Assembly: GCF_005886805.2 (NCBI RefSeq)
Contig: NZ_CP045429.1
Location: forward strand, 3,256,501 to 3,320,500
DNA length: 64,000 nucleotides
Direction: 5' to 3'
From: Pseudoalteromonas rubra
GTDB taxonomy: Bacteria; Pseudomonadota; Gammaproteobacteria; Enterobacterales; Alteromonadaceae
Shown here: piece by piece, positions 1-64,000 of the stretch
Position numbering within the stretch: position 1 is the stretch's first letter
Layout: every line of letters starts with the position of its first letter
Program-made: the position numbers and the translations under genes
The notes under the pieces: generated by a model
The model's input: only the letters and a program-made list of their open reading frames with translations
What the model was told of the DNA's origin: nothing
Database searches by the model: none

Positions 1-510
1 AACGGTGACCTTGCAGCGAACATCATTGACGCGCAGCCCAATGAAGTAAAAAGTTCGGCGATCCCGGTGCTCAGTGAACTGGCGCTAGATAATTACAAAG
101 CCGCATTGATTGCCCGTTTTGAAGCCCTCTATAAAACTCTGGCGTTGCGTCAGCAGGAACACATTGCCATTGTGGCATTTGGCAACAGTGCAGGCCTGTT
201 TGCAGAGTACCTGGCTACTTTGCCCAGCGTTCGGGTCGATGCGCTGATCACTGTCAGCGCTCAGCTGGCCAATGCACAGAGAAACAGCCACTTGCCAGCC
301 AGCTTATCACTCGTCGCGCCAGCTTTGCTGGATGTCTTTTATACATTCGACAGCCCCCTGGTTCTGGAAACCATAGACGATCGCCGCCGCTGGGCCAGAC
401 GTAACAGCAAACTTGATTATCGCCAAAGAGAGCTTTTCGGGGAGCAGCACCAGCCCTTGCAACATCAACGACTGCGTAAAGAATTAACCGGTTTTTTGCG
501 CCGGCTCTAG
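1..510 (+). CDS. DUF3530-like protein, 5' truncated
   Basis: The frame is open from the first base of the window, so the gene begins upstream and only about 169 C-terminal residues are visible. The visible part has a central hydrophobic strand followed by G-N-S-A-G, which resembles the nucleophile elbow of alpha/beta hydrolases. The C-terminus is Arg-rich with a Y-R-Q-R-E-L segment. The overall pattern recalls the DUF3530 family that often sits near djlA in marine gammaproteobacteria, but I recognise it only loosely. It converges on djlA with an 18-bp gap. Biological role unknown. Confidence 0.55.
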   Translation, partial: NGDLAANIIDAQPNEVKSSAIPVLSELALDNYKAALIARFEALYKTLALRQQEHIAIVAFGNSAGLFAEYLATLPSVRVDALITVSAQLANAQRNSHLPASLSLVAPALLDVFYTFDSPLVLETIDDRRRWARRNSKLDYRQRELFGEQHQPLQHQRLRKELTGFLRRL

Positions 511-528
511 TCTGAATTGGAGACTGAC

Positions 529-1407
529 TTAACTACTGCGTTTTTGTTTCAGTAATTCATACGCTGATTGAATACTCTGGCTTTTTCGCTTAGCAATTTC
601 CATCATGTGCGCAGGCAGACCCTGAGACACCAACTTGTCAGGGTGGTGTTGTGCCATCAGTTTGCGATACGCGCGTTTGATGTCCTTGTCCGATGCACCA
701 TCACTGAGACCCAATACCGCAAGCGCTTCGCTGCGTGATACGGCTGATGACTGAGGTTCACGTGCAGACTCTCGCTGTTGCCTTTGCTGACCCCCACTCT
801 GGCGCTGCTGAGATTGCTGAGACTGCCATTGCGCGCGCTGCTGACGAAAACGAAATTCGGCCTGATAGCGGCGCAGCAAGAAATTATACTGAGTCTGAGA
901 AATCCCCAGGTACTTGCTCACTTCGCGCAGTAATGCCTGTTCCTGCTCAGACACATGGCCATCCGAAAACGCCATCTGAATTTGAATTTCCAAAAACAAT
1001 TGCAGTAAATCGTAACGCCTGGCAAACGCTTCTCTGACTTCCCGCACCGCATCTTTCACCGAAAAGTCAGCTTCCTTGCCCGCTCTGAACGCATGTTGTG
1101 CTTCACGCCGATCATCACCGGTTAACGCCATTTCATCCATAAAGGCCGTTGCCGCACGAATATGCACCTCGCTGACTCTGCCATTTGACTTTGCAATATG
1201 GCCCATGACAGAAAAGCAGCTGGAGAAAAACAGCGCCTGGCGTTCACTGAGATCGTCACCATTTAAAAAGCCCTGGAATCCGCCCACTTTATCAAAATCT
1301 TGCTTTAGGCTTTTGTCGAACAAATGACCCAGATAAAACCCGAGAATAGCCCCCAGCCACTTGCCAAACATAAAGCCAAAACCAGCCCCCAACAACTTAC
1401 CCCACAT
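529..1407 (-). CDS. djlA: Membrane-anchored J-domain co-chaperone DjlA
   Basis: DjlA is an inner-membrane DnaJ-type co-chaperone that stimulates DnaK ATPase. The 292-residue product starts with a glycine-rich hydrophobic anchor (residues 3-28). A TerB-like acidic helical domain with D-G-H-V-S-E-Q-E follows, then a Q/R-rich linker. It ends in a C-terminal J domain with the HPD motif in Q-H-H-P-D-K. I chose the ATG at 1407 (M-W-G-K, as in known DjlA) because a GGAG sits just upstream. An in-frame start 30 bases earlier would add residues unlike the family. Its 5' end overlaps the 3' end of murU by 11 bp, so the two are probably co-transcribed. Confidence 0.93.
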   Translation of the reverse strand: MWGKLLGAGFGFMFGKWLGAILGFYLGHLFDKSLKQDFDKVGGFQGFLNGDDLSERQALFFSSCFSVMGHIAKSNGRVSEVHIRAATAFMDEMALTGDDRREAQHAFRAGKEADFSVKDAVREVREAFARRYDLLQLFLEIQIQMAFSDGHVSEQEQALLREVSKYLGISQTQYNFLLRRYQAEFRFRQQRAQWQSQQSQQRQSGGQQRQQRESAREPQSSAVSRSEALAVLGLSDGASDKDIKRAYRKLMAQHHPDKLVSQGLPAHMMEIAKRKSQSIQSAYELLKQKRSS

Positions 1408-2074
1408 ATGTGTGCTCCACTGCGTTGTTGATCTCAACTAACCGCTCAGGCGTGCCAATATCGTGCCATTGCCCCAGATAAAGTTCCGTTGAGACGCTCC
1501 CCTGCGCCAAACCTGCTCTGAGCATCGGACCCAGAGCAACAAATTGTTCCTGCACTCCATTAAAGAAATCTTTGTGATATAAGCCAATACCCGCAAACGT
1601 ATAGGCCTGAGTATGGGTACTTTGATGTGCCAGCGGAAAATCTCCGTCCGGATTATGAGGTGGGTTTTCCACCAATACCAGGTGGGCCTCACCAGGTAAC
1701 AGATGCAAACGCGACAAGTCATGCACTGCATAATCGGTAAAAATATCGCCGTTGATCACAATGAAGGTGTCTGTTTCAGTGCACAACGCAGGCAGAGCCC
1801 GGACAATGCCGCCCGCCGTTTCCAGCCCCCCTTCAGGTTCATCACTGTATTGAATAGACACACCAAATGCACTGCCATCGGCGAAGTATTCACGTATTTT
1901 TTCGCCTTGCCACGCCAGGTTAATGACTATGTCGGTGATGCCTGCGTCTGCCAACCGTTTTATGTGGTATTCCAGCAAGGGCTTGCCTGCAACCTCAAGC
2001 ATGGGCTTTGGCATAGTCGCCGTCAGCGGCATCATACGCTTGCCTCGGCCTGCGGCCAAAATCATTGCTTTCAT
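1397..2074 (-). CDS. murU: N-acetylmuramate 1-phosphate uridylyltransferase MurU
   Basis: This is a nucleotidyltransferase of 225 residues. The N-terminal signature A-A-G-R-G-K-R-M followed by K-P-M-L-E-V-A-G-K-P is the nucleotide-binding loop of the sugar-phosphate nucleotidyltransferase fold. N-G-D-I-F-T-D supplies the metal-binding Asp. In Pseudomonas, MurU converts MurNAc-1-phosphate to UDP-MurNAc in the peptidoglycan recycling route that bypasses de novo synthesis and fosfomycin. The assignment as MurU rather than another pyrophosphorylase rests on its ATGA overlap with an upstream amgK-type kinase and on the position next to lptD, which is the same arrangement as in Pseudomonas. Confidence 0.88.
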   Translation of the reverse strand: MKAMILAAGRGKRMMPLTATMPKPMLEVAGKPLLEYHIKRLADAGITDIVINLAWQGEKIREYFADGSAFGVSIQYSDEPEGGLETAGGIVRALPALCTETDTFIVINGDIFTDYAVHDLSRLHLLPGEAHLVLVENPPHNPDGDFPLAHQSTHTQAYTFAGIGLYHKDFFNGVQEQFVALGPMLRAGLAQGSVSTELYLGQWHDIGTPERLVEINNAVEHTYVG

Positions 2075-3102
2075 TTTTGTTGTTCCAGCTTAGCCTGTAC
2101 CAGGGGTATTATCTCGGATTGCAGACTGGTTGCAAGCCATTGAAATGTATCAACACACTTTGCGGCCTCATAAATGTATTGCAAAGTTGGCAGAATGTTA
2201 TGCAAATAACCTGGCTTGCCATCTCGCAAATATAAACGTGCAAAGATCCCCGCAGCCTTGATGTGACGTTGTAACCCAGTCCACGCCAGTTGCTGCTGAT
2301 ATTCCTCAAAAGAACTGTGTGGTGCCAGCAGGCCGGCTTTGCTCAATACCTCAAAACTATAACGTTGCAAATGGGCCAGCTGCGCCTCAGGTAATCGGTA
2401 ATAACAGTCTTTAAGCAAAGATACTACGTCATACGTTACCGGGCCCTGGACTGCATCCTGATAATCTATCACCACCCACTGCTGGTTGTGCCACATCAGG
2501 TTACGGCTGTGAAAATCCCGATGCATGGTCACCTGCGTTTGTGCCAGCATATTTCTGATCAGCGCCTGCTTTAGCGCAGTCCATTGTTGGCACCAGGCCT
2601 TCTGGGGCTCGAAACCCAACCAGCGATTAAGTAACCACTCACTAAATATTTCCAATTCCATGTCAATGAAGGCCGCATCATAGGGCTTCATAAGTGGACT
2701 GGCTGGCAGACGGGCCATGTCAGGCAACATATCAATCAAGGATTCATAGTCTCCCTGCACCTCAGACGCTGTAGCCAGCCGGTCGGCCAGATGCTCAGAG
2801 CCGAGATCTTCTAACAACACAAACCCAAGCGCACAATCTGCGGCAATAATCTGTGGTACTCTTATTTTGCCTTGGCTAAAAATCGTGTTCAGCTCAACAA
2901 ATGCCGTGACGTCACCCATCTCAGGAGCTACATCGAGCAAAATAGATGAGTTGCCCTGGTGGGTAACACGAAAATAACGACGAAAACTGGCGTCTCCGTC
3001 GAGGGCAGTTACCTGCTCCGGTAAGGCATGATAATGATTGTGCAAAAAGGCCGCGCGGGCCTGCGCTCTTAGCGCAACCTCTGGTGACAGGCTTGGGGTC
3101 AT
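2071..3102 (-). CDS. amgK: Anomeric MurNAc/GlcNAc kinase AmgK
   Basis: The 343-residue aminoglycoside-phosphotransferase-fold kinase has the catalytic loop H-R-D-F-H-S-R-N and the metal-binding I-D-Y-Q-D. A segment G-D-A-S-F-R-R-Y-F-R near the N-terminus is typical of AmgK. It phosphorylates the anomeric hydroxyl of MurNAc (and GlcNAc) to feed MurU. The stop codon overlaps the murU start as ATGA, so translation is probably coupled. It is divergent from lptD with a 97-bp gap that must hold both promoters. Confidence 0.9.
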   Translation of the reverse strand: MTPSLSPEVALRAQARAAFLHNHYHALPEQVTALDGDASFRRYFRVTHQGNSSILLDVAPEMGDVTAFVELNTIFSQGKIRVPQIIAADCALGFVLLEDLGSEHLADRLATASEVQGDYESLIDMLPDMARLPASPLMKPYDAAFIDMELEIFSEWLLNRWLGFEPQKAWCQQWTALKQALIRNMLAQTQVTMHRDFHSRNLMWHNQQWVVIDYQDAVQGPVTYDVVSLLKDCYYRLPEAQLAHLQRYSFEVLSKAGLLAPHSSFEEYQQQLAWTGLQRHIKAAGIFARLYLRDGKPGYLHNILPTLQYIYEAAKCVDTFQWLATSLQSEIIPLVQAKLEQQK

Positions 3103-3199
3103 TTTTCTTACTATTTCCTATTCTTAACTACTGTAATTAACACGCTTTTCATTTATCATGTCTGGCTTGAAAATGAATTTCGGCAAACAAGGTTGATAA

Positions 3200-5482
3200 A
3201 TGAGCAAAGCTTGGGGCCTCTTCGTGCTTCCCCTAATCAGTACAGCGACTTTTGCTAATTCGAACATTGATGGCCTTCAGTGTAAAGACTACTTTCAGCC
3301 TAAAAACTGGCAACCCATCGCTGATTTGCCCAGTGGCGCTATCGATATTCAGTCTGACAATGTTGAATTACAGGGCGTCGACAGTGCTGAATTCAGTGGC
3401 AATGTCGTCATTAGCTCCAATATCATGAGCTTGTCAGCTCAGGCTGCCCTGATAGACAAACAGCAAGGATTACTCAATGCCACCGGCCCACTCGTTTTTC
3501 AGGATAAGTACACCCTGGTTAACAGTACCGGAATGTTTGCCAATCTCCAGGAATACGAATTCAGCCTGCTCGGTGCAGATTATTGGCTGACCCAACAAAA
3601 TGGCCATGGCAGCGCCGAAAAACTGCATGCCACCGCCAATCAGGTTGATTTGCTCAATTCCAGCTTTACCACGTGTCCAGGAGAAACCCCTTTTTGGTCA
3701 ATCGAGGCCAGCAGTATTGTCATGAATCGTGACAGTGGCTGGGGTGAAACGCATCATACGATCCTCAAAATACTAGATACACCGATTGTCTATGTACCCT
3801 ATTTTACATTTCCCATAGATGATCGCCGCAAATCCGGTGTGCTCACACCGACGATTAGCAGCTCCAGTCGTCGCGGCTTAGGAGTTGCAATACCGTACTA
3901 TTTAAATTTGGCCCCGAATTACGACGCAACCATCACACCACGCTACATGTCTAAAAAAGGCACTCAGCTGATTTCGGAATTTCGTTACCTGACCAAACAT
4001 CATCAGGGCCAACTGGCCATAGAGTTTTTGGAACAGGACGATTCTGCCAAGCAACTTGATGAGCGATATTTGGTCAACTGGACCCAAAACAGCTATTTTG
4101 ATGAAAACTGGCGCGCCAGCGTCGACATCACCAATGTCAGTGATGACGCCTATATTTCAGATTTAGACTCCCAATACGCCAATGAAACAGACACTCAGCT
4201 ATACCGTACCGGTCAGCTCAGCTATTTAGGTGATGAATGGGCCGTTGACCTGAAGCTACAAAACTTCGAAGTTTTGGGTAACCACACTGAGTCATACGCG
4301 GTGTTGCCCCAGCTCACAGTTAACCATGTGACGCAAAACTATCAAGGGTTCAATTGGGGACTCACAGGCCAAATCAGCCACTTTACTAACGATGAACTAA
4401 CCGTCACAGACGCAACCCGAATTCACTTCGAGCCAAGTGTGTCTTATGACTACAACGCCTATGCCTGGTCATTTGCCTCTAACCTGAGCCTGATGCATAC
4501 CTATTATGAGCAGGACGGAGATGAGGCGTTCTCACAATCTCAATATAAAAAATCAGTTTCCCGTACACTCCCTAAACTGCGCTTACATGGCCAGTTAAAC
4601 CTGGAACGGCCAACAAACTTCATTTTGCAACAAGGTACGCAAACGCTGGAGCCACAGATCCAGTATTTGTACACACCCAGAAAAGACCAGTCCGGTATCG
4701 CATTGTATGACACCATAAAAATGCAGGACGACTTTTTTGGCTTATTCCGCGAGCAGCGCTTTTCTGGCGTCGACTTTATCGCGCAGGCAAACCAATTTAC
4801 GCTGGGCGCAACGACCCGATTGTTCGACAGCAACAACAGCGAGCGCTTTAACTTCAGCATGGGCCAGATCCTCTATCTCAGTGACTCAGCTAAACCCACA
4901 GAGCAATCTTTGGAAACCAACCTACTGACACAAAACAGCCAGGAGTTTGGCAGTAAAAACTACAACGCCTTATTTGCAGCTGAAAGTATGTTGCATTGGC
5001 ACCGTCGTTGGTACTTCTCCGCCGGTTTGCAGTATGATGCTGACGAAAAGGAGCTGATCCAGTCTCACATGACACTCGACTATCGAGGCAGCAATAAAAA
5101 GCTCGTTCAATTGAACCATCACTACGCCAGTGATGTCTCAGGATACGAAATTGATCAAATCGGTCTGTTCAGTAGCTTACCCATAGATGAAAACTGGCAG
5201 CTGGTTGCCAGCTATCATCGTGATATGACGGCTAACCGCAGCGTTGAAGTATTTGCTGGTTTGCAGTACGAATCATGCTGCTGGGCGGTGCGCATAACAG
5301 GTAAACGTCAAATACAAACTGACCTTAACCAAACGATTTCGCGTGATGACGCAATTTTTGACACAAGCTTTGGTATCAATTTTGTGTTAAAAGGGTTAGG
5401 CAGCAAATCAAGATATGATGCTAGCCAGTTACTACGTTCGGGTATCTTTGGTTACCGCAGACCGTTCTTTTTAAATAATTAA
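3200..5482 (+). CDS. lptD: LPS-assembly outer-membrane protein LptD
   Basis: LptD forms the outer-membrane barrel that inserts lipopolysaccharide, working with LptE (encoded at 30.2 kb). The 760 residues begin with a signal peptide ending near A-T-F-A-N. A jellyroll OstA-like domain (roughly residues 50-200) follows, then a long beta-barrel. The four cysteines needed for the inter-domain disulfides appear present: C28, one in F-T-T-C-P-G, and a C-C pair near the C-terminus in E-S-C-C-W. Length is close to E. coli LptD (784). It heads the conserved rightward run lptD-surA-pdxA-rsmA-apaG-apaH. Confidence 0.97.
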   Translation: MSKAWGLFVLPLISTATFANSNIDGLQCKDYFQPKNWQPIADLPSGAIDIQSDNVELQGVDSAEFSGNVVISSNIMSLSAQAALIDKQQGLLNATGPLVFQDKYTLVNSTGMFANLQEYEFSLLGADYWLTQQNGHGSAEKLHATANQVDLLNSSFTTCPGETPFWSIEASSIVMNRDSGWGETHHTILKILDTPIVYVPYFTFPIDDRRKSGVLTPTISSSSRRGLGVAIPYYLNLAPNYDATITPRYMSKKGTQLISEFRYLTKHHQGQLAIEFLEQDDSAKQLDERYLVNWTQNSYFDENWRASVDITNVSDDAYISDLDSQYANETDTQLYRTGQLSYLGDEWAVDLKLQNFEVLGNHTESYAVLPQLTVNHVTQNYQGFNWGLTGQISHFTNDELTVTDATRIHFEPSVSYDYNAYAWSFASNLSLMHTYYEQDGDEAFSQSQYKKSVSRTLPKLRLHGQLNLERPTNFILQQGTQTLEPQIQYLYTPRKDQSGIALYDTIKMQDDFFGLFREQRFSGVDFIAQANQFTLGATTRLFDSNNSERFNFSMGQILYLSDSAKPTEQSLETNLLTQNSQEFGSKNYNALFAAESMLHWHRRWYFSAGLQYDADEKELIQSHMTLDYRGSNKKLVQLNHHYASDVSGYEIDQIGLFSSLPIDENWQLVASYHRDMTANRSVEVFAGLQYESCCWAVRITGKRQIQTDLNQTISRDDAIFDTSFGINFVLKGLGSKSRYDASQLLRSGIFGYRRPFFLNN

Positions 5483-5496
5483 CAACAAAGACTCTT

Positions 5497-6783
5497 ATGA
5501 ATTTAAAAAAGCTATTATTAGTTCCAATTTTAAGTATGACGCTGGCACAACCCGTTTGGGCTGAGCGTGTCCAGCTGGACAAAGTAGTCGCAACGGTTAA
5601 CGACGGTGTGGTACTAAAAAGCGAAGTGGACAAGATCCTTAACCGCGTGAAAGAGCAAGCAGAGCAACAAAACACTGAGCTTCCGTCAGATAACGTACTA
5701 CGTATCCAGGCCATTGAAAAACTCATTGATCAGGTGCTGATGGAGCAAATGGCTGCACGTATGGGTATGGAAATCTCCGATGCTCAGCTTGATCAGACAC
5801 TAGCCAGCATGGCCAAAGATCAAGGTGGCAGCATTGCCGATCTACGTAACTCGATCGAAGCCACAGGCGAGAGCTTTCAGGCATATCGAGAAGAGATTCG
5901 TACTGAAATCATGGTCTCGCAAGTACAACGCGCCGCGGTAGATCGCCGTATCTATATCAGCCCGCAGGAAATCGCCAATTTACAACAAATTTTGGCACAA
6001 CAAACTGGCCAGTCAGAAGAATATGATATCGGCCACATCCTGATCAAAGTTGACAGCAAAGCGAACCCGGAAGACATCGAAGATGCCCGTGAACGTGCCG
6101 AAAAAGTCATTGAATTTCTCAATGAAGGCCGAGAATTTAAGCGTATCGCCATCGCTTCATCTAGCGGCGCTAAAGCACTGGATGGTGGTCAGCTAGGCTG
6201 GATGGGCATCAACGAAATGCCAACGCTGTTTGCAGAAGCGGTAAAAGGCAAGAAAAAAGATGACATTATCGGCCCACTGCGTTCTGGTGCTGGCTTCCAT
6301 ATTCTAAAAGTACAAGACATCCGCGGACGTCAGGTCGTTGAGCGGGTGGAAATGCGCTCTCGCCATATCCTGATAAAGCCGTCGATCATCCTTAGCGAAG
6401 AAAAAGCACGAGATATGTTAGCAGGCTTTGTGACAGATCTGCGTAATGGCGATGCAGACTTTGCTGAGCTGGCTAAAGAGCATTCAGAAGATCCTGGTTC
6501 AGCGCTTAAAGGCGGTGAATATGACTGGACAGATCCGACTACTTACGTACCTGCATTTCGCGATGCTTTAATGTCGCTAGAGCAAAATGAGATTAGTGAG
6601 CCATTCAGAAGCACTTTTGGCTGGCACATCGTTCAGTTGCTAGATAAGCGTGTTGCTGATAAAACAGAGCAAGCGAAAGCAAATCGTGCCCACCAACTTC
6701 TGTTTCGTCGTAAGTTTAAAGAAGAGAGCTTTAAGTGGATGCGTGAAATGCGCGAGCAGGCGCACGTAGAAGTAATCGACTAA
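5497..6783 (+). CDS. surA: Periplasmic chaperone/peptidyl-prolyl isomerase SurA
   Basis: SurA escorts unfolded outer-membrane proteins, including LptD, across the periplasm. The 428 residues match the E. coli length. A signal peptide ends at V-W-A-E. An N-terminal chaperone domain of about 140 residues is followed by two parvulin domains, opening with I-G-H-I-L-I-K and S-R-H-I-L-I-K. A C-terminal helix completes the chaperone core. It starts 14 bp after lptD, consistent with one operon. Confidence 0.97.
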
Positions 6784-6796
6784 TAGAAGAACTAAG

Positions 6797-7789
6797 ATGA
6801 GTTTAAGAATCGCAATCACCCCCGGTGAGCCGGCAGGGATAGGGCCTGATTTGGTCATCAAACTTGCACAACACGACTGGCCTGCACAGCTAGTCGCGGT
6901 TGTGGATAAAGACATCATGCTACAGCGTGCCAGGGAGCTAAATACGACCATTAAGCTCATTCCGTTTGACCCTGATGCACCAGCCGTAGCCGCGCCGCCT
7001 GGCAGTATTTATTACCTCCAGGTAGACCGTGGCTGTGACGTCACCGCAGGTGAGCTGGATGAACGCAACGGTCAGTACGTCTTAGATACCTTACGTATCG
7101 CCTCGGAAAAAAATATGGACGGCACATTCGATGCCGTCGTGACAGGACCCGTGCACAAAGGGATTATCAATCGCGCTGGTATTTCCTTCAGTGGTCACAC
7201 TGAATATTTTGCGCAGCAGTCCAATACCCCCGATGTGGTTATGATGCTGGCCACAGAGGGACTTCGTGTAGCGCTGGTCACGACCCACATTCCGCTTGCT
7301 TATGTATCTAAAGCCATTACCCATGACCGACTCACGAAAGTGGCACATATTCTTTATCAGGACTTGCAAACCAAGTTTGGGATTGAAAAGCCAAATGTTC
7401 TGGTATGCGGGCTAAACCCGCATGCTGGTGAAGGTGGCCACTTGGGCAATGAAGAAATTGATACCATAGAGCCGGTGTTAGCCGAGCTCAATGCGCAGGG
7501 TATGCATTTTGTTGGCCCGCTGCCCGCAGATACTCTATTTCAGGCGAAATATCTCGAAAATACCGATGCCGTATTGGCAATGTATCACGATCAGGGTTTA
7601 CCTGTGTTAAAATACAAAGGATTTGGCAATTCGGTAAATATTACACTCGGATTGCCCTTCATCCGCACTTCTGTTGATCATGGCACGGCACTCGATCTTG
7701 CCGCCAGTGGCAACGCAGAAGTCGGTAGTTTCGAATTAGCGATCCGCGAAGCAATTAAGCTCGCCACCAAAAAAACACAGAGTTCATGA
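6797..7789 (+). CDS. pdxA: 4-hydroxythreonine-4-phosphate dehydrogenase PdxA
   Basis: PdxA catalyses the NAD-dependent oxidation of 4-phosphohydroxy-L-threonine in pyridoxal 5'-phosphate synthesis. The 330-residue product has the N-terminal [11 protein letters not shown] signature and three metal-ligand histidines in G-H-T-E-Y-F, N-P-H-A-G-E and Y-H-D-Q-G. It follows surA by 13 bp and overlaps the rsmA start. Confidence 0.97.
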
Positions 7790-8592
7790 CAGATAAAGTA
7801 CATTTGGGCCACCGAGCCCGTAAACGCTTCGGCCAAAACTTCCTTAACGACAGCAACATCATCGATAAGATTGTGACGGCCATCGATCCCAAGCCTACAG
7901 ACAATCTGGTAGAGATAGGTCCAGGCTTAGGCGCCATCACTGAGCCCGTGATAGAGCTGAGTGACCAGCTAACTGTTGTGGAACTGGATCGCGATCTGGC
8001 AGAGCGCCTGATCCACCACCCTTTTATGGGACCAAAACTCACGGTACATCAAGGCGACGCTATGAAGTTTGACTTTTCTACGCTCCTGAAAGGCGATGAA
8101 AAGCTCAAGATTTTTGGTAACTTACCTTATAACGTCTCTACGCCACTGCTGTTTCATTTATTTGAATTTGCAGATCAGGTTGAGCACATGCATTTCATGC
8201 TGCAAAAAGAGGTGGTAAACCGCATGGTAGCTGGACCAGGCAGTAAAGCCTATGGCCGCTTGAGTGTTATGACACAATACTATTGTCACGCTATTCCGGT
8301 GATCCAGGTCCCTCCCACGTGCTTTAAACCAGCACCCAAGGTTGACTCTGCGGTCGTGAGGTTGATCCCCAAAGATGCGCAACAACGCAGTGCAAAGAGC
8401 ACCAAAGTGCTGAACACTGTGTGTCTTGAAGCCTTTAATCAAAGACGTAAAACATTGCGCAACAGTTTATCGAACTTAATGACTGCCGAGCAACTGAGTG
8501 ACCTTGGGATAGACCCGGGTTTACGTGCCGAAAATATTTCCCTTTCGCAATTTATTGAGATAGCAAACTGGATCTATGACAACAAAGAGTGA
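7786..8592 (+). CDS. rsmA: 16S rRNA dimethyladenosine transferase RsmA (KsgA)
   Basis: The enzyme dimethylates the two adjacent adenines in the 3' terminal helix of 16S rRNA during 30S maturation. At 268 residues it has the SAM-binding E-I-G-P-G-L-G motif and the catalytic N-L-P-Y-N motif. The N-terminus R-F-G-Q-N-F-L is typical. The ATG overlaps the pdxA stop as ATGA. Its 3' end overlaps apaG by 17 bp. Confidence 0.97.
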
Positions 8593-8965
8593 GATCGGCT
8601 CACCGATCAAAGTATCTGTAGAAGCCTTTTATGTTGAAGGCCAATCTCAGCCAGAAAAAGACAAATATGTCTTTGCCTACACCATTACCATTAAAAATCA
8701 CAGCTTGTGTAATGCCAAGCTGGAAAGCCGCTATTGGTTGATCACCGATGCCAACGGTAAAGAAACCGAAGTCGAAGGTGATGGCGTAGTCGGAGAGCAA
8801 CCAACGATCCGTCCAGGAGAAAGTTACCAGTACACCAGCGGCGCAGTGTTAGATACGCCAGTTGGCACAATGGAAGGCTACTATGTGATGCGCAATGAAT
8901 TTGGCACTGAATTTCGCGCACCAATTCAGGTATTCCGACTGAGCCGCCCGGATATCCTGCACTAA
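8576..8965 (+). CDS. apaG: ApaG (CorD) protein
   Basis: This is a 129-residue fibronectin-III-like beta-sandwich protein, close to E. coli ApaG. Diagnostic segments include [25 protein letters not shown] and Y-Q-Y-T-S-G. Its molecular role is poorly defined (linked to Co/Mg homeostasis in enterics). The chosen ATG lies inside rsmA. A GTG 15 bases later is an alternative start. The stop overlaps the apaH start by one base. Confidence 0.95.
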
Positions 8966-9762
8966 TGGCCAATTATGTGGTCGGTGATCTGCAAGGCTGC
9001 TTTGCACCGTTAAAGCAGCTGTTGCAGGAAGTTGCCTTCAACCCAGCGTGTGACCACCTCTATCTGGTAGGCGATATTGTAGCTCGGGGCCCAGATTCAC
9101 TCGGCTGTCTCGACTTTGTGTTTCGCCACCAGGATTGCGTCACTATTACCCTTGGCAATCACGACTTACACCTTATCTGCAATGTATTACTGGGCAAAAC
9201 ACCCAACCCTAAAGACAAGCTCGACGCCCTTTACCAGCACCCTCAATTACCAAATTATCTGGCCTTTTTGCGCCGTCAGCCATTGTGCGTGTATCTTGAT
9301 AACTACCGCACCTTTATTTCTCATGCAGGTATTCACCCTGATTGGGAGATTGAACAAGCCCTGTCATTAGGTCGCTGGGCGCAACAAAAATATCAAGGCG
9401 ATGAGGCCTGCCAGTTTCTGCCTGCGATGTACGGTAAAGAGCCCCGCCTGCTACTGGATACTGATGAGCAAAGCCGCTTTAATACCATAGTCAATGTATT
9501 TACCCGGATGCGCTTCTTGACTTCGCAGTGGCATCTCGATTTTGACAATAAAGGCACACTGGATGATGCCGGCGAGTTACGTCCCTGGTTTACTCATCCA
9601 CGCTTCCAAAGTGACGCCAATCGTTACCTTTTTGGGCACTGGGCAGCCCTGCAAGGGATCACAAAAGTCCCCAATGTCACTGCTTTAGATACAGGGTGTG
9701 TGTGGGGAGGACCGATGACCCTGCTTGATTTAGACGCAAATGAGCAAATTTCGAGCAATTAA
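8965..9762 (+). CDS. apaH: Diadenosine tetraphosphatase ApaH
   Basis: ApaH is a symmetrical Ap4A hydrolase that splits Ap4A into two ADP and also removes Np4 caps from RNA. The 265-residue metallophosphoesterase shows the three metal motifs G-D-L-Q-G-C, G-D-I-V-A-R-G-P and G-N-H-D-L-H, with further histidines in I-S-H-A-G-I and G-H-W-A. It is the last gene of the lptD-to-apaH run. Confidence 0.97.
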   Translation: MANYVVGDLQGCFAPLKQLLQEVAFNPACDHLYLVGDIVARGPDSLGCLDFVFRHQDCVTITLGNHDLHLICNVLLGKTPNPKDKLDALYQHPQLPNYLAFLRRQPLCVYLDNYRTFISHAGIHPDWEIEQALSLGRWAQQKYQGDEACQFLPAMYGKEPRLLLDTDEQSRFNTIVNVFTRMRFLTSQWHLDFDNKGTLDDAGELRPWFTHPRFQSDANRYLFGHWAALQGITKVPNVTALDTGCVWGGPMTLLDLDANEQISSN

Positions 9763-9875
9763 CTGTTTCTCAGCCGATTTTACTGAATTTTGAATTCACA
9801 TCTGCTATAAAATACTTAACTATCGCGCAATAAATCCGATAAGCATTCATTCAGCTTTAATTTGATGGTACCCGT

Positions 9876-11891
9876 ATGAATTTGACTGTAAGCCAACGTA
9901 TCTGGGGTGGTTTTATAATAATCACTCTACTCCTGTTGATGATCGGAGGAAACTCGCTGCTAAGGATCGCCAATATAGATAATTCCACAAGACTGGTTAA
10001 TTCGCTTTCATTGCCCGCTCTGGACAGCAGTGCTGCGTTACAAATTGAGTTCACTCAGATGAGTAAACTCGCCCAGGGGAGTTACTTTACGCAATCACCC
10101 GATGAGCTGAACTCACTCAAGGCAAAATTCAATGAACGTCAGCAAGCGTTCAATAAAACCTTTTCTGAGTTAGGTGCTGTGGTTGATCAAGACCCAGGTT
10201 TGGCGCAAAGCAAACGCCAAGTCGAATCAAGCTTCAACCAATTCTCGACCTCTGTGCAGGACTTGTTGAGTAACAAGGCCCGCGAGCTAATGTTGGTAAA
10301 GACACTTAAGCAACAACTTGAAGACACAGAAATGGCCGCCGAGGATGCCACGACAGTGGTATTGGATATCCTCGATTTAGACGGCTTACAGGATAGTGAC
10401 AGCCGCGCTTATCAGGCAGCAACAAAATTAGAAAACCTGTTTAGTTCTGCGGTAACAACCAGCACAGATATGATGACCATCAAAGAGCGCAACACGCTGG
10501 ACATCGTTGATAAGGAACAGGCCTATGTACTGGAAGAGCTGGAACGCAATATGTCTTTAATGACAACCACAGTCGCGCAGCTCGACAGCACTTTAGTAGA
10601 CGACTTACAACAATACTACGATGACCTGCTAACTCAGCTAAAGGGTGCTAACGGCATTTCCGGCAATGTTGGTCAGCTAATCGCGGCACGACAAACAACT
10701 CGTACAGAGTTAGACACCGCTGAAGCGACCACCAACACCGCCCTGAAACAGCTTGGTGAACTGGTTGCACAATCAAAGCAACTGGCGTTTGATATTCAGG
10801 ATGAAGTACGTGCAGACGTCACCTCTGCAAATATGTGGACCTGGGTTGGTATGATCATGGCTGCCTTGTTAGCAATCGTCATCGCTTACCTTACTGTCAG
10901 TCGTATTACTAAACCCTTGTCTGAAGTTAATCGCGTCTTAAATATCGTCGCTCGTGGCGACATGACCCAGACACTGGATGACTCAGCAAAAGATGAGTTT
11001 GGTGAACTGGCGCGCAGCTGTAACAGCCTCATAGCCAGTTTGCGAGAGTTGATCACCGGTATCGTATCACGCTCAACTCAGCTTGCTGCTGCCTCGGAAG
11101 AGACCTCAGCCATTACCATTGAGTCTAGCCAGGCAATTAAGAGCCAGCAGTCTCAGGTTGAGCAAGCCGCGACGGCAACCACTGAGATGAGCAGCACAGC
11201 CCACGGCGTGAGCAACAGTGCCCATCAGGCATTGCAGGAAATCAAGAATGCCGATAAAGAGGCCGAGCGCGTTAAGGGCATTTCTCAGGATAACAAGCAC
11301 ACCATTGAACAGCTGGCTCATGAAGTCGAAGCGGTGTCTGAAGTAATCAACAAGCTACATCAGGACAGCTCAGCGATTGGCGGCATCCTGGATGTGATCC
11401 GTGGTATTGCAGAACAAACTAACCTGCTTGCCCTGAATGCCGCCATCGAAGCAGCACGTGCCGGTGAACAGGGTCGTGGATTTGCGGTGGTTGCCGACGA
11501 AGTGCGCTCCCTGGCCAGCAAAACGCAGGAGTCGACACAAGAGATCCAGGCCATGATCGAATCATTGCAAAGCGGTGCAGAAGAAGCCGTCAGCGCGATG
11601 TCGAAAGGCCAGCAACAAGCTGAATCTTGTGTTCACCAAAGTGATGTGGCCAATGAAGCACTTAATTCAATCACGGACGCCGTGTCTCGTGCACATGACG
11701 TAAGTGAAGAAATTGCCAACGCAGCCAATGAACAGCAACAAGTCTCTCAGGAGATCAGTGAACGTCTTGAATCCATTGTGACCATCGCCGAACAAACGGC
11801 TGAAGGGGCAAACCAGACGTCTATTTCAAGCTCAGAAGTGGCCAAACTAGCCGAAGAACTGAGACTGTCTGTTGACCAGTTCAGAGTCTGA
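9876..11891 (+). CDS. Methyl-accepting chemotaxis protein
   Basis: This transmembrane chemoreceptor has 671 residues. TM1 is at about residues 9-27, followed by a long helical periplasmic sensor. TM2 is at about 318-340, then a HAMP segment beginning S-R-I-T-K-P-L. The cytoplasmic coiled coil carries the highly conserved hairpin tip [16 protein letters not shown] near residue 515. The ligand cannot be inferred; the periplasmic part looks like a helical-bundle sensor. It is monocistronic, with its own 110-bp upstream region and a strong terminator downstream. Confidence 0.95.
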
Positions 11892-11911
11892 TATCTGTTA
11901 ATGAGTAATGT

Positions 11912-11942
11912 CAAAGGCCCGCTCAGTGAGCGGGCCTTTCTG
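11912..11942 (+). terminator. Rho-independent terminator after the chemoreceptor gene
   Basis: A GC-rich hairpin, AAGGCCCGCTC paired with GAGCGGGCCTT around a short loop, is followed by T-rich sequence 20 bp after the stop codon. Confidence 0.85.
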
Positions 11943-12097
11943 TTGCAATCAAGACAACATTTATACCAATTTTTTACTTAAGATAAATAGTGCTTTTCTG
12001 ATCAGGACATACAGGCCCATCGTAACCACTCCGTCAACAGTTGTAATTTAAGGGACAATCCTGCACACTTACGCGGTTTTTAACGGAGTAAAAAATA

Positions 12098-12850
12098 ATG
12101 AAAAAAATACTGTTTCTAATTGCACTTTCTACTTTACTGGGTGGCTGCTACTCCAGCCCTGAATCTGTCAATAGCACAGCGCGTTTTGCAAGCCCGGAGG
12201 TAAATAAATCCCCTTTTCACCTCAGTCTGTCTTTGAGCACAGATACCCTTAATGTCATCCCGCTGAACACCACCGAATACGTGACTGATGATTCGCATTT
12301 ACGCGCTGCAGCAGAGCTGTCTTTGGGCAACGGTTTCGAATTAGGCTGGGCAGCCGGAGGAGAAGGAAAATACAGTCTGAAATACCAGTTTTACGGCAAA
12401 AGCAGAGAAGAGGCCAGCAGCGGCGATGTCTCCCATGCCGTGAGTATCAGCTATGTCAGTGGTGATGACTCTGGAGTTGAAGCAGGCAATTATATCGGCG
12501 GTAACGCGTATAATAACGCTCACTGGGAATTTGATAAAAACGCCATCGATGTGGCGTTGATTAGTGGCTATCGCCTGACCCCGGAGCTTTTGCTATATGG
12601 TAGCGTGTTCTATCAGGACGGCGACATTGACGGTCGTTATTACATCCCAAACTCCAGCACTTGCAAAACAAAATGTAAAACGGACCTCATCAACAGTGAT
12701 GGTAAAAACTACGGTGTCAGTCTAGCGCTTGAGTATACTTTCACACGCAACCTATTTGGTACGCTTGAGGTCACTCAACATCACGCCGATTGGTTTAACA
12801 GAAGCCAGTCAAAGTCTACTGCAAACTTTAATTTAGGCTATCGGTTTTAA
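12098..12850 (+). CDS. Putative outer-membrane lipoprotein with barrel-like C-terminus
   Basis: The 250-residue product has a lipoprotein signal peptide with lipobox L-G-G-C (Cys17). The rest alternates polar and hydrophobic residues and ends in aromatic strands, the last being N-L-G-Y-R-F with a terminal Phe, as in outer-membrane beta-barrels. Two cysteines (T-C-K-T-K-C) lie in a predicted loop. I do not recognise a family. A lipobox together with a barrel-like ending is unusual; it may instead be a beta-sandwich surface protein. It stands alone with a weak purine-rich ribosome site (GGAGTAAAAA). Confidence 0.7.
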   Translation: MKKILFLIALSTLLGGCYSSPESVNSTARFASPEVNKSPFHLSLSLSTDTLNVIPLNTTEYVTDDSHLRAAAELSLGNGFELGWAAGGEGKYSLKYQFYGKSREEASSGDVSHAVSISYVSGDDSGVEAGNYIGGNAYNNAHWEFDKNAIDVALISGYRLTPELLLYGSVFYQDGDIDGRYYIPNSSTCKTKCKTDLINSDGKNYGVSLALEYTFTRNLFGTLEVTQHHADWFNRSQSKSTANFNLGYRF

Positions 12851-13155
12851 CAACAAAATGGCTGGTATATGGCAGTCTATCTTATCAACCTGGCGATAAG
12901 ATATGTCTGGATGACCCATGCAGTCATTGCCAGCCCAAATGCCTCTGCGATTCCTGTAAGCACAAAGAGGCGACAACTTGCAAGGCAGTCTGATTACACT
13001 AATTCAGCCACCTCACTAATTTCGTGACTCCGAATTACACCACCTGCATGTAGACAGTATCATTGAGGTGAAAGCGAAGTGAAGTCCAGCAATAGACCCA
13101 GTCAGGTCAGGCATAGCCATCACTAACAGGATCTATATCCTCACTTTTACTTTGG
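12851..13155. other. Intergenic region without a supported gene
   Basis: About 305 bp lie between two convergent genes. I see no convincing coding potential or RNA gene, and no clear intrinsic terminator with a T tract. Confidence 0.6.
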
Positions 13156-15402
13156 TTAGTTTATTACAGAAAGTATTGGTATTAACCAGGCTGCAATGGG
13201 TAAACATCGCTCAAAGTGTGTCTGGTCCAACTGAAATGCACTTTCATGGCAATTTCTTATTTTATAGTAATCAGGCAGGATATTGCTCTCACCAATTGTA
13301 TCTGCCGCAACTAAACCGGGCGCCAACGGACCCTTAAATATTCTTAAGAAAATTTGATCTCTGGCCGCTTCCGCACCCCAAAAATAGAATGGCCTCACGC
13401 TATACTGACGTTCATAGTCTCGCTTTTGATCTTCATGACCATGCTGTCTAGGCAACTTCGGCGATCTTTCCATCCAAGCATGATTACCGTCTAAAGACGC
13501 TATCCAACCAAGCATAATATTACTATTTGGAACATGGCGAATATCAACCCCAGCGTTACGGGCGAGACGATTAAGCTCACCTTTACCTAACAGTGCTAAC
13601 TTAGAGAGCTGAATTGCGTTATAAACAGGCGCAAACTCTTGAGGACTGAATTTCCCATTTTTTAAATGCATGTCCCCTTTTATTCTTTCAGAAACATCTG
13701 GAATTAGAAGTAGCTTCTTATTTAATCCATCCATTTTGAAAGCATTATTAATCACATCATCGGAAGGCGGATTGCTAATCCAGCGAAGCATTTTTTCCTG
13801 ATCGTCATTGAGAATTTCTTTAACGACATGCTTACCAATCCTTTCAGATAACGCGTTAATATCCTTTTTTATCTGATTATACTGAGAGTAAATACTTGCC
13901 AAACCATTATGGTCTTTAGCTAGGTCTTTTAGAGATTCAGATAATTGGCTTTGTAAATTTTTAAGCTTCTTAGCCGCTTCACACATGTGAGGAGTAACAG
14001 TTCCTATTGGATCGCCCGTATAAATAGGACCGTAACAAGCCAGCCATTCTGTAATTGGCTTAGCACTAACTGTATAATTTTTACCATCCGCGATTAGTTT
14101 TGCCGTACTGATATTAGCGCTAATGTATGCTTCACCTGCTTTTTCTACTGAATACTTAAAAAACTGTGAATAGGCGGCATCCAACGCAATTGCTTTTACA
14201 TCTAACTCATAGCCAAGGGCTAATGCGGTCGTAACCAAAGCAAGTGCCTGTACAGCTTCATTCTTTGACAGTTCTTTGATACCCAGCGCCTTAGCTGTTT
14301 TTTTAAGCTCAGGATTACTGTCCCAGATAGATTTAAGTTCAGATTTTAATCGTGCTAACTCGTCCTCTTTCTTTTTTAATTCATCAACTATACGTCTTGC
14401 ATGATCGTCACTCCACAAACACAACCCTTTCCTTTCCTGCTCTTTACGATATTCATCAGCATCCTTACAATTCCTAAATGGGTCATCGAAAGAAGGACAA
14501 AAAGCAGATGGAGAGAATGGTAAGAGTTCACATACCACATAGTTACCTATGTTCCCCCGGTTAAGTTCTTTTATTTCTTCTTCAAGTCTTGAGATATTTC
14601 TTTGCTGCTCTTCGCGCTCGGCGCCCCCCTTTTCATACGCGGCAATCAGATCATTGTAATATTTTTGCCGCTGCTTCGAGATATTGATCCAACTCTCTAG
14701 TGTCCGTTTTAAAATACCAAGAGGCTTAGCTTGCTCAGCCGCTTCATCTTCAAATGCTTTCATACTTTGAAGGTGTTTTGAAAACGTTGACTTTTTATAT
14801 TGAGCTGACACGCCATCGTTATCCAGCAATTTCTCTTTAATTGCCTTTATTTGATTGGACGACACATTAAGCACACTGCTTGCCTGTAAGCTGTAAGGTT
14901 GATACTTAGAAATATACATTTCTAGTAATTTATGTCTTATCTCTACAGCAAATGCATCAGAATCACCCAGATCAAACGCATCACCCGCGTAAGAGTTAAC
15001 ATAAGTATGGGCAAACACATCGCTGGCGGCATGGCTTAAATACCCTGAATAAAACGCGCTCCATTCGGAGGAAGATATGCCATCTGGCTTTGTCGACAAA
15101 TAGGTTAACCACTGGTTACTATTCCAACCGGTGCCTGCATGAACAGTGACTTGTCCGCCAATAAAGTCAGGTAAAACATCGGGACCATTTGTACCCAGTA
15201 AGTACAAGTTTTGATTTGCCAGAATAGCACTTGCTAAATCTTTATTTACAGCAAAGTCACCATAAGGGGGGATTGATACTTTATGATCACGTAAGTCATT
15301 GATGACCTCTTTACCAACATACATATGCGTTTTTAGTTCGAAGGCAGCAACCATGTTGCTAACTAACGCAGACAGAAAAAATAAAAATTTAAAAAACTTC
15401 AT
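13156..15402 (-). CDS. Secreted zinc-dependent phospholipase C-like protein
   Basis: The product has 748 residues with a signal peptide ending around V-A-A-F-E. The first 170 residues resemble the zinc-dependent phospholipase C/S1-P1 nuclease-like fold: T-H-M-Y-V-G, then G-T-N-G-P-D-V-L-P-D, then G-Y-L-S-H-A-A-S-D-V-F-A-H-T-Y, giving several His/Asp metal ligands. A long, Lys/Glu-rich coiled-coil stretch (roughly residues 190-400) with a Cys-rich patch follows. The C-terminal region I do not recognise. Base composition is visibly more AT-rich than the flanking core genes, which suggests acquisition. A role as a secreted lipase or toxin is inference. Confidence 0.75.
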   Translation of the reverse strand: MKFFKFLFFLSALVSNMVAAFELKTHMYVGKEVINDLRDHKVSIPPYGDFAVNKDLASAILANQNLYLLGTNGPDVLPDFIGGQVTVHAGTGWNSNQWLTYLSTKPDGISSSEWSAFYSGYLSHAASDVFAHTYVNSYAGDAFDLGDSDAFAVEIRHKLLEMYISKYQPYSLQASSVLNVSSNQIKAIKEKLLDNDGVSAQYKKSTFSKHLQSMKAFEDEAAEQAKPLGILKRTLESWINISKQRQKYYNDLIAAYEKGGAEREEQQRNISRLEEEIKELNRGNIGNYVVCELLPFSPSAFCPSFDDPFRNCKDADEYRKEQERKGLCLWSDDHARRIVDELKKKEDELARLKSELKSIWDSNPELKKTAKALGIKELSKNEAVQALALVTTALALGYELDVKAIALDAAYSQFFKYSVEKAGEAYISANISTAKLIADGKNYTVSAKPITEWLACYGPIYTGDPIGTVTPHMCEAAKKLKNLQSQLSESLKDLAKDHNGLASIYSQYNQIKKDINALSERIGKHVVKEILNDDQEKMLRWISNPPSDDVINNAFKMDGLNKKLLLIPDVSERIKGDMHLKNGKFSPQEFAPVYNAIQLSKLALLGKGELNRLARNAGVDIRHVPNSNIMLGWIASLDGNHAWMERSPKLPRQHGHEDQKRDYERQYSVRPFYFWGAEAARDQIFLRIFKGPLAPGLVAADTIGESNILPDYYKIRNCHESAFQLDQTHFERCLPIAAWLIPILSVIN

Positions 15403-16296
15403 AATTATTTTATATAATTACTTCTTAATAATGAGAAGCAACTCCTTTTTCGTTAAATTCGAGCGCATTATCCATTTATCGCGCAAGTTCTCAATTACTA
15501 TTTCCACATTTAATAATTTAACAAAGTTAAAGGCAGGAATTATTAACAGAAAATCACAATCAAAATAAAAACAGAAATAAATTAAAAATATATCTTTTAT
15601 TTATAATTTAAATATAACAAAGGTAAGGCCACTGTTTCACTCTCCCAATGGGCACTCCCTACAAGATTAAATTGCTCACAGCATATCTATCGACATAAGT
15701 AAATGTGTTACTCAGAAATATACCTGGAAGTAACTGGTTCTTCAGCACTGAATATAAGTCCCAAGCCTGCGAGGCCTGTAGTGAGCATAGTTTGAATAAT
15801 GGATTAACGGTTATCTGTGGCTCAGACACTTACATAGATTAACGAGGAGCACTCCGGAAATGACAGTATCAGTTAACCAGTATGACTAAACTACAGCAGC
15901 CTAATTATCGCCCGTTTGTACCAATGGTTTGGTTACACTCTCGCGCTGACTTCATCTCTCACCACAAGTCTTTGTCCAGTGCTGTACAGCCAGCCCAGCG
16001 TAAACTCTCCACCCTAAGCGCAAGATTGAAAACGCTCGATTACCTTCATTGTAAGTTGGTCCATAGCCATGGCTTTTCTCATAACTGTGAATGGCCGCCT
16101 TGACTACGAGCACAGGCATGAGAGGTGACAAAAATATTCCCAATACCCGTGTGAATTTTTTCAGCAAAATGACTCTTAGATTGCTTAGCACCTCCCAGGA
16201 TGGGTACTGTCACATATCCTGACACGCAATCACTCTAGATGATAAAAAGACTGTCAGCCATCATGTGAACCGTTATCCAGATCTTTTCACCTGACA
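15403..16296. other. Gene-poor AT-rich intergenic stretch
   Basis: Nearly 0.9 kb lies between the divergent phospholipase-like gene and the 3' end of tkt. The first 200 bp are very AT-rich and probably hold the upstream gene's promoter. Overlapping short open frames around 15.9-16.2 kb on both strands show no recognisable family and no good ribosome sites, so I do not call them. Confidence 0.5.
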
Positions 16297-16332
16297 CAAA
16301 AAAGCCGCTTAAGTTTCCTTAAACGGCTTTTT
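16297..16332 (-). terminator. Rho-independent terminator of tkt
   Basis: An inverted repeat AAAGCCGCTTAAG...CTTAAACGGCTTT (one mismatch) is bounded by A and T runs, 20 bp past the tkt stop. It can act on the minus strand. Confidence 0.85.
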
Positions 16333-16350
16333 CAATATTAGCGTTTGAGC

Positions 16351-18345
16351 TTAATTGAACAAGGCATTCGCCTTAGCAACCACATTCTCAACCGTGAAGC
16401 CAAAGTGCTTAAACAGCTCAGCAGCCGGCGCTGACTCACCAAAAGTGCTCATGCCTACTACTGCGCCATTCAAGCCTACATACTTGTACCAGTAGTCTTC
16501 AATACCCGCTTCAATCGCAACACGACGTGTCACAGCCGCTGGCAATACTGACTCTTTATACTCAGCAGATTGTGCATCGAACGCATCGGTAGATGGCATA
16601 GACACAACACGTACGCGCTTGCCACTGTCACGAAGCTTTGCAGCCGCTTCTACAGCCAGCTGAACTTCTGAACCAGTTGCAATCAGGATAAGCTCTGGCT
16701 CACCGTCACAGCTCAGCACATAACCACCTTGCTTAATGGCTGCTACCTGCTCGTCGCTACGCGCCTGTTGCTCAAGCCCCTGACGGGTAAATACCAGTGA
16801 CGTAGGGCCATCTTTACGTTCGATAGCCTGCTGCCAGGCAACCGCAGATTCAACCTGGTCGCACGGACGCCAGTTAACCAGGTTTGGTGTCATGCGCATG
16901 CTCGCAAGCTGCTCTACCGGCTGGTGTGTCGGGCCATCTTCACCCAGACCGATTGAATCGTGGGTGTAAACGAAAATGCTTGGTTGCTTCATCAATGCAG
17001 CCATACGCACTGCGTTACGCGCGTATTCCATAAACATCAGGAAGGTCGCGCCGTAAGGAATGAAGCCTTTGTGCAGAGCAATACCATTCATGATGGCTGA
17101 CATGCCGAATTCGCGTACACCATAGAAGATGTAGTTACCTGACGCATCGTCAGCGGTCAGACCTTTAGAGCCGTCCCATAAAGTCAGGTTTGAACCCGCC
17201 AGGTCCGCAGAACCACCCATAAATTCAGGTAGCAATGGACCAAACGCATTCAATGCATTTTGTGACGCTTTACGAGTTGCCGGATTGGCTGGGTTAGCTT
17301 GTAACTGTGCAATGTACTCTGCACTTTTCTGTGCCCAGTCAGCAGGTAACTCGCCTTTAGTACGACGTTCAAACTCTGCCGCCAACTCAGGGTAATGCAT
17401 CTGGTACTCAGTGAATTTAACCAGCCACTCGCTCTGAATTTGCTGACCGTGCGCCGCAGCATCCCACTTAGCATATACAGACTCAGGAATATCAAACGCT
17501 TCGTGCTCCCAGCCAAGGAATTCACGTGCCGCTTTGATCTCGTCGTCACCCAAAGGTGCACCATGACAATCGTGGCTGCCCGACTTGTTTGGTGAGCCGT
17601 AACCAATCACTGTCTTACAGCAGATTAAGGTTGGCTTATCCGACTCAGCGCGCGCCGCTTCGATGGCAGCGGTGATCGCCTCGCTGTCATGACCATCCAC
17701 ATCTGCAATTACGTGCCAGCCATACGCTTCAAAACGCTTAGGTGTGTCGTCGCTGAACCAGCCTTCTACTTCACCATCAATAGAAATACCGTTGTCATCC
17801 CAAAATGCGATGAGCTTGCCCAGGCCCAGAGTGCCTGCCAAAGAACATGCTTCGTGAGAAATACCTTCCATCAAACAGCCATCGCCCAGGAAAGCATAGG
17901 TGTAGTGATTCACGATGTCATATTCATCACGGTTAAACTGTGCCGCCAGAGCCTTTTCAGCAATCGCCATACCTACCGCATTGGTAATCCCCTGGCCAAG
18001 TGGTCCAGTGGTTGTTTCGATGCCTGGAGCATAACCATACTCAGGGTGACCTGGTGTTTTAGAATGCATTTGGCGGAAGTTTTTTAGTTCATCAATTGAC
18101 AGATCATAACCAGACAAATGCAATAGAGAATAAATGAGCATGGAGCCATGGCCATTTGATAATACAAAGCGGTCACGATCGACCCAGTCAGGGTTATTTG
18201 GGTTGTGCTTTAAATAATCGCGCCACAATACCTCTGCGATATCGGCCATACCCATTGGGGCACCCGGGTGACCGGATTTGGCCTTTTGAACTGCGTCCAT
18301 GGACAGAACGCGTATGGCATTTGCAAGTTCTTTGCGAGATGGCAT
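16351..18345 (-). CDS. tkt: Transketolase
   Basis: This thiamine-diphosphate enzyme of the pentose phosphate pathway has 664 residues. Motifs seen are S-G-H-P-G-A-P-M-G, the ThDP/Mg signature [25 protein letters not shown] and the C-terminal A-T-G-S-E-V. I chose the ATG at 18345 ([10 protein letters not shown]), which has AGGAG eight bases upstream; the longer in-frame extension is not family-like. It is divergent from metK, an arrangement common in Alteromonadales. Confidence 0.97.
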
Positions 18346-18706
18346 GAAGTCTCCTACTTTTTTTGTCATTTGAGTGGCAAATCTGTACCTAATATACCCG
18401 TGTGGCGACGTTGTCATGTTTACCTTAATGTGTGGCAATTCAATGCATGACACGCCGAAATGCAGGTAACTCGATTAGAAAATTGGTCCCCATTCTTACC
18501 TATTAGGGTAACCACTGCAATTAAAAATCAATGAATTCTTAGCGTCACCGGGGACTTTTTTACTGCGTTTTTCGCAAAGATTTAAAATTAGACGTCTAGG
18601 CGTAAAAAAGCTATGCAGCCGTGCGCGTTTTCGATAATATATCGCTCTGATTTTTTCGCGCTATTCCTGTTGTTTGTGAAGCGCAATATTTGTGAGCATA
18701 AATACA

Positions 18707-19858
18707 ATGGCAAAACATTTATTTACTTCTGAATCTGTTTCTGAGGGTCATCCGGATAAAATCGCCGATCAGATCTCTGATGCGGTACTAGATGCTATCC
18801 TTGAGCAAGATCCAAAAGCACGTGTTGCGTGTGAAACTTACGTAAAAACCGGCATGGTGATGGTCGGTGGTGAAATCACCACTAGCGCCTGGGTTGATAT
18901 TGAAGAACTAACGCGTAAAACGGTACGCGAGATTGGCTACACTCATTCAGATATGGGTTTCGACGCCGACTCATGTGCAATTCTGAACACCATTGGTAAA
19001 CAATCACCAGACATCAACCAGGGTGTTGACCGTACTCGTCCCGAAGAGCAAGGCGCGGGTGACCAGGGTCTGATGTTTGGTTATGCCTGTAACGAAACCG
19101 ACGTATTAATGCCGGCACCTATCACTTACTCACACCGCCTGGTTCAACGTCAGGCGCAGGTGCGTAAAGATGGCACTCTGCCTTGGTTGCGTCCTGATGC
19201 GAAGTCACAGGTAACATTTGCCTATGAAAATGGCAAAGCAGTGGGTATTGACGCGGTTGTTCTGTCAACTCAGCACTGTGATTCAGTTTCCCAGGATGAC
19301 CTGGTTGAAGCAGTGATGGAAACCATCATCAAGCCAGTTCTACCAGCTGAACTTATCACTGAAGCGACCAAGTTCTTCATCAACCCTACTGGCCGTTTCG
19401 TTATCGGTGGCCCAATGGGTGACTGTGGTCTGACTGGCCGTAAAATCATCGTAGATACATACGGTGGTATGGCACGTCACGGTGGTGGTGCATTCTCAGG
19501 TAAAGATCCATCAAAAGTTGACCGTTCAGCCGCTTACGCAGCACGTTATGTTGCTAAGAACATTGTAGCAGCAGGCCTTGCGGACAAATGTGAAATCCAG
19601 GTGTCTTACGCAATTGGTGTTGCTGAGCCAACGTCTATCAGTGTTGAAACCTTCGGCACAGGTAAACTAGAAGAAGCACGCCTGATCGAATTGATCCGCG
19701 ACCACTTCGACCTGCGTCCTTATGGCTTGATCACTATGCTGGACCTTGAACGTCCAATCTATCAGCCAACTGCGGCATACGGTCACTTCGGCCGAAATGA
19801 ATTCCCGTGGGAAGCAACAGATAAAGCAGAAGCACTTAAAGCCGCTGCTGGTCTATAA
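18707..19858 (+). CDS. metK: S-adenosylmethionine synthetase
   Basis: The enzyme makes SAM from methionine and ATP; SAM is the cofactor of rsmA, rlmH, cmoM and lipA in this window. The 383 residues begin [18 protein letters not shown], as in E. coli MetK, which is why I prefer this ATG over a GTG 15 bases upstream. The conserved hexapeptide G-A-G-D-Q-G and the P-loop-like G-G-G-A-F-S-G-K-D are present. Confidence 0.98.
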
Positions 19859-19878
19859 TTGTAAACTCAGATTTACAG

Positions 19879-19907
19879 ACAAGGCGCCTTAGGGCGCCTT
19901 TTGTTTT
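19879..19907 (+). terminator. Rho-independent terminator of metK
   Basis: AAGGCGCC and GGCGCCTT pair around a short loop, followed by TTGTTTT, about 20 bp after the metK stop. Confidence 0.88.
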
Positions 19908-19921
19908 ACGGATTGAAATAA

Positions 19922-20773
19922 TTAATTCCCAGAAATCAGAAACTCTTCAATATCTTCTTTAATATCCACATAATCATCATCGTGAATATTTAAGACAATC
20001 ATTATCTTATCTTTAAATGCATGCCAGTCGGCACAATTGCGAAAGTACTTTCCTTCAAATGCGAGGTTTTCTGCCAGTTTAAGAATGGCAAAGGCCTGTT
20101 GTTCGCTCTCATCACGCTCTTCTTCCAGGTACTGCGGATCATGATGGCGTAAGATAATCTGACACATGGATTTGGGAATATTCCAGGAGTTCGCAAGATA
20201 GTAACCCACCACAGCGTGATTGGTCGGATACAGCTCCTCCTCATAGTGCGCCAGAGTATATTCGGGCCGCTGAATGGCGCGTGTCATAACCTCTTTGTAG
20301 TTGTCATAACGCATCGCCATGGCCGGTATTCCGGCATCATGAAACAAACCGAGTAACTGTAAGTTCTCAATGGGGACGTTCGCGCGTACCCGCTTGCCAA
20401 TTAACATCGCTATCTGAGAAATATCAATGGCATTGTCCCAGAAGCGCTCTAACGAAATACAACAAAGACTCTGGTCGAACGCTTCTTTCAATAAGTAGCC
20501 AGTAACAATCTGTGTGATGCTATTGAGCCCCAAAAACATCACCGCCTGTTTAATGTCAGACACCGTCCTGGACATCCCATAGGCCGGAGAATTAATCACT
20601 TTTAGCACCGCGGCCGATGTTGCGACATCTTGTGAAATGATGTTCGCAACACGATTGAGCTCGGGCTCTTCACTATTGAGTTCATTCTGAATGTGTTCCA
20701 GAACTTCAGGCTTTGCAGGCAGATTAAAACCGGAGCGTAACTCCGCCAGTGTTTTTTCATCAATATTGAGCAT
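19922..20773 (-). CDS. HDOD domain protein
   Basis: This 283-residue protein consists of an HDOD domain, the catalytically degenerate HD-related output domain used in signalling. Conserved features include S-P-A-Y-G-M, the G-L-N-S-I-T-Q-I-V helix, G-L-F-H-D-A-G-I-P and a late L-R-H-H-D-P-Q-Y. No receiver or GGDEF domain is attached. I chose the ATG at 20773; an upstream TTG would add four residues. It converges on metK across the terminator. Confidence 0.85.
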   Translation of the reverse strand: MLNIDEKTLAELRSGFNLPAKPEVLEHIQNELNSEEPELNRVANIISQDVATSAAVLKVINSPAYGMSRTVSDIKQAVMFLGLNSITQIVTGYLLKEAFDQSLCCISLERFWDNAIDISQIAMLIGKRVRANVPIENLQLLGLFHDAGIPAMAMRYDNYKEVMTRAIQRPEYTLAHYEEELYPTNHAVVGYYLANSWNIPKSMCQIILRHHDPQYLEEERDESEQQAFAILKLAENLAFEGKYFRNCADWHAFKDKIMIVLNIHDDDYVDIKEDIEEFLISGN

Positions 20774-20829
20774 AACAACAAACAAGTCAGGCTAGTTTGA
20801 TTTTAGTGTAGACGATGATCCAGTGATGA

Positions 20830-21516
20830 TCATTCGAACGGGCAGGTATTTGCGGGCGTAATGGCCCAAGCCTTGGCATTGCGCGCCTGTGCCTGCAGTA
20901 ATGCGTATAGTGCGTTAAAAGAGGCGCGAGTGTTGCGCAATGCTACTTTGTCGACAAACCACTGCGGCGCATCGCCCTGAATATCTGCCGAGATCTGGTA
21001 GTTTATTTCAACGCCATCGTCTCGTTCCGTCAGAACCCATTGCACTATGACAGGTTGAATGCGGATCATTCCCGGTTCAGACGGATACTCGGTGACTGAG
21101 CGTATCGTTAGCACATAACTGGCGGGCGACTTTTGCAATAAGCAGGCATGCGTTACCATATCCCGCTTGCGCAGTGGCCAGGGCAAATCAAAGTGGGTCA
21201 AAACCAGCGTCTGATTTGGCGCAGGACGAGACAAAATCGTGACGGCGCTGACATGCTTAACCCACTCAGAAACACGGGTGGTATCATGTAGCAGGTTAAT
21301 CACCGATTTTGCACTGACGCCAGGCCATTTTCCGGTGACACGGATCCTCAAAGGATGATCAGGCGACTTCTGATAACTGATAGAAAATAAAGAAGAGTGA
21401 TACCAGGGCTGCCAGCTTGTCTGGCTCTGCACGCTGTGACCAGCAGCCGCAAAGCAGACTAGCCACAGCAGCATGCTCAGACATGCTAAACGCGGAGTAT
21501 CACCAGTAAGGTTCAC
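20830..21516 (-). CDS. START-domain lipid-binding protein, exported
   Basis: The 228-residue protein has a hydrophobic N-terminal signal (residues about 10-27). The remaining body resembles a START domain, with a helix-grip pattern, W-P-G-V-S-A-K-S-V, D-L-P-W-P-L-R-K-R-D-M-V and a long C-terminal helix. START domains bind lipids or sterols in a deep cavity. The gene start overlaps the 3' end of the CYTH-CHAD gene by 17 bp, so the two are likely co-transcribed. Ligand unknown. Confidence 0.78.
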   Translation of the reverse strand: MNLTGDTPRLACLSMLLWLVCFAAAGHSVQSQTSWQPWYHSSLFSISYQKSPDHPLRIRVTGKWPGVSAKSVINLLHDTTRVSEWVKHVSAVTILSRPAPNQTLVLTHFDLPWPLRKRDMVTHACLLQKSPASYVLTIRSVTEYPSEPGMIRIQPVIVQWVLTERDDGVEINYQISADIQGDAPQWFVDKVALRNTRASFNALYALLQAQARNAKAWAITPANTCPFE

Positions 21517-23017
21517 TGTTTAACGAAGCCTGACGACTTTGTTCCATCGCACTAACAAGGAAATCAGCCTTTTGCTGCAGCCAGACCAAGATATCCTGCA
21601 ATGCCTCATTTGGCTGACCTTCACACAATTGGCGAAGATAAAACAGCGTTTCCAACTCATAAATACCATAGACAATATCAACCCAGGGCGCTCTAAACGC
21701 CTGACGGGTTTCTTTGTCGTATAACTTACCCAGACAATGACCGCTAAGCAGCATGTTTTCCAGCGGCTGGCGGCATTCCAGGTATTCTTTCACTGTCATG
21801 GTACGATCAGCCGGATAAAGCGTCGTAATCTTGTTCCAGTCGTGGTCGTAAGCACGCTTGGCCAAGGTCTCGACCGGACTTTGCGCAGCTGTTATCGCGT
21901 TTTGATCCCAGTTTTTGCGCCAGGATTTGTCCAGCAACCAGCGAGTCAGTGCCAGGATCAATCGGTTGTATCGCGAGCAATGGAACAGATCTTCAATATC
22001 AGTCACGGTTGGCTGAACGTCTTTCATATCGGCAATGACCTGAGCCAACTCAGGTGCATTGGAGATTCGTTTGAAATAGGCATGTCGCTTTGAAGTATAG
22101 GTTTTCAGATGAATAGCATTTTCCACCCAGCCCAGTTCTGACAATAGCCACTTGAGTTCTTTGCGTAAAAATTCCGTTGACGACTTATCAACAAACTCCT
22201 CGAACAACCAAAATGCATGGCGGATCAGGCTGACGCCGTCAATGACGCGCTTCAGCGTTTTGAGACTCGGCGCATCAAGATAACACTGCTCGTGTTTCTG
22301 AACAAACTGAATACCGTGGTTTACGGTGGCGACCAGTGCTTGCTCTTGTGAGCAACCACGAGGCAATTTAATCACGCCCAGAGTTTTATTCGCCTTGAGC
22401 GGTTTATCATCGGCGATACGATAGCCTCTTGCCGCCTTGGAGTATAATCCGAGCCTGAGCCCAATATGCTGTAACAAATGATCGGCCAGCAGAAATAAAT
22501 CATCTCTGTCGCCATCAATTAACTCAATTTCAAGCTCAGAAATTGGCTCAACGACCCCCTGTGCACTGATCTCACCTTTATCCAGTACTACCTCAATTTC
22601 ACTACCTGCCTCGGTCTCAATCAACCAGGTACGGCGAATAAAGTTGGTACTGAAGATCGGGAATAAATTACTGGCGATTGATTCCAGCTGCACACCCATA
22701 GGCCAAATACTGCTGTCAAAGGCATGAATATCTGGTCGACTGCCCTGAATGGGTAGATTGTATTCTGGACGCTGATGCAACCCTCCAACCACTTCACCCG
22801 CAAGTTTGATCGTCTGCTCGCAGTCGTCATCATTGCAGCGTGTGCGTAAGCCTATGTCCAATGCACGTAACTCCCGGCTAGGGGTATCAAAGTAGGCATT
22901 TTTCAGGTTTTTAGCGGGCTTGTTGCTGACTTTTTTAGCAAACTGGGTAATAAGGGCTGGGATCAGCGGAACTTCATTGTCTGAAACCAAAAATTTCAGT
23001 TCTATCTCAGTGTCCAT
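21500..23017 (-). CDS. ygiF: CYTH-CHAD protein, inorganic triphosphatase (YgiF-like)
   Basis: The product has 505 residues. The N-terminal CYTH domain has the E-x-E-x-K signature in T-E-I-E-L-K-F and acidic/basic strands lining a triphosphate tunnel; E. coli YgiF hydrolyses tripolyphosphate. The C-terminal half is a helical CHAD domain with scattered His/Arg/Lys, associated with polyphosphate binding. It is longer than the E. coli protein (433). A divergent SH3-domain gene (ygiM type) lies across a 287-bp gap, which echoes the enteric ygiM/ygiF neighbourhood. Confidence 0.88.
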   Translation of the reverse strand: MDTEIELKFLVSDNEVPLIPALITQFAKKVSNKPAKNLKNAYFDTPSRELRALDIGLRTRCNDDDCEQTIKLAGEVVGGLHQRPEYNLPIQGSRPDIHAFDSSIWPMGVQLESIASNLFPIFSTNFIRRTWLIETEAGSEIEVVLDKGEISAQGVVEPISELEIELIDGDRDDLFLLADHLLQHIGLRLGLYSKAARGYRIADDKPLKANKTLGVIKLPRGCSQEQALVATVNHGIQFVQKHEQCYLDAPSLKTLKRVIDGVSLIRHAFWLFEEFVDKSSTEFLRKELKWLLSELGWVENAIHLKTYTSKRHAYFKRISNAPELAQVIADMKDVQPTVTDIEDLFHCSRYNRLILALTRWLLDKSWRKNWDQNAITAAQSPVETLAKRAYDHDWNKITTLYPADRTMTVKEYLECRQPLENMLLSGHCLGKLYDKETRQAFRAPWVDIVYGIYELETLFYLRQLCEGQPNEALQDILVWLQQKADFLVSAMEQSRQASLNSEPYW

Positions 23018-23304
23018 CAGGGGTGTGATTTACCTATGTAATTTTCGAACCTTCAAAATATACAAAGGGTCCGCACTTTGCAAACCTTTTAGTAATTATT
23101 AGCGCATTATCACCACCAATCCCAACCGGTTTCGTCAATTACAGGTGTAAACATGTACACCTATCTTCACCATGAACGCCCTCACAACTGAGCTGAAAAC
23201 CAACTGTTCACCCTTTTCCTGCAAAACCTGCCCCTTGCCTTTGCGCCGGGAAATCCCTACTATTTTGTTAACTTTATAACGATATCAATATTTAAGGCCT
23301 GTAA

Positions 23305-23928
23305 ATGCTGAAAAATATCGCTTTGCCGCTGCTGCTGTCTGTGCTCTCATTGAGCGCAATGGCGGAGCAAACCGAGCTGCAAAATGAGCCCACAGAGGCA
23401 CAGTCAGCAACTGACAATAATGGCTATATTGTCGACGATTTATACTTATTCATGCACACCGGACCGGGCAAGAATTATCGCATTCTGGGCTCTGTTGAAG
23501 CCGGAAGCCCGATCACCATCCTCAATGCAGAGCAAGACAACTTTATTCAAATCAGAGATGACAAAGCACGCGAAGGATGGGTAGAAAGCCAATTCGTCAC
23601 ATCAGAGCCAGGGTTGCGTCAACGACTCGACAGTGCCAACCTGGCACTCAGCGATAGCAGCAATGAGCTCAATACGTTACAGAGCCAAATTCCACAACTG
23701 GAACAAGCTAATCTGCAACTACAACAAGATAATGAGGCGCTGAAAAACAATATCACTGAGTTAGAAAAAGCGCTTGAAGCTCAGGTAGAGTCAAGTAAAA
23801 ACAAAGCACAAACAGAACAACACATGCTATTGAGCTATGGTGGCGGTATTGCCATTGCAGGCATTCTGATTGGTGTCATATTAACCCTGGTGTTGTCACG
23901 GCGTAAGCGCTACGACGGCTGGGCGTAA
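23305..23928 (+). CDS. ygiM: SH3-domain, coiled-coil membrane protein (YgiM type)
   Basis: The 207-residue protein has, in order, a signal peptide (cleavage near A-M-A-E-Q), a bacterial SH3 domain (residues about 40-105, with H-T-G-P-G-K-N-Y and R-E-G-W-V-E), a glutamine-rich coiled coil (about 110-170) and a C-terminal TM helix ending in a basic R-R-K-R. This is the TIGR04211-type architecture. The exact role is not established. Confidence 0.85.
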   Translation: MLKNIALPLLLSVLSLSAMAEQTELQNEPTEAQSATDNNGYIVDDLYLFMHTGPGKNYRILGSVEAGSPITILNAEQDNFIQIRDDKAREGWVESQFVTSEPGLRQRLDSANLALSDSSNELNTLQSQIPQLEQANLQLQQDNEALKNNITELEKALEAQVESSKNKAQTEQHMLLSYGGGIAIAGILIGVILTLVLSRRKRYDGWA

Positions 23929-23941
23929 ACAATCACCAATT

Positions 23942-23968
23942 AAAAAGGCCTTTACGGCCTTTTTAATT
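23942..23968. terminator. Bidirectional Rho-independent terminator
   Basis: AAAAAGGCC...GGCCTTTTT with a short loop lies between the convergent ygiM-type and FKBP genes, with A and T runs on both sides. Confidence 0.85.
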
Positions 23969-23972
23969 TCTG

Positions 23973-24452
23973 TTACTCAATACCCAATAACTCAACTTCA
24001 AAAATCAACAGTGACCCCGGCGCTATTTTCCCGGCTGCTCTATCACCATAACCAAGATCAGGTCCGATAAAGAAACGATACTTATCACCCACCGTCATTA
24101 ACTGAACGCCTTCTGTCCAGCCTGCTATCACCTGATTCAGACCAAAGCTAATTGACTCTCCGCGCACCACTGAGCTGTCAAACACGGAACCATCCAGTAA
24201 AGTGCCATGATAATGCACGGTCACTTTATCGGTGGGCCCTGGGTGAACGTCCCCATCCCCTTTGCTCATCACTTCATATTGCAGGCCTGATTGCGTGGTC
24301 GTGATCCCCGGCTTTTGGCCGTTTTGCGCCAAAAACTCAGCGGCTTCAATACGATTCCCTGCCGCCGCCTGCTTTTGCTGTTTACCGTTTTTGAAAATAA
24401 GCCATCCCAGCACAACGATGACCAGGACGAGAACAATATTGGTTATTGACAT
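23973..24452 (-). CDS. Membrane-anchored FKBP-type peptidyl-prolyl isomerase
   Basis: The 159 residues comprise an N-terminal TM anchor (about 3-20), a short basic linker and one FKBP domain (about 55-158). Typical residues are V-H-Y-H-G-T-L-L-D-G, V-F-D-S-S, G-W-T-E-G, Y-G-D-R-A-A-G and L-I-F-E-V-E-L. It should accelerate proline isomerisation in the periplasm. It lies 14 bp downstream of the Lon-type protease gene on the same strand, so co-expression is likely. Confidence 0.9.
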   Translation of the reverse strand: MSITNIVLVLVIVVLGWLIFKNGKQQKQAAAGNRIEAAEFLAQNGQKPGITTTQSGLQYEVMSKGDGDVHPGPTDKVTVHYHGTLLDGSVFDSSVVRGESISFGLNQVIAGWTEGVQLMTVGDKYRFFIGPDLGYGDRAAGKIAPGSLLIFEVELLGIE

Positions 24453-24466
24453 AGTGACTACCTAAA

Positions 24467-26899
24467 TTATGAATGATCTTTATCTTGTTCAGTTGACGGG
24501 TCGCTCTCAGCGTCTTTGTCATCGCCATTAACCACGTCGGCAATTTGCGCAAGGCGAGCCAGTGCCAATGCGTTGATGCTTTGATCCGGATACTGGCCAT
24601 TCACCAGCGCTCCTGCTTCTCGCTGCATCAGCAAAGACAATGCCTCGTCGACTGTCGCGACCGCGAAAATATGGAACCGACCTTGCTGTGCCGCAGCCAG
24701 CACTTCGTCATCCAGTACCAGGTTGATCAGGTTGGAGCGAGGAATGATCACGCCCTGACGCCCGGTCAGACCGCGCATTTTGCACAACTTAAAGAAGCCT
24801 TCGATCTTTTCATTGACCCCGCCAACAGCCTGCACTTCACCATGTTGGTTAATCGACCCTGTCAGAGCCAGAGACTGATCGATAGGCAGCTGAGTGATTG
24901 CAGAGAGTAAGCCACATAACTCGGCCAGAGACGCGCTGTCGCCGTCAATAAAACCATAACTTTGTTCAATGGCAATATTGGCACTGAGCGTCAGGCTAAA
25001 GCTTTGCGCATACTTGTTACCCAGATAACCGGTTAATAGCATCACCCCTTTAGAGTGGATAGACTTGCCCAGCTCTGCTTCACGTTCAACGTCTATCACG
25101 CCATCAGCGCCAGCATATACAGTTGCGGTAATACGCGCTGGGGTACCAAAAGCCGTATCGCCAATGTGCAGCACTGTCAGACCGTTGACTTTACCGACGG
25201 CTTCACCGTCAGTAGCAATAAGCGTGTGCCCCTCTTCAATGTCGCTGAGCATATTCTCACTCAGCTGGCCGGTTCGATACTGTTTGCCGACAATGGCTTC
25301 ATCGATATGTGGCGCATCAATCTCGCTCAACCCGTCCTGTTTAGCGTAATAGCTTGCCTCTGCCACCAGTTCCAGCACGTCCGCAAACCGCGCTGACAGC
25401 TTGTTCTGATGCTCGGCCTGACGATAACTAAACTTCAGTAAACGCGCCAGCGCCTCGCCGGTCAGTGTGCACTTCAAAGTCTGCTCACAGTACTCCTGCA
25501 CCTTAGTGACAAACTGGTATTGTAGTCGGTCACTGTCCGGCAGATAGTAGTCAAAATCGGCCAGCACCCGGAACAATTCTCCGAACTCTTCGTCGTACTC
25601 ACCAATGGTGTAATACAAATCACGCGAGCCCAGCAAGATGATCTTCACGTCCAGCGGGATCAGCTGAGGTTTAAGGGTAAAGCTGCTGCCCACCGAGCTG
25701 TCCTGATAGGGCAAGTCGTTTTTAATCTGGTGCGTTTTCAAAGACAGTTTGAGTCCATCCCAGACCTGTGCATTGGCCAGCACTTTGTCAGCGTCCATGA
25801 TCAGGTAACCACCGTTGGCACGGTGTAACGCACCCGGCTGAATAGAGCGGTAACTGGTGATCAGGGTTCCATGGGCGTTGGCATACTCTATTTTGCCAAA
25901 GATATTGCCAAAGGTCGGGTTAGGCTCGTACACCACTGGCGCGGCCTGCCCTTCTTTAAACTCCACCAGAATATTAGGCGCAAAGAAGTCGCTCAGCATG
26001 CCTTTGGCATCAAAATCGTCTTTGCTCTCTTCTGACGAACTATCGTCATCGAGCCAGTCGAGCACAGCATCGACAATTTCTACCCGTAAATCTTTGAGGT
26101 AGCGGATCACACCAATGTGGCTGGCATACTTATGCTCCAGTGCCTTCAGCAGAGGCTTAGTCGCCAGCTCAATGGTAGTTTTCTTGAGCTCACGGAGCTT
26201 TTCTGACGACTCCCGCTTCCAGCGCGGTAACTCAATCAAAGCCTCAATCAGGCAATCTTCGAGCTTTTCAATGGCATCGAAGAAGTGTTCCTGAACCGCC
26301 TCCTCCAGTGCCATAAATTCGGCATCATCAAGCGCTTTGCCATCCACCACAGGGGCAAAACTCACCACCCCTTTTTCTTCCATCATAGCGACGCTTTTCT
26401 TTGCGGCCAGTTCTTCCACCGCACTCAGGGCGGCGTTGTATTTGTTATCAAAGTCCCTGTCGAGCGACTTTTTCTTACGCTGATAACCTGGGTTATCAAA
26501 TGCAGCCGGAAACGTATCCACAACTTCATCAAGGAAAGAATCAATGTCGTCAGCCAGTACCTTGCTTTCACCTGCCTGCATAAACAAGGCAATGGGCTCT
26601 CTGTGGTCGTCGTAATTATTGACATACAACCACTCTTTGGGGGTCGGGCGAGTTTTACAATGTGCTTCGAGTTTATCCTTCACCATAGTGAATCGACCCG
26701 TCGCCGCTTCGCCCATGACAAACACGTTGTAGCCGGGCAACTCCATACCCAGAGCAAAATCCAGCGCACTTTGCGCCCGATTCTGACCGATAAAAGGTAA
26801 AGGATCCGGATAGGGGTTTTGCATGCACGTGGAGATGTGTGGCAAAGACACACTGGGAGCCAGCTGTTCGCTGCTCAAAGGCTTAATGGTTTTCGTCAT
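24467..26899 (-). CDS. Lon-like ATP-dependent protease (AAA plus S16 domain)
   Basis: The product has 810 residues. It has an N-terminal AAA region with a loop G-E-A-A-T-G-R-F near residue 63, which occupies the Walker A place but has Arg instead of the usual Lys. A middle acidic helical insertion (about 170-310) follows. The C-terminal Lon (S16) domain has catalytic Ser in D-G-D-S-A-S and Lys in N-E-K-I-E-G-F. The layout matches the YcbZ/LonB-like group. I chose the ATG at 26899, preceded by AGGA; a GTG 30 bases upstream is possible. An acidic tail ends the protein. Confidence 0.88.
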   Translation of the reverse strand: MTKTIKPLSSEQLAPSVSLPHISTCMQNPYPDPLPFIGQNRAQSALDFALGMELPGYNVFVMGEAATGRFTMVKDKLEAHCKTRPTPKEWLYVNNYDDHREPIALFMQAGESKVLADDIDSFLDEVVDTFPAAFDNPGYQRKKKSLDRDFDNKYNAALSAVEELAAKKSVAMMEEKGVVSFAPVVDGKALDDAEFMALEEAVQEHFFDAIEKLEDCLIEALIELPRWKRESSEKLRELKKTTIELATKPLLKALEHKYASHIGVIRYLKDLRVEIVDAVLDWLDDDSSSEESKDDFDAKGMLSDFFAPNILVEFKEGQAAPVVYEPNPTFGNIFGKIEYANAHGTLITSYRSIQPGALHRANGGYLIMDADKVLANAQVWDGLKLSLKTHQIKNDLPYQDSSVGSSFTLKPQLIPLDVKIILLGSRDLYYTIGEYDEEFGELFRVLADFDYYLPDSDRLQYQFVTKVQEYCEQTLKCTLTGEALARLLKFSYRQAEHQNKLSARFADVLELVAEASYYAKQDGLSEIDAPHIDEAIVGKQYRTGQLSENMLSDIEEGHTLIATDGEAVGKVNGLTVLHIGDTAFGTPARITATVYAGADGVIDVEREAELGKSIHSKGVMLLTGYLGNKYAQSFSLTLSANIAIEQSYGFIDGDSASLAELCGLLSAITQLPIDQSLALTGSINQHGEVQAVGGVNEKIEGFFKLCKMRGLTGRQGVIIPRSNLINLVLDDEVLAAAQQGRFHIFAVATVDEALSLLMQREAGALVNGQYPDQSINALALARLAQIADVVNGDDKDAESDPSTEQDKDHS

Positions 26900-26952
26900 T
26901 CCTAACTTCTTTCTCTTGGCCGGCCGCACGACATCCGCGCGCAGGGCTGTGA

Positions 26953-27411
26953 TTAAGGGGTAAGTGCCTTACGAGCAAACTCACCGTGCCCACATTCGCT
27001 GCACGACGGAATTTCCAACGCATAATAGACATTCGTTTTATGGCCGCAATTTTTACACACTAATTGCCCCAATGCTATCCATTCCCCTTGTTTGTAAATG
27101 CCATCGTGTTGAAAGTCCTGCACTAATGCCTGCCATTCGAGCTGAGTGCGATCTTCCAATTGGGCCAATTCATACATTACGCTGGCTTTAAGCTCTTCCC
27201 AGGCCACATCATCGTAATGGTCTTTGTGTTCACTCAGATGCGCCAGGTCACGCTTTAGAAAATAACGATAATCCGCCAGCTTGTCTTTTGACAGCTGCTT
27301 AACCGCCTCCTGGGCATCCATAAACTCCCTGAGCAATTTTTTTAGCTCGTGCTCTTTGACGTCTTTCAGCCATAATGAAAAGTCATCCAGCCAGCGCTTG
27401 TAATCCGCCAT
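26953..27411 (-). CDS. Zinc-ribbon protein, DUF1451 (YbeL-like)
   Basis: The 152-residue product is helical and charged for its first 110 residues and ends in a zinc ribbon, with C-K-N-C and C-S-E-C pairs. This matches DUF1451/YbeL, which sits next to leuS in enterics too. The ATG at 27411 is preceded by GGGAGG. It is divergent from leuS. Role unknown. Confidence 0.88.
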   Translation of the reverse strand: MADYKRWLDDFSLWLKDVKEHELKKLLREFMDAQEAVKQLSKDKLADYRYFLKRDLAHLSEHKDHYDDVAWEELKASVMYELAQLEDRTQLEWQALVQDFQHDGIYKQGEWIALGQLVCKNCGHKTNVYYALEIPSCSECGHGEFARKALTP

Positions 27412-27596
27412 GTTTGCCTCCCGACTCACGCTATTTCGCAGCCTATTTTCAGTGTCTACTAGTCAGTATAGTTCAGCTAACGTCACAGTCCTGAAACAAA
27501 TCATCATCACTGTACCAATTTGCGCTCATAAATCCGCTTTGAAGCGCTGTGATCAGCGCGTTTTTTCGGGTATGCTATCGGCAATTTTCTAATTAG

Positions 27597-30208
<2,612 letters not shown>

Positions 30209-30209
<1 letters not shown>

Positions 30210-30742
30210 TGGCTGCCCTGCTGAATACCCCTTTATTCAGTATGACAAGGCGCTGGCATGGTTTCATGCTGGCGTTGTTTGCCTGTGTGGCGCTGTCGGG
30301 GTGTGGCTTTGCGCTTAAGAAAGCCTCGTACCTGCCTGATGACCTCAGGGTCCTGTATCTGAGTGGCACCGACAGTAAGTCAGCGCTTTACTCAAGCCTG
30401 AAACAGGCTCTGAGACGCGCCCAGGTTGAGCTGTTGCCCTCTCCCAAACTGGGTAATGGTCAGAAGGCCGTAGAGTTGCACCTGTATCGTGATTCCCTTG
30501 AACGCCAGACACTAAGTCTGTTCAAAAATGGTCAGGTCGCACAATATGAGCTGGCCTATAGTGTTCGCTACCGCCTCACGCGCCCAGGGTTTGAACCTGT
30601 CGAACAGGAATTTGAACTGTACCGCAACTATCAGGATGATCCGGACAATGCCCTGGGTAAAGCGCAAGAACGTGAAATCATCCTTAGCGAGTTACGAGAG
30701 CTTGCCAGTCGCCGTATTATTCGCGAATTATCTCAACTCTGA
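30209..30742 (+). CDS. lptE: LPS-assembly lipoprotein LptE
   Basis: LptE is the outer-membrane lipoprotein that plugs the LptD barrel. The 177 residues include a lipoprotein signal with lipobox L-S-G-C around residue 32. The first 12 residues before M-T-R-R-W may be untranslated if the internal ATG at 30242 is used. The mature part begins G-F-A-L-K-K, a typical LptE start. The stop overlaps holA as TGATG. Confidence 0.93.
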
Positions 30743-31779
30743 TGCGTTGTTATGCCAATCAATTAGCAGGCCAGCTTAAACAAGGCCTGCATCCGTTTTA
30801 TCTGATTTTTGGTGAAGAGCCTTTCCAGGAAGCCCAGTGCGTTACCTCGGTGCGCCAGGTGGCTAAACGACAGGGCTTTGATGAAGTGATAAAATTCAGC
30901 CTGCTGCCCGGTTTTGACTGGCAGGAGCTGGTCAATCAGTACAACAGTATGTCGCTGTTCAGCGCCCAGACACTGATTGAATTCGATCTTAATCAGCAGA
31001 AGCCACCCACCCAGGCCGTGGCCATCTTAAAAGAGCTGGCGGCAAACCCAAACCCGGATGTGATTTTAATCCTCAAAGGAGCCAAGGCCTCGCAGGATAT
31101 TCAGCGTAGCGCTTGGTTTAAAGCACTGGATAAACAAGGTTTGTTTGTGCCCTGCTATGCCCTCACCGGCTACCATCTGCAACGCTGGCTCGACGATGAG
31201 TGCAAGCGGCTCAAGTTGAACCTCAATAATGATGCCAAACGCAGTCTGCTGCAGGCGACTGAAGGCAACCTGCTGGCAACCCATCAGGAGCTGGAAAAGC
31301 TATCTCTGTTGTATAAAAATACCCCCATCGATCAGGAAAAACTGCTCAGCGGTCTGCTCAATCAGGCTAAGTTTGATATCTTTGACCTAAACGATGGGCT
31401 ATTACGTGGCAACCCTCGTACTTTAATCAAAGTATTGAATAAATTAGCTCACGATAATGTTGAGCCTGCCAGCATTGCCTGGACACTGCACAACCAGGCT
31501 CAGCTGTTGCTCAACCTTAAACACTTAATACAAGCAGGCACACCGACACCGGATGCATTCAAAAAACACAATGTGTGGAAAAATCAGCAGCAGAGCACCC
31601 AGCAAGCCCTTGATCGACTGAACACTGCGCAACTGGAACAATTGCTCGTGCTGCTGGCCGAATTTGATTCCGCTTATAAGCGCAATATTCTGGTTGCGCC
31701 TTACCAGGCGTTGGCACACATTGCACTGAGCTTTTGCCAGTCTCTGCCTTTTTCTCTGCCCTACGAGGAGTTGGCATGA
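30742..31779 (+). CDS. holA: DNA polymerase III delta subunit
   Basis: The delta subunit opens the beta clamp in the clamp-loader complex. The 345 residues contain the N-terminal L-I-F-G-E-E-P-F-Q-E segment and the clamp-contact region (M-S-L-F-S), followed by the helical collar domain. It is overlapped at both ends (lptE, nadD), so the genes are translationally coupled. Confidence 0.95.
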   Translation: MRCYANQLAGQLKQGLHPFYLIFGEEPFQEAQCVTSVRQVAKRQGFDEVIKFSLLPGFDWQELVNQYNSMSLFSAQTLIEFDLNQQKPPTQAVAILKELAANPNPDVILILKGAKASQDIQRSAWFKALDKQGLFVPCYALTGYHLQRWLDDECKRLKLNLNNDAKRSLLQATEGNLLATHQELEKLSLLYKNTPIDQEKLLSGLLNQAKFDIFDLNDGLLRGNPRTLIKVLNKLAHDNVEPASIAWTLHNQAQLLLNLKHLIQAGTPTPDAFKKHNVWKNQQQSTQQALDRLNTAQLEQLLVLLAEFDSAYKRNILVAPYQALAHIALSFCQSLPFSLPYEELA

Positions 31780-32420
31780 TAGCAGTGTTCGGCGGTACCT
31801 TTGATCCTGTGCATCTGGGTCACATCAATATGGCCACACAGTGCATGGCTGTACTCACACTTTCCGAACTGCGCTTTATCCCCAACGCCGTACCTGTTCA
31901 CAAAAAAGGTCCTTCTATCAGTACCGAAGACAGGTTGGCCATGTTACAGCTGGCCACTGCGCATGACTCCAGATTCACCATTGACCGAAGGGAACTCGAG
32001 CGCGATACACCTTCGTATTCTTTGCTCACGCTGGAAGAGCTCAAAGCTGAGTATCCAGATCAGGCCCTGGTGTTTTTAATGGGCATGGACTCGTTTAACA
32101 GCCTGGACAAATGGTATCGCTGGCAGGATATCGTGTCATTATGTCACCTTGTGGTGTATCAGCGCCCGGGCGATGCCTTTGCGCCGTCAGCGGCGTTGCA
32201 GACTTACCTTGAACAAGCGCGCTGTAGCGGACCTGAGCAACTCAGCACGCTGCCTGCTGGCCTGTGTTATTTTTTGCCAGGCCAACCGTTTGAGGCTGCG
32301 TCCAGTACCATCAGAAATGCGATAAAACAGCGCCAAGCTGTTGAACCTTGGCTGAATAATGCAGTCCTAAAGTATATTCAGGCACATCAATTGTACCTAA
32401 GCAGTAGCGACGACACCTAA
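31776..32420 (+). CDS. nadD: Nicotinate-nucleotide adenylyltransferase
   Basis: The enzyme makes deamido-NAD from NaMN and ATP. The 214 residues begin M-I-A-V-F-G-G-T-F-D-P-V-H-L-G-H, which contains the nucleotidyltransferase H-x-G-H motif; S-S-T-I-R near the end is the second motif. The ATG at 31776 overlaps the holA stop as ATGA and has GAGGAG upstream. A longer in-frame reading would extend into holA and is not family-like. Confidence 0.97.
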   Translation: MIAVFGGTFDPVHLGHINMATQCMAVLTLSELRFIPNAVPVHKKGPSISTEDRLAMLQLATAHDSRFTIDRRELERDTPSYSLLTLEELKAEYPDQALVFLMGMDSFNSLDKWYRWQDIVSLCHLVVYQRPGDAFAPSAALQTYLEQARCSGPEQLSTLPAGLCYFLPGQPFEAASSTIRNAIKQRQAVEPWLNNAVLKYIQAHQLYLSSSDDT

Positions 32421-32519
32421 CCCGGACAGCAATGGATAGACAACCTCAGTCACAGACTTGAGTTTCCCCCTGCTAACCGTGTTACAATTGCCGCTTATTT
32501 GTAGCAAAGAGACAGAGAT

Positions 32520-32837
32520 TTGGATTCAAAACAATTACTAGATTTTGCATTAGACAAAGTCGACGACATGAAAGCCCGCGATATCGTTCACCTCGATGTA
32601 AGAAATACCTCTTCCGTCACCGATTACATGGTTATTTGCTCTGGTAACTCCAAGCGCCATGTGCAGTCGATTGCCGACCATGTGGCCAAAGAAGCCCGTC
32701 ATGCCGGTGAAACCCCGCTAGGCCATGAGGGTCAGGATACAGGTGAATGGGTACTGGTTGATTTGGGCGATGTAATTGTTCACGTCATGCAAGACCAGAC
32801 ACGTGACTTCTATGACCTAGAGAAGCTCTGGGGTTAA
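32520..32837 (+). CDS. rsfS: Ribosomal silencing factor RsfS
   Basis: RsfS binds L14 on the 50S subunit and blocks subunit joining in starvation. The 105-residue protein has [19 protein letters not shown] and the tail [13 protein letters not shown] start is used: no ATG lies at the family's N-terminus, and a GAGACAGAG stretch precedes it. It follows nadD by about 100 bp. Confidence 0.95.
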
Positions 32838-32838
32838 T

Positions 32839-33309
32839 GTGAAGATCCAGCTAATCGCAGTCGGTACAAAAATGCCTGGTTGGGTAGAAACTGGCTTCAA
32901 AGAATACCAGCGGCGTTTCCCTAAGGATATGCCGCTGGAGCTTATCGAGATTTCGGCGGGTAAACGCGGCAAAAACGCCGACATCAAGCGTATTTTGCAA
33001 CAGGAAGGCGAAAAAACCCTGGCAGCCATTCCCAAGGGCAACCGCATCGTGACGCTGGAAGTAACAGGTAAGCCCTGGGACACGCACCAGCTCGCCAGCA
33101 ATATGGAAAAGTGGCAGCTTGATGGCCGCGATGTCAGTTTGTTAATTGGCGGACCAGAAGGCTTAGCGCCGGAATGTATCGCCGCCTCGGAGCAAAAATG
33201 GTCACTGTCCAATCTGACACTGCCTCACCCACTGGTGCGCATTGTGGTAGCTGAAAGCCTCTATCGAGGCTGGAGTTTAAATAACAACCATCCTTACCAC
33301 AGGGAATAA
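32839..33309 (+). CDS. rlmH: 23S rRNA pseudouridine-1915 N3-methyltransferase RlmH
   Basis: This small SPOUT methyltransferase acts on pseudouridine 1915 of assembled 70S ribosomes. The 156 residues start [18 protein letters not shown] and carry the knot motifs I-G-G-P-E-G and L-P-H-P-L-V-R. A GTG start one base after the rsfS stop is the only option fitting the family. RsfS and RlmH are linked in most bacteria. Confidence 0.96.
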
Positions 33310-33317
33310 GCGCCATT

Positions 33318-35189
33318 ATGCTCAATCATAGGCCGACGATCCGTGATCACAGCGCAGAAGCAAACCTGTTTGCGCGTCGCGCCTTTATTGGCTTTGTCTT
33401 CGTGGTTACTCTGATAGGTATCCTGCTACACAACGTGTACAAATTGCAGGTGACGGAGCACGAAACCTACCAGACCCGCTCCAATGATAACCGCATCAAA
33501 GTCATCCCGGTCGCACCAAACCGAGGTCTGATCTACGACCGCAACGGCATCATTTTGGCCGAAAACCGCCCGGTTTATAACCTGGAAGTCATTCCCGAAG
33601 ACGTGGACGATCTCGAAACTGCGCTCACGCAGGTACGCACCCTTATCGACATCAGCGATCAGCAGGTCGAAGAGTTTCGTAAAGACATTCGCCACAATCG
33701 TCGCTTTAAAAGCCAGATCCTGAAAGGCCGTCTGAATGAGCAAGAAGTGGCCACGTTTTCCGTTAATCAGCACAAATTTCCCGGCTTCAGTATTGAGGCC
33801 CGGCTGGCACGCTATTACCCTTATGGCGATACTCTCACGCACGCGCTGGGGTATGTCGCCAAACTGAATAAAAAAGAACTCGCCGAGCTGGAATCAGAAG
33901 GTAATGCCAGCAACTATCGCGCAACCCGGGATATTGGTAAACTGGGCATTGAAAAGTTCTATGAGTCTCGTCTGCATGGCGTGGTCGGCTCACAACGCGT
34001 CGAAGTCAACAATCGCGGCCGTATCATTCGCACCCTGGGCGTGGAACCGCCACAACCCGGTGACGACCTGGTCCTCACCATGGATATTGGTTTGCAGCAA
34101 ATAGCCCAAAAAGAACTCGAAGGTGTACGTGGTGCCATTGTTGTGCTCGATCCTAAAGATGGCGGCGTACTGGCCATGTACTCTAACCCCAGCTACGACC
34201 CTAACTTATTTGTCCACGGGATCAGCAGTAAAAAATATCGTGAATTGCTCAACCCCGACAGGCCCCTGATCAACCGAGTCACGCAGGGTCGCTATGCACC
34301 CGCATCCACAGTTAAACCGCATTTGGCCATCCTGGCATTGGAAGAAGGGCTGGTCACAGAACAAACTAAACTCTGGGATCCGGGCTTTTTTCAGATCCCC
34401 AATGTTGACCACCGCTGGCGTGACTGGAAACGCTGGGGACATGGCCACGTTGACGTCTACAAAGCCATTGAAGAATCGTGTGACACCTATTTTTACCATA
34501 CTGCATATCAGCTGGGGATCACCAAGATCAGTAACTTTATGAGCCAGTTTGGCTTTGGTGATTTATCGGGCATAGATATCCATGAAGAGACCTCTGCCAT
34601 TATGCCCACCACAGACTGGAAGCGTCAGCGCTTCAGAGAAAACTGGTGGCCAGGCGACACCATTTCGGTTGGTATCGGTCAGGGCTACTGGACCGCAACC
34701 CCGATCCAAATCGCCAACGCAGTGTCTATTTTGGTTAACAAAGGAGCACACAGACCGCCGCATCTGGCACAAGTTGCCCGTCATGACAATGAAGTTACCC
34801 AAATGTACATCGATGAGAAACCCCCTGTGGTATTAGAGAACCCTGATCACTGGCGTATTGCCCTGGAGGCGATGCACAACACGGTCTACAAAACCACAGG
34901 CACAGCGCACAAAGCGTTTAAAGGTGCAACTTACGATCCTGCCGGTAAAACCGGCACGGCGCAAATCGTCAGTATCGCTCAGGGTGAAGAATACGATGCG
35001 GAGAAGCTACAGGAAAGGCACCGCGACAATGCCATTTATACCGGCTTTGCCCCTTACAACGACCCACGTATTGTGGTTGCCATTGTGGTCGAAAACCAGG
35101 GCGGTGGTTCTGCCATCGCAGCTCCGATAGCCCGGCGCCTGATGGACTATTATTTTGCCACCTACCCTAGTGACACGGAGGGACAATGA
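33318..35189 (+). CDS. mrdA: Penicillin-binding protein 2
   Basis: PBP2 is the elongasome transpeptidase partnered with RodA. The 623 residues have an N-terminal TM (about 24-44), a pedestal domain with N-R-G-L-I-Y-D-R-N-G, and the transpeptidase domain. Its motifs are S-T-V-K (A-P-A-S-T-V-K-P), S-C-D and K-T-G-T-A. It ends with an ATGA overlap into rodA. Confidence 0.97.
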   Translation: MLNHRPTIRDHSAEANLFARRAFIGFVFVVTLIGILLHNVYKLQVTEHETYQTRSNDNRIKVIPVAPNRGLIYDRNGIILAENRPVYNLEVIPEDVDDLETALTQVRTLIDISDQQVEEFRKDIRHNRRFKSQILKGRLNEQEVATFSVNQHKFPGFSIEARLARYYPYGDTLTHALGYVAKLNKKELAELESEGNASNYRATRDIGKLGIEKFYESRLHGVVGSQRVEVNNRGRIIRTLGVEPPQPGDDLVLTMDIGLQQIAQKELEGVRGAIVVLDPKDGGVLAMYSNPSYDPNLFVHGISSKKYRELLNPDRPLINRVTQGRYAPASTVKPHLAILALEEGLVTEQTKLWDPGFFQIPNVDHRWRDWKRWGHGHVDVYKAIEESCDTYFYHTAYQLGITKISNFMSQFGFGDLSGIDIHEETSAIMPTTDWKRQRFRENWWPGDTISVGIGQGYWTATPIQIANAVSILVNKGAHRPPHLAQVARHDNEVTQMYIDEKPPVVLENPDHWRIALEAMHNTVYKTTGTAHKAFKGATYDPAGKTGTAQIVSIAQGEEYDAEKLQERHRDNAIYTGFAPYNDPRIVVAIVVENQGGGSAIAAPIARRLMDYYFATYPSDTEGQ

Positions 35190-36292
35190 GCCCGTTGAAT
35201 CAACAACGCACAATCTGGCAACGGCTACATATCGACCTGCCGCTGTTGCTTGCCATGCTGGCGATGATGCTCGGTAGTATCACCATAGTCTACAGTGCCA
35301 GCGGCCAGGATATGGACATGGTGGTGCGCCACAGCAAACGCATGTTTGCCGCCTTTGCCGCTATGCTCATTGTGGCACAACTATCTCCCAACACCTTAAA
35401 AAGGCTGGTGTTTCCCATGTATACCATCGGCCTGCTGATGCTGGTTGCTGTGTTGTTTGTCGGGGTCAGTAGTAAAGGTGCGCAACGCTGGCTGGATCTG
35501 GGCATTACCCGCTTTCAGCCGTCCGAAATCATGAAGATCGCTGTGCCTATGATGGTTGCCTGGTACATTGGCCGTCACCATATGCCACCACGCTTTATCC
35601 ATATTATTGTTGGCTTTGCCATGGTGCTGGTGCCGACTTTGCTGATCAAAGAGCAGCCCGACCTGGGTACGTCTATCCTGATCGCCAGCTCGGGGATTTT
35701 TGTACTGTTTCTTGGCGGGCTCAGCTGGAAGCTGATCGGCTCCGGTGTTCTGCTGGCCATTCCGGGCGGATTTGCCCTGTGGCATTTTGGTATGCACGCC
35801 TATCAAAAGCAGCGAGTACTGACCTTTTTAGACCCTGAAAGTGACCCGCTGGGGTCAGGCTATCACATCATACAATCAAAAATCGCCATCGGCTCAGGCG
35901 GCATTGAGGGCAAGGGCTGGCTGCAAGGTACGCAGTCCCAGCTGGAATTTCTGCCGGAGCGTCATACTGACTTCATTTTTTCCGTGTTAAGTGAAGAATT
36001 CGGACTGACAGGTGTGGTGATTTTACTCAGCCTGTACCTGTTTATTATTGGCCGCGGACTGTACGTTGCCGTGAATGCGCAAGATGCCTTCAGTAAATTA
36101 TTGGCCGGCGCACTGACACTGACCTTTTTCGTATATATTTTTGTTAATATCGGCATGGTTTCGGGCCTGCTCCCCGTCGTCGGGGTGCCCCTGCCACTGA
36201 TCAGTTATGGTGGCACCTCCATGGTGACCTTGATGGCCGGGTTTGGCATTATCATGTCGATAGCCACAGATAAGAGGATGTTATTGAAGTGA
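35186..36292 (+). CDS. rodA: Rod-shape SEDS glycosyltransferase RodA
   Basis: RodA polymerises lipid II glycan strands for lateral wall growth. The 368-residue polytopic protein has about ten TM helices. It has the SEDS hallmarks Q-P-S-E-I-M-K, K-E-Q-P-D-L-G-T, E-R-H-T-D-F-I-F and P-L-P-L-I-S-Y-G-G. It is coupled to mrdA upstream and rlpA downstream. Confidence 0.97.
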   Translation: MSPLNQQRTIWQRLHIDLPLLLAMLAMMLGSITIVYSASGQDMDMVVRHSKRMFAAFAAMLIVAQLSPNTLKRLVFPMYTIGLLMLVAVLFVGVSSKGAQRWLDLGITRFQPSEIMKIAVPMMVAWYIGRHHMPPRFIHIIVGFAMVLVPTLLIKEQPDLGTSILIASSGIFVLFLGGLSWKLIGSGVLLAIPGGFALWHFGMHAYQKQRVLTFLDPESDPLGSGYHIIQSKIAIGSGGIEGKGWLQGTQSQLEFLPERHTDFIFSVLSEEFGLTGVVILLSLYLFIIGRGLYVAVNAQDAFSKLLAGALTLTFFVYIFVNIGMVSGLLPVVGVPLPLISYGGTSMVTLMAGFGIIMSIATDKRMLLK

Positions 36293-37053
36293 TCAAGAGG
36301 ACGTTTAAACAGGCCGCACTACTGGGTTTTGTTGTTGTATTAAGCGCCTGTAGCAGTCGCTATCATGTGAAACAGGACAAAGCCCCCGTGCGCGCGCCTA
36401 CCGAGCTGGAAATGCAGGATGCGCTAGTGACCAGCGAAGCCAAAAGTGTCAGCGCAGGTCGCCCCTACGAGGTTTTGGGCAAGCGCTACACGCCGATGTC
36501 GGATGAAAAAGGCTATCAGGCTGAAGGCACCGCATCCTGGTACGGACGGAAATTTCATGGCTACTACACCTCAAATGGTGAAGTATTTAACATGTTCGAT
36601 ATGACGGCTGCACACAAAACGCTGCCGTTACCGAGCTTTGTCCGGGTCACCAATGTTGAAAATGGTAAAAGCGCAGTAGTACGCGTCAATGACCGTGGAC
36701 CTTTTCACGAGGACCGCCTGATTGACTTATCCTATGCAGCAGCCTACAAGCTGGGCTTTCATCATCAGGGTACAGCACAGGTTAAGATTGAGGCCATTAC
36801 CATAGCGCGCGATACGCCCAGGCTAACCTATGTGCAGGTGGCCGCTGCCAGCAACATCGAAAATGTGCAGGCACTGGCCAGCACTTTGTCGCAGCAATTT
36901 CAGCTCGACACACCCATTGCCTTTGAGGACAACTTATACAAGCTAAGATTAGGCCCGATCACCGACGATAACACGGCGCAACAACTCTTAGAGACATTGC
37001 GCCAGGGGGAATTTAATCGCGCCTTCTTGCTTTACACAGAACATGAACTTTAA
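36289..37053 (+). CDS. rlpA: Septal ring lytic transglycosylase lipoprotein RlpA
   Basis: The 254 residues have a lipobox L-S-A-C (Cys about 21). The double-psi beta-barrel domain contains A-S-W-Y-G-R-K-F-H-G-Y-Y-T-S-N-G-E and V-N-D-R-G-P-F. A C-terminal SPOR-like domain (about 178-254) binds denuded glycans. A GTG start overlapping the rodA stop is used. In Pseudomonas, RlpA cleaves stem-less glycan strands at septa. Confidence 0.93.
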   Translation: MIKRTFKQAALLGFVVVLSACSSRYHVKQDKAPVRAPTELEMQDALVTSEAKSVSAGRPYEVLGKRYTPMSDEKGYQAEGTASWYGRKFHGYYTSNGEVFNMFDMTAAHKTLPLPSFVRVTNVENGKSAVVRVNDRGPFHEDRLIDLSYAAAYKLGFHHQGTAQVKIEAITIARDTPRLTYVQVAAASNIENVQALASTLSQQFQLDTPIAFEDNLYKLRLGPITDDNTAQQLLETLRQGEFNRAFLLYTEHEL

Positions 37054-37106
37054 AATGTTCTGTAATGACTTTAAACATGCCGATCAACAACCAAAAAGCG
37101 AGCATA

Positions 37107-38270
37107 ATGACAGTTTTCAAACCTAAATTTATTAAACACTTAGTGGGTGCCGTGTGTTCGTTCACCCTGTTTTCGGCCAGCGCGCAGATCTTGCCTTCGC
37201 CACCTCAGGTCAGTGCTAAGGGCTATTTCCTGGTCGACTTTACCACAGGTAAGGTCATTGCCGAGGGTAACCCAGACACCAAACTGGCACCGGCCAGTCT
37301 GACCAAAATGATGACCAGCTATGTAATTGGTACTGAGCTATTGGCCGGTAACATCTCCAATGACGACATGGTCACTGTGAGTGAAAAAGCTTGGGCAAAA
37401 AACTTTCCGGAATCTTCTAAGATGTTCATCGAAGTGGGTAAACAAGTCAGCGTTAAAGATCTTAACTATGGCGTGATCATCCAATCAGGTAACGATGCCT
37501 GTGTGGCCATGGCCGAACATATCGCAGGCAGTGAAAGCGCCTTCACGGATCTGATGAACGCCCATGCCGAGAAGCTGGGTATGAGCAATTCACACTTTGC
37601 CAACAGTCATGGTTTGGACAGCACTGAGCAATTTACCACACCTCGAGATATGGCCACTCTGGGTGCCGCACTGATCCGTGACGTACCGGAAGAGTACGCC
37701 ATCTATAAAGAGAAGTCGTTCACCTTTAATGGTATCAAACAATACAACCGTAACTCGCTACTGTGGGATGCCAGCCTGGACGTCGACGGGATTAAAACCG
37801 GTCACACTTCTGAAGCCGGCTACAGCCTGGTGACTTCTGCGACCAAAGGCGACATGCGTCTCATCGCCGTCGTCATGGGCACAGCCAGCGAGCGTGCACG
37901 TAAAGTAGAGAGTAAGAAACTCCTGAACTACGGTTTCCGCTTCTTCGAAACCATCACACCTTATAAAGCAGGCGACAGCTTTGCCGACCAGCGTATCTGG
38001 ATGGGTAACAAAGAAACGGTTTCTCTGGGTATAGCTCAGGATACACCGATCACCATTCCACGTGGTCAGCGTAAAAACCTCAAAGCCCACTTTGAGCTAG
38101 ACAAAACCCTCGAAGCACCACTGGCGAAAGGCAGCAAGGTCGGTACTTTATTCTTGCAACTGGAAGGCGAAGACATCGCTCAGTACCCACTGGTTACACT
38201 TGAAGAAGTGGAAGAAGGCAGCTTCTTCAGCAAGATTTACGACTACTTACGTTTACAGATCATGCAATAA
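37107..38270 (+). CDS. dacA: D-alanyl-D-alanine carboxypeptidase DacA (PBP5/6)
   Basis: This low-molecular-weight PBP trims the terminal D-Ala from stem peptides. Motifs are S-L-T-K (A-P-A-S-L-T-K-M), S-G-N and K-T-G-H. A C-terminal beta domain and amphipathic anchor (Y-D-Y-L-R-L-Q-I-M-Q) follow. I prefer the ATG at 37107 because it gives a standard signal peptide (to A-S-A-Q-I). A start at 37065 would add 14 polar residues. Confidence 0.95.
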   Translation: MTVFKPKFIKHLVGAVCSFTLFSASAQILPSPPQVSAKGYFLVDFTTGKVIAEGNPDTKLAPASLTKMMTSYVIGTELLAGNISNDDMVTVSEKAWAKNFPESSKMFIEVGKQVSVKDLNYGVIIQSGNDACVAMAEHIAGSESAFTDLMNAHAEKLGMSNSHFANSHGLDSTEQFTTPRDMATLGAALIRDVPEEYAIYKEKSFTFNGIKQYNRNSLLWDASLDVDGIKTGHTSEAGYSLVTSATKGDMRLIAVVMGTASERARKVESKKLLNYGFRFFETITPYKAGDSFADQRIWMGNKETVSLGIAQDTPITIPRGQRKNLKAHFELDKTLEAPLAKGSKVGTLFLQLEGEDIAQYPLVTLEEVEEGSFFSKIYDYLRLQIMQ

Positions 38271-38296
38271 CCCCGGTTTTAGTGGGTTTATAATCC

Positions 38297-38329
38297 AGGA
38301 CGCCTCCCACCGGAGGCGTTTTTTTTTGC
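38297..38329 (+). terminator. Rho-independent terminator after dacA
   Basis: ACGCCTCC and GGAGGCGT pair around a short loop and are followed by a run of nine T residues. It ends the mrdA-dacA transcript before ybeD. Confidence 0.92.
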
Positions 38330-38410
38330 CGCAAAAATGCTAGAATGCCCGCCAAGATATGTAGTGTGCCAGGGTCTGTTCAGACCCAGCCAAGTAGTGA
38401 GGATACCGTT

Positions 38411-38689
38411 GTGGTAACACCTGTAAAAAATACTAAGTTTGACGAGTACTTAGAGTTCCCTTGCCCGTTTACCTTCAAGATCATGGGTCTGGCGAACGTC
38501 AACCTGACCGATCAGGTTGTGGCAAAGATGCAAACTTTGGCACCCGGAGACTATGCGCCAAAGACCAAACCTAGCAGCAAAGGCAACTACGAATCCGTCA
38601 CTTTAGTAGCCACTGTCACGTCAAAAGAGCACATTGAGCAAATCTATACCGAGATAGGCTCGCTGCCAGACGTCAGATACGTGCTATAA
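38411..38689 (+). CDS. ybeD: YbeD/DUF493 family regulator-like protein
   Basis: This small ferredoxin-fold-like (ACT-like) protein always sits next to lipB in enterics. It has [17 protein letters not shown] and K-P-S-S-K-G-N-Y, as in E. coli YbeD. I chose the GTG at 38411 with GAGG upstream, giving 92 residues; an ATG at 38345 would add 22 residues absent from relatives and overlaps the expected promoter area. Function unresolved. Confidence 0.9.
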
Positions 38690-38703
38690 GGCGCAAGCGA
38701 GAT

Positions 38704-39357
38704 ATGAGCAACCGCAGTATCATAGTTCGTCAACTGGGCCGTCAGGCTTATGAGCCAATCTGGCAAAAAATGCAGTCGTTTACCGACACTCGTGATGATG
38801 ACAGCCCGGATGAGATCTGGCTAGTTGAGCACGAGCCGGTATTTACTCAGGGCCAGGCTGGCAAAGCCGAGCACCTGTTAGCACCCGGTGACATTCCTGT
38901 CGTCAAGGTCGATCGGGGTGGTCAGGTAACCTACCATGGACCGGGACAGCAGATGATGTATGTGCTGTTTAATCTGCGCAGGCTAAAAATTGGTGTACGC
39001 GAGCTGGTGACCTGGCTTGAAGAAACCATCATAGACATGCTTCAGGAACACGGCATTGAGGCCTATGCCAAGCCAGACGCACCAGGTGTCTATGTCAATG
39101 ATGCTAAAATTGCGTCTTTGGGACTGCGGGTCCGTCGGGGTTGCTCGTTTCATGGTCTGGCGCTAAACGTCAACATGGATATGAGTCCATTTTTACGCAT
39201 CAACCCGTGCGGCTATGCCGGCATGGAAATGGTGCAAACCAGTCAACTTAATGGCCCTGCTACGCTTATCGAAGCGGGCAATGGCCTGGTAGAACATATG
39301 CTCAAGCGCCTCGCGGCCGAGCAGGTTATACACACCCAGGGGTTTGAAAACGAATGA
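38704..39357 (+). CDS. lipB: Octanoyl-[acyl carrier protein]:protein transferase LipB
   Basis: LipB moves octanoate from ACP to lipoyl domains. The 217 residues include [12 protein letters not shown], the catalytic Cys in N-P-C-G-Y and its partner Lys in A-K-I-A-S-L-G. It overlaps lipA as ATGA. Confidence 0.97.
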
Positions 39358-40319
39358 GTAAACCAGTGAAAATTGAGCCAGGGGTAAAGCTCCGCGACGC
39401 AGAAAAAATGGCGTTGATCCCGGTTAAAGTAATGCCGACCGAGCGTGATGAAATGCTCCGTAAACCGGACTGGCTGAAGATCCGTCTGCCTAAATCCAGC
39501 GAGCGTATCGATGGCATTAAACAGGCAATGCGTAAACATGGCCTGCACTCCGTCTGTGAAGAAGCCTCGTGCCCTAACCTGTCTGAGTGTTTTAACCACG
39601 GTACTGCCACCTTTATGATCTTGGGTGCCATCTGTACCCGTCGTTGCCCGTTCTGTGACGTCGCACATGGTCGCCCACTGAAGCCGGATGCAGCAGAGCC
39701 GGAAAAACTGGCGTTAACTATCAAAGACATGAAGCTTAAATACGTGGTGATCACCTCGGTTGACCGGGATGATTTGCGTGATGGCGGTGCACAACACTTT
39801 GCGGACTGTATTCGCGAAATTCGCAAACACAATCCGGGTATTACCATTGAGATCCTGGTACCGGACTTCCGCGGCAGAATGGACCGCGCACTGGAAATCC
39901 TAACTGAAACACCACCGGATGTGTTTAACCATAACCTGGAAACTGCACCACGCCTGTACAAAATGGCGCGCCCGGGTGCCGACTACAAATGGTCACTGGA
40001 GCTATTACGTCGCTTTAAAGAAGCGCACCCTGAAGTAAAAACCAAGTCAGGCCTGATGGTTGGACTGGGCGAAGAGATGCCAGAAATCGAAGAAGTACTG
40101 CGCGACCTGCGTGAGCACAACGTCGACATGCTGACCGTTGGTCAATACCTGGCACCGTCTAAGCACCATCTGCCGGTAAAACGCTATGTGCCACCAGCTG
40201 AGTTCGATGCGCTGAAAGAATACGCCGACGAAATTGGCTTCAGCCACGCTGCCTGCGGCCCGTTCGTACGCTCCAGCTACCATGCTGATCAGCAAGCTGC
40301 GGGTAAAGAGGTAAAATAA
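39354..40319 (+). CDS. lipA: Lipoyl synthase
   Basis: This radical SAM enzyme inserts two sulfurs into protein-bound octanoate. The 321 residues have the radical SAM cluster motif C-T-R-R-C-P-F-C and the auxiliary cluster cysteines in [12 protein letters not shown]. The serine in F-V-R-S-S-Y near the C-terminus is the auxiliary cluster ligand. It is the last gene of the core block. Confidence 0.98.
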
Positions 40320-40349
40320 CGCCAAATTTGTCGTTACTCTTGCCAAAGA

Positions 40350-40380
40350 AAAGCCGCACTTTTGCGGCTTTTCTGCTTTT
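40350..40380 (+). terminator. Rho-independent terminator of lipA
   Basis: AAGCCGCA and TGCGGCTT flank a short T-rich loop and are followed by TTCTGCTTTT, about 30 bp after lipA. It marks the end of the core block and the start of the accessory island. Confidence 0.88.
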
Positions 40381-40410
40381 TACAGCTCAAAGTTCCATAA
40401 TTAATAGCTA

Positions 40411-40620
40411 ATACCAATTTCACTTAATACCTGTTCAATTTAAAGGAGCAAATATGACGCTAACGGCGTTATAAATTTCTCATTTAGAACAACTAAATAG
40501 CAAAGTCTTCGTCTCGCCTACATGAATGTAGATGGCTCAGCGATAGCAGGACACGAGCGTGATGTTATCACCCCTATTTTCTGACTTCAAAATAGAACAT
40601 TTAATTAAGCAAATTGCTAT
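40411..40620 (+). mobile_element. MITE-like element, left copy
   Basis: A 210-bp non-coding element matches, base for base over most of its length, a second 210-bp copy at 51383-51592 in the same orientation. The ends are imperfect terminal inverted repeats: it starts ATACCAATTTCACTTAAT and closes with ATTAAGCAAATTG. Inner arms (ATTTAAAGGAG side and CTTCAAAATAG side) also pair, so a transcript could fold into a long hairpin. There is no open reading frame, hence a miniature element mobilised by an unseen transposase. Small differences between copies show the pair is not recent. Confidence 0.85.
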
Positions 40621-41032
40621 AACTTGTTAAATCAGTCTCAATATCAAATTTGTACCTTACTCTACATATCTTTAACCTTAGTTTAAGGACCAGTTTCTAC
40701 ATACTTTTAAACCAGCGCTTTAGGGGCGCAGTCAACCTACTCCAAGTGGTCAAAGACATCTAGATCTTAAAAAACGATCCCCTTAAAAACCAGTGCAATA
40801 CGATTAATGGCAATTACAACGTGTGTGTCGTTTTCAATCAGCGATGCTAAGTTAACAGCCAACACGTCAAAACACAGCGCAGTGGGGAGAAATATCTCCT
40901 CACTTATTAGACTAGGATGATCGTATCGATAGCTAAGCCAATTCGTATGATCGATTAAAAGTGAAAGTTGCAAACTCATCCCAAGTTACCAGTCATTCAA
41001 CTCAAAACCCATCCTTTGTTCAAAAAACATTC
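40621..41032. other. AT-rich non-coding leader region of the peptide cluster
   Basis: About 410 bp lie between the left MITE-like element and the presumed promoter of the peptide genes. I see no recognisable gene. A 70-codon open frame on the minus strand has no family features and no clear ribosome site. The region could contain regulatory sites of the cluster, but none is evident. Confidence 0.5.
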
Positions 41033-41059
41033 TTGACATATTCACAATTCGTTAATACT
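41033..41059 (+). promoter_or_regulatory. Candidate sigma70 promoter of the precursor peptide genes
   Basis: A perfect TTGACA (-35) at 41033-41038 is followed after 15 bp by AATACT, a four-of-six match to the -10 box. The 17-bp-spaced alternative is weaker. The first peptide ATG lies about 50 bp downstream. The spacing is slightly short, so the exact -10 is uncertain. Confidence 0.5.
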
Positions 41060-41110
41060 GTGGAAATGCGACTTATTATTCGCAACAACAAACAATAGAA
41101 GGAATTAATT

Positions 41111-41212
41111 ATGAAAACGATTAAAGCTAAGCTACTACGTGCACTCGGCGTTCGCAGTGCAAAACCATCCACCTCAGCGAAGTATTTCTGGCATCACTAC
41201 AACAACATCTAA
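41111..41212 (+). CDS. Candidate RiPP precursor peptide, copy 1
   Basis: This 33-residue peptide starts M-K-T-I-K-A-K-L-L-R-A-L-G-V-R and ends A-K-Y-F-W-H-H-Y-N-N-I. The first 15 residues form a cationic amphipathic helix-like leader. The middle (S-A-K-P-S-T-S) is a variable linker. The last nine residues follow a Lys and carry Tyr25, Trp27 and Tyr30 in the shared frame Y-x-W-x-x-Y-N-N-I. A perfect AGAAGGAATT lies just upstream. It is the only copy with K rather than K-R before the core and with two His between Trp and Tyr. The precursor role is inferred from repetition, shape and adjacency to oxidative enzymes. An unmodified cationic peptide remains an alternative. Confidence 0.8.
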   Translation: MKTIKAKLLRALGVRSAKPSTSAKYFWHHYNNI

Positions 41213-41236
41213 TCAATGAAATAGAAGGAATTGACT

Positions 41237-41338
41237 ATGAAAACACTGAAAAATAAGGTGCTTCGGGCACTGGGCGTTCGCGCAACATCCCCTTCTCAGT
41301 CCAAGCGTTACCTATGGATTATGTACAACAATATCTGA
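41237..41338 (+). CDS. Candidate RiPP precursor peptide, copy 2
   Basis: This 33-residue paralogue starts M-K-T-L-K-N-K-V-L-R-A-L-G-V-R, has the linker A-T-S-P-S-Q-S and ends K-R-Y-L-W-I-M-Y-N-N-I. The dibasic K-R before the nine-residue core would suit a trypsin-like leader peptidase. Tyr25, Trp27 and Tyr30 are in register with copies 1 and 3. It has its own AGAAGGAATT site, seven bases before the ATG. No Cys occurs, which argues against thioether chemistry and for modification of the aromatic residues. Confidence 0.82.
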   Translation: MKTLKNKVLRALGVRATSPSQSKRYLWIMYNNI

Positions 41339-41379
41339 TTGATATTGCCTGACTAACCACAACTTAGAAGGAATTGATT

Positions 41380-41481
41380 ATGAAAACACTGAAAACTAAG
41401 GTGCTTCGTGCACTGGGCGTTCGCGCTACCTCTGCCTCTCAGTCCAAGCGTTATTTTTGGATTATGTACAATAATATCTGA
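41380..41481 (+). CDS. Candidate RiPP precursor peptide, copy 3
   Basis: This 33-residue peptide differs from copy 2 at only three positions: Asn6 to Thr, Pro19 to Ala, and Leu26 to Phe in the core, giving K-R-Y-F-W-I-M-Y-N-N-I. DNA identity to copy 2 extends into both flanks, so this is the youngest duplication in the array. The ribosome site AGAAGGAATT is retained. The Leu/Phe swap between Tyr and Trp is the same one seen between copies 1 and 4, which suggests that this position tolerates bulky hydrophobics only. Confidence 0.82.
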   Translation: MKTLKTKVLRALGVRATSASQSKRYFWIMYNNI

Positions 41482-41523
41482 TTGATATGACCTGAATAAC
41501 CGCAATCTAGAAGGAATTTAACT

Positions 41524-41619
41524 ATGAAAGCACTTAAAACAAAAGTAATGCGCGCATTGGGCCTTCGCACCGCCACTCAGTCAAAGCGCTATCTGTGGAA
41601 GTTGTATAACAACATTTAA
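41524..41619 (+). CDS. Candidate RiPP precursor peptide, copy 4
   Basis: This 31-residue peptide starts M-K-A-L-K-T-K-V-M-R-A-L-G-L-R and ends K-R-Y-L-W-K-L-Y-N-N-I. The linker is two residues shorter (T-A-T-Q-S), yet leader and core keep their lengths, supporting a leader-linker-core organisation. The residues between Trp25 and Tyr28 are Lys-Leu, so the two inner core positions read HH, IM, IM and KL across the four copies. A hairpin follows 10 bp after the stop, before the P450 genes. Confidence 0.82.
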   Translation: MKALKTKVMRALGLRTATQSKRYLWKLYNNI

Positions 41620-41629
41620 TTCCGCTCTT

Positions 41630-41655
41630 CAGCCCATGACCTAACCCATGGGCTG
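41630..41655 (+). promoter_or_regulatory. Hairpin between precursor genes and P450 genes (possible attenuator)
   Basis: A perfect 9-bp stem, CAGCCCATG with CATGGGCTG, surrounds an eight-base loop. It lacks a strong T tract (only TTT follows), so it is likely a leaky terminator or a processing/stability element. Such elements between short precursor genes and enzyme genes usually make peptide mRNA more abundant than enzyme mRNA. That role here is inference. Confidence 0.6.
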
Positions 41656-41703
41656 TTTCACCACCTCTCCCCAGAATGGCAACCCACAGAGCGAATAATA
41701 ACA

Positions 41704-42906
41704 ATGATGATACCCAAAGAGCGCCCTGACATTGCGGCAATGAGAGAAGATTGCAGTAAGGGAAAAGAAGATTATCAGGTTGACGACCAGAGCTATGCCT
41801 TTTTTAACCCACAAAGTGCCCGGCTGGCGAATCAGCTGAACTTTGCCGACATGACCCTGCCGGAGTCCCTGTTTGATACCCAAGACGACGGTCAGCAGGC
41901 AATGAGCTGGCAGCATATTCGCAGCGGCTGGCTTAAAACCCTCAAAGAGTTAGACACTCAGGCCGCGCTCAGTCAGGTCAAACAGACAATGAAGACGCAT
42001 TTACTGGGTGCCGCAGGCAAGCCTGCTAACCTGGACCTGCTGATCCAGGAATGTATTGCATTTTCTGTCCTGGACGTAATGATCTGCGATCTCACCATAC
42101 AGCAGCGGGCACTGATAACCCGCCACATGCGCGCCCAGATCCAGGTGTTACTGAAACCCGAAACGCACACTCGACTGAGACAATATCCCTTGCTCTGGTA
42201 TAACCTGCGTGCGGCTCAGGTGATCCGCAAGGCGATCCATAAACGCCGAATAAGCAAGGAGCCCAGGCTCGACCTGCTACAAAGTGTTGTCGATAACTAC
42301 GCTGCGCTGGGTATCGACAGAGCACTGGACGCCATGATGACCCTGGTCACCGCGATTTCCGGCCCGCCCGGCGCGGTCGCCAGTTGTATGGCAGCGCAGC
42401 TGCTGCAATCTCCCCAATGGCAAGACAAGCTTCGCACAGAACTTAACGCAGCCCCCACTCAGGTGCCCGCTCTGCCCTTTAAACACACACCGCAGTTACA
42501 CTGGTTTATCAAAGAATCGCTGCGCATGTGGAGTGTTCCAATTGTATTTCGTGAGGCACGCTGTCCGTTTAGCGTGGGTAAACTGACCGTGCAGGCTGGC
42601 GATACCTTTTTTAACAGCAGCTACTTTGTGCACCGTAACGAGCAGTACTGGCCCGAGCCTCATGTGTTCGATCCGCTGCGCTGGCAGCAGGCAAACGTGC
42701 AACCCAACACCTATGTGCCATTTGGCTGGAACCCACGCGCCTGTGTTGGTGCGCAGCTGGGCACCAACCAGCTGGCTATCTTGTGTCAGCTGTTATTGTG
42801 TGATCTCAACATCACCCTCACGAGTCCGTCGGCGCTCGCGTTTGAAAATATGAACATCCCCTCTGTAGCCGGTTTTGAGGGCACCATTAGCGAGCAACAG
42901 GCATGA
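41704..42906 (+). CDS. Cytochrome P450 (first of pair), candidate peptide-modifying enzyme
   Basis: The 400-residue product is of bacterial P450 length. The K-helix E-x-x-R is at Glu271-Arg274 (K-E-S-L-R). The heme loop F-G-W-N-P-R-A-C-V-G is canonical, with the thiolate ligand at Cys347. Where the I-helix normally carries A-G-x-x-T, this protein reads A-I-S-G-P-P-G-A-V, so the usual acid/alcohol pair that protonates iron-bound oxygen is missing. No ferredoxin or reductase gene is near. Position right after four Tyr/Trp-rich peptides suggests aromatic cross-linking or hydroxylation, as P450s do in biarylitide, cittilin and tryptorubin pathways. The start is uncertain: two ATGs lie in tandem without a strong ribosome site. 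The 3' end overlaps the second P450 as ATGA. Confidence 0.85.
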   Translation: MMIPKERPDIAAMREDCSKGKEDYQVDDQSYAFFNPQSARLANQLNFADMTLPESLFDTQDDGQQAMSWQHIRSGWLKTLKELDTQAALSQVKQTMKTHLLGAAGKPANLDLLIQECIAFSVLDVMICDLTIQQRALITRHMRAQIQVLLKPETHTRLRQYPLLWYNLRAAQVIRKAIHKRRISKEPRLDLLQSVVDNYAALGIDRALDAMMTLVTAISGPPGAVASCMAAQLLQSPQWQDKLRTELNAAPTQVPALPFKHTPQLHWFIKESLRMWSVPIVFREARCPFSVGKLTVQAGDTFFNSSYFVHRNEQYWPEPHVFDPLRWQQANVQPNTYVPFGWNPRACVGAQLGTNQLAILCQLLLCDLNITLTSPSALAFENMNIPSVAGFEGTISEQQA

Positions 42907-44033
42907 GATTAGAAGACACCGAAGAAAAATTTAATAAGCCTTTTCAGGCGCTGGACCAGGCACTGTCCAAGTGTCCTGCACACATTGAGTTTGAGCAGGA
43001 CAATTACTATGTGACTGACTTTGACTCCGCGAAACAGGCGATGGGCAACCCCGACGGCAATTATGTTGAACAATCCGATTTTTTTAGCGTTAACGGCGCG
43101 ATGTTTTCGACCCGGGATGTACAAATTGCCATCGGCAAAGACGCCATCCTCAGCCTCAAACGTTACTATGAGCAGCGTCGGAGCAAGATAATTGAGCAAT
43201 TCAAACATCAGATAAGCCTTGGCCAGCGCTGGCCGGATAGTGCCAATGACCTGATGTACAATGCGTTTTATGACTTTCTGGTCGATAACCAGCGCAGTCC
43301 CCAGCTACGCAAACTGCTCGATCAGGTGCTCGTTTATTCTCTCTACAGTGGTCAAAAAACCCATGGGGCTGGATGGCGACGCGCCTTTATCCGCATGCGG
43401 GTGCACCGGGCACTGCGCGCAGTATTTAAGGCACGCCGCCAGCAAAGTCCGTATCAGGGCAATAACCGCGATGTGATTGACATCTTGCTGGCATCGAGCC
43501 CGGAAAACGAGTCACCCAAAGCGCTGGCACAGATTTTTTTATCCTTCTTTTTTGCCATTAACAGCTCCATGGCGTTTACCCTGGCCTGGTCTTTGTATTT
43601 TTGTGCCAAAGAGGGCGGCGTTTTGCACCCGGCCCCCTGGATTGTCAAAGAAGCTTTGAGGCTCTGGCCCGTCGCCTGGAACCTGCCCCGCACACCCAGT
43701 AAAGCCCATACCCTGGGGGAGCTGGACATCAAGCAGACGGATACCGTTACAGTATGCCCATACGTGCTGCATCGCCACCCGGACAACTGGCCGCAACCCG
43801 AGCGCTTTTATCCGCCACGCTGGGAAGATGCCCCTGCTGACGCGCCTTATATGCCGTTTGGCTGGGGCACCCATAAGTGCATTGCCTCTGCCTTTGCACT
43901 GACCTTTACCGCAGATCTGATTGGCGCGATACAAGGCCAGCAACTGACATTTGAGCAGCTGTCAGACGAGCTGCATCCGGAGCCTGCCATCGCGCCGCCC
44001 GCTTTTACAGTCACGGCACATAACCCGGCCTGA
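42903..44033 (+). CDS. Cytochrome P450 (second of pair), divergent
   Basis: This is a 376-residue P450-like protein. The K-helix E-A-L-R is at residues 250-253. The heme loop F-G-W-G-T-H-K-C-I-A has the ligand Cys326, but the usual Gly two residues after Cys is Ala. The I-helix region reads F-F-A-I-N-S-S-M-A-F, again without a clear acid-Thr pair. Similarity to the upstream P450 in the C-terminal third (W-P-x-P-x-x-F-x-P-x-R-W, then P-F-G-W) suggests ancient duplication. Translation is coupled to the first P450 through ATGA, so both are probably made in equal amount and may act together or on different core residues. A structural rather than catalytic role for one member is possible. Confidence 0.8.
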   Translation: MRLEDTEEKFNKPFQALDQALSKCPAHIEFEQDNYYVTDFDSAKQAMGNPDGNYVEQSDFFSVNGAMFSTRDVQIAIGKDAILSLKRYYEQRRSKIIEQFKHQISLGQRWPDSANDLMYNAFYDFLVDNQRSPQLRKLLDQVLVYSLYSGQKTHGAGWRRAFIRMRVHRALRAVFKARRQQSPYQGNNRDVIDILLASSPENESPKALAQIFLSFFFAINSSMAFTLAWSLYFCAKEGGVLHPAPWIVKEALRLWPVAWNLPRTPSKAHTLGELDIKQTDTVTVCPYVLHRHPDNWPQPERFYPPRWEDAPADAPYMPFGWGTHKCIASAFALTFTADLIGAIQGQQLTFEQLSDELHPEPAIAPPAFTVTAHNPA

Positions 44034-44048
44034 TCCTATCCTGAAAAA

Positions 44049-44063
44049 GCCCGCTCTGCGGGC
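44049..44063 (+). terminator. GC-rich hairpin after the P450 pair
   Basis: GCCCGC and GCGGGC pair around TCT, 15 bp after the second P450 stop. The downstream bases are not T-rich, so termination may be partial or Rho-assisted. It separates the P450s from the oxidase genes by a 272-bp gap. Confidence 0.5.
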
Positions 44064-44305
44064 CTGCTCGGGGACCCAACTCCCTCACGTAACCTGTTGT
44101 AATAGTTATTACACGACTTTGCATCTAGAGTTTCATCAGATACCGATCGGCACAGCGCAGCTATACTCTCAGTGGGTTGGCGTGAATCGTCATGCCCGGT
44201 CGGGACAGGTAAACGGCGTATCTGTGGATCACGCGTCAACTGGCGGGTGAGCATGTGCGCCATTGCAGTTACCTGACAAGGAAACATAGATAAGCGGAAA
44301 CCGTT

Positions 44306-47300
44306 ATGAGCGATAAGAAAAAACGTAGTAAGCAACAACAAGGTGAACTGGTTAACCCCAAGTATCTGGATAAAAACATCAAACATGCCCCAACCGCCAA
44401 CAAGGTGCAGTGCTGGACCGGTGGCGATGACTACCAGCCTATTGAGCTGGCCACTCAACGTCTCAAAGAAATGTTTGTTGAAATGGGACAAAAAACCCGT
44501 ATTGAGCGTGGTCAGAAACCCGCAGAGCGGGCCGTATTTCGAAAGCAACATGGCATCGCCTATGGTACCTTCGAAGTACATGGAAAACTCGATAAAGCCC
44601 TTCAGAAAGGGGTGTTTGCCAAACCTGCCAGTTACGACTGTGTAGTACGCTTTTCCAGTGATACAACACCAGATAGCCCGGATCTGCACACCACCTTAGG
44701 GGTCGGCATCAAACTGTTTGGCGTGAAAGGCCAGAAGCTGCTGGGCGACAACGACAATGTTGATTTTATCATGCAAAACATCGATCGCTTTTTTGCCCGC
44801 GATGCTTCACAAATGTGTGCCTTTACCACCGCAGGTGTCATCAACCGCGATTATCCGGCTTATCTTAAAAAACACCCAAAAACGGCCGCTGTGCTTGATG
44901 CCATGACCAAGGTCGAAGCCAGCTGTCTGAGTGCGCATTATTGGGCAATACTGCCCTTTAAACTTGGCGAGCAAAATGCCGTGAAATACCGTATTCGCCC
45001 TGTGGATACCTATCGCGGTGCGCCGGCACAAGGCAATAATTACCTGGCTGATGATCTACAGATCCGCCTGCGTCAGGGTGAAGCCAAATTTGTGTTTGAG
45101 ATCCAACGTCGTCCAGCCAATGCCTCAGAAGAAGACTTTCCCATCGACAACGCCATGGTGGTGTGGCCGGAAGATCAGGCACCTTTTGAACCCGTTGCCA
45201 CGCTAACGCTGCCACAGCAAGATATTTGCGCCATTGGCCAGGCCGAGTTTGGTCGCAACCTCGCCTTCAATATCTGGCGGACACTGGCCGACAATGAACC
45301 TCTGGGTTCCATCGCGCAGGCACGAAAAGTGGTGTATCAGGCCAGTGCCGATACCCGCCACCAGGCCAATGGTCAGCAAATGAATGAGCCCGATGCCATT
45401 GACCCAAAGTTCACTGGTAATACAGACGAAGACAGCACCTGTATTGTGCGTGCCGGCATTTACCCACCCATAGGTGTGATGCGGGTTGGTGGCAGTAACG
45501 AATACTTTATCGGCCCGCAAGTGCCTAACCCCAAACCCCGGCTGGAAAAAGATGCCTATCGTGATGGCAAAGGGCTGCTTAAACGTCAGGCGGCCGAATT
45601 CCGTATCTATGGTTTCAATGCCGCAGGTAAGGCTGTCAAAGAGCTGACCATGGATAATGCCAAAATCAGCTGGCAGGTGCATTTGGCCAATCAAAAGTCG
45701 TCCTGGTATGAATTTCAGCTAGCCCTGGATGTACCGGAAGCGGCCGATGCGCCACCTAGCCTGCTGCGTAACGCCAACGTTGCCGATCGCAACCGCTTGC
45801 TGATCGATGGCGGCAGCCACACGCTCGATAAGGCCAAAGTGAAAAAAGGCCCGCAATTCCATGGCGAGTTTATGGGAGAAGAAGTCTATCTGGGTGAGCT
45901 TAAATCCGACAAACAGGGCCGTTTGGTTGTCCTAGGCGGCAATGGTGTATCACGTAATATCAATGGCGATATCGCGATCACCTTTGCCAACAATGAAGGC
46001 TGGCACGACGACATTTCCGACGGTCCGGTCACTGCCGAGGTAGAATATGAGGGCGTTAAGCTCCAAGTTGACCCGGCCTGGGTGGTATGTGCCCCACCTG
46101 ACTATGCGCCAATGCAAAAATCCGTGCGTACCATGTGGGACTTAATGCGCTCAGTGGCCGTCAATGCCGGTATGCTCACCCGCCCGGCTCGGCCTTCTTT
46201 CAGACAGGATATTTTGCCCATTTTCGAGCGTATGACCGACTTACAATGGGTCAATGCGGGGTTTGCCGCGGGGTTTGGATTTAAAGCCCCCTTTAACTAC
46301 ACCAGCGAAGAATGGAAAGCCAAACTCGGCAACCCTTCCCCGGCTTATAAAGAGCTGCGTCGCACGCTGTCGAACAATTTCCGTCGCTACGGACAACCTG
46401 GCGCTCAGGCAGCGCAACTGTGGCCCTGGCTTTATGGCGATGCGTTATCGATCCCGCCGGCGGGTTCTGAGCGACAGCACTCCACGTTATCAGCACTGCA
46501 ATTGTCTTTCTTAGATCAGTGGGTTGAGGGCGACTTTACGGCCGATTATATCGATCCAGCAATTTGTCCGCATGCGGCTGAACCGGATGACATAGATAAA
46601 GTGCCGGTTGCCGAGCAACCCGATATGCTGACCCGTGGCGCATTGGATTTTTGTCTTGCTGATGCCTTCCACCCGGGGTGTGAAATGACCTGGCCTATGC
46701 GTACGGCCGGTATGTATTCAGCCCCGTTCCGTATCAAGCATGCTGACAAAGCGATCTGTAAAGACACCACCTATTATGGCGCGCAAATCAATGGCGATAC
46801 CATTACTCTGGCACAGGGTCCCATTCTGGGCGGCCAAGTTGCCGGGGGTATTACGCGCTGGATGGCCATTCCCTGGCAAACAGACACAGCCAGTTGCCGA
46901 GACGGCTACACACCAGAATACGACCCTTACCTGCCTACCTTCTGGCCAGCGCGGGTACCCAATAATATTCTGGATGTCGCGCGCTACGAAGAAGCAATCA
47001 ACCCAGCTCTGGATGCCCAAACCCGCGTCGAGGCATTCAATTATCGCAGTGACTGGCTGGATGCTCTGCCGCTCTATGGTCAGCCTGCAACCTACACCGC
47101 ACAGATCAACAGCATGATCAAAAACTTCGACAAGCTCGCTGTGGTACAGGGTCGCCCGGGCGCAACCGACGACGTCGACCTGCCCGCTAATATGCAAGTC
47201 GGTATCACGGCTGAAGATCATCGCGAGGGGCTGGCCAGCGAAGCCGAAACCACCGAACTGGGCAAACTACAAACCATTGCTGAACTAGCTGCTAATCTGG

Positions 47301-47425
47301 TGCCCAGCCCCGATGGCCGCGATCCAGCTCAACCGGTAATGGCAACCTCGCGTTCTCGGGTCGATCTCGGGGTCATAGAAAAGGTCAGCCGCTTTGCGAT
47401 GAACTTCCCCAAAGACTTTAAGTAA
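44306..47425 (+). CDS. Catalase-like / LodA-like (CTQ oxidase) fusion protein
   Basis: This protein has 1039 residues. Residues about 20-360 resemble small heme catalases: distal His82 in Q-H-G-I-A-Y-G-T-F, V-R-F-S-S, Asn158 in D-F-I-M-Q-N-I-D-R-F-F, and a possible proximal Tyr344 in R-K-V-V-Y. From about 378 it resembles LodA/GoxA oxidases: I-V-R-A-G-I-Y-P-P-I-G-V-M-R-V-G, then N-E-Y-F-I-G-P. Cys792 (H-P-G-C-E) and Trp857 (A-I-P-W-Q) are 65 residues apart, the spacing I recall for the Cys516-Trp581 cysteine tryptophylquinone of Marinomonas LodA. Cys783 is an alternative partner. LodA-family enzymes oxidise amines to release ammonia and hydrogen peroxide; the fused catalase domain could remove or use that peroxide. 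No signal peptide is visible. The LodB-like gene follows after 11 bp. Acting on the peptides is inference. Confidence 0.85.
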   Translation: MSDKKKRSKQQQGELVNPKYLDKNIKHAPTANKVQCWTGGDDYQPIELATQRLKEMFVEMGQKTRIERGQKPAERAVFRKQHGIAYGTFEVHGKLDKALQKGVFAKPASYDCVVRFSSDTTPDSPDLHTTLGVGIKLFGVKGQKLLGDNDNVDFIMQNIDRFFARDASQMCAFTTAGVINRDYPAYLKKHPKTAAVLDAMTKVEASCLSAHYWAILPFKLGEQNAVKYRIRPVDTYRGAPAQGNNYLADDLQIRLRQGEAKFVFEIQRRPANASEEDFPIDNAMVVWPEDQAPFEPVATLTLPQQDICAIGQAEFGRNLAFNIWRTLADNEPLGSIAQARKVVYQASADTRHQANGQQMNEPDAIDPKFTGNTDEDSTCIVRAGIYPPIGVMRVGGSNEYFIGPQVPNPKPRLEKDAYRDGKGLLKRQAAEFRIYGFNAAGKAVKELTMDNAKISWQVHLANQKSSWYEFQLALDVPEAADAPPSLLRNANVADRNRLLIDGGSHTLDKAKVKKGPQFHGEFMGEEVYLGELKSDKQGRLVVLGGNGVSRNINGDIAITFANNEGWHDDISDGPVTAEVEYEGVKLQVDPAWVVCAPPDYAPMQKSVRTMWDLMRSVAVNAGMLTRPARPSFRQDILPIFERMTDLQWVNAGFAAGFGFKAPFNYTSEEWKAKLGNPSPAYKELRRTLSNNFRRYGQPGAQAAQLWPWLYGDALSIPPAGSERQHSTLSALQLSFLDQWVEGDFTADYIDPAICPHAAEPDDIDKVPVAEQPDMLTRGALDFCLADAFHPGCEMTWPMRTAGMYSAPFRIKHADKAICKDTTYYGAQINGDTITLAQGPILGGQVAGGITRWMAIPWQTDTASCRDGYTPEYDPYLPTFWPARVPNNILDVARYEEAINPALDAQTRVEAFNYRSDWLDALPLYGQPATYTAQINSMIKNFDKLAVVQGRPGATDDVDLPANMQVGITAEDHREGLASEAETTELGKLQTIAELAANLVPSPDGRDPAQPVMATSRSRVDLGVIEKVSRFAMNFPKDFK

Positions 47426-47436
47426 GGTCGAGCGCA

Positions 47437-48588
47437 ATGACACAGGTAAAACACTGTCAAATTGCGATCATGGGTGCCGGGGTGGCAGGCTGTATCGCCG
47501 CCCTGGCACTGAGTCGCCACTTTCAGGTACTCTTGATTGATAAGCAAGCTGCCTGCCCCGACAAGGTTGGAGAATGCCTGCCGCCTGCTGCGGCGCGGAT
47601 CCTTCGCAGCCTGGATCTGTTGCATGCTTTTGAACAGCGCCAGGATCTGCATATGCCAAACTATGGCATTCGAAGCCATTGGGGCAGTGAACATGGCCTT
47701 ATCAACGATACCCTCAGTAACCCGGATGGAACGGGCTGGCAGCTTAACCGGGCCGGATTTGAAAACTGGTTACGCGAGCAGGTGACTGCGCGGGGCATAG
47801 AAACGCTCTGGCCTGCTAAGTTGCTGGATGCTCAGCCTGGCAGCGATGGTTGGCTACTGCATCTGGCTAAGCAAACACAAGTTCAGGCCAGTGCGCAAAG
47901 TATCGCGGTGCCCTGTCACTTTGTGATTGATGCAACCGGACGTCACAGTGCGTTTGCCACCAAACTCGGGCTCAAACGTAAAGTACTAGATAAGCAAATT
48001 GCACTGTGGGCCAGCCTAGATTGCGCTATGGAAAATCAACTGGCATGCATCAATACAAGCCCACAAGGGTGGTGGTATAGCGCCAAATTACCCGCGCAGC
48101 GTCGCATACTGGCACTACAAACAGACAGCGATTTACTCAAAAAAGGACTGCAACATGACCTAAGTCAGTTTTGCCGCCTGGCACGCTCACAGGCAGGGTT
48201 AAAAGCACTGCTACCAAAGGGGATTGAACAATCAGGGAGCATGCAGCTGCATGGTGTGGTATCAGCCAACAGCACCTGCCTGACCCAAACCGCAGGACAT
48301 CGCTGGGCCGCTTTGGGCGATGCGGCATGTAGCTTCGATCCTTTGTCTTCGCAGGGGATGTTCAATGCCATGGCAACCGCCATGCAGCTGACCAATAGCC
48401 TGATAGGCCATGGCCTGACCGATCCCAGTGCCATGATTGACATTGCCCGCTTGCATCAGACGCAAATCGGCACAATCTGGCAGCACTATCTGTCTCATCG
48501 GGCGCATTATTATGGCCAGGAGCAACGCTGGCCCGATGCTCCCTACTGGCAACGTCGCCATACGCAAAAAAACGCCGAGTTCAGTTGA
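47437..48588 (+). CDS. LodB-like FAD-dependent maturase/oxidoreductase
   Basis: The 383-residue flavoprotein has an N-terminal dinucleotide fold (I-M-G-A-G-V-A-G-C), a conserved G-E-C-L-P-P-A-A, G-W-Q-L-N-R-A-G-F and the second FAD motif G-D-A-A-C-S-F-D-P-L-S-S-Q-G-M. The pattern is that of LodB and related tryptophan-halogenase-like monooxygenases. LodB is needed to build the tryptophylquinone in LodA, so an 11-bp gap to the oxidase gene fits a maturation partner. A direct action on the Trp of the small peptides is another possibility. A short inverted repeat (ACGCCG...CGGCGT) overlaps the gene end. Confidence 0.85.
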   Translation: MTQVKHCQIAIMGAGVAGCIAALALSRHFQVLLIDKQAACPDKVGECLPPAAARILRSLDLLHAFEQRQDLHMPNYGIRSHWGSEHGLINDTLSNPDGTGWQLNRAGFENWLREQVTARGIETLWPAKLLDAQPGSDGWLLHLAKQTQVQASAQSIAVPCHFVIDATGRHSAFATKLGLKRKVLDKQIALWASLDCAMENQLACINTSPQGWWYSAKLPAQRRILALQTDSDLLKKGLQHDLSQFCRLARSQAGLKALLPKGIEQSGSMQLHGVVSANSTCLTQTAGHRWAALGDAACSFDPLSSQGMFNAMATAMQLTNSLIGHGLTDPSAMIDIARLHQTQIGTIWQHYLSHRAHYYGQEQRWPDAPYWQRRHTQKNAEFS

Positions 48589-48673
48589 GCCCGGCGTGAG
48601 GTTCGCAATTCAAGTCCTTTTTAGATACCTGTCCATTTTTATATTTGCTCATTTGGGGGGGAGCAAAGTGGTA

Positions 48674-49456
48674 TTATTTTACAATCAGCTGATCTTCATA
48701 GGTGTAGATGCTGTTTGGATCTGTCAGGTTAAAGACTTTCACCGCCATGGTCTTACCTACTGCGTTTTCACACTCAAGGATTTGATATAGCACTGGATTC
48801 TTAGCCTTGTTATCTACCACAGTGTCCAGAGTGAAAACGTCAGAATGGAATGGACCCTTGCGATCTTCACCATGGAATAAGCCCAAAGACACACCGCGGT
48901 CTGCAACTATGCTACAACGCGCGTCGTTGTTTTGGTTATCAATGACCAGACGGCTGCTGATGTGATAAGCCGTGTGATAGCCATATGAGTATGGTTGATT
49001 CACGAAGTCACCAGCGGGTGTCAGCTCGATTTGCCAATCGACAACAGGCGCTCCCGGCACGTTAACCAGTACCTTGTACCAGTCACCCGCCGCATCATAA
49101 CAGCTGACATGCAGTACTTTCTTTTCGGTTAGCGTCGCTTCAGGAATAGCAACGCCCATTTCAACTGTATTGCGATCCGCAATCGTCTTCACACCCAGGT
49201 TAACAATATGACGACCGTCATTTGCAGAATACAGGTTTGCAGATTCACAGTAAGCACCTTCACCACGCAGGATCAATTGCGCTTCAAAGTTATGCGCAAA
49301 CTCACCGGTTAGTAATGCTGAGCTTACCGGGCCTGAGGTATAGTTAGTCAAACGCTCGTATCCGTCAGTATCAAACACATTTTGATAAGCCGTAGCCTGG
49401 CTACCAAATGCACTGAACAAAGCGACTGCAGCAAATGACAAAGATAAGGTTTTCAT
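48674..49456 (-). CDS. Secreted protein of unknown function
   Basis: The 260-residue protein has a clear signal peptide ending at S-Q-A-T-A-Y. The mature part is rich in beta-strand patterns with four to five cysteines that could form disulfides. I recognise no domain. It converges on the LodB-like gene and lies inside the MITE-bounded segment. A role with the peptide cluster (immunity, surface target) cannot be supported from sequence. Confidence 0.7.
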   Translation of the reverse strand: MKTLSLSFAAVALFSAFGSQATAYQNVFDTDGYERLTNYTSGPVSSALLTGEFAHNFEAQLILRGEGAYCESANLYSANDGRHIVNLGVKTIADRNTVEMGVAIPEATLTEKKVLHVSCYDAAGDWYKVLVNVPGAPVVDWQIELTPAGDFVNQPYSYGYHTAYHISSRLVIDNQNNDARCSIVADRGVSLGLFHGEDRKGPFHSDVFTLDTVVDNKAKNPVLYQILECENAVGKTMAVKVFNLTDPNSIYTYEDQLIVK

Positions 49457-50163
49457 GGTTATGTCCTTTTAGAAAGTAACGAGTAAAAAATATTAATGAT
49501 TAAACAGCGCAGCGCAGATCAACGATTGACAATCATGCCTAACCTTTGCTGGCTAACTGAGGTCACCATAGCAAGAGAAATTCGCCCCGGACAAATTTCA
49601 TAAACAAGTAGGGTTACTTATCGAAAATCAAAAAATATCAAATATAATCAAAACCATAAAAATCAAACCACCTACACTCCTAAGCATTGCTCAGGGTTTC
49701 AAAACCCACTCCTAAGAGACCCTGTTTTATTCTGTTCAAAAAATAATGAAACTTCATCTGAGTCACTTTATTCCCATTTTTATAAGCTGATAAAGCTTGA
49801 TCTACGACAAAAAAATTTGTCACTCAGCAGCAAAATTTCTCGTCGAAGTAAAGCTTGCACGCCTACCCCATGCGCCCTACTATTTGCGTGTTTTCTGAAG
49901 ATAGCCAATCCGAGTACATCGCGGTGGTGTGTTTAGCATGTCGAGTCAATGAGCCCGTCATGATGTGGTCACCCCGTGGCAAGGCAATAGAGCAACTATC
50001 CAGGATCTGTAACTGGTTCAGGTCAAGGTAATACGCTGATGCGTCATCAATACCTGAGTCACTTTGCTCAAGACCTGAGGCGTTGATCGTGTGCACCACA
50101 AACAAGCACAGATCACACTGACAGCCTGCCGGTCGTTATTCGCTGATACTATTTGGAGTCGCT
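49457..50163. other. AT-rich intergenic region, no supported gene
   Basis: About 700 bp lie between divergent genes. The first half is strongly AT-rich, as expected for the promoter of the secreted-protein gene. An 80-codon frame on the minus strand (49863-50105, TTG start) shows no family features. I see no repeats or RNA genes. Confidence 0.5.
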
Positions 50164-51339
50164 ATGCCTATTCAGCCGCAAGTACAAAATTTTGATATCG
50201 ACGCAACTCTGGTCACCGACTTAGTTGCTCAGTACGGCTCCCCCTTATTAATGCTTGATTGTGCGCAAGTGCGTGAACACTATCAGGCCCTTGCTGATGC
50301 ATTGCCCGGTGTACGTTTACACTATGCATTAAAGCCTTTGCCACACCCGTCGGTGGTGCACACTTTGCTTCAGCTTGGCGCCTGCTTTGATCTGGCAACC
50401 AGTGGCGAAGTCAATTTGGTCCGTGAGCAGGGTGTGCCGCCTGAGTGCACAATCCATACCCACCCGATCAAACGTCGCAGTGACATTGTCGATGCACTGG
50501 ACTACGGTTGTCAGGTGTTCGTAGTTGACAACCTGAACGAACTGGCCAAGTTTCGCGAGTTCACCGAGCAGGCTGAAGTACTGGTCCGGCTGAGCTTTCG
50601 CAACAGCGAAGCCTATGCTGATCTATCGAAAAAGTTCGGTTGTAGCCCGGCCGATGCAATGACGTTCATACGCCAGGCACAACAATGGGGTATTCGGGTG
50701 AAAGGTCTGTCGTTTCATGTCGGCTCACAAACGGCCAATGCAGACAAATATGTCGCGGCTATTGAAGCGTGCAAACAGCTGATGGACGACGTGGTGGCTG
50801 CCGGATTACCGGCGCTAAGCTGCCTGGACATCGGGGGGGGATTTCCGGTCTCTTATGCGAGCAACCAGGTGGATATTCGTGCCTTTTGCGCACCGATCAA
50901 TGCGGCACTGGCCGAGCTGCCAGAGACAGTACAGCGGATTGCCGAGCCAGGGCGCTTTATTGTTGCCGGCGCCATGACCTGTGTTGCCTCGGTCATGGGT
51001 CAGGCACAGCGTGAAGGCCGCACCTGGTATTATCTCGATGATGGAATTTATGGCTCTTTCAGTGGGCTAATGTTTGATATGGCCTGTTACCCGTTACGCA
51101 CCTTAAAAGCCGCAGATGTGGTCTACCCCAGTGTGCTGGCGGGGCCGACCTGTGACAGCATAGATGTGATATGTGATGCCGTTGAACTGCCCAAACTGGA
51201 AGACGGCGATCTGGTGATCACCCGCATGATGGGTGCATACACCAGTGCAACAGCAACCGACTTCAATTTCTTCAAACGTGCCACCACTGTGGTACTCAAT
51301 GAAGTGATCCAACTTCACCAGGCCGAATTCGGCAGCTAA
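50164..51339 (+). CDS. PLP-dependent ornithine/lysine-type decarboxylase (fold III)
   Basis: This 391-residue enzyme is of the alanine-racemase-fold decarboxylase group. The PLP lysine is Lys57 in H-Y-A-L-K-P-L-P-H-P. Other conserved pieces are F-H-V-G-S-Q, D-I-G-G-G-F-P, the phosphate-binding E-P-G-R-F and the catalytic Cys in G-P-T-C-D-S. A late D-F-N-F-F completes the second active site across the dimer. The features fit ornithine (or lysine/ornithine) decarboxylase better than diaminopimelate decarboxylase; substrate is not certain. It would yield putrescine or cadaverine, which are amines a LodA-type oxidase might in principle use, though that link is speculative. Confidence 0.85.
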   Translation: MPIQPQVQNFDIDATLVTDLVAQYGSPLLMLDCAQVREHYQALADALPGVRLHYALKPLPHPSVVHTLLQLGACFDLATSGEVNLVREQGVPPECTIHTHPIKRRSDIVDALDYGCQVFVVDNLNELAKFREFTEQAEVLVRLSFRNSEAYADLSKKFGCSPADAMTFIRQAQQWGIRVKGLSFHVGSQTANADKYVAAIEACKQLMDDVVAAGLPALSCLDIGGGFPVSYASNQVDIRAFCAPINAALAELPETVQRIAEPGRFIVAGAMTCVASVMGQAQREGRTWYYLDDGIYGSFSGLMFDMACYPLRTLKAADVVYPSVLAGPTCDSIDVICDAVELPKLEDGDLVITRMMGAYTSATATDFNFFKRATTVVLNEVIQLHQAEFGS

Positions 51340-51353
51340 ACGCCCACCCTTCT

Positions 51354-51378
51354 GAGGCCCCCTCGGGCCTCTTCGCTT
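51354..51378 (+). terminator. Rho-independent terminator after the decarboxylase
   Basis: GAGGCCC and GGGCCTC pair around a four-base loop, followed by TTCGCTTC, 15 bp after the stop codon. Confidence 0.75.
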
Positions 51379-51382
51379 CATT

Positions 51383-51592
51383 ATACCAATTTCACTTAAT
51401 ACCTTGTCTATTTGAAGGAGCAAATAGGACGCTAACAGTGTTAAAAATTTCTTATTTAGAACAACTAAATAGCAAAATTTTTGCCTCGCCTACATGGACG
51501 TAGGTGCCTCAGCGATAGCAGGACGCGAGAGCGGTGTTATCGACCCTATTTTCTCGCCTCAAAATAGACCACTTAATTAAGCAAATTGGTAT
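51383..51592 (+). mobile_element. MITE-like element, right copy
   Basis: This is the second 210-bp copy of the element at 40411-40620, in direct orientation. Its terminal repeats are better preserved: ATACCAATTTCACTTAAT at the left pairs with ATTAAGCAAATTGGTAT at the right. The inner hairpin arms (TCTATTTGAAG with CTTCAAAATAG-like sequence, here CCTCAAAATAGA) are kept. The segment between the two copies holds the peptide cluster, the secreted protein and the decarboxylase. Confidence 0.85.
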
Positions 51593-51927
51593 TAATTTAC
51601 GCACACACAGCTGCTGCGCAATCAAAACCGTGTTTTATCGGGAGAGTGGGCTGGGCATTTCAGGCAAGTGCAATAATTTACGCAACTGTATTTCATAAAA
51701 AGTAGCGTAACACAGGTACATGTAACTTAATCTAACACCGAAACAGAAAGAATAATCACTTCCATAAACACTAACAAAAAGCATTATATAGACCACATAT
51801 CAGACCAGATAAGTTTTTTTATCCAAATCGTTTGACTTTTGTTCATTTAAACCTAACTTTTAAAACAACTCGACACACTGAGTTAACCAAATAAAAACAA
51901 TTACCTTTATGACAACAGGAAAAACGA
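51593..51927 (+). promoter_or_regulatory. Upstream region of the protease gene with two TTTACGCA sites
   Basis: This 335-bp region has no gene. Two exact TTTACGCA octamers occur at 51596-51603 and 51677-51684. The same octamer forms the operator-like array between the two regulators at 53.5-53.7 kb. The second half is AT-rich and likely holds the promoter. Shared regulation is inference; octamer matches alone can arise by chance. Confidence 0.45.
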
Positions 51928-53067
51928 ATGAAACATTCTTTAATTTGCTTATCGATTGTAAGTGCTCTATCCAGCGCCGCTGCGGCGGCGTCAGAACCCG
52001 ACTACCAGGGTGCAGCCGCTGAGCTGACGATTAACAATACCTGTATCGTCAGATTCGACGACAAGACGGAAAAACTGGATGTTGAGGGCAAGGCCAGAGG
52101 GTTGCTGGCACGTGCAAACGCACAAGCAAAACACATCTATAAGCATGCAATGAAAGGCATGGCAGTTAATATGAGCTGCGATCAGGCACGTACCATGTTT
52201 GCCGCAGAATCGGCCATAATGCGCTTTACGCCAGACGGTGCTGTCTATGCCAGCCCGGCAAAAAAACTTGGTAAACCCGGTGGCGGCACACAAAACCAAA
52301 CCATTCCATGGAGTGTCAGCCGCGTAGGTGGCCCGGTGGATGGCAACGGCTATACAGCCTGGGTTATAGATACCGGTATCGATGTTGATCATGCAGACCT
52401 GAATGTTGACAGCAGCCGGGGTTTCAGCGCATTTAGTAAAGGCAAGAATGCCGGCGTTGATGATGCCAATGGTCATGGCACCCATGTTGCGGGCACCATT
52501 GCTGCGCTGGATAATAGCCAGGATGTGGTTGGTGTCGCGGCCGGGGCCACCGTTATTCCGGTGAAAGTACTCGATTCACGCGGCTCTGGCAGCTGGTCTG
52601 GCGTATTGGCTGGTATTGACCATGTCGCAGCCAATGCATCACCGGGAGATTGTGTCAATATGAGCCTCGGTGGTGGCTTTAACCAGGAGCTGAATGATGC
52701 CGTTGAAAGTGCAGCGCAGCAGTCTGGTGCTTTCTTTGTGATTGCAGCAGGTAATGAAAGCCAACATGCCAGCAACGTCTCACCTGCCAGCGCTTCGCAT
52801 CCGCGCGTATATACCATCTCAGCGACGGATGCCAATGACCGCTTCGCCAGCTTCTCGAATTATGGTAACCCACCTGTTGACTACGCGGCTCCGGGTGTCA
52901 GTATTTTGTCAACACGCAGCGGCGGTGGTACGACAACCATGTCGGGCACATCCATGGCATCACCTGCGGCCTGTGCCGTGATAATGATGAACAATGGTAA
53001 CCCCAGAACTGATGGACGTGCATCCGGTGACCCAGATGGAAATGCCGACAGCATTATTCATTTGTAA
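51928..53067 (+). CDS. Secreted subtilisin-family (S8) serine protease
   Basis: The 379-residue product has a signal peptide (to A-A-A-A-S) and an inhibitor-I9-like propeptide up to about residue 120. The S8 catalytic domain has Asp148 (W-V-I-D-T-G), His183 (N-G-H-G-T-H-V-A-G), oxyanion Asn275 (A-A-G-N-E-S) and nucleophile Ser342 (S-G-T-S-M-A-S-P). It ends about 35 residues after Ser342 in a D-P-D-G-N-A-D tail and has no PPC or other C-terminal domain, unlike many Pseudoalteromonas extracellular proteases. Secretion across the outer membrane would need a separate system. It could be a general nutrient protease; a role in trimming the cluster peptides is only a possibility. Confidence 0.92.
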   Translation: MKHSLICLSIVSALSSAAAAASEPDYQGAAAELTINNTCIVRFDDKTEKLDVEGKARGLLARANAQAKHIYKHAMKGMAVNMSCDQARTMFAAESAIMRFTPDGAVYASPAKKLGKPGGGTQNQTIPWSVSRVGGPVDGNGYTAWVIDTGIDVDHADLNVDSSRGFSAFSKGKNAGVDDANGHGTHVAGTIAALDNSQDVVGVAAGATVIPVKVLDSRGSGSWSGVLAGIDHVAANASPGDCVNMSLGGGFNQELNDAVESAAQQSGAFFVIAAGNESQHASNVSPASASHPRVYTISATDANDRFASFSNYGNPPVDYAAPGVSILSTRSGGGTTTMSGTSMASPAACAVIMMNNGNPRTDGRASGDPDGNADSIIHL

Positions 53068-53156
53068 GTGACTATCAGCAGTTCAGCCTTCGCGCTGAAC
53101 TGCTGCCAAGTCAGACATGTTTAATTAACAAAACAGTCCTGACTGGCCTCACAGGT

Positions 53157-53513
53157 TCAGACCGATATCCCCTGCGCTTGCATCGATCTGACACCAGCAA
53201 TCGCCTGCATAATATCCATAAAATACACATCCTCAAGCAGGGAAATCACATCATTCCATCTGGGGTTAAATTCGTTATTTTCCCAGCGTCTCAGGGTACG
53301 CTCCTCAATACCATAACTCGCGGCAGATTCGGCCTGAGTAAATCCTCTTAATTTACGCGCATACTTTAATAACTGTGCCCCCCGGGGAGCACGCAACAAA
53401 TCAAATGCCTTTGCATTGTCTTGCTGCAATGATGGCACACCTCCTCCCAGAGCGAACGGGCTAATCATAGTGTCTGTTGGGATCTTGCAGTTTGCTGTGC
53501 TGGTCATATCCAC
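53157..53513 (-). CDS. Helix-turn-helix (XRE-like) regulator
   Basis: This small protein (up to 118 residues) has one helix-turn-helix domain at about residues 45-95: Y-A-R-K-L-R-G-F-T-Q-A-E-S-A, then Y-G-I-E-E-R-T-L-R-R-W-E-N. The start is uncertain because several ATGs lie close together; the first 35 residues look unstructured. It is divergent from the LexA/CI-like repressor across a 271-bp gap full of TTTACGCA sites. This is a Cro/CI-like arrangement, though no phage structural genes are near. Confidence 0.75.
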   Translation of the reverse strand: MDMTSTANCKIPTDTMISPFALGGGVPSLQQDNAKAFDLLRAPRGAQLLKYARKLRGFTQAESAASYGIEERTLRRWENNEFNPRWNDVISLLEDVYFMDIMQAIAGVRSMQAQGISV

Positions 53514-53524
53514 TTCCTTACTTT

Positions 53525-53702
53525 TTTACGCAATCTTGTCTTGTTACCCATACATATTGGTGTAATTGGGTCATTATCTACTATCAGCAATGGCTGTTAA
53601 CGCGGACTGAATCCTTAAAATACCGCCAATGCGTAATTTATGAAAGATGATAGTTTAGTTTTTTACGCAGATCAATGCGTAAATTTCAAATTTTTGCGTA
53701 AA
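53525..53702. promoter_or_regulatory. Operator-like TTTACGCA array between divergent regulators
   Basis: The octamer TTTACGCA (or TGCGTAA(A/T) on the other strand) occurs at 53525-53532, 53630-53637, 53662-53669, 53676-53683 and 53695-53702. The third and fourth form a perfect dyad with eight-base arms and a six-base centre (53662-53683), a typical dimer-binding site. The array lies between the two regulator starts and is probably bound by one or both products. Confidence 0.75.
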
Positions 53703-53784
53703 AATTTGAATTGCGTTTTCCCGGTTAAGTTCCTATAATGCCTTACTGCTTAAAAATGGGACACCAGAGGCGTGGTATCAAACA

Positions 53785-54489
53785 ATGGAAAAACAACAAA
53801 ATACGGAAGCTGACAGCTCGGCATTCGCTGAACGCGTTGAATATGCAATAAAACCGCATAGCATTCGTGCCTTTGCGTCAAAAATTGATATTTCTGAAGG
53901 CACCTTAAGACGCATACTCAAAGGTGAAGATCCGAAACTGAGTATTGTTGAGCGCATTGCTCAGGTCGCCAATGTTGACCTGATGTGGCTGATCCAGGGG
54001 GAAACCGCAGCAGATTGCCCCCAATCCCCCATCATCACCCAACCTCTGGTCAAGCTCGATGAATTTAACGAAGCCTTTGTCTTAGTGCCTGGATATCATG
54101 TTTCGGTCAGTACCGGGTATGGTGCCTTTAATGATAATGCCCAGGTTGCGCGCCATCTGGCATTTAGAAAAAAGTGGATTGAGTATAAAAACCTCGATAA
54201 AAGCGAACTGGCTGTTGTGTTTGCCAAAGGTGACTCAATGGAACCGACCATCCACAACAACAACACCATTTTGGTCGATCTGAGCGATAAAAAGCTCAGC
54301 GAAGGCCTGATCTATGTGGTCCGGCTGGGTGAAGAGTTATATGCCAAACGGTTACAACAGTATCTGGATGGCTCAGTCAGACTGATCAGTGATAACAAAG
54401 AATACGTCGAACAGGTTGTCCGTGCAGACGAACTTGAGCAACTGGAAATCATCGGTAAAGTGGTGTGGATTGGTAAAGATTTGGCATAA
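53785..54489 (+). CDS. LexA/CI-like repressor with S24 peptidase domain
   Basis: The 234 residues comprise an N-terminal helix-turn-helix (about 22-72: I-R-A-F-A-S-K-I-D-I-S-E-G-T-L-R-R) and a C-terminal S24 self-cleavage domain. The nucleophile Ser151 (A-K-G-D-S-M-E-P-T) and the general base Lys188 (L-Y-A-K-R-L) are present. Such repressors cleave themselves after RecA activation or act as plain repressors. No Ala-Gly or Cys-Gly cleavage pair is obvious in the linker, so SOS cleavage is uncertain. Confidence 0.88.
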   Translation: MEKQQNTEADSSAFAERVEYAIKPHSIRAFASKIDISEGTLRRILKGEDPKLSIVERIAQVANVDLMWLIQGETAADCPQSPIITQPLVKLDEFNEAFVLVPGYHVSVSTGYGAFNDNAQVARHLAFRKKWIEYKNLDKSELAVVFAKGDSMEPTIHNNNTILVDLSDKKLSEGLIYVVRLGEELYAKRLQQYLDGSVRLISDNKEYVEQVVRADELEQLEIIGKVVWIGKDLA

Positions 54490-54555
54490 CGAAGCTACCA
54501 AAGGTCACTAACGCACCGAATTTCCTTACCTCAAAAAGAATACTGAAATATCAGG

Positions 54556-55215
54556 TCAGTACCAACGGCCCCGTTCTTTTTCGCTTGTGACTATGTCACC
54601 CTGATACAGTTGATTGCGCCCTGCGCCTCCGTTCAGGGTGTCGTAACCCGCACCACCGGCCAGGATATCATTGCCCTCTTTGCCTTCCAGTACATCTTTG
54701 TCACCGCCGCCGTTGAGGGTATCATCGCCAGGCCCACCCACCAGCTTATCACGCCCGGCAAAGCCACTTAATTCATCATTGCCAGCACCACCAAATAGCC
54801 TATCTCCGCTGCGGCCTCCCATGACCTCATCATCACCGTTACCTGCCCAGATATGCTGCGCTATCGTAATAGTACGACCATCGTAATTGTCATCACCGTC
54901 GCCCAGATAAACCTGAACTTGCTCAACCTGGCTGGCATAAATAAACACACAACTGGCCCTGTCTGACGTCGCCCGCATCACTTTAATACGCCGACCGTCT
55001 CGTGTCAGGCGGTATGTTTCGGCCTCAGCAGTGCCAACAATATTCAGTACAACCAGGTATTTTGCTGATTTCGCCGTTCTCAAAGCCATACGTTTGACCT
55101 CAACAACAGCGCCCCCACTGAGGCCGGTACACACACCATCTGATGCAATAGCAATGCGCGTATCAGCAAAACTCAACGCGCTCAGTAACAGTGCAAACAA
55201 ACCATACTTATTCAT
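54556..55215 (-). CDS. Secreted RTX-repeat (hemolysin-type calcium-binding) protein
   Basis: The 219-residue protein has a signal peptide (M-N-K-Y-G-L-F-A-L-L-L, cleaved near S-F-A-D-T). A beta-rich region of about 80 residues follows, then about nine glycine/aspartate nonapeptide repeats of the G-G-x-G-x-D-x-L-x type (for example G-G-A-G-N-D-E-L). These fold into a calcium-binding beta-roll. I chose the ATG at 55215, with GAGAGGGA upstream, rather than a start 102 bases earlier that hides the signal peptide. No catalytic domain is recognised. A Sec signal plus RTX repeats is atypical because most RTX proteins use type I secretion with a C-terminal signal. Confidence 0.83.
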   Translation of the reverse strand: MNKYGLFALLLSALSFADTRIAIASDGVCTGLSGGAVVEVKRMALRTAKSAKYLVVLNIVGTAEAETYRLTRDGRRIKVMRATSDRASCVFIYASQVEQVQVYLGDGDDNYDGRTITIAQHIWAGNGDDEVMGGRSGDRLFGGAGNDELSGFAGRDKLVGGPGDDTLNGGGDKDVLEGKEGNDILAGGAGYDTLNGGAGRNQLYQGDIVTSEKERGRWY

Positions 55216-55836
55216 ATCCCTATCCCTCTCATAGTCCCACTCACTCGGGCTGGTTGACAGCGCAGCAGCGACATCAGCCAAAACTGTTGTTATTTTAACC
55301 ATAGAGTGTGGACACAATGTGCAGATATCACACAGGGTTCAGGTTGTAGACCCGCTGTAAGTCATAGCTATACGATTAATACTTCCAGCCTCAGCAATGG
55401 CACCATACTGATAAGTAAACACTTCTAGCATAGCATCTAGTGGATGAGATGCTGTTCACACAAAGTGCCCAGATACTTGTGGCTATGACAGCGCCCTGAG
55501 AAGCGTTAACTGCGCCTTTCCTCATCACAAAATATTTTAATGCACAACCTTACGATTACTGATGCATGACGGTACACCGGAGCTTATAAAATCAATAACA
55601 CGAGAAAATTTATGGACTTATTTCTAAAGTAGAAAATCAAAATGAGGGACTTTGATTCGCAATCTGGCAAACTGGCCCCACTGAATAAACAGGGTTTTCA
55701 TTTGCTGCAATGGGAAGAACCTCTGCGCATAACCATTCGCAGAAACTTAACCTATAACCATCAACAATGAGTTCAAAGCGTTATCAGAACGCCATCCACA
55801 TGATTCATATCCTTGTATGTGAGCACGGCTAACAAC
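55216..55836. other. Intergenic region, no supported gene
   Basis: About 620 bp lie between the RTX gene and the terminator of the small peptide gene. No open frame with coding character and no RNA gene is apparent. Sequence near 55216-55330 probably contains the RTX promoter. Confidence 0.5.
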
Positions 55837-55838
55837 AA

Positions 55839-55864
55839 AAATGAGCCCTGATTTCAAGGGCTCA
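55839..55864 (-). terminator. Hairpin terminator of the orphan peptide gene
   Basis: GAGCCCT and AGGGCTC pair around a short loop about 30 bp downstream of the minus-strand peptide stop; read on the minus strand, the stem is followed by a T-rich stretch. Confidence 0.65.
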
Positions 55865-55890
55865 GGTGACATTACACAATGCAGCGTGTA

Positions 55891-56052
55891 TTAACACATA
55901 CACTGCCAGAATTGATTGCCCGTTTCAGACTCAGCCGGGCGACAACGGTAAGTATATGGAGCACCACCCGCGATGTTTGGCGTTTGTTGCTGTGCAAGCT
56001 GTTGTGTTTCTGTCAGACGTTTCAATGCAGACTTCTTAATTTGTAGTTTCAT
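55891..56052 (-). CDS. Orphan double-glycine-leader peptide (candidate bacteriocin/RiPP precursor)
   Basis: The 53-residue peptide starts M-K-L-Q-I-K-K-S-A-L-K-R-L and continues through a Gln-rich stretch to T-P-N-I-A-G-G. A 26-residue Cys-containing C-terminal part starts A-P-Y-T-Y-R-C and ends F-W-Q-C-M-C (three Cys). The leader pattern K-x-x-x-K-x-L followed by I-x-G-G is that of peptides exported by C39-type transporters or modified as RiPPs. I chose the ATG at 56052, seven bases after AAGGA; an ATG two codons earlier is too close to that site. No modification enzyme or transporter is adjacent. Confidence 0.7.
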   Translation of the reverse strand: MKLQIKKSALKRLTETQQLAQQQTPNIAGGAPYTYRCRPAESETGNQFWQCMC

Positions 56053-56150
56053 ATTCATTTCCTTGAGTTGAATTTTTTATGATCATTAATGTGATGATCA
56101 TAAATAAACTGACACCCGGCGGACAAAAAATCAACGAATTTATTACTTTT

Positions 56151-56618
56151 TCATGAATCATCTGTCATCCACTCAGCCATTCTGGCGATAACCTCCTCTT
56201 CACTCAAATCTTCCTGATGCGTCCCTATGGTCCAAACGTGGCCGAATGGATCCTGTAATGTACCCGCTCGGTCACCATAAAACTGATCGACCACAGGGCG
56301 AAGCTCTGTGGCACCAGCGGCAATCGCCTGGGCAAAGGTACTGTCAACGTCAGGCACATAAAACATCAAGCTCACGGGCGTACCACCGAGCTGCTTCGGG
56401 CTCTTGAAATGGGCATCCGGGCACATATCAGACAGCATCAGATGGGAGTCACCGATTTTAAGCTCAGCATGCGCCACACCACCGCCCGGCATAGGCAATT
56501 GCATTATCAGCTCAGCGGCGAAGGCTTTTCGGTAAAAGTCTATCGCCTGAGCCGCATTCTCGGTTATCAAATAGGGCGTCAGGGCATGATAACCATCCGG
56601 TATCGCTGAAACTGTCAT
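56151..56618 (-). CDS. VOC-superfamily (PhnB-like glyoxalase fold) protein
   Basis: The 155 residues comprise a single vicinal-oxygen-chelate domain: Y-L-I-T-E-N-A-A-Q-A-I-D-F-Y, G-D-S-H-L-M-L-S-D, then Y-G-D-R-A-G-T-L-Q-D-P-F-G-H-V-W-T-I. The last segment with Q-D-P-F-G-H-V-W is the hallmark of PhnB-like proteins. The ATG at 56618 follows GAGGAA; an upstream in-frame start is less likely. Substrate unknown. Confidence 0.85.
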   Translation of the reverse strand: MTVSAIPDGYHALTPYLITENAAQAIDFYRKAFAAELIMQLPMPGGGVAHAELKIGDSHLMLSDMCPDAHFKSPKQLGGTPVSLMFYVPDVDSTFAQAIAAGATELRPVVDQFYGDRAGTLQDPFGHVWTIGTHQEDLSEEEVIARMAEWMTDDS

Positions 56619-56853
56619 GGTGATTTCCTCACAGGTTACGGGCAGTATCACACTTTGTCTGTTTGTCGTTACCTATCGCCGATAATCGCGATACTGCTCG
56701 TCAGGCAAACGGTACATTTAAAGCTAGCCTAGTTCAGTGAAATGTCGAATTGTGACAGCGTTGAGAGAATTCGCTTTACAGTGTGTTCATCGCTTTTTCA
56801 GCACGACAAAAAGCGCTAAACTAAGCGCTTTTGACGCCTTATACAGTGAGAGC

Positions 56854-57612
56854 ATGATGCAACGTAAAAAGCTGGTAAACCACCTCAATGAATATCTTAA
56901 GCCGTTCCAGATCAAAGACTACTGCCCGAATGGCTTGCAGGTCGAAGGCAAGCCTGAGATCCGAAAGGTCATCACCGGCGTTACAGCCAGCCAGGCCCTC
57001 ATCGATGCAGCCATTGAAAAACAAGCAGATGCCATACTGGTTCATCACGGCTACTTCTGGAAAGGCGAAGACCAAACCGTAACTGGTATGAAAAAACGCC
57101 GACTCCAGGCCCTGCTCGCACATGATATTAACCTGCTGGCCTATCATCTGCCGCTGGATGTGCACCCAGAAGTGGGCAATAACGCGCAGCTGGGTAAGTT
57201 GCTTGAGCTGACATTAGAACGTCCACTGGAGCCCTGGAACAGCAACAGTGTTGCGGTAAAAGGCAAACTCAGTGAACCCATGTCTGCAACCGACTTTGCT
57301 GCTTTAATTGAGCAAAAACTGGGACGCAAGCCGCTTGTAAATCAGGCAGGCGATCACCTGATAAAAACCATTGCCTGGTGCACAGGTGGTGGACAGAGCT
57401 TTATCGACCTGGCTGCCAGTCAGGGGGTCGATGCCTACCTGACCGGCGAGGCGTCAGAACAAACCATTCACTCATCCAATGAGCAGCAGATCCACTTCTT
57501 CGCAGCCGGACACCATGCAACGGAGCGTTACGGTGCCAAAGCACTGGGCGAGTATCTGGCCGCCCAGTTTAACCTGGACGTTGAGTTTGTTGATATCGAT
57601 AACCCAGTGTGA
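56854..57612 (+). CDS. ybgI: Nif3-like dinuclear metal protein YbgI
   Basis: The 252 residues are closely similar to E. coli YbgI: D-Y-C-P-N-G-L-Q-V-E-G, G-V-T-A-S-Q-A-L-I-D-A, V-H-H-G-Y-F-W-K-G, W-C-T-G-G-G-Q-S-F-I-D and A-G-H-H-A-T-E-R-Y-G. The paired His in V-H-H-G and A-G-H-H and the Glu bind two metals. YbgI-type Nif3 proteins have been tied to GTP cyclohydrolase-like folds and DNA-damage phenotypes, but activity is unresolved. I chose the first of two tandem ATGs; a longer reading adds 39 unrelated residues. cmoM follows by 3 bp. Confidence 0.93.
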   Translation: MMQRKKLVNHLNEYLKPFQIKDYCPNGLQVEGKPEIRKVITGVTASQALIDAAIEKQADAILVHHGYFWKGEDQTVTGMKKRRLQALLAHDINLLAYHLPLDVHPEVGNNAQLGKLLELTLERPLEPWNSNSVAVKGKLSEPMSATDFAALIEQKLGRKPLVNQAGDHLIKTIAWCTGGGQSFIDLAASQGVDAYLTGEASEQTIHSSNEQQIHFFAAGHHATERYGAKALGEYLAAQFNLDVEFVDIDNPV

Positions 57613-57615
57613 TCT

Positions 57616-58437
57616 ATGGCTAAGCACAAACAACGGACCCTCAACCGAAATGAGGACCGCAATTTCGGCGAGCTCACTGGCAAATTTAAAAACAACATTT
57701 ACGGCACCACAAAGGGTAAGCTGAGAGAGGCTGTGTTGCAGCGCGATCTCACTCAGCACGTGCCCTGGCTCGGAGTTGACCTGGATAAAACTGTACTTGA
57801 TGTAGGTGGTGGCCAAGGTCAGCTAGCACTGTATCTGGCCCAGCTCGGGCACGCTGTAACACTCATCGATATCTCTGAAGAGATGCTGGCACAGGCACAA
57901 CGTCAGGCCGACACAGCGGGCGTGAGCGAGCGGATAACCCTGATCCATGCACCGCTTCAGGCACTCCCGGATCTGGCACTCGGCCAGTTTGATCTCGTGA
58001 TGTGTCATGCCGTGTTGGAGTGGTTGAGTGAGCAACAGCAAGCTTTATCACTGTTGACACAGCGACTGACGCCACGTGGGTTTTTATCACTGATGTACTA
58101 CAATCGTGCCGCTCAGCGCATGGCCAATATGGTCTATGGTAATTTTGATTACGTGCGCAATGGACTCAAGGTAAAGCAAAAGGTCGGATTGAGCCCGAAT
58201 CGTCCACTTGAACCGTCTGACGTCGAGCATTGGCTGAGCCAGCTACCGCTGCAAAAACAAGTGCAATCAGGGGTACGGTGTTTTCATGATTACTTGCGCG
58301 ATACAAGTAAAGCCAGTGATGAATTTGATGCATTACTGGAGTTGGAGCTGAAGTACAACCAGCAGGAGCCTTATGCCTCACTCGGCAGATATACGCACCT
58401 GGTGCTAAAGCACCTCAGCACCCCATCAGATGCATAA
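57616..58437 (+). CDS. cmoM: tRNA 5-carboxymethoxyuridine methyltransferase CmoM
   Basis: CmoM methylates cmo5U34 to mcmo5U34 in certain tRNAs. The 273 residues include D-R-N-F-G-E-L-T-G-K-F, N-I-Y-G-T-T-K-G-K-L-R, the SAM motif V-L-D-V-G-G-G-Q-G-Q, C-H-A-V-L-E-W-L, Y-G-N-F-D-Y-V and V-R-C-F-H-D-Y-L-R, matching E. coli CmoM/SmtA throughout. An N-terminal basic extension of about 13 residues is additional. Confidence 0.94.
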   Translation: MAKHKQRTLNRNEDRNFGELTGKFKNNIYGTTKGKLREAVLQRDLTQHVPWLGVDLDKTVLDVGGGQGQLALYLAQLGHAVTLIDISEEMLAQAQRQADTAGVSERITLIHAPLQALPDLALGQFDLVMCHAVLEWLSEQQQALSLLTQRLTPRGFLSLMYYNRAAQRMANMVYGNFDYVRNGLKVKQKVGLSPNRPLEPSDVEHWLSQLPLQKQVQSGVRCFHDYLRDTSKASDEFDALLELELKYNQQEPYASLGRYTHLVLKHLSTPSDA

Positions 58438-58470
58438 AAAAGACCCTGGCACCGATTACAAGTGCCAGGG
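58434..58470 (-). terminator. Hairpin with minus-strand T tract downstream of the membrane regulator gene
   Basis: A perfect nine-base stem CCCTGGCAC/GTGCCAGGG surrounds a nine-base loop. On the plus strand it is preceded by AAAAAA, which gives a T tract after the stem on the minus strand. It can end minus-strand transcription, about 180 bp past the regulator stop. Confidence 0.7.
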
Positions 58471-58649
58471 CCGAGACATGTGTCCAGGTCTTTAATCCTG
58501 TCGTCATACACTCACATTGCTCAGCAAGTGCATGTCAATGCCAAAGGTCGGGAGAGCAACAATTTAACCGTGGCACAGCACTGTAAAAAAGTCATCAATT
58601 ATCCTTTGAATCATTTGGAAAAGCATTATTTTCATACACTTACAATGAT

Positions 58650-59531
58650 TTATTTCTTTGCAAAGTGCGATAATATCTGGCCATACAACTGGGGCCGTTC
58701 AGTGGCAACCCCCTGCCCACCACTGGTTTTAATCACTTCAAGCATCTCCTGATTGTCAATCAGGGTATAAAAATAATAAGGCGTATGATCGCCCTCAGAT
58801 CTAAGGTGTTGCAACAACTTCAATCCCGCCAGAGGCTCCTGTGCCCGACCCATATCTGAAATAATCAAATTGTATTCGTACATCTGCAATAGCAATAATG
58901 CTTCTTCACTGGATTTCACGGTATACACACCAATATGGTGGCGCTCAAAGTAGCGTTTTTCCTGCAGGTTATTCGTCGGATTGTCATCCACCCACAGTAT
59001 TCGCCCAATCGCATCACTCGGCTCGCCGTAATGTAATCTCGGCGTCTGTTCTGTGCTGTGTGTCATCAACCCAACAAAGCACAGACAGGCAATCACCAAT
59101 ACAGGTAACCAATATCGTGCTGGTAAAGTGTTATCGCTGCTTTGGGGAGATACCACCTGCGTAGACTGCTCGTTCACCTGCGGCGTCTGTGCGCTCATTA
59201 AGGCGCTAGTTAACGGATGCTCACTGACCTCAATTGCGGGTGCAAACCGGTAGCCCTGACCACGCACGGTAACGATACAGTTTTGCTGTAAGCCTGCACG
59301 GTTTAACTGGCTGCGCAGATCGGAGACCAGCTTTGGTAGCGACCAGTCGGATACCACGGTATTTGGCCACAGCAATTTAACCAGATCGGCATGAGAACAA
59401 ACCTGCGGCCGGCGCTGCAAAAGGCAGTGGAGAAGCATAAAGGCACGGTCGTCTAATTGTGTCGACCGCTCATCGATAATGACGCACTGCGTCGCAATAT
59501 TCAAACGCGCGTTGGCGAATTGAAATTCCAT
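58650..59531 (-). CDS. Winged-helix membrane regulator with C-terminal receiver-like domain
   Basis: The 293 residues have, in order, an OmpR/ToxR-type winged helix (about 5-97, ending V-T-V-R-G-Q-G-Y-R-F), a Q/S-rich linker, one TM helix (about 140-157) and a receiver-like domain (about 176-292). The last has the acidic pair Asp182-Asp183, the phospho-acceptor position Asp226 (I-I-S-D-M-G) and a Thr256 switch candidate; the usual Lys-Pro is Arg279-Pro280. With one TM and a cytoplasmic DNA-binding domain, the receiver would lie in the periplasm, where no known phosphodonor acts. Either the domain is a repurposed fold or the hydrophobic segment does not span the membrane. Confidence 0.82.
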   Translation of the reverse strand: MEFQFANARLNIATQCVIIDERSTQLDDRAFMLLHCLLQRRPQVCSHADLVKLLWPNTVVSDWSLPKLVSDLRSQLNRAGLQQNCIVTVRGQGYRFAPAIEVSEHPLTSALMSAQTPQVNEQSTQVVSPQSSDNTLPARYWLPVLVIACLCFVGLMTHSTEQTPRLHYGEPSDAIGRILWVDDNPTNNLQEKRYFERHHIGVYTVKSSEEALLLLQMYEYNLIISDMGRAQEPLAGLKLLQHLRSEGDHTPYYFYTLIDNQEMLEVIKTSGGQGVATERPQLYGQILSHFAKK

Positions 59532-59693
59532 AACCCTGACAATATTCTTGTTATTATCGCACCAGCCTAGCGGATTTTTTATTCACATGCTAGTTACATG
59601 CACTTGAATAGTTATCAACTTTGGTCTTACTGGTACTGTGATTTATACTGAAAAAATCAATTTATAATTATTAAAATCAAACAACTAAGTATT

Positions 59694-60380
59694 TTATTCA
59701 AGCCACTCAAAAGCACGCTTTAAAAAGGCAACAGCGTCTTTTTCAACGATCAAACCATGCGCCATGATCAGGCGCTCGGGTGCCCAATCCAGGATGGTGT
59801 TCAGGTGCGTCCTTGCCGTGTCATGATGAAAGATAAAACTTAATCGCCAGTCCAGTGGAGTATGCCCTTCGGGTGCCACTACGCCAGCGCCTTTCGCCAC
59901 AAAACGCTGGAATGTATTCAGGCTGTTAGGATCAAAGTTCTCTATCAGGTCTGTGACCAGCAAAGTGCAACTTTGCGGGTGGAAAAACACCGCCTCTTCC
60001 ATTGCTGGTGAGCCGGTAAAAAGCAGTGTTTTTAGGGTATTATCCCAGGGATAATGCTGTCCATTATCGAGGATCCCATCAAAGCTAAGTGTCTTGCACT
60101 TCTCTTTTACCTCTTGGGTGCCAAATGTTTGTGCTTCCGGGTAGGCCTCCTGCCAGGGCGACATGAACAAATGGTGCAGATGATTGGGTGCCAACAGGTA
60201 AAGTACAGGTCCAAGCGCATCCACTTGCGCTCGCAACTCAGGCGTAAGGCGGATTGGACTATGCACCCAAAGTCCACCGCATGGCAAACGTATTATGGTC
60301 ATCCGGGTAGTGAAAGGCATGGTAAAAAACGACACGGCTTCACCGTCGAAGATCCAGATATTTTCGTCCAGCTGTCTCAT
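59694..60380 (-). CDS. DUF4336 family (metallo-beta-lactamase-like) protein
   Basis: The 228-residue product starts M-R-Q-L-D-E-N-I-W-I-F-D-G and has L-W-V-H-S-P-I-R-L-T, L-L-A-P-N-H-L-H-H-L-F, V-T-D-L-I-E-N and I-M-A-H-G-L. The pattern resembles DUF4336, a metallo-hydrolase-like family with altered metal ligands. The ATG at 60380 has GGGAGA upstream. Function unknown. Confidence 0.8.
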   Translation of the reverse strand: MRQLDENIWIFDGEAVSFFTMPFTTRMTIIRLPCGGLWVHSPIRLTPELRAQVDALGPVLYLLAPNHLHHLFMSPWQEAYPEAQTFGTQEVKEKCKTLSFDGILDNGQHYPWDNTLKTLLFTGSPAMEEAVFFHPQSCTLLVTDLIENFDPNSLNTFQRFVAKGAGVVAPEGHTPLDWRLSFIFHHDTARTHLNTILDWAPERLIMAHGLIVEKDAVAFLKRAFEWLE

Positions 60381-60521
60381 ATTAATCTCCCTGGGGACCT
60401 GATTTCCCCTTATCAAACTTATCTAATATAAGAAAAAATAATGAGATTAGAGACTAACACACCTGATGATATTTTACCCAACACACTTCATAGCAAGGCC
60501 AAATAACCCGTACATTTAACT

Positions 60522-61103
60522 TTACTGACAGACGTCTTTGAGTATTTGTGCCCCCAGATCTCGCATGATCTGTGGCTCCGGGTGGGTATGCGCAAAGGTA
60601 CGTAATCCATAAATACTGACAATGAGGCTACGCGCCCTATCCAAAGCACTGCGCGTGCCCGCCAGTTCTCCCTGCTCAGCAATACGCTCAAATACTGCGC
60701 AAAGGGCATTACGCCACATCGCACATTGCTCACTGAGGATAGCTTGTGCCTCTTCATCTTGCTCGGCCAGTTCGTTTAGCGCTTTTTGTGTCAGGCATAA
60801 TTTTTGTGGATCATAACTCACACATTCCTCCACAACATGCGTCAAATATGCTTCCAGTCCGACACTGGCAGAGGGGTGTTGTGAAAACAGCGCCTGTAAC
60901 TCATCGCTGCGATCTCGGTTATATTGCTCCAGTGCAGCCAGCAACAGTCCTCGCTTGTTTTGAAACGCGCAGTAGATAGAACCCGGGTGCAATCCTGTTG
61001 CCGCTTTGAGATCCTGCATACTGGTTTTTGCATACCCCTTTTCCATAAAAGCCGTCATCGCGGCTCTGAGTACCTGCTCTTTATCAAATTCAGCACTGCG
61101 CAT
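60522..61103 (-). CDS. TetR-family repressor
   Basis: The 193-residue protein has an N-terminal helix-turn-helix (about 10-50: A-A-M-T-A-F-M-E-K-G-Y-A-K-T-S-M, then G-S-I-Y-C-A-F-Q-N-K) and a C-terminal ligand domain typical of the group that controls oxidoreductases for electrophiles. It is divergent from an old-yellow-enzyme gene, with two palindromes in between. Confidence 0.92.
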   Translation of the reverse strand: MRSAEFDKEQVLRAAMTAFMEKGYAKTSMQDLKAATGLHPGSIYCAFQNKRGLLLAALEQYNRDRSDELQALFSQHPSASVGLEAYLTHVVEECVSYDPQKLCLTQKALNELAEQDEEAQAILSEQCAMWRNALCAVFERIAEQGELAGTRSALDRARSLIVSIYGLRTFAHTHPEPQIMRDLGAQILKDVCQ

Positions 61104-61144
61104 TCATTACTCTCCTCATCAAACGTAATGCATTTTACTCATTT

Positions 61145-61183
61145 TTGAACATTTGTTCAAAATATACTTGAACGATCGTTCAA
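61145..61183. promoter_or_regulatory. Paired palindromic operators for the TetR regulator
   Basis: TTGAACATTTGTTCAA (61145-61160, six-base arms) and TTGAACGATCGTTCAA (61168-61183, a perfect 16-base palindrome) lie 7 bp apart between the divergent genes. Both carry the TTGAAC/GTTCAA arms expected for a TetR dimer, so the repressor probably controls both promoters. Confidence 0.85.
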
Positions 61184-61229
61184 ACGATCATATCTTGAAT
61201 AAGCATTCAAAAACTAACTGGGTCCGACT

Positions 61230-62273
61230 ATGACAAGCAAACTGTTTGAAACTTATGCACTAAATGATCAAATTTCACTACAAAATCGTATTTTGATGGC
61301 GCCGCTTACCCGCTGTATGGCGGATGATAACTTGGTGCCAACTGATGCAATGGCCGACTATTATGCACGCCGGGCCGATGCTGGGCTTATTATCTCTGAA
61401 GCCACCATCATTCGTCCAGACGCTCAGGGTTATCCGAATACACCCGGCCTGTTTACGAGCGAGCAAATTGACGGATGGCGCAAAGTAACCGATGCGGTGC
61501 ATGCCAAGGGGGGTAAGATTTTTGCACAGCTATGGCATACTGGCCGGGTCGCTCACCCGCACTTTTTTAATGGTGATAAAGTACTGGCACCCAGTGCCGA
61601 GAAAGTGGAAGGTACTGTGCCCCGAATGCGGGATCTGAGCTACATCACACCAACACCAGCCACACTTGATGACATCAAACAGCTCATTGCTGATTATTCG
61701 CAAGCCGCCAGCAATGCCATTGATGCCGGTTTTGATGGCATTGAAATTCACGCAGCCAACGGTTATCTGATAGACCAGTTTTTACATTATGAAAGTAACA
61801 CACGTACTGATGAGTATGGTGGAACCCCTGAAAATATGAGTCGTTTTGCCCTGCAAGTTATCGACGCTATCGCAGATCGTATTGGTGCAGAGCGCACAGC
61901 CGTGCGTCTAACACCAGGCGCTTACTTCAATATGCAGGCTGATCCCCGTGATAAATCGGTCTTTGATTACCTGCTGGCACAACTGGAACAGCGTACACTG
62001 GCATTCGTGCACATAGGTATCTTTGATGATGCTATGGAATTTGACTTCCTAGGTGGGCGCGTTTCTGATTACGTCAGAGCAAACTACAGTAAAACGCTCG
62101 TCGGTGTGGGCGGCTTTACACCACAATCAGGTGAACAAGCGCTGCGTGACGAACGTTTTGACTTACTGGCTATAGGCAGGCCTTTTATTGCCAATCCGGA
62201 TTATGTTGAAAAAGTCAGACAAGGCGAAACACTGACGCCCTATTCTGAAGAAATGTTGGCAACCTTAGTGTAA
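61230..62273 (+). CDS. Old yellow enzyme family alkene reductase (NemA-like)
   Basis: This 347-residue FMN-dependent TIM-barrel enzyme reduces activated C=C bonds and nitro compounds with NAD(P)H. Conserved parts: N-R-I-L-M-A-P-L-T-R-C, Q-L-W-H-T-G-R, F-D-G-I-E-I-H-A-A-N-G-Y-L-I-D-Q-F, N-T-R-T-D-E-Y-G-G and A-I-G-R-P-F-I-A-N-P-D. It is likely repressed by the divergent TetR protein and induced by electrophilic compounds, as for NemR/NemA. Confidence 0.94.
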   Translation: MTSKLFETYALNDQISLQNRILMAPLTRCMADDNLVPTDAMADYYARRADAGLIISEATIIRPDAQGYPNTPGLFTSEQIDGWRKVTDAVHAKGGKIFAQLWHTGRVAHPHFFNGDKVLAPSAEKVEGTVPRMRDLSYITPTPATLDDIKQLIADYSQAASNAIDAGFDGIEIHAANGYLIDQFLHYESNTRTDEYGGTPENMSRFALQVIDAIADRIGAERTAVRLTPGAYFNMQADPRDKSVFDYLLAQLEQRTLAFVHIGIFDDAMEFDFLGGRVSDYVRANYSKTLVGVGGFTPQSGEQALRDERFDLLAIGRPFIANPDYVEKVRQGETLTPYSEEMLATLV

Positions 62274-62338
62274 CCAGCTGACAGAATATAAACAGGTGCG
62301 GATGATCATCTTCCGCACTGTTTCTCCGATTTCGGTGA

Positions 62339-62737
62339 TTACTGCTCAGTCTTTGTGGTGCCGGGCATAATCACGGGAAGCTCAGCAGCTTGCCAGTCAC
62401 GAAAGTCACCACTGAGGTGCAACAGGCTAAAGCCACGCTCAGCCAACGCTTGTTCAAAAATCGCTGCACGACGCCCGGAACGACAATAGACCACCAGCGT
62501 TTGAGGTTTTAGCGTATCCAGTAAAGATTGGTGTTGTGAGATCTGGTCAAACGGAATATTAATGGCTCCTTTGAGATGCCCAGCCTCGAACTCATTTGGG
62601 CTTCTGACATCGACTATGACATGCGCCCGGGCTGACATCTGATTACGCAGCAGTGCCTGCTGACTAATGATATCGGTTGCTGCTTGTGCAACGAAACAAA
62701 ACACACTGAGCAACACAAAAATACTCATCCTTACCAC
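62339..62737 (-). CDS. Periplasmic rhodanese-like protein
   Basis: The single rhodanese domain has D-V-R-S-P-N-E-F-E-A-G-H-L-K-G-A and the active-site loop Y-C-R-S-G-R-R with catalytic Cys. It is preceded by a signal peptide (S-I-F-V-L-L-S-V-F-C-F-V-A-Q-A). I chose a GTG at 62737 because GAGAGG sits at the right distance; an ATG nine bases later is possible. It probably acts in periplasmic sulfur transfer. It converges on the old-yellow-enzyme gene. Confidence 0.85.
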   Translation of the reverse strand: MVRMSIFVLLSVFCFVAQAATDIISQQALLRNQMSARAHVIVDVRSPNEFEAGHLKGAINIPFDQISQHQSLLDTLKPQTLVVYCRSGRRAAIFEQALAERGFSLLHLSGDFRDWQAAELPVIMPGTTKTEQ

Positions 62738-63336
62738 ATAACCCTCTCTACTTCTTAGACTTGCCAGTAATTGATAGCGTAGCAAAAAAGTCCGTTATCC
62801 ACCTTAAGAATAATTTATATAAAAAAACAAAAAAACAGGAATAAAAACCTTTCTTAGTTTAGATTTACTCGCAACAGGCACATCGCGCAAGATGGGAATT
62901 TTTCATACAGAAGGCTTACCATTTATTTTACAATTACTTAGTTATTTGATCTGGCTCATTGGTAAGACAACTAAGGCTATAGTCTAATACTCAGCAGCTT
63001 GTTTTACTCCTATTACTAATACTTTAAAGATAGTGAGCACTTGGCAGATCAGTGAAAAAGAAACATCAGAGCAAAGCTTGAGCTTTTACTCTATTTTGCT
63101 ATATTTTTTATCAAACCTGAGATAGCTATACCTTACCCCTCAATAAGGGACAGAACAAAAATAACGAATAAACAGATGAAAATTTGTCTTGGGAATTAAA
63201 TATATCGGTTATGAATTCGTCACAATGGCGAATGACAATAACATCAGTTCGTAAACCTTTTCGGTTGTATTAAACCCAACCGGAAACGTGGCTTAGAAGT
63301 GCGATAGTTGAGCCGCCTTAAGTTCGGAAGAGCAAT
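62738..63336. other. AT-rich intergenic region between divergent genes
   Basis: About 600 bp without a convincing gene. It contains poly-A and AT-rich tracts near 62820 and should include promoters for the rhodanese and the SDR genes. No repeat or RNA structure stands out. Confidence 0.5.
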
Positions 63337-64000
63337 ATGGAAAGCAAAAAAATCGCAGTCGTCACTGGTGCACTGGGTGGCATCGGTTCAGCTATCGTTA
63401 AAGAGCTGGTAAATGCAAACTGTTTTGTTGTGGCTGTTGCCAGCCCGCGACGTACCTCAGCGGATATTGACGCCTGGCTCAATGAGCAGTCGATCAACCC
63501 AGCTGCGGTACATGGCATATTCCTGGATGTAACTGATCATCAGGCGTGCCAGGAACAGCTCGATGACGTCATTGACCAGTTTGGTCATATCGATATTCTG
63601 GTCAATAATGCAGGCATCACACGGGATACCTCATTTAAAAAGATGACCCTGACACAGTGGCAGGAAGTTATCGACACCAACTTTAACTCTATGTTCAACA
63701 TGACTCACCCGGTCTTTGCACACATGTGTGCAAACAAATCAGGCCGCATCATCAATATTTCCAGCGTGAACGGCCAAAAAGGCCAGTTTGGCCAGGCTAA
63801 CTATTCAGCTGCCAAAGCTGGAATGATCGGCTTCAGCAAAGCGCTGGCTTACGAAGGCGCCCGCGCAGGCGTAACCGTAAACGTGGTTGCCCCTGGCTAT
63901 ACGGCCACCCCTATGGTTGAAAAAATGCGTGAAGATGTGCTCGAAAGCATCAAGGCACAAGTGCCGATGCAGCGCTTAGCCACGCCACTCGAAGTGGCTC
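63337..64000 (+). CDS. SDR reductase, acetoacetyl-CoA reductase-like (3' truncated)
   Basis: The open frame begins at an ATG at 63337 and runs off the window, with 221 residues visible. It is a short-chain dehydrogenase: V-T-G-A-L-G-G-I-G cofactor loop, N-N-A-G-I-T, catalytic Ser in I-S-S-V-N-G-Q-K-G-Q-F-G and Y-S-A-A-K. The pattern N-G-Q-K-G-Q-F-G-Q-A-N-Y-S-A-A-K is typical of PhaB, the NADPH-dependent acetoacetyl-CoA reductase of polyhydroxybutyrate synthesis. A general 3-oxoacyl-ACP reductase is the main alternative. Downstream genes are not visible. Confidence 0.88.
   Translation, partial: MESKKIAVVTGALGGIGSAIVKELVNANCFVVAVASPRRTSADIDAWLNEQSINPAAVHGIFLDVTDHQACQEQLDDVIDQFGHIDILVNNAGITRDTSFKKMTLTQWQEVIDTNFNSMFNMTHPVFAHMCANKSGRIINISSVNGQKGQFGQANYSAAKAGMIGFSKALAYEGARAGVTVNVVAPGYTATPMVEKMREDVLESIKAQVPMQRLATPLEVA

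Follow-up and report, generated by a model that had tools for sequence, protein, structure and literature searches.

A precursor–P450–P450 cassette in Pseudoalteromonas rubra, separable from its catalase/LodA and LodB neighbours, as a likely source of a bicyclic peptide

Four short peptide genes, two cytochrome P450 genes, a gene for a catalase-like/LodA-like fusion and a gene for a LodB-like flavoprotein follow one another on the same strand in Pseudoalteromonas rubra, and the question raised by this locus is whether all of them serve one pathway. The locus lies in a stretch of 64,000 nucleotides (contig NZ_CP045429.1, positions 3,256,501 to 3,320,500), referred to here as the window. The original prediction was made from the letters of this DNA and read the whole row as a single candidate new RiPP system, in which a peptide is cross-linked and oxidised. 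Its inventory of parts was upheld: the four paralogous peptides of 31-33 residues are present as ORFs between 41111 and 41619, and behind them ORFs and domain matches agree on the P450 pair, the catalase/LodA fusion and the LodB-like gene, in that order (Table 1).

Table 1. Features of the locus, in window positions.
Feature	Position	Strand	Evidence
Predicted promoter region 5' of precursor 1, within the cassette	40967..41110	+	BLASTN homology border
Predicted precursor peptide 1, MKTIKAKLLRALGVRSAKPSTSAKYFWHHYNNI, 33 aa	41111..41212	+	ORF; profile E 3.8e-19
Predicted precursor peptide 2, MKTLKNKVLRALGVRATSPSQSKRYLWIMYNNI, 33 aa	41237..41338	+	ORF; profile E 7.6e-21
Predicted precursor peptide 3, MKTLKTKVLRALGVRATSASQSKRYFWIMYNNI, 33 aa	41380..41481	+	ORF; profile E 1.6e-20
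Predicted precursor peptide 4, MKALKTKVMRALGLRTATQSKRYLWKLYNNI, 31 aa	41524..41619	+	ORF; profile E 3.7e-16
P450-A, 400 aa, predicted cross-linking P450	41704..42906	+	PF00067 E 2.6e-27
P450-B, 376 aa, predicted cross-linking P450	42903..44033	+	PF00067 E 2.1e-28
Conserved region 5' of the fusion gene, marking where the cassette ends on the right	44088..44305	+	BLASTN; also kept where the P450 cassette is missing
Catalase-like/LodA-like fusion, 1039 aa; neighbour, judged outside the cassette	44306..47425	+	Pfam
LodB/GoxB-like flavoprotein, 383 aa; partner of the fusion, judged outside the cassette	47437..48588	+	NCBIfam

Precursor lengths are counted from the ATG, and AGAAGGAATT can be read a few bases 5' of each of the four precursor start codons. 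The fourth precursor is separated from P450-A by 84 bp, P450-A and P450-B overlap by 4 bp, and the LodB/GoxB-like gene begins 11 bp after the fusion. The sole sigma-70-like match, at 41052-41079, carries no weight as promoter evidence, since shuffled sequence gives a mean of 4.9 such matches and the observed number is thus below chance.

The distribution of these genes was followed through 108 genomes of the genus. P450-A is found at full length in six of them (G000, G062, G033, G130, G027 and G111), and partial matches to other P450s occur in 15 further genomes. The fusion is present at 90% identity or more in nine (G000, G062, G033, G130, G094, G095, G100, G122 and G093) and at 64-65% identity in six more (G026, G092, G083, G082, G019 and G069), none of which has P450-A. 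P450s and fusion come together in four genomes, all of the P. rubra group (G000, G062, G033 and G130). The other five of the nine possess the fusion, the LodB gene and then one common gene of 260 aa in this order and no P450s, the fusion of G094 containing an in-frame stop. BLASTN homology to the window begins in these five genomes at 44088 (G093, G122) or 44117 (G094, G095, G100), after P450-B and 218 or 189 bp before the start codon of the fusion. The left flank, from 37001 to about 40320 and ending at lipA, is homologous in G094, G095 and G122; between these known flanks the cassette is missing, G094 and G095 holding only a gene of 282 aa and G122 two further genes. The left neighbour of the fusion is different DNA in G093 and G100; of four genes tested there in G093, three have matches to type III CRISPR domains (RAMP or Cas10). 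In the P450-bearing genomes G033, G062 and G130, left homology to the window begins at 40967-40972. These homology borders, together with that at 44088, define the cassette as 40967-44087. As the same stretch is empty or differently filled in sister genomes, the LodA/LodB genes are best regarded as residents, striking neighbours whose adjacency can mislead.

The reverse arrangement, a precursor-P450-P450 cassette with no LodA adjacent, is found at five loci (G027, G111, G049, G478 and G1301). The LodA_N domain (E 1e-3) is absent from four of these five genomes, and G478 has one on another contig. The contig of G027 stops 1.4 kb after P450-B, and the whole-genome LodA_N search settles the absence of LodA there. 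In total, both P450s are found together at nine loci. Pseudoalteromonas accounts for six, four of which come from closely related genomes of the P. rubra group, while G049, G478 and G1301 contribute one locus apiece. The nine loci span four genera, three families and one order, and the independent support they provide corresponds to about six lineages. An ABC transporter gene follows P450-B at three of them, overlapping it in G049 and G478 and beginning 15 bp after it in G111. All three transporter proteins have an ABC ATPase domain, two of them also have PF00664, and no peptidase domain was found in any of the three. Next to the P450s, neither a protease gene nor one for a redox partner was seen, and loci of the window type have no adjacent exporter either.

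Cassette and fusion/LodB pair each occur without the other, and comparison of the genomes shows them to be separable; the same distribution refutes the fusion and LodB as a general requirement of the peptide pathway. It is very improbable that the two nevertheless act on the peptide as well, for example by oxidising an amine of the cross-linked product. They do lie on the same strand, only 272 bp past P450-B, with no terminator between P450-B and the fusion in the promoter and terminator scan, and this adjacency is kept in the four P. rubra group genomes. However, the pair remains intact in the five P450-less genomes, adjoins the cassette in only four of the nine genomes that have the fusion, possesses its own conserved upstream region and is absent beside the cassette at the other five loci, while catalase-LodA fusions are described from many other bacteria (PMC4417212). 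On this genomic evidence the fusion and LodB genes are probably outside the pathway of the cassette. The predicted new class combining all these enzymes accordingly splits into two neighbours, and of the co-occurrence expected across genomes the part concerning precursors and P450 pair was found at all nine loci, whereas the part concerning the fusion was not.

The fusion itself matches Catalase (E 1.8e-6), LodA_N (2.6e-77) and LodA_C (2e-38) in Pfam, so that both domains of the GoxA/LodA type are present, and its NCBIfam scores of 419.7 bits for GoxA and 150.2 bits for LodA are below the equivalog cut-offs of 750 and 600. The flavoprotein behind it scores 225 bits with NF038171 and 210.4 bits with NF038174, both under the cut-off of 400. 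A catalase-LodA fusion of this kind is already in print as PRUB_24676 of P. rubra ATCC 29570 (PMC4417212); its length of 1039 aa and its domains equal those of the fusion in the window, which is thus a known protein outside the RiPP cassette.

Precursor genes are found directly upstream of P450-A, at 57-247 bp, at all nine loci with the P450 pair, and the expectation that the peptides would be conserved next to the P450s in other genomes was therefore borne out. Short ORFs near the P450s of relatives were located by leader or aromatic-core patterns, and in G027 and G049 all short same-strand upstream ORFs were listed. The core motif [Y/W]-x-W-x-x-Y-x-x-[I/V/M/L] closes the precursors at the nine loci. 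It fits 24 of 24 precursor ORFs, which include an orphan copy in G027; the pattern used to extract these ORFs demanded [YW]-x-W-x-x-[YW], so that independent evidence in this count comes only from the final residue and from Y, as opposed to W, at -4. The ORFs encode 30-38 residues and share a conserved basic leader, approximately MKxxKxxxxRxxGxR. In the 16 distinct precursors counted, out of 19 known, W at -7 and Y at -4 are invariant, the residue at -9 is Y in 12 and W in 4, positions -8, -6 and -5 are variable, and the C-terminal residue of the cores is I, V, M or L. The predicted invariant aromatic C-terminus holds for these three aromatic positions and fails for the extreme end, which in the window reads N-N-I.

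A precursor profile was built from ten precursors, eight of them from the genus, and run over the 108 genus genomes. With E < 1e-7 it gave 20 matches, confined to the six genomes with full-length P450-A (four in G000, five in G062, four in G033, four in G130, two in G027 and one in G111), and 19 of these adjoin P450s; the best match outside the 20 has E 0.0126. The remaining match is the orphan G027 copy, which lies on a contig separate from that of the P450s and has no recognised P450 gene close by. Between the peptides of G000 and G130, pS is 0.277 (25 of about 90 synonymous sites) and pN 0.037 (11 of about 300 nonsynonymous sites), a count limited to these two genomes in which two window genes were paired with one G130 gene. 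To judge from these substitutions, purifying selection acts on the precursor peptides. The short peptides might instead act on membranes on their own account, sharing a promoter with the P450s without being their substrates. Their shortness, the basic N-terminal half read from their sequence and the orphan copy agree with such a role; however, no genus genome has a precursor at E < 1e-7 without the P450 pair, and a precursor stands directly before each of the nine pairs, so that this explanation is extremely improbable.

The heme-binding Cys and the ExxR motif are conserved in both P450s at all nine loci. In the window, P450-A has the heme loop FGWNPRAC, the ExxR motif ESLR and GPPG in its I-helix, and P450-B has the heme loop FGWGTHKC and the ExxR motif EALR. 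Fifty-one residues of P450-A are invariant across the nine loci, at each of which its I-helix reads T-A-x-x-G-P-P-G, and profile alignment places G-PP opposite G-YE-TT of CYP3A5. The acid-alcohol pair of the I-helix is the usual proton-delivery pair of P450s. P450-A appears to be devoid of it, which hints at one-electron coupling chemistry and not hydroxylation, but the enzyme could hydroxylate rather than cross-link. The AlphaFold2 model of P450-B (pLDDT 90.4) has the general P450 fold. P450-B is related to PDB 9ulw (E 1.9e-75), a protein of 376 aa identical to the P450-B of G049 with one substitution and apparently an engineered variant; this type of enzyme is therefore already under study and its structure has been solved.

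The two P450s also belong together across loci. Their genes overlap or are at most 9 bp apart at all nine, and the identities of P450-A and P450-B co-vary with r 0.994 over 36 genome pairs, kinship being ignored. Relatives of P450-A with E <= 1e-77 form at least 8 protein clusters in a search of about 5.8 billion sequences, from which 7995 candidates were scored; the P450-A proteins of at least G111, G478 and G1301 were absent from these candidates. Close relatives of P450-A look rare on this count. In G836 a relative of P450-A stands alone and has another candidate precursor (W-x-x-W-x-x-W), so the pairing of P450s is not a rule throughout the P450-A family.

With nine loci in four genera, the RiPP reading of the precursors and the two P450s is supported, and analogy supports the view that the P450 part may act like known P450-crosslinked RiPPs (PMC11002830, PMC12299652). 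Known P450 linkages include a C-C bond between Trp C7 and Tyr(i+3) and a C-N bond between Tyr(i) and Trp(i+2), one study using TrpB as a hook (PMC11002830); roseovertin, rubrin and lapparbin are named with these linkages (PMC12299652), and gpertide has the link of rubrin (PMC13383641). Because the core holds both geometries around one Trp and the loci have two P450s, two links sharing this Trp would be the simplest model. The region 40967-44087 is accordingly proposed as a separable cassette that likely makes a bicyclic peptide, its central Trp being linked to the aromatic residue at -2 and to the Tyr at +3 relative to it. In this model the conserved basic leader would recruit the P450s. One of them, more likely P450-B, would join W-x-x-Y as in rubrin and gpertide, and the other, more likely P450-A, would join Ar-x-W as in lapparbin, as far as geometry indicates. 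Both reactions would couple aromatic radicals, with 2 H lost per linkage. A host protease would then take off the leader, and the product would be exported by the ABC exporter encoded at three of the nine loci and by a host exporter at the others. Its purpose, by conjecture, is probably to compete with other bacteria. P450-B was assigned to W-x-x-Y on two grounds: the structure of its G049 ortholog has been solved, and gpertide, which has this link, dates from 2025 (PMC13383641); gpertide, to judge from its name, would come from Gallaecimonas, taken as the organism of G049. This assignment is the weakest step of the mechanism.

Alternatively, only one P450 may cross-link, closing W-x-x-Y as in rubrin or gpertide, while the other tailors the peptide, for example by hydroxylating Trp or the first aromatic residue. 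The Trp-Tyr link is described for those two peptides (PMC13383641), SroB both links and hydroxylates Trp (PMC11002830), and in laurentirubin B a second P450 adds one bond after the three made by the first (PMC11450843). Against this, the Y or W at -9 in all 16 distinct precursors counted is most easily explained as a bond partner, and a single cross-linker is unlikely. Atropopeptide P450s are described as forming up to three bridges by one enzyme (PMC11450843), and two P450s therefore need not mean two simple cross-links. The fuller form of the two-link model is put forward tentatively, at somewhat less than even confidence: a RiPP family in which a single Trp joins two fused rings, with a dedicated P450 for each closure (Ar-x-W and W-x-x-Y), and which is encoded in a compact cassette at a site that in sister Pseudoalteromonas is empty or occupied by different cargo, type III CRISPR genes for example. 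If the two-ring reading is true, two small P450s would act on one short peptide and turn its genetically encoded core into a rigid fused bicycle. This would be useful for peptide engineering and for mapping the bond choice of P450s, aided by the natural precursor variants that stand side by side, four in the genome of the window and five in G062.

The open-licence matches listed contain no paper on the cassette itself; the primary reports of rubrin and gpertide are outside that scope, and a relative of the cassette may be described in one of them. With a short precursor beside a P450 and conserved core aromatics at all nine loci, the cassette can be placed among the predicted P450-crosslinked RiPPs, or cyptides in the wide sense; the variant is rated as new and its kind of RiPP as known. 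Among the other families compared, biarylitides have a precursor of five residues, against 30-38 here. ApyO of the aminopyruvatides, a RiPP cross-linking P450 that joins YxY and, in a variant, WxY (PMC13192836), is the closest NCBIfam model of both P450s, which reach 69.2 and 71.2 bits of a cut-off of 525; the precursors have no C-terminal Asp, and no MNIO or methyltransferase was found among the seven proteins scanned from the locus and its neighbours.

The xWxxY stretch reported for several Xanthomonas atropopeptide cores (PMC11450843) is present in all 16 distinct precursors counted, the position of Trp within the core depending on a core start that is not fixed, and laurentirubin B, with LauB1 and LauB2, provides a two-P450 precedent (PMC11450843). 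The system might therefore be a member of this family in which one multifunctional P450 makes the usual bridges. However, the six family-defining leader anchor motifs given in that report (KSLK, RSLK, ESLK, KSRK, KPLK and PSLK; PMC11450843) occur in none of the 16 distinct precursors examined out of 19 known, NCBIfam gave no precursor match for the four window peptides, and a second P450, described there as the exception, is present at nine of nine cassette loci. Membership in the atropopeptides is quite improbable.

W at -7 and Y at -4 in the 16 precursors correspond to the Trp-Tyr(i+3) link of rubrin and gpertide, and if 'Pru' in PruA/PruB of rubrin stands for Pseudoalteromonas rubra, part of the cassette system has already been published. 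One cross-link is described for rubrin and gpertide, whereas the cassette encodes a P450 pair and its cores conserve a third aromatic position. The Tyr(i)-Trp(i+2) link made by SlpB in lapparbin has the geometry of Ar-x-W here (PMC11002830, PMC12299652, PMC13383641); lapparbin has this single link, whereas in the model proposed for the cassette the Trp would be shared with a second one.

In the P. rubra group, the DNA to the left of the catalase-LodA fusion gene is variable in content, as seen when window positions 40320-44087 are compared with loci L079-L083, and the RiPP cassette is one of several fillings of this stretch (see table). The filling of G100, another genome with the fusion, resembles the type III CRISPR filling of G093, as judged from sequence starts.

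Features of the fusion-gene neighborhood and of related loci
Feature	Position	Strand	Genome	Evidence
RiPP cassette	left of fusion gene, window 40967-44087		P. rubra	
Lone 282-aa gene	same stretch		G094, G095	
Two more small genes	same stretch		G122	
Type III CRISPR RAMP/Cas10 genes	same stretch		G093	Pfam
Subtilisin-family protease gene	window 51928-53067		P. rubra	PF00082, E 5.7e-35
Orphan precursor MAILKKKVLRALGVRAKANKNAKSYLWIMYNNV	L116 9545-9646, contig 73	-	G027	
P450-A relative	L113 8853-10264		G836	

The fusion gene itself, which occupies 44306-47425 in the window, carries an in-frame stop in G094 (contig 169) and none in the other 8 copies at ≥90% identity; the gene may be dispensable. 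The architecture of the encoded protein, a catalase-like domain joined to a quinoprotein oxidase of a type that produces H2O2, suggests that it is equipped to deal with its own peroxide. The protease gene lies 3.3 kb downstream of LodB, and similar genes are also found downstream in the P450-bearing genomes G033 and G062.

The orphan precursor of G027 is located on a different contig from the P450 cassette of that genome. Its surroundings in L116 contain no recognised P450 gene, and the peptide may be modified in trans.

In G836, from another family of the class, the P450-A relative occurs alone, preceded by a candidate precursor ending in VWNTWPLWVEF (W-x-x-W-x-x-W), and the locus is a possible one-P450 cousin of the cassette. 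Further, putative cassettes are indicated by P0005-P0008, P0020-P0025 and P0027-P0029, mostly metagenomic proteins that are relatives of P450-A (29-34% identity) and of P450-B (31-35%).
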